A stretch of DNA of 36,837 bases. Origin: Rhodanobacter sp. GTDB taxonomy: Bacteria; Pseudomonadota; Gammaproteobacteria; Xanthomonadales; Rhodanobacteraceae. Positions 1-36,837 of this stretch are shown here, piece after piece. The notes beneath the pieces are model-generated. The model was not told where the DNA came from. It saw only the letters and a program-made list of their open reading frames with translations, and searched no databases. A program made the translations under genes and the position numbers. Position 1 is the stretch's first letter. Each line of letters opens with the position of its first letter. The stretch covers positions 1-36,837 of the forward strand of contig DZCM01000012.1 in the NCBI GenBank assembly GCA_022730295.1, in the 5' to 3' direction.

Positions 1-298
1 TGGTCAGGAACACGATCGGATACACGAACACCGTGTACGGCATCGCGAAGAAACCGTAGGCGCCGGCCGCGTACACCAGGGCGGGCACCGCGATCAGGGT
101 GTAGGCGGTGTACAAATCGCCGCCCAACAGGAACCAGGTGACGAAGGCGCCGAAGCGACGGCCGCCGAGGCCCCATTCGTGCAGTTGCGAAAGGTCGCCG
201 CGGCGCCAGCGCGCGGCAATGAACCCGAGCACCGTGACGAGCAGAAAGACAAACGCGAAGACGGCGAGCGCGGTCCAGTCCAGATGGGCGGGGCTCAT
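1..298 (-). CDS. Sodium:solute symporter (SSS) family protein, N-terminal part, truncated by window edge
   Basis: Minus-strand translation from ATG at 298: MSPAHLDWTALAVFAFVFLLVTVLGFIAARWRRGDLSQLHEWGLGGRRFGAFVTWFLLGGDLYTAYT...; typical SSS N-terminus. Start overlaps the DUF3311 stop (ATGA). Confidence 0.85.
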   Translation of the reverse strand, partial: MSPAHLDWTALAVFAFVFLLVTVLGFIAARWRRGDLSQLHEWGLGGRRFGAFVTWFLLGGDLYTAYTLIAVPALVYAAGAYGFFAMPYTVFVYPIVFLT

Positions 299-483
299 GT
301 GCGCGATCCACGGTAGACGATCCAGGTAATCAGTGCGGCCAGCACGATCCAGGCGAATTGCCACACGTAGAAAAACGGAAAGCCCGCGAACGACGGTTCG
401 ATGCGGCTATAAAGCGGCGGCCACAACAAGGCCGCAAACGGAATCAAGAGCAGCAGTGGCAGGCACCGGCGCAGGCGTTGCAT
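295..483 (-). CDS. DUF3311 family small membrane protein, partner of the downstream symporter
   Basis: 62 aa with two hydrophobic segments (PLLLLIPFAALLWPPLYSRIEPSFAGFPFFYVWQFAWIVLAALITWIVY); translationally coupled to the SSS gene. Confidence 0.8.
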   Translation of the reverse strand: MQRLRRCLPLLLLIPFAALLWPPLYSRIEPSFAGFPFFYVWQFAWIVLAALITWIVYRGSRT

Positions 484-609
484 CCATCCTCCTCGGCCGC
501 GCGGGTCGCGGCGATCAACGTGGCGTCGTATGCTTGCGTGCGGTTACCGGTATTGGCAAGTGCCTCGGCCGGCCCGCAGCGAAATTTCCGGAACCGGGGA
601 ACCCGAACC

Positions 610-987
610 ATGCCCAGCACCGTCAACCGCGGCCCACGCCAGATCTGGCATGCCTTCATCTGGTCGCTCAAGGGGCTGCGTGCCGGCTGGCAGATGGAGG
701 CTTCGTTTCGGCTCGAAGTGGTGTTGTGGGTGATCCTGTTTCCGCTCGGCCTGTGGTTGGGCAACGGCCCGATCGAGAAGGCACTGCTGGCCGGATCACT
801 GTTGCCGGTACCCTCGGCGGAACTGCTGAACTCAGGCCTCGAAGCCATGGTCGATAAACTGTGGCCGGGACATGACCCCAGCGCCGGGCGGATCAAGGAC
901 ATGGGTTCGGCTGCGGTATTCTTGTTGTCGATGAACATGCTGGTGATCTGGATCGTGATCCTCGGCGCGCGCTCGGGAGCGTGGTGA
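610..987 (+). CDS. dgkA: Diacylglycerol kinase
   Basis: ATG at 610: MPSTVNRGPRQIWHAFIWSLKGLRAGWQMEASFRLEVVLW...; three TM segments and DgkA-like motifs (EASFRLE, NSGLEAMVD). Confidence 0.93.
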   Translation: MPSTVNRGPRQIWHAFIWSLKGLRAGWQMEASFRLEVVLWVILFPLGLWLGNGPIEKALLAGSLLPVPSAELLNSGLEAMVDKLWPGHDPSAGRIKDMGSAAVFLLSMNMLVIWIVILGARSGAW

Positions 988-1478
988 TGGATGCCTTGCG
1001 TTGGCTGCGCCATTGGTTTCACGCGCCCGCCAGCCGCGCGTTTCCGCCGGAAGCCATGCAGGAAATCCGCGCGGCGATCGCGACGGGCGAGCGCAAGCAC
1101 GATGGTGAAATCTGTTTCGCGGTCGAAGCCAAGTTGCCGGTGCGCTACCTCTTGAGCGGCCGTCGCGTGCGCGCGCGTGCCGAGGGCGTGTTCGCCGATC
1201 TGAAGGTGTGGGATACCGAACGCCGCACCGGTGTGCTGATCTACGTGTTGCTGGGCGATTACACGATCGAGATCATTCCCGATCGCGGCGTGGTGGCGCG
1301 GGTGCCGGAAGGTTCCTGGGAACGGATCAGCGGCTTCATGAGCGAACAGTTTCGCGGCGAGCACTGGAAGGAAGGAGTGCTGGTTGGCATCGAGGCCACG
1401 CACAACCTGCTGGAGCTGTACCTTCCGCCCGGCCCTGGGCGTCGGGAAGTCTCGCCGAAACCGGTGGTGGCGTTGTAG
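987..1478 (+). CDS. TPM (TLP18.3/Psb32/MOLO-1) domain-containing protein
   Basis: Start overlaps dgkA stop (TGATG). Sequence FPPEAMQEIRAAIATGERKHDGEICFAVE...LGDYTIEIIPDRGV resembles the TPM domain. Confidence 0.75.
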   Translation: MDALRWLRHWFHAPASRAFPPEAMQEIRAAIATGERKHDGEICFAVEAKLPVRYLLSGRRVRARAEGVFADLKVWDTERRTGVLIYVLLGDYTIEIIPDRGVVARVPEGSWERISGFMSEQFRGEHWKEGVLVGIEATHNLLELYLPPGPGRREVSPKPVVAL

Positions 1479-1484
1479 CCGCGA

Positions 1485-3668
<2,184 letters not shown>

Positions 3669-3696
3669 GTGGCCATGCTAACGCCGCACTGGAAGG

Positions 3697-3724
3697 AAAA
3701 AGCCCGGCATGTACCGGGCTTTTT
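3697..3724 (-). terminator. Rho-independent terminator downstream of the S9 peptidase gene
   Basis: AAAAAGCCCGG-CATGTA-CCGGGCTTTTT: GC stem with A and T tracts; works in either direction. Confidence 0.85.
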
Positions 3725-3745
3725 CGTGATGTCCGTGGTACGGCG

Positions 3746-5752
3746 CTATTTCGTCGCCGCTGCGTTGGTGGTGCCCGGCCCGATGTACCTGGCCAGGAAC
3801 GGCAGGATCATGTTCCAGAGTTCGTCGTTGTGCGCCTCGCTCTGGAAACCGTGCAGTTCCTTGGGCTCGGCCAGCCACTCGTAGGGCTTGTTGGCCTTGT
3901 TGAGGTAGGAACGCAGGTCGGTGGCGTTCTGGAACGGCACGCGCGGATCGTCCTTGCCGTGCGCGATCAGCACCGGCACGTTGAAGCGGTCCATCATGCT
4001 GACCGGCGACATTGCGTAGGCGTCGTCACGCGTGCCAACGGCCTCCTGGAAGTAGTTTCGCCCGCCTGCAAAGCGGCGGGTATCGCTCTTGTCCATCCCG
4101 ATTCGCCAGTCGTAGACGCCGGCGTAGTCGATTGCACACTTGTACAGTTTCGGAGCCACGATGGGTTGCATCAGCGCCGAATAGCCGCCGAAGCTGGCAC
4201 CGAATACGCAAATGCGGTTCGGATCGGCATACCCGTGGCCAATAGCCCACTTCACGCCGTCGATCAGGTCATCCTGGATGCCCGTGGCGAATTGCTTGTA
4301 GCCGGAGCGCTGGAAGTTCTCCCCGCGCTGACCGGAGCCGCGATAGTTGATCTGCAGCGTTGCATAGCCGCGATTGGCGAGCAGTGCTGCCCACGGGTCG
4401 TAGAACCAGCTGTCGCTGGGGCCGATCGGTCCACCATGCGGGATCAGCACCAGCGGCAGGTCTTTGTCCTGCCCTACGGGCAAGGTGAGGAAGCCGGCCA
4501 GCTCGGTGCCGCTGCGGTTCTTGAAGTGGATCGGCATCCGCTGCGGCATCTCCGCCGGTTTGATCCACGGCGTCAACGCGTATAGCGGTTGCGCGCTCAT
4601 CGTGGTCTTGTCAAACAACGCATAGTCGCCCGGGTTGCGGTCACTGCGCACGGACAGCAGCAGCATGTTGCCGTCGGTGCTGGCGCCGGCGAGGTCCAGC
4701 ATCGCATTGGGCTGGCCCTTGCCAAGCGCGCGCATGATCTGCGCGTAAGGGTCGTTGTTGAGGTACTTCACCACCGGCCTGCCTCCGGCGCCGAAGACCG
4801 CCGCGATCGGTACTCCGGACACCGGGTTCCACATGACGCCGGTGACCGACGAGAACGGGTCGGAGGCCAGCACTTCGCGGTCGCTGCCGTCGAGGTTGCA
4901 GGAAATCAGCGCGTTGGGACCGCCATCCATGCTGGAAAGCGCATACAACAGGCTGCCGTCGCGGCTGATCGCCAGGGGTTCGAAGGTCTTGCCGATCATC
5001 GAGACCGGCAGCTTCGTCCAGTGCTGGCCGTCCTTGCTGTAAAAGCCGACCGTATCCAACTGGTTGTTGGCCCCGACCGCGATACGGGCGACGTTGTTGT
5101 ATTGCAGGATCTCCATGCCGCCGTGGTCGATCTCGCCAACCTTTGCCGCAGCGCCTGAGGTGGCATCGACGTTATAAAGTGAGGTGGAGCCGCCGTTCCA
5201 GGTGTCGCCAGTCACGTCGCGCATGCGGTCGAGGCTGAGGTAGAAGTGGCCGTTCCGTTGGTGCGGGATGTCCGCGATCCCCGGGTAGCCCTGCGGGATG
5301 GCGAGTGAGTTGACGCCACCGAAGGTACCGCCGCGGTGCCGCAGGCTGTACAGGGTCTTCTTGTGTGACCCGTCGTAATCGACTGCGATGATGTCGCCCG
5401 TGGCCGATGGCAGCACCAGGGTGCCCGTGGCAAACGCAGTCTCCATGATCAGGCGGGTATTGCTGACCCAATGCACGTCGACCGGCACGAAACGATCCGC
5501 CATGGAAAGGCGGCTGACCGGCTTCAGGTCCGGCAGGTGCAACACGGCAAGCTGGAAGTTGGTATTGATGTCGTTGTTGGTCTGGCTGACGACCACGGCG
5601 ATGTACTTGCCATCAGGCGAGAGCACCGGGTTCTGGATCGTCGGACGTTGGATGAAGTCCTTGATCGGAATTTCCGCGGCGCTCGCAGCGGCGGCGCCCA
5701 GGAGCAGCAGTCCGGCCAGGAAAAAAATGGCTTGGAGGCGAAATTTGCGCAT
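3746..5752 (-). CDS. S9 family peptidase (acylaminoacyl/dipeptidyl aminopeptidase-like), secreted
   Basis: Signal peptide MRKFRLQAIFFLAGLLLLGAAAASAA; C-terminal prolyl oligopeptidase domain with PLVLIPHGGP, GASFGGYSAL and VLIAHGKDDPRVP. Confidence 0.93.
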   Translation of the reverse strand: MRKFRLQAIFFLAGLLLLGAAAASAAEIPIKDFIQRPTIQNPVLSPDGKYIAVVVSQTNNDINTNFQLAVLHLPDLKPVSRLSMADRFVPVDVHWVSNTRLIMETAFATGTLVLPSATGDIIAVDYDGSHKKTLYSLRHRGGTFGGVNSLAIPQGYPGIADIPHQRNGHFYLSLDRMRDVTGDTWNGGSTSLYNVDATSGAAAKVGEIDHGGMEILQYNNVARIAVGANNQLDTVGFYSKDGQHWTKLPVSMIGKTFEPLAISRDGSLLYALSSMDGGPNALISCNLDGSDREVLASDPFSSVTGVMWNPVSGVPIAAVFGAGGRPVVKYLNNDPYAQIMRALGKGQPNAMLDLAGASTDGNMLLLSVRSDRNPGDYALFDKTTMSAQPLYALTPWIKPAEMPQRMPIHFKNRSGTELAGFLTLPVGQDKDLPLVLIPHGGPIGPSDSWFYDPWAALLANRGYATLQINYRGSGQRGENFQRSGYKQFATGIQDDLIDGVKWAIGHGYADPNRICVFGASFGGYSALMQPIVAPKLYKCAIDYAGVYDWRIGMDKSDTRRFAGGRNYFQEAVGTRDDAYAMSPVSMMDRFNVPVLIAHGKDDPRVPFQNATDLRSYLNKANKPYEWLAEPKELHGFQSEAHNDELWNMILPFLARYIGPGTTNAAATK

Positions 5753-5922
5753 GTCGTGTGAATCCCCTTGCGGCTTGGAAAGTGACGGCCCTTCCGATCA
5801 ATGGAGCACAGGCTGCCGCCAGGTATGCCAGACCCGCCGCGTGAACGTCACCCTCGGTGCGCGAGCGTTGCGTCGCTGCCGCGCCCCGGCTAACTTGCGC
5901 GATGGTCAAGGAGTGAACCTGC

Positions 5923-7128
5923 GTGAGCGAACCTGTCGAATACCCCGCGCTGTATCTGAAACGCGGTGAGGACGCGCGCTTGCGCGCCGGGCATCTGTGG
6001 GTGTTCGCGAATGAGGTGGATGTCGCGCGTTCGCCGCTCAATTCATTCCAGCCGGGCCAGGCGTGCGTGGTGATGGCCGCGAACGAACGACCGATCGGCG
6101 TGGGCTACGTGAATCCGCATTCGCTGATCTGCGCGCGGCTGGTGGCGCGCGGGGTGGAACATCCGCTGGATGCCTCATTGCTGACGCATCGTTTGCAAGT
6201 AGCGCTCTCGCTGCGCGAGCGTCTGTATCCCGAGCCGTATTACCGTTTGCTGTATGGGGAGTCCGATGGCGTGCCGGGATTGACCCTGGATCGCTTTGAC
6301 GACGTGATCGTTGCGCAGGCGACCACGGCTGGCATCGAGAAACTGAAGTCGCAGATCGAGACGGCGGTGCAGAAGGTGCTGAAGCCGCGCGCGTTGATCT
6401 GGAAGAACGACGCCGGCATCCGCGACATGGAGGGCCTGATGGCCTATACCGGCGTCGGATTCGGCGAGCCGCCGGGTGCGCTCACAGTACGCGAGGGCGG
6501 TGTCGAATTCGCGGTGGACGCGATCGGCGGCCAAAAGACCGGCTGGTTTTACGACCAGCATGCCAATCGCGATGCGCTGGTGCCGTACGTCAAGGGCAAG
6601 CGCGTGTTGGACATGTTCGCCTACCTCGGTGCCTGGGGCCTGCGCGCGGCGGCGATGGGCGCGAGTGAAGTCACGTGCGTGGATGCCTCGGCGCAGGCAG
6701 TGAAACTGACAGGCGAAAACGCAGGCCGCAACGGGCTCAACGACCGGGTCCGCGGCGCGCGCGCGGATGCTTTCGATTTCCTGAAAGCGGCCCGCGAAGC
6801 CCGCGAACATTACGATGTGGTCATCCTCGATCCGCCGGCGTTCGTGAAGCGCAAGAAGGATTTGAAGGAAGGTGCATTGGCGTACCGGCGCATCAACGAA
6901 CTGGCGATGCAGGTGCTGGCCAAGGACGGCATCCTCATTACCTGTTCGTGCTCGTACCACATGCCCCGCGTGGCGCTGCTGGATGCGGTGCAGAAAGGTG
7001 CGCGGCACCTGGATCGCAGCGTGCAGGTGCTGCAGCAGTTGCAGCAGGCGCCCGACCATCCCGTGCATCCGGCGATTCCGGAAACCGACTATTTGAAGGG
7101 ATTCATTTGCCGGGTGTTGCCGGCGTAA
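5923..7128 (+). CDS. rlmI: Class I SAM-dependent rRNA methyltransferase (RlmI-like)
   Basis: 401 aa, GTG start; PUA-like N-terminus (LYLKRGEDARLRAGHLWVFANEV), VLDMFAYLGAWGLRAAAMGASEVTCVD, VILDPPAFVKRKKDL, CSCSYHM. Confidence 0.92.
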   Translation: MSEPVEYPALYLKRGEDARLRAGHLWVFANEVDVARSPLNSFQPGQACVVMAANERPIGVGYVNPHSLICARLVARGVEHPLDASLLTHRLQVALSLRERLYPEPYYRLLYGESDGVPGLTLDRFDDVIVAQATTAGIEKLKSQIETAVQKVLKPRALIWKNDAGIRDMEGLMAYTGVGFGEPPGALTVREGGVEFAVDAIGGQKTGWFYDQHANRDALVPYVKGKRVLDMFAYLGAWGLRAAAMGASEVTCVDASAQAVKLTGENAGRNGLNDRVRGARADAFDFLKAAREAREHYDVVILDPPAFVKRKKDLKEGALAYRRINELAMQVLAKDGILITCSCSYHMPRVALLDAVQKGARHLDRSVQVLQQLQQAPDHPVHPAIPETDYLKGFICRVLPA

Positions 7129-7205
7129 GTTGTGGAGACGGCCAGTCGGCTTCACGACGGGTGCGCTTGTAAGATGCCGCATTGCCTCGCCACGCCGGAC
7201 TTGCG

Positions 7206-8150
7206 ATGACCCATCCCTTTTTTGTCGACATCGACCCCGTTGCCTTCCACATCTTTTCCTTCGGAGTGCGTTGGTACGGGTTGATGTACCTCGGCGGCTT
7301 CATCGGCGCGCTGGTGCTGGGGGAATACCGGCGCCGCAAGGGCCGGCTCGGCGTCAGTCGCGACGGTTTCCTCGATCTCATGTTCTACGGCATGCTCGGC
7401 GTGATCATCGGCGGGCGCATCTGGTACATGCTGACCTACCAGTCGATCAGCTGGATCTGGACCGATCCCTTGCAGTTGTTCAAGGTCTGGGACGGCGGCA
7501 TGTCCTTCCATGGTGGCCTGATTGGCGTGCTGGTGGCGAGCCTGTGGTGGTGGCGGCGCAACCGCGCCAACGTCATCCACTACTTCGACGTGGTGGATTT
7601 CGTCGCGCCGCTGGTGCCGATCGGGCTGGGCCTCGGGCGCATTGGCAACTTCATCAACGGCGAACTGTGGGGCAAACCCAGCAACCTGCCGTGGGCGATG
7701 ATCTACCCGAACGCGAGCGCCGAGGACCACGTCTACGTGTTCGGTGGAGTACTGCAGGGCAGCAAGTTGAATTTCCCTGCACATCCGGCCCTGCAAGCCG
7801 CCTACGAACAATTCGGTGGCCATCTGCCGCGCCAACCGAGCGAGCTGTACGAATTCCTGCTCGAAGGCGTGGTGCTGTTCACCGTGCTGTGGCTGTTCTC
7901 GGTCAAGCCGCGCCACCGCTACGCAGTATCGGGGCTGTTCGCATTGTTGTATGGCTGCTTCCGCTTCGCGGTCGAGTTCGTGCGCCTGCCGGATGCCCAG
8001 CTCGGCTACCTGCTGCACACTGGCTGGCTCACCATGGGCCAGGTGCAATCGATTCCGTTGATTGCCCTCGGCATCTTCCTGCTGTGGTTGTCGCGGCGCG
8101 CGCCGGTGGCGGAACTCCGGGTTGTCGCGGAGCCTGGCAAGGCTGCGTGA
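7206..8150 (+). CDS. lgt: Prolipoprotein diacylglyceryl transferase
   Basis: MTHPFFVDIDPVAFHIFSFGVRWYGLMYLGGF...GRIGNFINGELWGKP...RQPSELYE; canonical Lgt motifs. Confidence 0.97.
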   Translation: MTHPFFVDIDPVAFHIFSFGVRWYGLMYLGGFIGALVLGEYRRRKGRLGVSRDGFLDLMFYGMLGVIIGGRIWYMLTYQSISWIWTDPLQLFKVWDGGMSFHGGLIGVLVASLWWWRRNRANVIHYFDVVDFVAPLVPIGLGLGRIGNFINGELWGKPSNLPWAMIYPNASAEDHVYVFGGVLQGSKLNFPAHPALQAAYEQFGGHLPRQPSELYEFLLEGVVLFTVLWLFSVKPRHRYAVSGLFALLYGCFRFAVEFVRLPDAQLGYLLHTGWLTMGQVQSIPLIALGIFLLWLSRRAPVAELRVVAEPGKAA

Positions 8151-8156
8151 CAGGTG

Positions 8157-8178
8157 TGCGAAAGGTTTGCGAAAGGTT
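8157..8178 (+). repeat. 11-bp tandem duplication TGCGAAAGGTT x2
   Basis: Read directly: tgcgaaaggtt|tgcgaaaggtt starting 7 bp after the lgt stop. Confidence 0.9.
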
Positions 8179-8406
8179 CGCCTGTTACAAGTGACTGGTT
8201 CGTGCCAGTGGTGTCGTGGCGCGAGCATCGTCAACACCGGGTCATGCCCATGTTGCATCGCAGTTGGGCTTCCGGTTGTTGGTCCCGGATGGATCGCATT
8301 CGTTCGCCGGCCTCGAGGCAGGCGGGTTCGTGCCCCCATTGTTGGCGCTGCGCTGCTTGCAACGCGCCCGGCGGGGCATTTATTGATTTCAACTTGGGAG
8401 TTGTGC

Positions 8407-11079
8407 ATGAAACGGCAAGTGAAGATGCTGGCGGCAGCGCTGGCGGTGTTGCTGGGTACGGCAGGCACGGGTGTCGCGCTGGCGCAGGCGCCGAATGCGA
8501 ACGTGACCCGCGCGACGCTGGACAACGGCCTGCGCGTGGTGATCGTGCGCGACACGCTGGCGCCGGTCGTGACCACCGAGATGAATTACCTCGTCGGCTC
8601 CGACGAAGTGCCGCACGGGTTTCCCGGCACCGCGCACGCGGTGGAGCACATGATGTTCCGCGGCAGCCCGGGGCTTTCCAAGGACCAGTTGCTGGCGATC
8701 GCTTCCGACATGGGCGGCAGTTTCAACGCCGATACCACCGAGGGCGTTACCCAGTATTTCTTCACCGTGCCGGCGCAGGACCTGAACGTGGCGCTGCACG
8801 TGGCAGCGACGCGCATGCGGGGCGCCAACATCACGCAGGCCGATTGGAGCAAGGAGCGCGGCGCGATCGAACAGGAGGTCTCGCGTGACAACTCCAGTCC
8901 GTTCTACAAATTCTACGAGCAGTTGTTGGCGCAAATGTTCGCGGATACGCCTTATGCCCACTCCGGCCTCGGCACGCGGCCTTCGTTCGACAAGACCACC
9001 GCGGCGGACCTGAAGAAGTTTCACGACGCGTGGTATGCGCCCAACAATGCGATCCTCGTGATTGCGGGTGACGTCGATCCGGCCAGCACGCTGGCGCAGG
9101 TGAAATCCTTGTTCGGAAACATTCCGAAGAAGGCGCTGCCAGCACGGCCGAGCTTTGATTTCAAGCCCATGCAGGCGAAAACCGTCAAGCTGCCGTCCGA
9201 TTTTCCGGTCGGCATCACAGCCATGGCCTGGCGCATGCCGGGTCTGCGCGACAAGGATTACGCCACGGCGCTGGTACTGTCGGATGCACTGGCCTCCAAG
9301 CGCGGCAAGTTGTTCGAGATGGGGCTGACCGGCAAGGCCCTGTTCGCCCAGTTTGTAGGCAACTTCATGCCGCACGCCGGTATCGGTTTCGCCTTGGCAG
9401 GGTTCCCGCGCGGGGGCGATTCCGCGAAGGTACTTGCCAACATGCAGGCCGTCATGGCTGAAGCGGCATCGAAGGGCGTGCCGGCCACACTGGTGATAGC
9501 CGCGAAGAACAAGGCCATTGCCGATCTGGAGTACAAGAAGAACTCGGTATCGGGGCTCGCCAATGCGTGGTCTTCAGCGCTGGCCTTCCGCGATGGCGCA
9601 TCCCCGGACGATATCCGCGCAGCGATCGCTGCGGTGACGCCGGCCGAAGTCAATGCGCTGGCCAAGCGCATCTTCGATCCGGCCCACGCGATCACCGCGA
9701 TCCTGACCCCGACCTCATCGGGCAAACCTTCCGCCAGCAAGGGCTTCGGCGGCGCCGAGAGCTTTGGCGGCAAGCCGAGCGGCGCAGTCACATTGCCAGC
9801 GTGGGCGCAAGCGGATTTCGCGAAACTTGCGTTGCCGAAGCTCAAGACCAACCCGTCCTCGTTCACGCTGGCCAATGGCTTGCGCGTGATCGTGCAACCG
9901 GAATCCGTCAGCAAGACCGTCGAGGTCTTTGGTGCGATCAAGACCAACCAGGACCTGCAGGCAGCGAAGGGCCAGGAAGGCGTGGCCGATGTGCTCGGCT
10001 CGATGTTCAACTTCGGCACCGAGCAGCTGAACCGGCTGCAATTCCAGGCCGCACTGGATGCGATCGCGGCACATGAAAGCGCCGGCTCCAGCTTCTCGCT
10101 CGCGGTGCCGTCGGCAAACTTCGCCAAGGGCATGCAACTGCTGGCCGCCAACGAACTGCATCCGGCGATGCCGGCGCAGGCTTTCGCGATCATGCAGCAC
10201 AACGAGGAAGGGTCGGTGGCGGGGCAGATCAAGTCGCCCGCATTCCTGCATGCGCAGCATTTGAGCCGCGCGTTGTACCCGGCGAGTGATCCGGTGCTGC
10301 GTTACGCCACGCCCAAGTCGGTGGCGGGCCTGACGCTTGCCGACGTCAAGACGTATTATCAGCAGGTGTTCCGTCCCGACATGACCACCGTAGTGATCGT
10401 CGGCGATGTCACGCCGGAACAGGCCCGCAAGGTGGTGGAAGCCACGTTCGGCAGCTGGAAGGCGGCGGGTGCGAAGCCGGATACCAATTACCCGAAGGTG
10501 CCGGCCAACAAGGCCAGTGCGTTCAACACGCCAGATTCCTCGGCGGTGCAGGATTCGGTGACGCTTGCCGAAACGATTCCGATGAACGAGAACAGCCCAG
10601 ATCGCTATGCCTTGTACATGGGCAGCCAGATTCTCGGCGGTGGTTTCGATGCGCACCTGATGCAGGACATTCGCGTCAAGGCGGGCCTCGTTTACAGCGT
10701 CTACAGCAGCGTCAGTCTTGAAAAGAACCGCGGCACTTTCAACGTCAACTTCGGTTGCGATCCCGACAAGGTTGGCCAGGCACACGCGCTGGTGGTTCGC
10801 GACGTGAAGCAGATGCAGACCATACCGGTGACCGCCGTGGAACTGCATGCCGCCAAGGGCAAGATGTTGCGTCAGTTGGCGCTCGGCGGGTCCAGCTTCG
10901 GCTCGATCGCGCAGAACTTCCTGGGCCTGTCGATGCAGGGCAAGCCGCTGGATGCCGATGCGATTGCCGCGCAGCAGTACATGGACATGACCGCCGCGCA
11001 GATCCAGGCGGTGTTCAAGCAGGATGTGCGACCCGATGGTTTCGTCACGGCGGTGAAGGGACCGGCGCCGAAAAACTGA
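8407..11079 (+). CDS. M16 family zinc metallopeptidase, secreted, two-domain
   Basis: Signal peptide MKRQVKMLAAALAVLLGTAGTGVALA; inverted zinc motif in GTAHAVEHMMFRG; second M16 half LKTNPSSFTLANGLRVIVQPE... Confidence 0.93.
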   Translation: MKRQVKMLAAALAVLLGTAGTGVALAQAPNANVTRATLDNGLRVVIVRDTLAPVVTTEMNYLVGSDEVPHGFPGTAHAVEHMMFRGSPGLSKDQLLAIASDMGGSFNADTTEGVTQYFFTVPAQDLNVALHVAATRMRGANITQADWSKERGAIEQEVSRDNSSPFYKFYEQLLAQMFADTPYAHSGLGTRPSFDKTTAADLKKFHDAWYAPNNAILVIAGDVDPASTLAQVKSLFGNIPKKALPARPSFDFKPMQAKTVKLPSDFPVGITAMAWRMPGLRDKDYATALVLSDALASKRGKLFEMGLTGKALFAQFVGNFMPHAGIGFALAGFPRGGDSAKVLANMQAVMAEAASKGVPATLVIAAKNKAIADLEYKKNSVSGLANAWSSALAFRDGASPDDIRAAIAAVTPAEVNALAKRIFDPAHAITAILTPTSSGKPSASKGFGGAESFGGKPSGAVTLPAWAQADFAKLALPKLKTNPSSFTLANGLRVIVQPESVSKTVEVFGAIKTNQDLQAAKGQEGVADVLGSMFNFGTEQLNRLQFQAALDAIAAHESAGSSFSLAVPSANFAKGMQLLAANELHPAMPAQAFAIMQHNEEGSVAGQIKSPAFLHAQHLSRALYPASDPVLRYATPKSVAGLTLADVKTYYQQVFRPDMTTVVIVGDVTPEQARKVVEATFGSWKAAGAKPDTNYPKVPANKASAFNTPDSSAVQDSVTLAETIPMNENSPDRYALYMGSQILGGGFDAHLMQDIRVKAGLVYSVYSSVSLEKNRGTFNVNFGCDPDKVGQAHALVVRDVKQMQTIPVTAVELHAAKGKMLRQLALGGSSFGSIAQNFLGLSMQGKPLDADAIAAQQYMDMTAAQIQAVFKQDVRPDGFVTAVKGPAPKN

Positions 11080-11104
11080 TCCTTCGAACATGAGCGAAGC
11101 GGGA

Positions 11105-11126
11105 AGGCCGCGGGCAACCGCGGCCT
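11105..11126 (+). terminator. GC-rich hairpin downstream of the M16 peptidase
   Basis: AGGCCGCGG-GCAA-CCGCGGCCT perfect 9-bp stem, 25 bp after the stop codon, followed by a moderately T-rich stretch. Confidence 0.6.
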
Positions 11127-11218
11127 CGATTTCGATTTGCGGTGCGCGGGCCGGGTTCACCCATCACGTTTCAGGCACGGCCGCGCTGGTGGACAGCGAA
11201 GCCGGCTGTGCTCCAGGG

Positions 11219-12214
11219 TTACAGCCATTTCGCGCGCCGTAGCACCACGAATAGCGTGATGCAGACCACCGCGGTGATGCCGATGATGGCCGGATAGGCC
11301 CAGGGTTTGTCGAGCTCTGGCATGTGGTGGAAATTCATGCCGTACCAGCTCGCCAGCAAGGTTGGCGCGGCCAACAACGCGGCCCAGCCGGCGAGGCGTT
11401 TCACCACTTCGTTCTGGCGCACGCTGATCAGCGATAGATTCACGTTCATCGCCGCGCCCAGCATTTCGCGCATCGCGTTGGTCGCGTCGCTGACGCGGTT
11501 GATGTGGTCCTGCACGTCGCGGAAGTACGGCCGTACTTCGTCGCGGATCACTTCCGGGTGCAGCCGCACCAGTTGGCCGAGGATGTCCTGCAACGGCGCC
11601 GCCGCGAGCTTGAGTGTCAACAATTCGCGCTGCATGTCATACAAACGGCGCGTCACGTCGCGGTTTGAGGCATCGGTGAAAACATCCGTCTCCAGTTCCT
11701 GCAATTCTTCCTTGAACTCCTGCACGATCGGCAAGTAGTTGTCGACGATGAAATCGAGGATCGAGTACAACGCGAAGCTTGGGCCAAGCGCGAGGTGCTC
11801 GGGTGCCTGCTCGCAGTTGCGGCGCGCAGGCGCGTAGCTTTGCGAAGCGCCGTGGCGCACCGACAGCAGGTAACGCTTGCCGATGAAGATGTGGGTCTCG
11901 CCGAAGGCGATGTTGCCTTCGGTGGTTTGCGCGGTTTGCGCGACGATGAACAGCGAGTCGCCGTAGGCTTCGATCTTGGGCCGCTGGTGCGCGCTGTGGG
12001 CGTCTTCCACCGCCAGCTCATGCAGCCCGAATTCGCCTTGCAATTTCTCCAGCAGATCCGCGTCGGGCTCCACCAGTCCCACCCACACGAAGCCGGCGGG
12101 CGCGGCGAGGAAGTCGCTGATTTCATCCAGCGTGATGTCGCGGATTTTCTTGCCATCGGCCGCGTAGGCGGCACAGTTGGCGACCATTCGGTTACCGGCA
12201 GGTTGTTCGTTCAT
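11219..12214 (-). CDS. corA: Magnesium/cobalt transporter CorA family
   Basis: MNEQPAGNRMVANCAAYAADGKKIRD...; C-terminal LLASWYGMNFHHMPELDKPWAYP contains the YGMNF signature. Confidence 0.93.
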   Translation of the reverse strand: MNEQPAGNRMVANCAAYAADGKKIRDITLDEISDFLAAPAGFVWVGLVEPDADLLEKLQGEFGLHELAVEDAHSAHQRPKIEAYGDSLFIVAQTAQTTEGNIAFGETHIFIGKRYLLSVRHGASQSYAPARRNCEQAPEHLALGPSFALYSILDFIVDNYLPIVQEFKEELQELETDVFTDASNRDVTRRLYDMQRELLTLKLAAAPLQDILGQLVRLHPEVIRDEVRPYFRDVQDHINRVSDATNAMREMLGAAMNVNLSLISVRQNEVVKRLAGWAALLAAPTLLASWYGMNFHHMPELDKPWAYPAIIGITAVVCITLFVVLRRAKWL

Positions 12215-12260
12215 CGCGTGATTATGCCGCATCACCTGCCCAACGCAGAACAAGCGCAGT

Positions 12261-12350
12261 CCGCAAATAAACGCCAATGAACGCGAATTGTGAAGCTGGT
12301 AATTCGCCAGCCTTTGCTTTCATTGGCGTATATTCGCGTTCATTTGCGGA
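12261..12350. repeat. Palindromic intergenic element with three CGCNAAT 7-mers on a 10-bp period in each arm
   Basis: Left CGCAAAT 12262, CGCCAAT 12272, CGCGAAT 12282; right ATTTGCG 12342, ATTCGCG 12332, ATTGGCG 12322; exact 2-fold axis at 12305. Confidence 0.9.
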
Positions 12351-13632
12351 CCACTTGCCTTTCGCGCACCAACCACAGGCCGATCAACAGCCCGAGCCAC
12401 GCCGGCAAGGCGAGCGCGATCCACGGCAGGTTGTGTTGCGGGAACCACGGCGTGAGCTTGGACAGCGATGCGAACAGGGACAGCAGCGCCATCAGCCCCG
12501 AAATGACCAATGCGAACGTGTGCGCGCGGGCGCCAGACTTGCGCAGGCGCCACAGTGCCGGGATCAGCAGCCATGCAAGCGGGTTGAACAGGAACAGATT
12601 TTCGTTGGCCCATGCGGCCCGGTGGGCGGTGGCGAACCACAGCACCAGCATCAGCACGCCGGCGAGGCCGGCCAACAGCGCGTACAGCGATCCGGCGACT
12701 GCGAACCACCAGCGTTCGATCGAGTAGCGATCGGCAAGCCGCGCGGAGGCAACGAAGCCGGTTCCCAGCAGCAGGCCCACGATCAACAAGGGCCACAGCA
12801 AATCAGGTGGCGATGCGGGCGGCGAGGGCAGGCGCTGCGGCGACAGCAGCGTTTCCGATTGCACCAGTGGCGCGCCGTCGCTCGCGCGGACCGTGCGCAG
12901 TTCCTGCATCAGCCGCGCGGGAATGAACGCACCGCTCCAACGCGTCAGCGGCTGGTCGGCATACGGGCCAAGGCCGAGGTCCAGCAGGTACATCAGCCAC
13001 GATTGCCCCGATATCAGGCGGTCGGTTTCGCTGCGGTAGGTTTCGCCGTGCGCGGCGGGGGCGGTCAGTTGCGGTTCCAGAGCGCCGCCCAGCGCCATGT
13101 TCAGGGCGTCGCGCACGCGCGTGGTGCAGTTGTCGGCGAAGTAGCGATAGCGATAGCGCGAGTTCCCGGGCTGCACGTTCCACACCAGAAAATCGCGCAG
13201 GGCCGCGCGTTGCGCGGGGGCGAGGTTCAAGCGCTGGTCGGTGATCGAACGGCCTTCACCTGCATATTCCTGGATGTCATCGGAGGTGGGCCAGGCCGCG
13301 GCGCGATAGATCATGATCCCGCGTGCGAAGTTGAGATAGAAATCCTTCTGGTCGAAGTCGAACATGCCGTAGTTGAAGGCATACGATTCGCCGCTTGCGG
13401 TGTCGGTGATCACCAGCGCGTCGTGGCCGAAGCGCTCCCAGTACACCTGGCCGGGTCCGTAGGTGTAGAGGTCGACCCGCAGGTTGGCGCCGGGCGCGTC
13501 GGCGACGCCGGCTTGTGCCAAGGGCGGCAGCAGCGCGCACAAGAACATGGCGAGCACCAACCATGCAGGCAGCAACGGGAAGCGGTGGCGTGGGGGCATC
13601 GGCGCGGCGGCGGCAGGGGCGTAGCCGCGCAT
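12340..13632 (-). CDS. DUF4105 domain-containing membrane protein
   Basis: 430 aa; DLYTYGPGQVYWERFGHDALVITDTASGESYAFNYGMFDFDQ...YRYFADNCTTRVRD plus C-terminal TM helices. The true start may be the ATG at 13599. Confidence 0.85.
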   Translation of the reverse strand: MRGYAPAAAAPMPPRHRFPLLPAWLVLAMFLCALLPPLAQAGVADAPGANLRVDLYTYGPGQVYWERFGHDALVITDTASGESYAFNYGMFDFDQKDFYLNFARGIMIYRAAAWPTSDDIQEYAGEGRSITDQRLNLAPAQRAALRDFLVWNVQPGNSRYRYRYFADNCTTRVRDALNMALGGALEPQLTAPAAHGETYRSETDRLISGQSWLMYLLDLGLGPYADQPLTRWSGAFIPARLMQELRTVRASDGAPLVQSETLLSPQRLPSPPASPPDLLWPLLIVGLLLGTGFVASARLADRYSIERWWFAVAGSLYALLAGLAGVLMLVLWFATAHRAAWANENLFLFNPLAWLLIPALWRLRKSGARAHTFALVISGLMALLSLFASLSKLTPWFPQHNLPWIALALPAWLGLLIGLWLVRERQVVRK

Positions 13633-13647
13633 GATAAACGGGGCATC

Positions 13648-13816
13648 ACCCCGACGCTTCGTGCCGGTTCCCCTGGTTCCGAAGGGGGTAAGCGGCTTTC
13701 GCTGCGCGTGGCGCGCGAGCTTCGAAGAGCGTCCCGAGTCGCGGACCCGAAGCGGCGCCGACGCTCGCCTTCCCCCTTCCGCAGGAGGGGGAGCGAGGGG
13801 GTGATTGGGTTGCGCG
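13648..13816. repeat. REP/BIME-like mosaic element, copy A
   Basis: CTTCCCCCTTCCGCAGGAGGGGGAGCGAGGGGGTGATTG hairpin unit (about 13770-13808) preceded by a degenerate unit TTCCCCTGGTTCCGAAGGGGG (about 13669-13689). Confidence 0.65.
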
Positions 13817-13825
13817 TGCGTTGCG

Positions 13826-14671
13826 CTATTCTGCAGCCGACTTGCGCACCCGGAACTGCAACACGCGGCGGTCGTCCGCGCCGGTCACGTCGAACGAATA
13901 GTCGCCCAGCGTGGCGCATTCGCCGGGGTCCGGCAGGTGGCCAAATTCGGCGGTGACGAGGCCGCCGACGGTGTCGTATTCCTCGTCGGAATACGTGGTC
14001 TGGAAATGCTCGTTGAAATCCTCGATTGGCGTGAGCGCGTCAACCAGCCAGCTGCCGTCGGCTTGTGCGTCGATCAATTTTGGCGGCACCGCGTCGTCAT
14101 GCTCGTCGTCGATTTCGCCGACGATTTCTTCCAGCACGTCCTCGATGGTGATGAGGCCGGCCACGCCGCCGTATTCATCCACCACCACCGCCATGTGGTT
14201 GCGCGAGCGGCGGAACTCCGCCAGCAACACGTTGAGGCGCATCGATTCTGGAATCATCACCGCGCGCCGCAACAGGGCATGCACGCCGGTCGTGCCGCTG
14301 TCACCGCGACGCAGCAGGTCCTTGGCCAGCAGGATGCCGAGGATTTCGTCCTTGTCCTCGCCGTGCACGGGAAAGCGCGAGTGCCCCGAGTCAATCACCG
14401 TTTCCAGGATCGCCGAGATCTCGTCGTCGATGTCCAGCATGACCATCTGCGCGCGCGGCACCATGACGTCGCCGACCACCATCTCGGTGACGCGGATCGC
14501 ACCTTCGATCATTGCGTAGGTTTCGCCGGAGAGCAGCCCGTTGGACTGCGCCTCGCGCAACTCCTCGAGGAGTTCCTCGGGGTTGCGGGGCTCACCGGAT
14601 AGCATGTGGCCCAGACGATCCCACAACGAACGGTGGGCGGGGCCGGTGGTACTGGGAGGTTCTGCTGACAT
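13826..14671 (-). CDS. corC: HlyC/CorC family CBS-domain protein
   Basis: 281 aa; VGDVMVPRAQMVMLDIDDEISAILETVIDSGHSRFPVHGED, VDEYGGVAGLITIEDVLEEIVGEIDDEHD. Confidence 0.95.
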   Translation of the reverse strand: MSAEPPSTTGPAHRSLWDRLGHMLSGEPRNPEELLEELREAQSNGLLSGETYAMIEGAIRVTEMVVGDVMVPRAQMVMLDIDDEISAILETVIDSGHSRFPVHGEDKDEILGILLAKDLLRRGDSGTTGVHALLRRAVMIPESMRLNVLLAEFRRSRNHMAVVVDEYGGVAGLITIEDVLEEIVGEIDDEHDDAVPPKLIDAQADGSWLVDALTPIEDFNEHFQTTYSDEEYDTVGGLVTAEFGHLPDPGECATLGDYSFDVTGADDRRVLQFRVRKSAAE

Positions 14672-14705
14672 GGGTCGAAAACACGTCCCCGGAGGGGCGG
14701 GTTGG

Positions 14706-15233
14706 TTATTTTAGCAAGATCGTGGCGTGTGTGTACGGCAGGCCGGTCGCGGGCATGGCCCGCTCCTGCATTTGGTAGGGATCGGCGATGCCGAGCGACA
14801 TCAGGATGCGCGTTTCCAGTGTTTCCATGCGCCGGGCATCGGCGTCGTTTTGGTGGTCGTAGCCAAGCAAATGCAAGGTGCCATGCACGGTCAGGTGGGC
14901 GTAGTGGTCGCGTACCATTTTGCCCTGTTCGCGCGCTTCACGCGCGACTACGGGAGCAGCGATCACGAGATCACCCAGAAGCGGCACGCTGATTTCTGGC
15001 GGGAGCTCGACCGGGAACGACAGCACATTGGTAGCGTAATCCTTGCCGCGGTATTGCCGGTTCAACGCGCGGCCTTCGCGGGCGCCGACGATGCGAATCG
15101 ACAATTCCGCGGGTTTGCGGTGGCGCGCGCCGGCGAGCGCAGCCTCCACCCAGCGACGGAAACTCCCGGCGGCGGGTACGCCGCGCCGCGGCGTGGCGAA
15201 CGACACACTCAAATCAGGCCGTGGAATCGCCAT
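14706..15233 (-). CDS. ybeY: rRNA maturation RNase YbeY
   Basis: NRQYRGKDYATNVLSFP and the metal motif HLTVHGTLHLLGYDH. Confidence 0.96.
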   Translation of the reverse strand: MAIPRPDLSVSFATPRRGVPAAGSFRRWVEAALAGARHRKPAELSIRIVGAREGRALNRQYRGKDYATNVLSFPVELPPEISVPLLGDLVIAAPVVAREAREQGKMVRDHYAHLTVHGTLHLLGYDHQNDADARRMETLETRILMSLGIADPYQMQERAMPATGLPYTHATILLK

Positions 15234-16200
15234 TGGCTTCCTCGGCCCTCTCGTACGCGCGCACGATTTTCGCCACCAGTGGATGCCGCACCACGTCGCG
15301 CGCGGTGAAGAAGGTAAAGCTGATGCCTTCCACGCCGCGCAGCACCTCGATCACGTTGCGCAAGCCCGAGCGCGTGTTGCGCGGCAGGTCGACTTGTGTC
15401 ACGTCGCCGGTGACGACCGTGGTGGTACCGAAGCCGATGCGGGTGAGGAACATCTTCATCTGCTCGACGGTGCTGTTTTGTGCCTCGTCCAGGATCACGA
15501 AAGAATCGTTGAGTGTGCGTCCGCGCATGTAGGCGAGCGGCGCCACTTCGATCACGCTGCGTTCGATCAGCCGCGCGACCTTGTCGAAGCCGAGCATTTC
15601 GTAGAGCGCGTCGTACAGCGGGCGCAGGTAGGGATCGACTTTCTGCGTCAGGTCGCCGGGCAGGAAGCCGAGTTTCTCGCCAGCCTCGACAGCAGGGCGC
15701 ACCAGGATCAAGCGTTGCACGCGCGCGGTTTCCAGCGCCTCCACGGCGCTCGCGACCGCAAGATAGGTCTTGCCGGTGCCGGCCGGGCCGATGCCGAAGT
15801 TGATGTCGTGGCGTGCGATGGCGTGCAGGTAATTCACCTGATTCGGCCCGCGCCCGCGAATGGTGCCGCGCTTGACCCTGATCGAAACTTCCTGTGCACC
15901 ATCGGTTGATTTTTCCGCGAGCGCATCGACGCCGGCTTCCGACAGACGGAGATTGAGCACGCGTCCGTTCAGGGTTTCGTGCTCGGTGGCGTCATATAAA
16001 TTGCGCAGCACGCGTTCGCCGGACTGCACTGCCGCATCCTCGCCGATCACGCGGAACACGTTGCCGCGATTATTGATCTCGACGCCAAGGCGCAGCTCGA
16101 TCTGGCGCAGGTGTTCATCGAATGGTCCGCACAGATTCGCCAGCCGCTGGGTGTCGTCGGGTTCAAGCGTAAAGTCGTGCTGGGTCAGCGAATCAGTCAT
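15214..16200 (-). CDS. ybeZ: PhoH-family ATPase
   Basis: MTDSLTQHDFTLEPDD...; Walker A GPAGTGKTYLAVA, FVILDEAQNSTVEQMKMFLTRIGFGTTTVVTGDVTQVDLP. Stop overlaps ybeY start. Confidence 0.95.
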   Translation of the reverse strand: MTDSLTQHDFTLEPDDTQRLANLCGPFDEHLRQIELRLGVEINNRGNVFRVIGEDAAVQSGERVLRNLYDATEHETLNGRVLNLRLSEAGVDALAEKSTDGAQEVSIRVKRGTIRGRGPNQVNYLHAIARHDINFGIGPAGTGKTYLAVASAVEALETARVQRLILVRPAVEAGEKLGFLPGDLTQKVDPYLRPLYDALYEMLGFDKVARLIERSVIEVAPLAYMRGRTLNDSFVILDEAQNSTVEQMKMFLTRIGFGTTTVVTGDVTQVDLPRNTRSGLRNVIEVLRGVEGISFTFFTARDVVRHPLVAKIVRAYERAEEANGDSTA

Positions 16201-16231
16201 CTGGAAAACTTGCGTGATGAAAGGAGCATTT

Positions 16232-16303
16232 ACCACGGATCAACACGGATACTCACGGATCAGGCCTGCTTTGGATCCGTGTTCATCCGTGCACATCCGT
16301 GGT
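16232..16303. repeat. Palindromic intergenic element with three CACGGAT 7-mers on a 10-bp period in each arm
   Basis: Left CACGGAT 16234, 16244, 16254; right ATCCGTG 16275, 16285, 16295; all three pairs share the axis at 16267.5. Confidence 0.93.
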
Positions 16304-16313
16304 CATCTTTGCT

Positions 16314-17732
16314 TCATGCTTTCTTGGTGGTAACACGCCCGCGCAGGGAGTTGGTCAGCGCGGCGGTGATGGTGACATCGACAAATTGCCCGCTGAGGTG
16401 TGGATCGCCGGCAAAATTCACCTGCCGCATGTTTTCGGTTTTGCCGGTCAGTTCGTGCGCATTTTTCTTTGACGGCCCGGTGACGAGCACGCGTTGCGTG
16501 GTTCCCACCATGCCCTCGCTGATCCGGGTGGCGTGGAAGTTGAGGACACGCTGCAGCGATGCCAGGCGTTCGTGCTTGACGTCATCCGGTGTGGGGTCGA
16601 TGAGGTTGGCGGCGGGCGTGCCTGGGCGCTTGGAATAGATGAACGAGAACGACTGGTCGAAGCCTACGTCCTCGATCAGCTGCATGGTCTGCGTGAAGTC
16701 GGCATCGGTTTCGCCGGGGAAGCCGACGATGAAATCCGAAGAGACGCAAATGTCCGGGCGCACAGCGCGCAGCTTGCGGATTTTCGATTTGTATTCAAGC
16801 GTGGTGTAGCCGCGTTTCATCATCGCCAGCACGCGGTCAGAACCTGATTGCACGGGCAGATGCAGGAAATTGGCCAGCTTGGGCACGTCGCGATAGGCGG
16901 CGATCAGTGAATCGGAGAATTCCAGCGGGTGCGAGGTGGTGAAGCGGATCCGGCCGATGCCGTCGATCTCGGCGATGGCGCGGATGAGCAGCGCGAGGTC
17001 GGCCATGCCGCCGTCGAACATCGGCCCGCGATACGCATTGACGTTTTGGCCGAGCAGGTTGACCTCTTTCACACCTTGTTCGGCCAATGACGCGACTTCG
17101 GCCAGCACGTCGTCGAAGGGCCGCGAGATTTCCTCGCCGCGGGTGTAGGGCACCACACAGAACGAGCAATATTTGCTGCAGCCTTCCATGATCGAGACGA
17201 AAGCCGCCGGGCCTTCGGCGCGTGGCTCGGGCAGACGGTCGAACTTCTCGATCTCCGGGAAGGAAATGTCGACCTGCGGCTTGCCGGTGGCGCGGCGCGC
17301 GTCGATCAGGTCAGGCAGGCGGTGCAGGGTTTGCGGACCGAACACCAGGTCGACATACGGCGCACGTTCGACGATCGCCGCGCCTTCCTGTGAGGCCACG
17401 CAACCGCCGACGCCAATCAACACCTCCGGATTCGCCTGCTTGAATTCCTTCCAGCGGCCGAGTTGCGAAAACACCTTGTCCTGCGCCTTCTCGCGGATCG
17501 AGCAGGTGTTGACCAGGATCACGCCGGCCTCGGCGATGTCGTTGGTGCGCTGCATGCCGCGTTCGGCCGCGAGCACTTCTTCCATTTTGCGGGAGTCGTA
17601 CTCGTTCATCTGGCAGCCGTGGGTCTGGATGAAGAGTTTTCCGGGCATGGATTTCCCGGACGTGGACTCGCCGCGGCGCGCGGCGCTGCCGGCCAGCTGC
17701 GCGGTGGGTGCGGGATTGGGCGTGTCGGCCAT
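16314..17732 (-). CDS. miaB: tRNA-2-methylthio-N6-dimethylallyladenosine synthase
   Basis: [16 protein letters not shown]; radical SAM motif [19 protein letters not shown]-terminal TRAM-like region. Confidence 0.97.
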
Positions 17733-17859
17733 GGCGGAGTCGTGCAGCGGAAACGACTGCGTATTGTAGCGGTGCCGGGGCCTTGCGGCTGTCGAGGGTG
17801 CCAGGAAGCGTGACGGCGGCGCTTGGTTTCCAGCGCTGGGCGCGGCACACTGCGAGCCC

Positions 17860-19002
17860 ATGGATGCCAGGTTCCGCCCCGGGTTTTTCTGCGACACGCG
17901 CCGCGCCGTGCGCGGCATCGCGGCGTGCCTGGCGCTGTTGTTGGCGTGCGTGGCGTTCCCGGCCGCTGCCAGCGTGCTGTATCGCTGCACCGGCACGGAC
18001 GGCGTGACGGCGTTCGTCAGCCACACGCATGGTTACAAGCATTGCGTGAAGGTGGGCGATTGGGAGGCGCCGGCGGCGCACCAGCGGCACGCGGACAAGC
18101 GCAACGACCAGCCGAGAGGCACGCTATTGCCGGGCCAACCGCCGCGGCCCGTCGCGGCGGATCCACGCGTGCTGAAAATCATTCCACTTGGCGAGCCGCC
18201 GCCGCCGGTGGCAGCGCCTGCGCCACCGCCGCCGCAAGCGTGGCAGCCTTTGCCAGTGGTGGCCATGCAGGCGTTCGCGAGCCGGATATTGCCGAAATTG
18301 TTGGGTGTGGAGTTGCCGCCGCCGTCGCCCGCCAGCACGACTGCGCCGGCCGCAGCATCGACCGCGCCGATTCCGCTGAAACTCGATGCCGATGTGGTCA
18401 AACCGCCGCGCCGCGGCGCGGTGTACCGCGTCGTCAAAAAGAACGGCACCGTACTGTATACCAACCTCGCGGCGCTTGCCGAAGGCCAGAACGCGACCAA
18501 ACTGTTCACCTACATCGTCGAGTGCTACGCCTGCGACGTGCATTCGAAGATCGACTGGAACACCGTGCCGCTGCACCTTGCCGAGTATCGCGGTGACATT
18601 GAGGCCGCGGCCAAGCTGAGTGGCGTCAACGTAGCGCTGTTGCGCGCGGTCATCCATGCCGAATCGGGCTTCAACCCGCGCGCCTTGTCGTACAAGGGCG
18701 CGCAAGGGCTGATGCAGTTGATGCCGGCGACGGCGGGCGAGCTGGGTGTGACTGATGCCTTCGATCCGGGCGAGAACATCGATGGTGGTGCGCGCTATCT
18801 TGCCGCGCTGTTGCACGATTACCACGGTGACGTGATGTTGGCGGCGGCAGCCTACAACGCCGGCGAGGGCGCAGTGGCAAAGTACGCCGGCGTGCCGCCG
18901 TATGCCGAGACGCAGGTTTACGTGAAGCGGGTGGCGCTGTTGTACGAGCGCTATCGTAAGGCGTTGGCAACCTATCCGAGCGTTGCCGCGGCGGGTGGCT
19001 GA
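17860..19002 (+). CDS. Lytic transglycosylase (SLT domain) with Pro-rich linker, secreted
   Basis: Signal peptide; SLT motifs [38 protein letters not shown] and [12 protein letters not shown]. Confidence 0.92.
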
Positions 19003-19049
19003 TCGCTGCGGCAGCCTGGACGAGCATCGCGCGATCGCTCATGCGATCG

Positions 19050-19099
19050 GGCCTTCCGGCGCTCCTGCAGAGAAGCTGTTGCAGGAGAGCTGGAAGGCC
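19050..19099. terminator. Long hairpin between convergent genes, candidate bidirectional terminator
   Basis: GGCCTTCCGGCGCTCCTGCA / TGCAGGAGAGCTGGAAGGCC: 18 of 20 Watson-Crick pairs plus one G-U; no strong T-tract. Confidence 0.55.
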
Positions 19100-19110
19100 T
19101 GATGGGTGTG

Positions 19111-19917
19111 CTATCGCTTCAATGAAGATGTCAGCGACGGCGCGATGGCCGCGACAATCTCTTCGGCGATGTGGTGGTTGGCGGCGACGAGGTTGCCCGA
19201 TTCCGGCATGCCATCGACGCCCACCATGTTGCAGTAGCGGCCGCCGGCTTCACGCACCAGCAGGCAGCCGGCCGCGATGTCCCACACCTTCAAACCAGTT
19301 TCGAAATAGCCGTCCAAACGTCCGGCCGCGGTCCATGCCATGTCCAGCGCAGCGGAACCGGTGCGGCGAATGTCTTCGGCGCGCTTCAGCAGTTCGCGTG
19401 TCATGTCGAGCTGGGCGTTCAAGTGTTGCCGCTCGCGGTACGGAAAGCCCGTCGCCAGCAATGCACCGTCCAGCGATTCGCGCTTGGCAACGCGGATGCG
19501 GCGATCGTTGAGGAAGGCGCCATCGCCCTTGCTGGCGGTGTAGATTTCATTGCGCAGCGGGTCCAGGATTACCGCGTGCACGGGTTCGCCGTGGTCGAGC
19601 TGCGCAATCGACACCCCGAAGTGCGGGATGCCGCGCAGGTAATTGTGGGTGCCATCCAGCGGGTCGATGGCCCAGCTGAAACGCGCGCCGACTTTGCCGG
19701 ATGCGCCGGTTTCCTCGCCGAGCATCGCGTGGTCGGGGTAGGCGCGGCGCAGCTCCCGGACAATCTCGCGTTCAGCCTGGCGATCGACCTCCGAGGCGAA
19801 ATCGAGGTGGTGTTTCTCGATCACGGCGACGCTGCCGAGGCGGTTCATGTAACGCAGGATCACACTGCCAGCGGCGCGCGCGGCACGGATCGCGGTGGTG
19901 ACGGCAGGTCGAGCCAT
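19111..19917 (-). CDS. suhB: Inositol monophosphatase family protein (SuhB-like)
   Basis: MARPAVTTAIRAARAAGSVILRYMNRLG...LGEETGASG...SWAIDPLDGTHNYLRGIPHFGVSI...WDIAAGCLLVREAGG. Starts at the ATG at 19917, inside a longer ORF. Confidence 0.93.
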   Translation of the reverse strand: MARPAVTTAIRAARAAGSVILRYMNRLGSVAVIEKHHLDFASEVDRQAEREIVRELRRAYPDHAMLGEETGASGKVGARFSWAIDPLDGTHNYLRGIPHFGVSIAQLDHGEPVHAVILDPLRNEIYTASKGDGAFLNDRRIRVAKRESLDGALLATGFPYRERQHLNAQLDMTRELLKRAEDIRRTGSAALDMAWTAAGRLDGYFETGLKVWDIAAGCLLVREAGGRYCNMVGVDGMPESGNLVAANHHIAEEIVAAIAPSLTSSLKR

Positions 19918-20013
19918 GGCGAAAGGTTTCCGGGAATTTGAAAAAGAACGCGCCGCGAGGCGGCGCGCTGGGCATTTTAGCAGCGCCAGGGCGCGTGGAG
20001 TTATTCTGCAGTG

Positions 20014-20790
20014 ATGAACCAGTCCACCGCCTTCATCCCGCCTGCACCGCAGTCGATCCGCTTCGTGCTGGCGCGCACCTCGCACCCCGGCAACATCGGC
20101 GCGGCCGCGCGCGCCATCCGTACCATGGGCTTCTGGCGACTCGTACTGGTGGCGCCGCAGCGCTATCCCGATCCGCAAGTCGAGGCGATGGCCGCTGGCG
20201 CCGACGACGTGCTCACGCATCTCGTGCAGGCGGCGTCGCTCACCGAGGCGATCACCAGTTGCACCCGGGTCTACGGCTTGTCCGCGCGCCGCCGCGGCGT
20301 GAACTTGCCCGAGCTTGATCCGCGCGCCGCGGTGGCCGAGATCGCGCCGCTCGTGGCCGCGGGCCGCGAGGTCGCCTTGCTGTTCGGCAACGAGCGCTCC
20401 GGCCTCGACAACGATGAATTGTCGGTATGCCAGGCGATGGTGCGGATCCCCAGCGTCGAGGACTTTTCTTCGCTCAATCTTGCGCAGGCGGTGCAAGTGA
20501 TGGCCTGGGAACTGCGCATGGCGATGCTGGGCGAGGTTCCGCCATCGCCGCCGGACCACGATGCGTCGCCCGCTACCGCCGACGAAATGGAGCGTTTCTT
20601 CGAGCACCTGTTCGCGACTTTGCATGCGATCGACTTCCACAAGGGCCGCGCAGCGGTCACGATCGAACAGCGCCTGCGCCGGCTGTTCCACCGAGCGATG
20701 CCCGATGCGCGTGAATTGCGCATCCTGCATGGCGTGCTCGCCGATGCCGAACGCATGGCGCAATTGGCTGGCGCAAAACGCGGGGAGTGA
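20014..20790 (+). CDS. trmJ: tRNA (Cm32/Um32) methyltransferase, SpoU/TrmH family
   Basis: IRFVLARTSHPGNIGAAARAIRTMGFWRLVLVAP...VALLFGNERSGLDNDEL...FSSLNLAQAVQVMAWELR. Confidence 0.93.
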   Translation: MNQSTAFIPPAPQSIRFVLARTSHPGNIGAAARAIRTMGFWRLVLVAPQRYPDPQVEAMAAGADDVLTHLVQAASLTEAITSCTRVYGLSARRRGVNLPELDPRAAVAEIAPLVAAGREVALLFGNERSGLDNDELSVCQAMVRIPSVEDFSSLNLAQAVQVMAWELRMAMLGEVPPSPPDHDASPATADEMERFFEHLFATLHAIDFHKGRAAVTIEQRLRRLFHRAMPDARELRILHGVLADAERMAQLAGAKRGE

Positions 20791-20829
20791 CGAACACGCC
20801 GTGGTTTGGCGTGGCTTGCCGCGAGACGT

Positions 20830-21159
20830 TTACAACGGGCGATCGACCAGCAAGAACGTGCAGCCATCCGGTGAATGCACGTCCAAGTGTTGCGAGCCGG
20901 GCGCCGCGATGCTGGCCCAGCCGGGCGCAAGGGCCTTGCCCGCCACGCGCAATTCGCCTTCCAGCACGTAGATGAATTCCGGCAATTCGTGCGTGTGCGG
21001 CGGGATCCGCGCGCCGGGATCCATCCGCACCAGCTGCATTTCCAGTCCGCCTGCCACCGCGATGTTCTTGACGGACAATCCTGCGGTCAGTGCGGATGCT
21101 TGCCACGGCACATCGGCGCAGTTGGCGCTGAACAGTTCACCTTGCGGCAGTTCGATCAT
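20830..21159 (-). CDS. Cupin domain-containing protein
   Basis: MIELPQGELFSANC...MQLVRMDPGARIPPHTHELPEFIYVLEGELRVAGKALAPGWASIAAPGSQH; cupin_2-like HTH/E/H motif. Confidence 0.85.
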   Translation of the reverse strand: MIELPQGELFSANCADVPWQASALTAGLSVKNIAVAGGLEMQLVRMDPGARIPPHTHELPEFIYVLEGELRVAGKALAPGWASIAAPGSQHLDVHSPDGCTFLLVDRPL

Positions 21160-21238
21160 GGCATTACCCGGCATGCAGCAACGATGAAGTGGGCAGGCGC
21201 AACTGCTGGCCCGTCCGATCCGGTGCATGGTAACGTGC

Positions 21239-22579
21239 TCACGTCTCGCTGGTTGCTGTCAGCGGCGTGACCAGCACCTTGTCGATGCGGGCGCCATCGC
21301 GATCGACGATCTCGAATTTCAGGCCGTGCCACGCGGTGGTTTCACCGGTGACGGGGATGTGGCCGAACAGTTCGATCAGCATGCCGGCAAGGGTGTGGTA
21401 GTCACCGTCCTTTTCGTTCGGCAACTCTTCCAGATGCAGCAGCTCGCGCAGGTCATCGGCTGGCAGCGAACCATCCAGCAGCCAGCTGCCATCTTCGCGG
21501 CGCACGGCCATTTCGTCTTTCGCGGGGGTGCTGTCGTCGCTGCGGGCGCCGCGTCCGACCACCGCATTCAGCACGTCGTTGGCGGTGGCGAGACCCACGA
21601 TCTCGCCGTACTCGTCCACCACCAGTGCGAACGGTGATTCCGCATCGCGGAATTCGCCAAGCAGGTCCAGTGCACGTGTGGTCGCCGGGACAAACAAGGG
21701 CTTGGCCAGTTTGCGGAAAAGGTCGATGCGCGGCGTGCCCGCGTTCGCGCTGTGGGGGTCCTTGGCCAGCGCCTGCATCACGCGCTTGACCTCCAGCACG
21801 CCGAGTACTTCATCCTCGCTTTCGCGATACACGGGATAGCGCGAGTAGGGCGTCTCGCGCAACGTCGCCAGGTTTTCGGCGAGCGGTGCCGCGGTGTCCA
21901 GCCAGGCGATGCGCGGGCGCGGGGTCATTACACTGTCGATCGTGCGGTCGCCCAGCCGCAGCACACGGTTGACCATGTTGCGTTCATCCGCGTCCAGCAC
22001 GCCCTGTTCGGCACCGTCGGCGACCAGTATGCGGATTTCTTCCTCGCTGATCTTTTCGCGCCGGAAGCGGTGCAAGCGCAGCACCCGCAGGATCATGTCG
22101 GTCAGGATGTTCAGGACCCATACGAATGGGGCCAGCAACCACGACATTACTTGCATGGGCACGGCCACCGCCTGCGCGATGCGCTCGGGCGCGGCCAGCG
22201 CCGCGCGCTTGGGCACCAATTCGCCCACGACGATGTTGATCAGGGTGACCAGCACGAAGCCCAGCACCAACCCGATCACCAGCGAAGCGTGCGCGGGGAC
22301 AGGCAGGCCGGCGGCGATGATCCATTGGCGGATGGTGTCGCTGATGGCGGCACCGGTGGCGGCACCGGTGACCAAAGTTATCAGGGTAATGCCGACCTGC
22401 ACCGTGGACAGGAAGCGGTCCGGGTGCCGGGCCAGGCGCAACGCTATCTGGGCGCGCGTACTGGTGCGCGCCATGTAGCGCAGGCGGCTCTTGCGCGCGG
22501 CGATCAGCGCGATTTCGGCGAGCGCGAAGCAGGCGTTGCCCAAGGCCAGCAGCAGCACCAGGCCAAGATCGGTCAGCAT
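21239..22579 (-). CDS. Hemolysin-family protein (CNNM/DUF21 + CBS pair + CorC_HlyC)
   Basis: MLTDLGLVLLLALGNACFALAEIALIAARKSRLRYM...VMTPRPRIAWLD...VDEYGEIVGLATANDVLNAVVG. Confidence 0.93.
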   Translation of the reverse strand: MLTDLGLVLLLALGNACFALAEIALIAARKSRLRYMARTSTRAQIALRLARHPDRFLSTVQVGITLITLVTGAATGAAISDTIRQWIIAAGLPVPAHASLVIGLVLGFVLVTLINIVVGELVPKRAALAAPERIAQAVAVPMQVMSWLLAPFVWVLNILTDMILRVLRLHRFRREKISEEEIRILVADGAEQGVLDADERNMVNRVLRLGDRTIDSVMTPRPRIAWLDTAAPLAENLATLRETPYSRYPVYRESEDEVLGVLEVKRVMQALAKDPHSANAGTPRIDLFRKLAKPLFVPATTRALDLLGEFRDAESPFALVVDEYGEIVGLATANDVLNAVVGRGARSDDSTPAKDEMAVRREDGSWLLDGSLPADDLRELLHLEELPNEKDGDYHTLAGMLIELFGHIPVTGETTAWHGLKFEIVDRDGARIDKVLVTPLTATSET

Positions 22580-22656
22580 CGGGGCCGCGGGTCGGGGTCC
22601 ATGGACCGAGTCTAGCAGTCCGGCGCCGGATTGCTTCGGGCCGGGCGCCTGCTCGT

Positions 22657-22675
22657 GTACCCTTTGAAAGGTTAC
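22657..22675. promoter_or_regulatory. 19-bp near-perfect palindrome upstream of the DUF47 gene, candidate operator
   Basis: GTACCCTTT-G-AAAGGTTAC, one mismatch, 18 bp before the ATG at 22694, in a divergent intergenic region. Confidence 0.4.
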
Positions 22676-22693
22676 CGGCAGGAATCGACGCGC

Positions 22694-23323
22694 ATGTTCT
22701 CGTTGCAAACGATGTTCGGCAAGGGCGACCGCTTCTACACCCTGCTGGAATCCAGCGCGGGCGCAGCCCGCGATAGTGCCAAGGCCTTGCAGGCATTGCT
22801 GGAAGCCCACGGCGAGCCGTTGCTGCTGGATGGCTTCCGCGCTGCCCGCAGGCGCGAAAAGGAGCTGGCCGCGCAGATCAGCGAGGCGCTGGTCAACACC
22901 TTTGTCACCGCGCTGGATCGCGAGGACATCGAGGCCATGTCCTCGGCCTTGTACCGGATCCCCAAGACCATCGAGAAGTTCGCCGAGCGCTACGTGATCG
23001 TGGCCAAGCGCGTCGAAGGCATTGACTTCATCTCGCGCGCCAGCCTGCTGATGAGCGCCACCGAAGGCGTGTCCGAGATGGTGGCGGAACTGCGCAACGG
23101 CATGAATATTGGCCGGATGCGCAAGTTGCAGGACCGGTTGCAGGCGGTCGAATCGGAAGCCGACCGGCTGCTGCTGGAGCCCTACCGCAGCTTGTACCTC
23201 GGCAGCGACGATCCAATCCGCATGATGCTGGCGAAGGACCTGTTCGAGCTGATGGAGAAAGCCATTGACCGCTGCCGCGATGTGGGCAATGTGATCTATT
23301 CGATCGTGTTGAAGAATTCATGA
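22694..23323 (+). CDS. DUF47/TIGR00153 family PhoU-like protein
   Basis: MFSLQTMFGKGDRFYTLLESSAGAARDSAKALQALLE...DRCRDVGNVIYSIVLKNS; typical partner of a PiT transporter. Confidence 0.9.
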   Translation: MFSLQTMFGKGDRFYTLLESSAGAARDSAKALQALLEAHGEPLLLDGFRAARRREKELAAQISEALVNTFVTALDREDIEAMSSALYRIPKTIEKFAERYVIVAKRVEGIDFISRASLLMSATEGVSEMVAELRNGMNIGRMRKLQDRLQAVESEADRLLLEPYRSLYLGSDDPIRMMLAKDLFELMEKAIDRCRDVGNVIYSIVLKNS

Positions 23324-23374
23324 GACGAGGACAAGGGATCGGGGAGCGGGGCCGGCCGGGATACACGGCCGATC

Positions 23375-23503
23375 ACCCCCTTCCACAGGAAGGGGGTCGA
23401 CGCGAAGCGGCGGGGGGATGCGATTCACCGCGCAGCGGCGGGAATGGCGCGAGTGTGCGAAGAGCCATCCCCCTCAATCCCCCTTCGCAAGCGAAGGGGG
23501 AAG
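23375..23503. repeat. REP/BIME-like mosaic element, copy B
   Basis: Left unit CACCCCCTTCCACAGGAAGGGGGTCGACGCGAAGCGGCGGGGGGATG; inverted right unit CCATCCCCCTCAATCCCCCTTCGCAAGCGAAGGGGGAAG. Confidence 0.88.
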
Positions 23504-23534
23504 TCAAACAAGTGTTCCCGGCGCGGTCTGCGTT

Positions 23535-23576
23535 CGAGTTCCGCATCCCGAGTGGCGGATCACGAGTTCCGATCCA
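23535..23576 (+). repeat. Degenerate 7-bp repeat array (6 units) ending directly at the pit start codon
   Basis: CGAGTTC CGCATCC CGAGTGG CGGATCA CGAGTTC CGATCCA then ATG at 23577. Confidence 0.55.
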
Positions 23577-24701
23577 ATGAGCCTCGGCCTGCTCATTGCC
23601 GTCATCGTGATCGCGTTGGTGTTCACCTACATCAACGGATTCCACGACACCGCCAATTCGATTGCCACGGTGGTGGCGACCAAGGTGCTGACGCCCGGGC
23701 AGGCCGTGTTGCTGGCGGCGGGTACCAATCTTGCCGGCGCGTTGCTGGGGTCGGCGGTTGCAGTGACGATCGCCACCGGGCTGATCAACGCCGGCGTGCT
23801 GCAGGTCGGTGGCGAAGTATTGGTTTGCGCGCTGGTGGGCGCCACGATCTGGAACCTGATCACGTGGTGGTTGGGGCTGCCTTCGTCCTCGTCGCACGGG
23901 TTGATCGGTGGCTTGTGCGGCGCGGCGTTTGCCGCGTCGGACGGCAATTTCGCCTCGATCATCTGGGCCACCGATCCGAATCATTGGTGGCGCGGCGGCG
24001 GCGTGATCCCGAAAGTCGTGGTGCCGATGGTGGCCTCGCCGATCGGCGGCTTCGTCCTCGGTATCCTGGTGATGGGCCTGCTGCTGGGCCTGTTCACCTG
24101 GTTCGCCAATCGTGCCGGGTTCCTGCGGCGTTTCGGCCGCACGCCGTTCGTGAACATGTTCTTTGGCAAGGCGCAGCTGTTGTCGGCGGCGGCGTTGGGC
24201 GTGTCGCACGGCATGAACGATGCACAAAAATCCATGGGTATCATCGCCTTGGCACTTGCCAGCGCGACCGCCTCGCACAACTTCGACCATGTGCCGGAAT
24301 GGCTGCACTTCCTGCGCATCTACGACGCCGGAGGACATTTTCCGATTCCGGTGTGGGTAAAAGTGCTGTGTGCGCTGGTGATGGCGGCCGGCACCGCGGG
24401 CGGCGGCTGGCGCATCATCAAGACGCTGGGCCACAAGCTGGTGAAGCTGCATCCGATCAACGGATTTGCCGCGGAAACCGGCGGAGCCGCGGTCATCATT
24501 GCGTGCTCGGTGTTCGGGCTTCCGGTTTCGACCACCCACGTGATCTCGTCCTCGATCATGGGCGTGGGTGCGGCCAAACGCTTCAGTGCCGTGCGCTGGA
24601 GCGTGGTCGAACGCATGGTGTGGTCGTGGATCCTGACCTTGCCGGTCAGCGCGTTCATGGCGTGGCTGCTGGTGGAAGTGTCGCAGCGCCTCTGGAAGTA
24701 A
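23577..24701 (+). CDS. pit: Inorganic phosphate transporter, PiT family
   Basis: MSLGLLIAVIVIALVFTYINGFHDTANSIATVVATKVLTPGQAV...GVSHGMNDAQKSMGIIALAL. Confidence 0.95.
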   Translation: MSLGLLIAVIVIALVFTYINGFHDTANSIATVVATKVLTPGQAVLLAAGTNLAGALLGSAVAVTIATGLINAGVLQVGGEVLVCALVGATIWNLITWWLGLPSSSSHGLIGGLCGAAFAASDGNFASIIWATDPNHWWRGGGVIPKVVVPMVASPIGGFVLGILVMGLLLGLFTWFANRAGFLRRFGRTPFVNMFFGKAQLLSAAALGVSHGMNDAQKSMGIIALALASATASHNFDHVPEWLHFLRIYDAGGHFPIPVWVKVLCALVMAAGTAGGGWRIIKTLGHKLVKLHPINGFAAETGGAAVIIACSVFGLPVSTTHVISSSIMGVGAAKRFSAVRWSVVERMVWSWILTLPVSAFMAWLLVEVSQRLWK

Positions 24702-24722
24702 TCGTCGCGATACACTGCCAAG

Positions 24723-25688
24723 GTGGCGACCACTGTGTTCCATGAGGCTCCCGTGCCCGACGACAACAAACTGGTCGTCGCGATTTCCTCGCGCGCGCTG
24801 TTTGACCTGACCGAGTCGCACGCGCTGTTCGAGCGCGAGGGACTGGATGCCTACCGCGAATACCAGATCGCGCACGAGAATGACGTGTTGCAACCCGGTG
24901 TCGCCTTTCCGGTCGTGCAAAAACTGCTGGCCTTGAACCGGCCGGAACCCGACGTGCCCTATGTCGAGGTCATCCTGCTGTCGCGCAACTCAGGCGATAC
25001 CGGCCTGCGCATATTCAATTCGATCCAGCACCACGGACTGGCCATCAGCCGCGCGGCGTTCACCTCGGGCGAGGCGACCAGCGAATACATCGCGCCGTTC
25101 GGCGTGGATCTGTTTCTTTCCGCCAACGCCGAAAATGTTGCGCGGGCGCTGAATTCGGGCGTGGCCGCGGCGACGATCCTGCCCTCGCAGGTGCATGACT
25201 CGCATCCCGGGCAATTGCGCATCGCCTTCGATGGCGACGCGGTGATCTTCAGTGATGAATCCGAACGCGTGTCGCAGGAGCAGGGCCTCGACGCCTTCCA
25301 TCGCAACGAAGTTGAGCACGCCGACGAGCCGCTCTCGGGTGGCCCGTTTCGCAACTTCCTCGCCGCACTGCACCGCTTGCAGGCGGCTTTCCCGCCCGAC
25401 GATGCGCCAATCCGCACCGCCCTGGTCACCGCGCGTTCGGCGCCCGCGCACAAGCGCGTGATCCTGACCCTGCGCCAGTGGGGCGTGCGCATCGACGAGG
25501 CATTGTTTCTTGGTGGCCGCGACAAGGGGCCGTTCCTCGAAGCCTTCGGCGCGGATCTGTTCTTCGACGATTCGCCGGTGAATGTCGAATCGGCACGCAA
25601 GCATGTGGCGACGGGGCATGTGCCGCATGGGGTTTCCAACAGGCGGGACCCGGGACCCGGGACCCGGCACCCGAAGTCCTCACGCTGA
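24723..25688 (+). CDS. 5'-nucleotidase (PF06189-like cytosolic family)
   Basis: KLVVAISSRALFDLTESHALFEREGLDAYREYQIAHENDVLQPGVAFPVVQKLL...IAFDGDAVIFSDESE; GTG start. The C-terminus runs into a 7-bp repeat array. Confidence 0.88.
   Translation: MATTVFHEAPVPDDNKLVVAISSRALFDLTESHALFEREGLDAYREYQIAHENDVLQPGVAFPVVQKLLALNRPEPDVPYVEVILLSRNSGDTGLRIFNSIQHHGLAISRAAFTSGEATSEYIAPFGVDLFLSANAENVARALNSGVAAATILPSQVHDSHPGQLRIAFDGDAVIFSDESERVSQEQGLDAFHRNEVEHADEPLSGGPFRNFLAALHRLQAAFPPDDAPIRTALVTARSAPAHKRVILTLRQWGVRIDEALFLGGRDKGPFLEAFGADLFFDDSPVNVESARKHVATGHVPHGVSNRRDPGPGTRHPKSSR
25645..25672 (+). repeat. 7-bp tandem array (GGGACCC)3-GGCACCC
   Basis: Four 7-bp units read directly: GGGACCC GGGACCC GGGACCC GGCACCC; lies inside the 3' end of the 5'-nucleotidase ORF. 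Confidence 0.95.
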
Positions 25689-25754
25689 ACCGCGCCGGCA
25701 GCCCGGCGCAGCGCGCTGGGTTTCCCGTCGCGATTGCGGGCGCAGCGCGCTTGT

Positions 25755-25860
25755 CTTCCCCCTTCGGAACGAAGGGGGATTGAGGGGGATGGCTTTTCAC
25801 CGAGGCGGTCGGCGTCCCGCCGCGCCTGCGGCGCGACCTCCTTCCTGCGAAAGGAGGTGC
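25755..25860. repeat. REP/BIME-like mosaic element, copy C
   Basis: Left unit CTTCCCCCTTCGGAACGAAGGGGGATTGAGGGGGATGG; right unit CCGCGCCTGCGGCGCGACCTCCTTCCTGCGAAAGGAGGTGC. Confidence 0.88.
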
Positions 25861-25861
25861 G

Positions 25862-25889
25862 CCCGAGTCCCGAGTCCCGAGTCCCGATA
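25862..25889 (+). repeat. 7-bp tandem array (CCCGAGT)3-CCCGATA
   Basis: Four 7-bp units read directly; reverse complement is (GGGACTC)n, one base per unit different from the array at 25645. Confidence 0.93.
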
Positions 25890-25922
25890 CAATAAGCGGC
25901 TGCCTTTGATCATGGATCCGCC

Positions 25923-27095
25923 ATGCCCGCCCCACGCCTGAATCCCCTCGACCTGTACGACGTCCGCGCGCTGCTTTCCGATGAGGAACGCATGGTGCAG
26001 GACTCGGTCGCACGCTTCGTCGACGACAGGGTGTTGCCGATCATCGGCGACTGCTTCGACCGGGCGCATTTCCCGGCCGACTTGATCGCCGAGATCGCAG
26101 CACTTGGCCTGCTTGGCGCGACGATTCCTGCGCAATACGGCGGCGCTGGCATGAACCAGGTCTGCTATGGCCTGATCTGCCAGGAACTGGAACGCGGCGA
26201 TTCCGGTCTGCGCAGTTTTGCCTCGGTGCAGTCGTCGCTGGTGATGTACCCGATCTACGCCTTCGGCAGCGAGGAGCAGAAACGCGAGTACCTGCCGAAG
26301 ATGGCGGCGGGTGAAATCATCGGTTGCTTTGGCCTGACCGAACCGCACGGCGGTTCCGACCCGTCCAACATGAAGACCGTCGCCAGGCAGGACGGCGGCG
26401 ACTGGGTTATCAACGGCGCCAAGATGTGGATCACCAACGGCAACCTCGCGCAGGTCGCCCTGGTGTGGGCCAAGACCGACGATGGCATCCGTGGTTTTCT
26501 GGTGCCAACGAACACCAAGGGTTTCGCGGCGCAGGAGGTGCACAAGAAGATGAGCCTGCGCGCCTCAGTCACCAGCGCGCTGTTCCTCGACGACGTGCGC
26601 GTGCCGGCCAGTGCGATGCTGCCGAACGTGAAGGGCTTGCGTGGTCCCTTGAGCTGCCTTGATTCGGCGCGCTACGGCATCAGCTGGGGTCCGATTGGCG
26701 CGGCACAGGCGTGTCTGAAAGAAGTCCTCGACTACACCGCCGGACGCATGCTGTTCGGGCGTGCGCTGGCTGCCAATCAGGCCATCCAGCTGAAGTTGTC
26801 CGAGATCGCACGCCGCATCACCACCGCGCAGTTGCTGGCGTTGCAGCTCGGCCGCAACAAGGATGCCGGCCGCCTGCACCCGACCCAGACTTCGCTGGCG
26901 AAGTGGAACAATGTGCGCATGGCGCTGGACGTCGCCCGCGAATGCCGCGACATCCTCGGCGCCGCCGGCATCACCACCGAGCACGCCGCGATCCGCCATG
27001 CGCTGAACCTTGAGTCCGTGGTGACCTACGAAGGCACCCAGACGGTGCATCAGTTGGTGGTGGGTCGCGAGCTTACCGGCATCAATGCTTTTTAG
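25923..27095 (+). CDS. gcdH: Acyl-CoA dehydrogenase, glutaryl-CoA dehydrogenase type
   Basis: GCFGLTEPHGGSDPSNMKTVARQDGGDWVINGAKMWITNG...RYGISWGPIGAAQACL...TYEGTQTVHQLVVGRELTGINAF. Confidence 0.92.
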   Translation: MPAPRLNPLDLYDVRALLSDEERMVQDSVARFVDDRVLPIIGDCFDRAHFPADLIAEIAALGLLGATIPAQYGGAGMNQVCYGLICQELERGDSGLRSFASVQSSLVMYPIYAFGSEEQKREYLPKMAAGEIIGCFGLTEPHGGSDPSNMKTVARQDGGDWVINGAKMWITNGNLAQVALVWAKTDDGIRGFLVPTNTKGFAAQEVHKKMSLRASVTSALFLDDVRVPASAMLPNVKGLRGPLSCLDSARYGISWGPIGAAQACLKEVLDYTAGRMLFGRALAANQAIQLKLSEIARRITTAQLLALQLGRNKDAGRLHPTQTSLAKWNNVRMALDVARECRDILGAAGITTEHAAIRHALNLESVVTYEGTQTVHQLVVGRELTGINAF

Positions 27096-27096
27096 T

Positions 27097-27114
27097 GTGA
27101 TCATCCCTGATCAC
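27097..27114 (+). terminator. Short hairpin directly after the gcdH stop
   Basis: GTGATCA-TCCC-TGATCAC perfect 7-bp stem; no T-tract after it, so terminator function is uncertain. Confidence 0.35.
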
Positions 27115-27233
27115 CGCGTCACCAAGCGGCGGGGTGAGCCAGGCGTCCCCGGTTGCTCACTCCACCACGGCCGTCCTTGGCCTGACTTTTCACAACAGCC
27201 GCTTCGAATGGGGCGGTAGGGCAGGAGCCTCGC

Positions 27234-27671
27234 ATGAAAACTCGCAACAAGTTGCTCGCAGGCATGGCATTGGGCGCGCTGCTGGCGTCCGGCAGCGCGC
27301 TGGCCGCGCTCAATGGCAACGAGATCCGCCTCGCGCTGACATCGTTGCGCCTCGCGCTGGTGAAGATCGGCGTCGCCAATGCGATGTTGTCGAACCCGGT
27401 ACCGCCGGCGAACAACGCCGAGGCGCACGTCGCCGCGGCGAACAAGCTGATCTCCACGGAGATCAGTGCGATCCTCGTCAGCAAGGGCGGCGTCATCAAC
27501 GTGTACCTGACACCCATGGTGGGGGTCACCAACGGCATCCTTCAGCTGGTGCCAAAAATCGTGACCGACGCGCAGGGCAAGCGGGGCGTGCAGTACACCT
27601 GCTACAGCCCGAACATTCCGGACATCGCGACGGTTGCGCCGGAATGCACCTATCACGCTGCACAGCCGTAA
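27234..27671 (+). CDS. Secreted protein with type IV pilin-like globular domain on a Sec-type signal peptide
   Basis: MKTRNKLLAGMALGALLASGSALA signal; body PPANNAEAHVAAANKLISTEISAILVSKGGVINVYLTP...VQYTCYSPNIPDIATVAPECTY resembles the pilin body and C-terminal disulfide loop. Confidence 0.6.
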   Translation: MKTRNKLLAGMALGALLASGSALAALNGNEIRLALTSLRLALVKIGVANAMLSNPVPPANNAEAHVAAANKLISTEISAILVSKGGVINVYLTPMVGVTNGILQLVPKIVTDAQGKRGVQYTCYSPNIPDIATVAPECTYHAAQP

Positions 27672-27678
27672 TCCAGCG

Positions 27679-28233
27679 ATGCCGGGCAGATTGCCAACGC
27701 CAGCGCCGCGAATTGAAACCGCACGCCTGATCCTGCGCGTGCCGCAGCTCGAGGATTTCGAGGGTTACGCCGAGATGCTGGGCGACGAGGAAACCGCGCG
27801 TTACATTGGCGGCAGTTCCCCGCGCGGCGCCGCATGGCGGCGTTTCCTGCAGATGCCGGGCGCATGGCTGGTGCAGGGCTTCGGCATGTTTTCGGTGATC
27901 GACAAGCGCAGCGGCGAATGGCTCGGCCAGGCCGGACCGTGGCAACCGGAGGGCTGGCCGGATACGGAAGTGGGCTGGTCGTTCCGGCGCAGCAGTTGGG
28001 GGCACGGTTACGCCGGCGAGGCGGCGACCGCCGCGATCGACTGGGCCTTCCACAACCTAGGCTGGACCAGGGTTATTCATTGTATCGACCCGGCGAATCA
28101 GCGCTCGCAAGCGCTGGCGCGGCGCCTTGGTTCGTGCATCCAGCGCACTGCATTCCTGCCGCCGCCCTTCAACGATGAACCCGTGGATGTATGGGGGCAG
28201 ACGCGCGAAGAATGGTTTGCGCGTCAAGCTTGA
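27679..28233 (+). CDS. GNAT family N-acetyltransferase (RimJ/RimL-like)
   Basis: RIETARLILRVPQLEDFEGYAEMLGDEETARYIGG...EVGWSFRRSSWGHGYAGEAATAAIDWAFHNLGWTRVIHCIDPANQRSQALARRLG. Confidence 0.92.
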   Translation: MPGRLPTPAPRIETARLILRVPQLEDFEGYAEMLGDEETARYIGGSSPRGAAWRRFLQMPGAWLVQGFGMFSVIDKRSGEWLGQAGPWQPEGWPDTEVGWSFRRSSWGHGYAGEAATAAIDWAFHNLGWTRVIHCIDPANQRSQALARRLGSCIQRTAFLPPPFNDEPVDVWGQTREEWFARQA

Positions 28234-28253
28234 CCTTTTCACGACTCAATGAA

Positions 28254-30581
28254 ATGAACGCCAGCAAGAATCCGATTCCCGCCCGCCAAAAGGGTTTCAA
28301 TCGCGCCGAGGTCGTCGATGCGAACTTCACCGAGTTCGTCGATGGCTGGCAGGGCAACGCGCACGCCGCGCCGCGCGATGACGCGCCGGTGTTGCCGGGC
28401 AGCGACCTGGACGCGCGCGGATTCCGCGATCTGTTCGAATCGCAATTGATTTCGCGGCACCTTGATTTGATGGCACGCGTATTGCGCGTGCAGAACAAGG
28501 TTTTCTACACCATCGGCTCGACGGGCCACGAAGGCAACTCGATGGTGGCGCGCTTGACGCGTCACACCGATCCTGCGTTTCTGCATTACCGCTCGGGCGC
28601 GTTCATGGCCGAGCGCTTCCGCAAATTGCCGGGCATGGACCCCGTGATGGATTCGGCCCTGTCGTTCGCGGCCAGCAAGGATGACCCGGCCTCGGGCGGG
28701 CGCCACAAGGTTTGGGGATCGAAGCCGCTTTGGGTGTTGCCGCAGACGTCCACCATCGCCTCGCACCTGCCCAAGGCGCTCGGCACCGCGATCGCGATCG
28801 AGCAGGCGCAGCGCATCGGCCATCGCTTGCCGGTGCCGAACGATTCCATCGCCATCTGTTCGTTTGGCGACGCGTCATCCAACCACGCCACCGCGCAGAC
28901 TGCATTCAACGCGGCGGCCTGGACGGCCTATCAGAAATTGCCGGCACCGGTGTTGTTCGTGTGCGAGGACAACGGCATCGGCATCTCGGTGAAAACGCCG
29001 GGCGGCTGGATTGCCAACAATTTCCGCGATCGCAAAGATCTCGATTATTTCTACGCCGATGGCCTCGACCTTGCGGAAGGTTATGCGCAGGTTGCGCGCG
29101 CAGTGGCACATTGCCGCGGCACGCGTCGCCCGACCTTCCTGCACCTGCGCACCACGCGCCTGACCGGCCACGCCGGCACCGATTTCGAAATCGAGTGGCG
29201 CAGCATCGAGGAACTGGTGGCGCTGGAAGCCACCGACCCCTTGCTGCGTTCGGCGGCCATCGCGCTGGAGTCGGGTTTGTATACGAAGCCGTCGTTGCTG
29301 GCGCTGTATGAAGCCACCCGCAAGCGTTGTTTCGCTGCGGCCGATGAGGCCGATCAGCGGCCGAAGCTTGAATCGCTGGCCGCGGTGATGCAGCCGCTGG
29401 CGCCGTACACGCCCAAGGCCGTCGCCGCGGAAGCGTCGCGCGCCGCCGACGCGGCAAAACGCGCAGCGGTGTTTGGCGGCGCCGAAAAATTGCCCGAGAA
29501 TTTGCCGCCGCGGCATCTCGCGCTGGTCATCAATTCCGCACTGCACGATTTGATGGCCAAGTACCCGGAGTCGCTGCTGTTCGGCGAAGACGTCGCGCAA
29601 AAGGGCGGCGTCTATACGGTGACCAAGGGTCTGAACAAGACCTTCAAGGGCGCGCGGGTGTTCAATACCTTGCTGGATGAAACCACCATCCTCGGCTTGG
29701 CGCAGGGCTACGCCAACATGGGCATGTTGCCGATCCCCGAAATCCAGTACCTCGCGTATTTCCACAACGCCTGCGACCAGATTCGCGGCGAGGCGGCATC
29801 CCTGCAATTCTTCTCCAACGACCAGTACCGCAACCCGTTGCTGATGCGGGTGGCTTCGCTCGGTTACCAGAAAGGTTTTGGCGGACACTTCCACAACGAC
29901 AATTCGATCACCGCGCTGCGCGACATTCCCGGTCTCGTGGTGGGCTGTCCCTCGCGTGGCGACGATGCCGCGATGATGCTGCGCACGCTCGCTGCGCTGT
30001 GCAAAGTCGACGGCCGCGTGTGCGCGTTGCTCGAACCGATCGCGCTGTACATGACCAAAGACTTGTACGAACACGGCGACGGGCAGTGGCAGTTCGCGTA
30101 TCCCGCGCCCGAGCAGGCGATGACCTTGGGCGAAGGCCGCGTCTATCACGAGGGCGCCGACGACCTCGTGATCTTCACCTTCGGCAACGGCGTGCCGATG
30201 GCGTTGCGTGCCGCCCGCACGATCGAACAGCAACATGGCTGGAAGGTGCGCATCGTCGACCTGCGTTGGCTGGCGCCGCTGAATGATGCCTTCATTGCCG
30301 CGCAGGCGAAGACCGCCCGCCGCATCATCGTGCTTGATGAAGGCCGCAAGAGCGCGGGCGTGGGCGAAGGCGTGATCACGGCGATTGTCGAAGCGGGCTT
30401 GGGCGGCACGCCGATCAAGCGGGTGGTTGGCGCTGACACCTACACGCCACTTGCCGGCGCGGCATTGCTGGTGTTGCCGGGCGATGCCGACGTGGTGGCG
30501 GCGGCGAATTCGCTTGCGGAACCGGAATTCGCGTCGAAGGCGAATTCTTCACGCACCACACGCAAATCCACGAAATCCTGA
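28254..30581 (+). CDS. Fused E1 alpha/beta 2-oxoacid dehydrogenase (thiamine-diphosphate dependent)
   Basis: 775 aa. E1-alpha half with SICSFGDASSNHATAQTAFNAA...EDNGIGIS; E1-beta half with SLLFGEDVAQKGGVYTVTKGL...VRIVDLRWLAPLND...VLDEGRKSAGVGEGV. Confidence 0.88.
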   Translation: MNASKNPIPARQKGFNRAEVVDANFTEFVDGWQGNAHAAPRDDAPVLPGSDLDARGFRDLFESQLISRHLDLMARVLRVQNKVFYTIGSTGHEGNSMVARLTRHTDPAFLHYRSGAFMAERFRKLPGMDPVMDSALSFAASKDDPASGGRHKVWGSKPLWVLPQTSTIASHLPKALGTAIAIEQAQRIGHRLPVPNDSIAICSFGDASSNHATAQTAFNAAAWTAYQKLPAPVLFVCEDNGIGISVKTPGGWIANNFRDRKDLDYFYADGLDLAEGYAQVARAVAHCRGTRRPTFLHLRTTRLTGHAGTDFEIEWRSIEELVALEATDPLLRSAAIALESGLYTKPSLLALYEATRKRCFAAADEADQRPKLESLAAVMQPLAPYTPKAVAAEASRAADAAKRAAVFGGAEKLPENLPPRHLALVINSALHDLMAKYPESLLFGEDVAQKGGVYTVTKGLNKTFKGARVFNTLLDETTILGLAQGYANMGMLPIPEIQYLAYFHNACDQIRGEAASLQFFSNDQYRNPLLMRVASLGYQKGFGGHFHNDNSITALRDIPGLVVGCPSRGDDAAMMLRTLAALCKVDGRVCALLEPIALYMTKDLYEHGDGQWQFAYPAPEQAMTLGEGRVYHEGADDLVIFTFGNGVPMALRAARTIEQQHGWKVRIVDLRWLAPLNDAFIAAQAKTARRIIVLDEGRKSAGVGEGVITAIVEAGLGGTPIKRVVGADTYTPLAGAALLVLPGDADVVAAANSLAEPEFASKANSSRTTRKSTKS

Positions 30582-30596
30582 CTCCTCGGAGGCGGC

Positions 30597-31115
30597 ATGA
30601 AACAGCTAGCGAAATTGACAGTGGTGGCAATCGTCGGCGTGGCTTGCGCGGCGTGTTCGAATTCGCCGGCGCCCGCGACACCGCCGGTTGCCTCGGCACC
30701 GCCGGCCTCGGCCATCCTGATGCACGCACCGGTTGCGGGGGCGTCGGCGGATGCGGCGCCCGCCACCGGTCCGGCCCTCGACCGGATCATGCAGCGCCCC
30801 GGTTTTGCGCAAGCCTTCGCATCGATGGACGGTGCAGCCGCGCTGCCAGCATGGGCGAAGCGCGGTGGTGTTGACTCGCCGTCGCAGCGTGTCGAGGTCG
30901 ATGGCAAGACCCTGTGGCTGGCGCAAGCCTGTGAAACGCAGGCCTGCCAGGGCGGGAAGCTGCTGCTATTGATCGATCCGGCCGCGCATTCGATGCGGGG
31001 CGTGCTGGTGGAACAGTCCGGCGATTCTGGCGCAAGCGTGCAACAGCTCACGTGGCTGGGCAAACCGGATGCGAACGTTCAGGCCTTCCTCAAGGGCCAC
31101 GTCACCCACAAGTAA
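30597..31115 (+). CDS. Ivy-family (vertebrate lysozyme inhibitor-like) putative lipoprotein
   Basis: Lipobox-like VACAACSNS; FASMDGAAALPAWAKRGGVDSPSQRVEVDGKTLWLAQACETQACQGGKLLLLID...SVQQLTWLG aligns by eye with Ivy (LPAWVMKGG...CKPHDC...EKLTWLN). Confidence 0.7.
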   Translation: MKQLAKLTVVAIVGVACAACSNSPAPATPPVASAPPASAILMHAPVAGASADAAPATGPALDRIMQRPGFAQAFASMDGAAALPAWAKRGGVDSPSQRVEVDGKTLWLAQACETQACQGGKLLLLIDPAAHSMRGVLVEQSGDSGASVQQLTWLGKPDANVQAFLKGHVTHK

Positions 31116-31136
31116 CGGTTCCGGCGCCGCGCCCCC

Positions 31137-32408
31137 ATGAACCTCGACACGCCCGAATCCGTCCCCGGCATCACCAATCCGGGCGCCGCAGGTTCGGTTT
31201 CACACGCCGGTGCTGGACCACATCCGCCGGCGCGCTTCAGCGTGATCGCAGCAGTCAGCTTCGTGCACATGTTGAACGACATGATGCAGTCGGTGATCAT
31301 TGCGATCTATCCGATGCTGAAGAGCGGCTTCCATCTCAGCTTCATCCAGATCGGCCTGATCACGCTGACCTTCCAGTTGACGGCATCGTTGTTGCAGCCG
31401 CTGGTGGGCATGATCACCGACAAGCATCCGCTGCCGTTTTCCTTGCCTGCCGGGATGTTCTTCACCCTGAGCGGCCTGTTGCTGCTGTCGGTGGCACCGA
31501 CGTATCCAATCGTGCTGCTCTCGGTGGCCATGATCGGCATTGGTTCGTCGGTGTTTCACCCCGAGTCCGCACGCGTGGCGCGGATGGCTTCGGGTGGGCG
31601 TTTCGGGCTTGCGCAATCGCTGTTCCAGATCGGCGGCAACACTGGCCAGGCCATCGGTCCGGCACTGGTTGCGGCGATTGTCTTGAGTGCCGGACGCGAG
31701 CACGTCGCCTGGTTCGGCGTGTTCGCGTTGGTCGCGATCGTGGTGCTGTCGCAGGTCAGCCGCTGGTATCGCAGCCACATCAACGAGCGCGTGCACGCAC
31801 GCAAGCCCTCGGACACACCGCTGTATCCAAAGCCGCTCGTGCGCCGCACCATCGGCGTGTTGTTCGTGCTGATGTTTTCAAAATTCTTCTACCTCGCCAG
31901 CATTACCAGCTATTACACCTTCTTCCTGATCCATCGCTTCGGCGTATCGGACCAGACCGCCGACCACTTGTTGTCGGTGTTTTTGCTGGCGGTCGCGGGC
32001 GGCACCTTGATCGGCGGACCGCTCGGCGATCGTATTGGCCGCAAGCGCGTGATCTGGTTTTCGATCCTCGGCATCACGCCGTTCACGCTGATCCTGCCCT
32101 ACGTCGGTCTGGGCTGGACGGTCAATCTTTCGGTGGTGATCGGCCTGATTCTGGCGTCGGCATTCCCCGCGATCATCGTCTACGCGCAAGACATGTTGAC
32201 CCATCGCATCGGCATGGTGTCGGGTCTGTTTTACGGATTTTCGTTCGGTCTCGGCGGCATCGGCGCCGCGGTGCTTGGCGTGGTGGCCGACCACTACGGC
32301 ATCGTGTTCGTGTATCAGGTGTGCGCGTTCCTGCCGTTGCTCGGGTTGCTCGCGGTGTTTTTGCCGGACGTGCGCCCGCCGGAACGTGAGCCGGCGCGGG
32401 CTGCCTGA
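31137..32408 (+). CDS. fsr: MFS transporter, fosmidomycin resistance (Fsr) type
   Basis: FSVIAAVSFVHMLNDMMQSVIIAIYPMLKSGFHLSFIQIGLITLTFQLTASLLQPLVGMITDKHP...SSVFHPESARVARMASGGRFGLAQSLFQIGGNTGQAIGP. Confidence 0.92.
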   Translation: MNLDTPESVPGITNPGAAGSVSHAGAGPHPPARFSVIAAVSFVHMLNDMMQSVIIAIYPMLKSGFHLSFIQIGLITLTFQLTASLLQPLVGMITDKHPLPFSLPAGMFFTLSGLLLLSVAPTYPIVLLSVAMIGIGSSVFHPESARVARMASGGRFGLAQSLFQIGGNTGQAIGPALVAAIVLSAGREHVAWFGVFALVAIVVLSQVSRWYRSHINERVHARKPSDTPLYPKPLVRRTIGVLFVLMFSKFFYLASITSYYTFFLIHRFGVSDQTADHLLSVFLLAVAGGTLIGGPLGDRIGRKRVIWFSILGITPFTLILPYVGLGWTVNLSVVIGLILASAFPAIIVYAQDMLTHRIGMVSGLFYGFSFGLGGIGAAVLGVVADHYGIVFVYQVCAFLPLLGLLAVFLPDVRPPEREPARAA

Positions 32409-32444
32409 AACACCTGCGGGACCTGACTGGAGGCGTCGCGTGCC

Positions 32445-33359
32445 ATGACCCATCCTCGCGAGACTGGATTGCCCGCTACGCCGAAACACCTTTTGGCTTG
32501 GCGAATTGGACTCACGGCGGTCCTGCTGGCGGCGATTGCGCTGACCAACACGTTCAGCGAGGTTAGCGACTATGCCCGCTTCGGTGACGCGCTACCCGTC
32601 TGGGAGCCGCTGGTCTGGGAGTTTTCGAGCGTCATCCTGATGGGTGCCTTGATTCCGGTCGTGGCATGGCTGCTCCGGCGAGTGCCGCTCGATTTGCGAC
32701 ACTGGTACCGGTGCATTCCGATCCACCTGTTCGCGACGCTGCCGTTCTCGATCGCGCATGTGGCCGGCATGGTCGGTTTGCGCAAGCTCGCCTATGCGCT
32801 GGCCGGAGGCAGCTATCACTTCGGGCCGGTCTTTTCGGCGTGGGTCTATGAGTACCGTAAGGATTTCGTGACCTACGGGATCATCGTTGCCTTCCTGGGC
32901 ACGGGCAGCGCGTGGCGTTACTGGCGCCGCGTGCATGCGGAAAGACTGGCGGCGGAACCGCAGCCGACGGCGCCACCGGCAGGCGGCGTGGAGTCGCTCG
33001 ACCGCCTGGTGGTTCGCAAGCTCAACCGCGAGTTCATCCTCGACGTCGCCGACATCGCGCGCCTCGAATCCAGCGGCAACTACGTGACGGTGCACGCGCG
33101 CGGTGCGACCTACCAGCTGCGCGGCTCGCTCGCGGGCCTGGTGCAGCGACTCGACCCCCGGCGCTTCGTGCAGATCCATCGCAGCCAGGTCGTGAACGTC
33201 GATCACGTGCGCGAGATCCAGCCTTGGGACCACGGGGATTACCGGGTCGTACTCGATGACGGCAGCCTCATCAATTTCAGCCGCCGCTATCGGGCACGGC
33301 TCGAAGCACGGTTTTGTCCGCCGCCGTGCGGACACAACGGCAGCGCCGCTCATCCCTGA
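32445..33359 (+). CDS. Membrane-anchored LytTR DNA-binding regulator
   Basis: Four predicted TM segments, then a C-terminal LytTR domain: VRKLNREFILDVADIARLESSGNYVTVHARGATYQLRGSLAGLVQRLDPRRFVQIHRSQVVNVDHVREIQPW. Confidence 0.88.
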   Translation: MTHPRETGLPATPKHLLAWRIGLTAVLLAAIALTNTFSEVSDYARFGDALPVWEPLVWEFSSVILMGALIPVVAWLLRRVPLDLRHWYRCIPIHLFATLPFSIAHVAGMVGLRKLAYALAGGSYHFGPVFSAWVYEYRKDFVTYGIIVAFLGTGSAWRYWRRVHAERLAAEPQPTAPPAGGVESLDRLVVRKLNREFILDVADIARLESSGNYVTVHARGATYQLRGSLAGLVQRLDPRRFVQIHRSQVVNVDHVREIQPWDHGDYRVVLDDGSLINFSRRYRARLEARFCPPPCGHNGSAAHP

Positions 33360-33487
33360 ATCGCTCCGCTCGTCACTATTCCCTTTGCCGATCAGGTGCC
33401 TGGCGCTAGCGTATGCGCTTGCCTGTGCGGGAGCGGCGCGAGTGCCGCTTGGACCGTCGCGGGTTTCCGAGCCCTTGAGGGTACACG

Positions 33488-35314
33488 ATGAAACGACGCG
33501 CATTGTTGAAATGGATGGCAGGTGCACCACTGTTCGGCGCCCTGCTGGCGAGCTTGCCGGAAGCCGCTTGGGCAAAAACGGCAGCGTCAGCGCGCAGCCT
33601 GCGCCGAGTACGCCCAAGCGATGCGGGATGGCCTGCCACTGCCGAATGGGAAGAATTGAACCGGCAGGTCGGCGGACGATTGATGAAACTGGCCGATCCG
33701 CTGGCGGCGTGTCGCGCCGATCCTGCAGGCGCGGCGTGTGCGGATTTCTTCACGCAGATCCGTAATCCGTATTACATACTCGATCATGCCAGCCTGACGC
33801 AGACGTCGGGCTGGGTGGATGCGTGGACGTCGCAGCCGAGTGCGTACGCGGTCGCGGCGAAGTCCGCGGCTGATGTCGCCGCCGCAGTGAACTTCGCGCG
33901 CGAGCATAAATTGCGGCTGGTGGTGAAGGGTGCGGGACACAGTTATCAGGGAACATCCGAAGCGCCGGATTCGTTGCTGGTATGGACGCACCACATGGAC
34001 GCCATCGCGATGCACGACGCCTTCGTGCCGCAGGGCTGCGCGGGCAAGGTAGCCGCAAAGCCTGCGGTAAGCGTGGGTGCTGGGCAAATCTGGGCACACA
34101 CCTACAACGCAGTGACGACCACGGCGGGCCGTTATGTGCAGGGCGGCGGTTGCCTGACCGTTGGCGTCGCGGGGTTGGTCAGCGGCGGCGGCTTTGGCAG
34201 CTGGTCCAAGCAGTACGGCACGGTAGCGGCGAGTTTGCTGGAAGCTGAGGTCGTGACGGCCGACGGCAAGGTCCGCGTCGTCAACGCGTGCAACGATCCC
34301 GAGTTGTTCTGGGCGCTGAAGGGCGGTGGTGGCGGCAGCTTTGGAGTGATCACGCGCGTCACGTTGCGCACGCACGACTTGCCGGACACGTTCGGGTTCG
34401 TCAATGCCTCCGTGATGGCCAAATCCGGCTCGGCGTACCGGCATTTGGTCGAGCGCTTTCTCGCGCACTACCAGCGCCACCTTTTCAACCCGCACTGGGG
34501 CGAGACGGTGCATTTCGAAGGCGGCAACATGCTGCGTGTGAGCATGGCCATGCAGGGCCTGGACCAGGCGCACGCCGAAGCTGCATGGAAGCCGTTCTTC
34601 GATTTCGTGCAGGCTTCGCCGCACGACTACTCATTCATGCACGCACCAAAGGTGATGGCGTATCCGGCCCGGGTCCAATGGAATCCCGCAGTGTTGCGAA
34701 ACTTTCCCGGCGCGGTCATCGCAGATTCGCGCGCGAATGCACCCATCGACAACATCGTGTGGACGGGCGACGCAGAGCAGTCCGGACAAGTCCTGCATGG
34801 CTATGGCTCGGCGTGGCTGCCGCGACGCCTGCTGCAACCGGATCGTCAAAAAGACTTGGCCAATGCGTTGGTCGCCGCGAGTCGGGAATGGGATTTCGCG
34901 CTGCACTTCAACAAGGGATTGGCCGGCGGAAGGAAATCGCAGATCGATGCAGCGCGTGATACAGCAACCAACCCCCAGGTTCTGGACGCGTTTGCGCTGG
35001 TCATCACCGGCAGTGGCGAGGCCCCGGCTTTCCCCGGCATTCACGGCCACGAGCCGGATGTGCAGGCCGCGCGCCATGATGCGGCGGGGAATGCGCGGAT
35101 GATGGACGCGTTGTACAAACTCGTGCCCGACGCCGGTTCGTACGTTTCCGAGAGCGACTATTTCCTCAAGGATTGGCAGCGCAGGTTCTGGGGCCCGAAC
35201 TATCCACGCCTGCAAAAAGTGAAGCAGCGCTACGACCCGGACGGATTGTTCACCGTGCATCATGGCGTTGGATCTGAGCAGTGGAGTGACGACGGCTTCA
35301 CGCGCGTTGCATAA
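33488..35314 (+). CDS. FAD-binding oxidoreductase, berberine-bridge-enzyme/PCMH type, exported
   Basis: N-terminal signal MKRRALLKWMAGAPLFGALLASLPEAAWA; LRLVVKGAGHSYQG, GGGCLTVGVAGLVSGGGFG; BBE-type C-terminus RFWGPNYPRLQKVKQRYDPDGLFTVHHGVG. Confidence 0.9.
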   Translation: MKRRALLKWMAGAPLFGALLASLPEAAWAKTAASARSLRRVRPSDAGWPATAEWEELNRQVGGRLMKLADPLAACRADPAGAACADFFTQIRNPYYILDHASLTQTSGWVDAWTSQPSAYAVAAKSAADVAAAVNFAREHKLRLVVKGAGHSYQGTSEAPDSLLVWTHHMDAIAMHDAFVPQGCAGKVAAKPAVSVGAGQIWAHTYNAVTTTAGRYVQGGGCLTVGVAGLVSGGGFGSWSKQYGTVAASLLEAEVVTADGKVRVVNACNDPELFWALKGGGGGSFGVITRVTLRTHDLPDTFGFVNASVMAKSGSAYRHLVERFLAHYQRHLFNPHWGETVHFEGGNMLRVSMAMQGLDQAHAEAAWKPFFDFVQASPHDYSFMHAPKVMAYPARVQWNPAVLRNFPGAVIADSRANAPIDNIVWTGDAEQSGQVLHGYGSAWLPRRLLQPDRQKDLANALVAASREWDFALHFNKGLAGGRKSQIDAARDTATNPQVLDAFALVITGSGEAPAFPGIHGHEPDVQAARHDAAGNARMMDALYKLVPDAGSYVSESDYFLKDWQRRFWGPNYPRLQKVKQRYDPDGLFTVHHGVGSEQWSDDGFTRVA

Positions 35315-35344
35315 TGCGACGGTTGTCCACTCAAGGAACCGCGC

Positions 35345-35665
35345 ATGATCATCGTCACCAGTGAAAACATCACCGGCCATCGCATCACCGAAACCAAGGG
35401 CGAAGTGTTCGGCGTGGTGGTGCGCAGCCGCGGCCTCGGCGGCAACCTCATGGCGGGCCTGCGTTCGATCGTCGGCGGCGAGATCAACGAATACACCCAG
35501 ATGCTGGAGGAAGCGCGCCGCCATGCCACCGACCGCATGGTGCAGAACGCACAGGCGATGGGCGCCAACGCGGTGATCGTGATGCGCTTCGATTCCTCCG
35601 AAATCGGCCAGACCATGAGCGAGATCGTGGCCTATGGCACCGCCGTCGTCATCGAGCCGGCCTGA
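35345..35665 (+). CDS. ybjQ: YbjQ/UPF0145 family protein
   Basis: MIIVTSENITGHRITETKGEVFGVVVRSRGLGGNLMAGLRSIVGGEINEYTQMLEEARRHATDRMVQNAQAMGANAVIVMRFDSSEIG. Confidence 0.93.
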   Translation: MIIVTSENITGHRITETKGEVFGVVVRSRGLGGNLMAGLRSIVGGEINEYTQMLEEARRHATDRMVQNAQAMGANAVIVMRFDSSEIGQTMSEIVAYGTAVVIEPA

Positions 35666-35669
35666 GCGC

Positions 35670-35981
35670 ATGCTCGCGGTCGTGCTGTACGTGATCGGCG
35701 CATTGTTGCTGCTGGCCGGCGGCGTCACGCTCGTGGTCGGCGGCGCACTGGTGGTGATCCTGCCGCAACTCATCATCGGCGGCTTGATCCTTGTTGTCGG
35801 CCTCGCGATCGAACGCTGGCGCTACAAACCGGTGCTCGACCGGCGCCCCGATCCGCGTTGGACCGACACCGGCGAGCGCTTCGTCGATCCGGCAACCGGC
35901 AAACTCACCGCGGTGTACTTCGATCCTGCCAATGGCGAGCGGCATTACCTCGCCGCGCGTGTAGAGAATCGCGAGCGTTGA
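35670..35981 (+). CDS. Small membrane protein of unknown function
   Basis: MLAVVLYVIGALLLLAGGVTLVVGGALVVILPQLIIGGLILVVGLAIERWRYKPVLDRRPDPRW...; 4 bp after the ybjQ stop, so likely one transcript. Confidence 0.75.
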   Translation: MLAVVLYVIGALLLLAGGVTLVVGGALVVILPQLIIGGLILVVGLAIERWRYKPVLDRRPDPRWTDTGERFVDPATGKLTAVYFDPANGERHYLAARVENRER

Positions 35982-36130
35982 TGGCGGCGGGCGCACACGC
36001 GTGCGCGCATGTCGTGTGGGCAGATCGTCGCCGTCCGGATGCTCGTGTTCGCTCGGTGGCATCGATGTGGATGCGGCCGCAGGTGGCCAAAAGCTGACGC
36101 GTCACGACGTGGCGCGAAACGCAAACGCGC

Positions 36131-36242
36131 CACCCCCTTCGTACGAAGGGGGTCGATGCGAAGCATCGGGGGGATGTCGTGCAAACGAATGGACATCCCC
36201 CCGCGCCTGCGGCGCGACCGTCTTCCTCCGGACGGGGGTGGA
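36131..36242. repeat. REP/BIME-like mosaic element, copy D
   Basis: Left unit CACCCCCTTCGTACGAAGGGGGTCGATGCGAAGCATCGGGGGGATGT; inverted right unit ACATCCCCCCGCGCCTGCGGCGCGACCGTCTTCCTCCGGACGGGGGTGG. Confidence 0.9.
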
Positions 36243-36375
36243 CGCCTTGCAGTGCGCGTGCGCGACTTGGCACAGGGATGGAGGTTGACCGTCGCCTATC
36301 GGTCGCATCGGGACAATCGCCGTTGAAGTCGTGTCGGCCGATTGGCTTGGTCTGCGATGATTTCTTTCGTCGGTG

Positions 36376-36468
36376 TACGTACTTCACGTATTCCAGAAGA
36401 AAACGCGTGCGACGAGCAAGGTCGATCTGGAACTCGCCCTCCAGCGCTACAGGTTGATTGGAGGTTGA
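36376..36468 (+). pseudogene. C-terminal remnant of a HigB/RelE-type (PF05973 / phage Gp49-like) toxin
   Basis: Frame from 36376 reads YVLHVFQKKTRATSKVDLELALQRYRLIGG*, matching the conserved toxin C-terminus. An in-frame TGA lies 5 codons upstream of it and no toxin N-terminus is recognisable. Not in the supplied ORF track. Confidence 0.75.
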
Positions 36469-36471
36469 ATC

Positions 36472-36780
36472 ATGCGCAAATCAAAATCCCGTGCCGATGA
36501 GCGGCGCCGGGTCAAGAGCAGCGGCAACGTCTTCCTCGACCTCGGCTTCGATCAAGCCGACGCCGAGGTCATGAAGCTGCGCACGCAAGTGATGATTCGC
36601 ATGGAACAGCACATGAAGGCCAAGGGCTGGACGCAAACTGAGGCCGCCAGGCGGCTCGGCATCAAGCAACCCCGGGTTTCCCGTTTGATCAAGGGGAAGT
36701 CAGAAGACTTCAGTCTGGACATGCTGCTGAAGCTCGCCGCGCGCGCGGGCTTGCACCCCTCGGTGAAGTTGGCAGCCTGA
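36472..36780 (+). CDS. XRE/HigA-type helix-turn-helix antitoxin
   Basis: MRKSKSRADERRRVKSSGNVFLDLGFDQADAEVMKLRTQVMIRMEQHMKAKGWTQTEAARRLGIKQPRVSRLIKGKSEDFSLDMLLKLAARAGLHPSVKLAA; typical short antitoxin of this toxin family. Confidence 0.9.
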   Translation: MRKSKSRADERRRVKSSGNVFLDLGFDQADAEVMKLRTQVMIRMEQHMKAKGWTQTEAARRLGIKQPRVSRLIKGKSEDFSLDMLLKLAARAGLHPSVKLAA

Positions 36781-36837
36781 TCGGCAGCGTGGACGTCACA
36801 TCGCCGGCGCCGATGACGGGCGTGGCCTCGGTGGAAG

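Follow-up and report, generated by a model that had tools for sequence, protein, structure and literature searches.

A palindrome of helically phased heptamers between miaB and phoH in Rhodanobacter, probably a gene-less copy of a GxxExxY-linked element

The palindrome, its operon junction and its copies

The window analysed here is a stretch of 36,837 nucleotides from a Rhodanobacter sp. genome (contig DZCM01000012.1 of assembly GCA_022730295.1; genome G000, 2.27 Mb in 110 contigs, 82% complete). Within an operon of this window, between the co-directional genes miaB and phoH, a 72-bp palindrome that carries no gene occupies a gap of about 113 bp, which runs from the miaB stop codon to the start of phoH (Table 1). 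The initial annotation had placed the site in the miaB-phoH run, and this is right. The palindrome comprises three CACGGAT heptamers at a 10-bp pitch, a centre of 14 nt and three ATCCGTG heptamers; all six heptamers are perfect and mirror one another about a common axis (16234 + 16301 = 16244 + 16291 = 16254 + 16281 = 32535), so the coordinates bear out the geometry that had been described, namely perfect 7-mers, 10-bp pitch and a single axis. The 3-nt spacers had been described as variable, and they do look random, but the strand on which they had been read does not hold: GAA and GTG appear when the right arm is read on the minus strand, and the plus-strand spacers are CAA and ACT on the left and TTC and CAC on the right. 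Searching the window for CACGGATN3CACGGAT with at most two mismatches gave five matches, all within this palindrome, against an expectation of 0.54, and five were reached in none of 100 shuffles.

Table 1. Coordinates of the miaB-phoH palindrome, its parts and neighbours, and of the second palindrome of the window
Feature	Position	Strand	Remarks
phoH, downstream gene	15214..16200	-	ATG at about 16200; start from alignment of relatives
Outer left flank	16220..16233	+	AAAGGAGCATTTAC; fits the element-end consensus
Left arm	16234..16260	+	CACGGAT-CAA-CACGGAT-ACT-CACGGAT; units 16234-16240, 16244-16250, 16254-16260
Centre (loop), 14 nt	16261..16274		Not conserved at orthologous sites
Right arm	16275..16301	-	ATCCGTG-TTC-ATCCGTG-CAC-ATCCGTG; left arm inverted; units start at 16275, 16285, 16295
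Outer right flank	16302..16315	-	GTCATCTTTGCTTC; mirrors the left flank; overlaps the miaB stop codon
miaB, upstream gene	16314..18026	-	ORF; C-terminus and stop confirmed by alignment of relatives; the listed start belongs to an over-long open frame
Second palindrome, CGCRAAT type	12258..12352		GTCCGCAAATAAACGCCAATGAACGCGAAT ... TTCATTGGCGTATATTCGCGTTCATTTGCGGAC; arms match GxxExxY elements of G008 and L310

The element-end consensus, taken from a logo of 109 arm flanks in the genus, is an A-run at -14 to -9 followed by TTT(T)R[AC] at -5 to -1. The phoH orthologues of the genus are 81-93% identical. As had been claimed, a second palindrome of like architecture but with another heptamer is present in the window; it lies at the 5' end of the region of a CorA-like magnesium-transporter ORF, and its gene-bearing counterpart is found between carA and carB in sister species (e.g. 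G008). That the two 7-mers differ thus stands; what had been missed, or lay beyond reading the sequence alone, is that CACGGAT and CGCRAAT correspond to the two GxxExxY arm types of the genus and that the window's pair represents two heptamer types of one GxxExxY-linked element family. A further dispersed inverted repeat at 36133-36237 (CCCCCTTC..GAAGGGGGTCG..CGGGGGGATG) resembles copies in L028.

Counted over the whole of G000, as had been proposed, the pair motif CACGGATN3CACGGAT has 30 exact matches, versus none for the reversed pattern. These make up about 15 palindromes with arms of two to four units and loops of 7 to about 240 nt, the loops being mutually unlike and the outer flank common. 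The idea of a dispersed intergenic repeat whose heptamers are kept while its spacers vary is thereby supported; copies elsewhere retain the 10-bp spacing, and they are intergenic and mostly between co-directional genes (strand calls being rough). Among 16 genomes of the genus, the three sister species G004, G008 and G011 hold 24-29 matches each (24 in G004, 25 in G011), G014 holds four, G007 and G013 one each, and nine hold none. The miaB-phoH palindrome is a member of this patchy set of dispersed intergenic palindromes.

The same patchiness is seen at the junction itself. In four relatives without a copy (G001, G005, G006, G010) miaB and phoH overlap by ATGA, with no gap, whereas in G000, G008 and G011 a CACGGAT palindrome fills the space between them, which makes the palindrome an addition to the operon junction. 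In G004, G009, G012 and G007, other palindromic repeats lie there, and the junction is a hot spot for small palindromic repeats. The inserts found at it elsewhere (L057 in G014, L058 in G004, L063 in G007, L065 in G009, L066 in G012) are of a CCCTCTCCC..GGGAGAGGG type and a GTCATTCCCGCG type, with a G+C-rich one in G014. Where orthologous sites of different species are compared, heptamer positions are 76% identical, a figure biased upward by the choice of copies and arm ends by motif, versus 42% for the spacers, and loops are mostly unalignable. Neither loops nor spacers are alike among the CACGGAT copies compared in the genus, so recent transposition is not evident in it. Filled and empty accC, carAB and miaB-phoH sites differ by precise intergenic gaps, in which no clear target-site duplication was recognised. 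In G004 (L180-L189), a single contig that is 99% complete, arms end in TTTAC-C and not, as in G000, in TTTGA.

GxxExxY genes inside arms of the same kind

Repeats of this kind presumably lie near GxxExxY genes, and the family was tested on that assumption. A search for PF13366 in 299 genomes of the phylum found 56 positive, and nearly all of 30 GxxExxY loci whose flanks were inspected lie inside inverted phased arms (e.g. CCGCAGAG, CCACGAAG, CCACAGAT). The count was then taken over 162 loci, 80 of them taken from a set of named genomes of bacteria and archaea; 154, spanning many phyla, have full flanks. A correctly oriented, phased CRCRRAK arm stands on at least one side in 103 of these 154 and on both sides in 63, versus two for the wrong-orientation control on both sides. 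The regular expression used misses other heptamers, ACAGGAT for example, which the unmatched loci often carry. GxxExxY genes flanked by this ACAGGAT heptamer (GACAGGATTNACAGGAT) include those of L267, L274, L276, L281 and L282. When arms were found independently of the motif, their spacing peaked at 10 bp, followed by 9 and 8 bp (161, 99 and 37 pairs), with at most seven pairs at 11-14 bp. A chance or mutational palindrome devoid of function, for which nothing specific speaks, is a negligible prospect in view of the 30 matches against an empty control, the sharp 8-10 bp phasing and the tie to one protein family over many phyla.

Within the genus, GxxExxY genes occur in G008 (two genes), G011, G013 and G014, that is, in four of the seven genomes that hold the repeat versus none of the nine that are free of it (p = 0.019). 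One GxxExxY gene, directly upstream of a biotin-carboxylase gene, has CACGGAT arms around it in G008, G011 and G014; another, between carA and carB in G008 and G013, has arms of CGCAAAT/CGCRAAG. Both junctions are empty in most other genomes of the genus, a few having other sequence there. Furthermore, gene and arms interlock: the GxxExxY frame of these elements opens at an ATG formed by the AT of a heptamer and the G of a spacer, and closes in the right arm. Over all loci, an in-frame ATG lies within the arm in 29 of 86 and the stop in 32 of 66. GxxExxY elements recur in distant genomes at trpD-trpC, at carA-carB and upstream of the biotin-carboxylase gene (L087, L090, L101, L110, L111; L146, L147, L262, L275, L310; L145, L148, L149, L233).

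Across the 299 genomes, 22 of the 30 with a three-unit array also have PF13366 (p = 4e-12); inside the single rich family p is 0.029, and since the genomes with both mostly belong to one family, part of this co-occurrence reflects common ancestry. Our searches found no GxxExxY gene in G000 (82% complete) and no PF13366 gene in G004 despite its 24 matches, and copies thus persist without the gene. The clearest sign of recent spread comes from another lineage: in G077 and in G240, copies of one longer element stand at different places with common loops and flanks, which suggests spread. These interspersed copies (L361, L362, L364, L365) are of about 200 bp and belong to one CACGAAT element.

Other partners and origins were considered. 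The IVP/four-helix proteins (PF05635) co-occur with the array (p = 0.0014), a relation unsupported by adjacency, since 30 control loci lack such flanking palindromes; the literature searches found no pairing of the 23S rRNA intervening-sequence protein with repeats. A phage or plasmid origin was rejected, since few GxxExxY relatives turned up in viral contigs (2) or plasmids (8 records), as was assignment to a defence system, for which there is nothing beyond weak PADLOC matches to Cas4-like models. The palindromes might instead be REP or REPIN repeats mobilised by RAYT (HuH, Y1_Tnp) transposases, which are likewise short, imperfect, extragenic and dispersed palindromes of related gammaproteobacteria, and Y1_Tnp genes are present in seven of the 16 genomes of the genus, including a weak match in G000. 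We regard this as very unlikely. First of all, presence does not match: G011 has 25 matches and no Y1_Tnp, whereas G005, G006 and G009 have Y1_Tnp and no repeat. Second, no heptamer arrays surround the five Y1_Tnp loci examined, with zero or one single unit per locus. Third, neither GTAG nor CGTC shows as a tag in the logo of the flanks where the arms end.

What recognises the arms

GxxExxY (PF13366, PDDEXK_3; TIGR04256, matched by 35 of 35 aligned members) is a protein of about 115 residues, in which E23, D62, E72-x-K74, H83 and Q86xxxY90 are invariant over 35 sequences. Its predicted structure has a pLDDT of 96, and the nearest PDB entries by Foldseek are Cas4 SSO0001 (4ic1), LHK-Exo, lambda exonuclease and Hjc; matches to PADLOC and other profiles are weak, to Cas4-like models and to reverse-transcriptase-associated PDDEXK. 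The model and the alignment together predict a PD-(D/E)XK nuclease fold with all catalytic positions kept, and GxxExxY would accordingly bind and cleave DNA. No solved structure or assay was found in our searches, and the literature reached, most subscription papers lying outside it, mentions GxxExxY in passing only, with no link to repeats.

The heptamers of the arms vary together with this protein. Left and right heptamers within an element agree at 0.88 over the four variable positions, versus 0.51 when re-paired (maximum 0.60), and the similarity of heptamers between elements rises from 0.38-0.42 below 45% protein identity to 0.92 above 80%. The Mantel correlation is 0.50, reached in 0 of 2000 permutations, host phylogeny being uncorrected; in the cross-phylum subset of 21 loci it is 0.25 (25 of 2000). 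Solo heptamers match the heptamer of the resident GxxExxY weakly across 20 genomes (0.61 versus 0.55; 101 of 3000 shuffles), in a comparison limited by incomplete genomes and by a search pattern that favours heptamers ending in -AT.

This co-variation weighs against the proposal that the palindromes belong to the host, as sites of a nucleoid or regulatory protein for instance, and that GxxExxY is a passenger inserting there, as some insertion sequences do into REPs. Such sites would account for the persistence of palindromes in G004 without the gene, for the better conservation of heptamers than of spacers at orthologous sites and for the conserved A-run and TTTR[AC] of the outer flanks. A passenger, on the other hand, would not be expected to have heptamers that diversify along with its protein, across phyla too; nor do the repeat-free genomes of the genus contain GxxExxY, and the gene's own start and stop are formed within the arms in the elements of the genus and at part of all loci. 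We consider host sites unlikely, although less so than the other alternatives.

A role in RNA has also to be weighed, as a terminator, an mRNA-stabilising hairpin or an attenuator of the miaB-phoH transcript. The gap is co-directional, and either strand is predicted to fold very stably (about -45 kcal/mol, z about -5.4). There is, however, no U-tract terminator, a single weak 5-pair site being the number expected by chance; gene-bearing relatives lie inside the carAB and trpDC operons, to which a terminator would be harmful; and no Rfam family scores above its gathering threshold. Changes in the heptamers are one-sided in 57 cases and matched on the opposite arm in two, and a search for compensatory base changes in heptamers found none, which favours recognition of sequence over maintained pairing. 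Finally, the strand with the non-T outer spacer on the left divides 4 versus 7 with respect to transcription, with no strand preference seen, and this independence fits a role in DNA rather than RNA. An RNA element is thus improbable as the primary explanation; a secondary effect of the palindrome on the mRNA is possible.

As to the form of DNA that may be recognised, complementarity between opposed spacers falls below expectation (0.243 versus 0.367, P = 0.0002 within genomes), so that on extrusion 7-bp stems would alternate with 3x3 internal loops. The pattern could reflect a hairpin that is recognised as such, or selection against long perfect palindromes. We favour a hairpin-forming DNA element that is recognised by the nuclease and exists in autonomous and non-autonomous copies.

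The proposed element and its relation to known systems

We thus read the miaB-phoH palindrome as a non-autonomous (or relic) copy of a GxxExxY element, similar to REPIN/RAYT but with a PD-(D/E)XK enzyme, and give this a probability of roughly 0.6; it is assigned to the non-autonomous or relic form because the copy itself lacks the gene. The association between arms and gene is seen directly in the sequences, and mobilisation by the nuclease is an inference. The family would be defined by inverted arms of CRCRRAK heptamers, about one per helical turn, and a complete element by one GxxExxY gene inside them. The nuclease would recognise arrays of its cognate heptamer, either in the double helix or in a hairpin or cruciform with 7-bp stems and 3x3 mismatches between them, and would process these arrays such that elements with the gene and elements without it are copied or inserted into intergenic gaps; the G077 and G240 copies, with their common loops and flanks, suggest spread, and the host may draw some benefit. 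This model is weakest with regard to G004, where copies persist in the absence of the gene, and to the lack of recognisable target duplications. More tentatively, at somewhat below even odds, we propose a class of mobile elements that extends over many bacterial phyla and into archaeal MAGs and whose enzyme is one minimal Cas4/Hjc-like nuclease instead of a transposase. This nuclease would recognise heptamer arms in helical phase, probably in hairpin or cruciform form, and would spread its own gene together with hundreds of gene-less palindromes, with a heptamer code for each nuclease lineage.

The closest parallel is REPIN/RAYT, or the REPtron (PMC3116915, PMC8266576, PMC3733652). In both systems, non-autonomous inverted repeats that can fold into hairpins and are scattered over extragenic DNA accompany less frequent copies linked to one enzyme gene, enzyme and repeat co-evolve, and the repeats lie between co-directional or convergent genes. 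The enzyme here, on the other hand, is predicted to be PD-(D/E)XK and Cas4/Hjc-like rather than a HuH tyrosine transposase, and its cleavage is conjectural; the arms consist of two to four heptamers at helical pitch instead of a single palindrome of 20-40 bp; and there is no GTAG/CGTC tag. With two defining features absent, the tag and the linkage to RAYT, we set these repeats apart. GxxExxY shares its predicted fold and the motifs E, D, ExK and QxxxY with Cas4, lambda exonuclease and Hjc; unlike Cas4, it is half the size, at 15-18% identity, and its gene lies by itself inside its own repeats, not in the company of CRISPR genes. The TAACTGA heptamer repeats of Beggiatoaceae (PMC4679880) are also intergenic tandem heptamers that occur in many phyla and are suspected of horizontal spread, but they form direct arrays of one invariant heptamer just upstream of start codons, and no nuclease gene is reported with them. 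Searches of the literature by heptamer strings, family accessions and REP terms, subscription papers not being covered, gave no description of the present repeats, and one search on such repeats returned RAYT-REP papers only. Provisionally, the GxxExxY-linked repeats thus appear to be a so far undescribed family of bacterial mobile repeats with a candidate enzyme of their own.

Palindromes of phased heptamers are frequent in the intergenic DNA examined, and the link drawn here gives them a candidate enzyme and gives GxxExxY, a family named after a motif, a candidate substrate, whose cognate DNA sequence can be read from the flanks of each gene. If it is true that the nuclease moves the repeats, they would represent a second REPtron-like solution, arrived at from the Cas4/Holliday-resolvase fold, and would bear on how Cas4-like nucleases became tied to short repeats.
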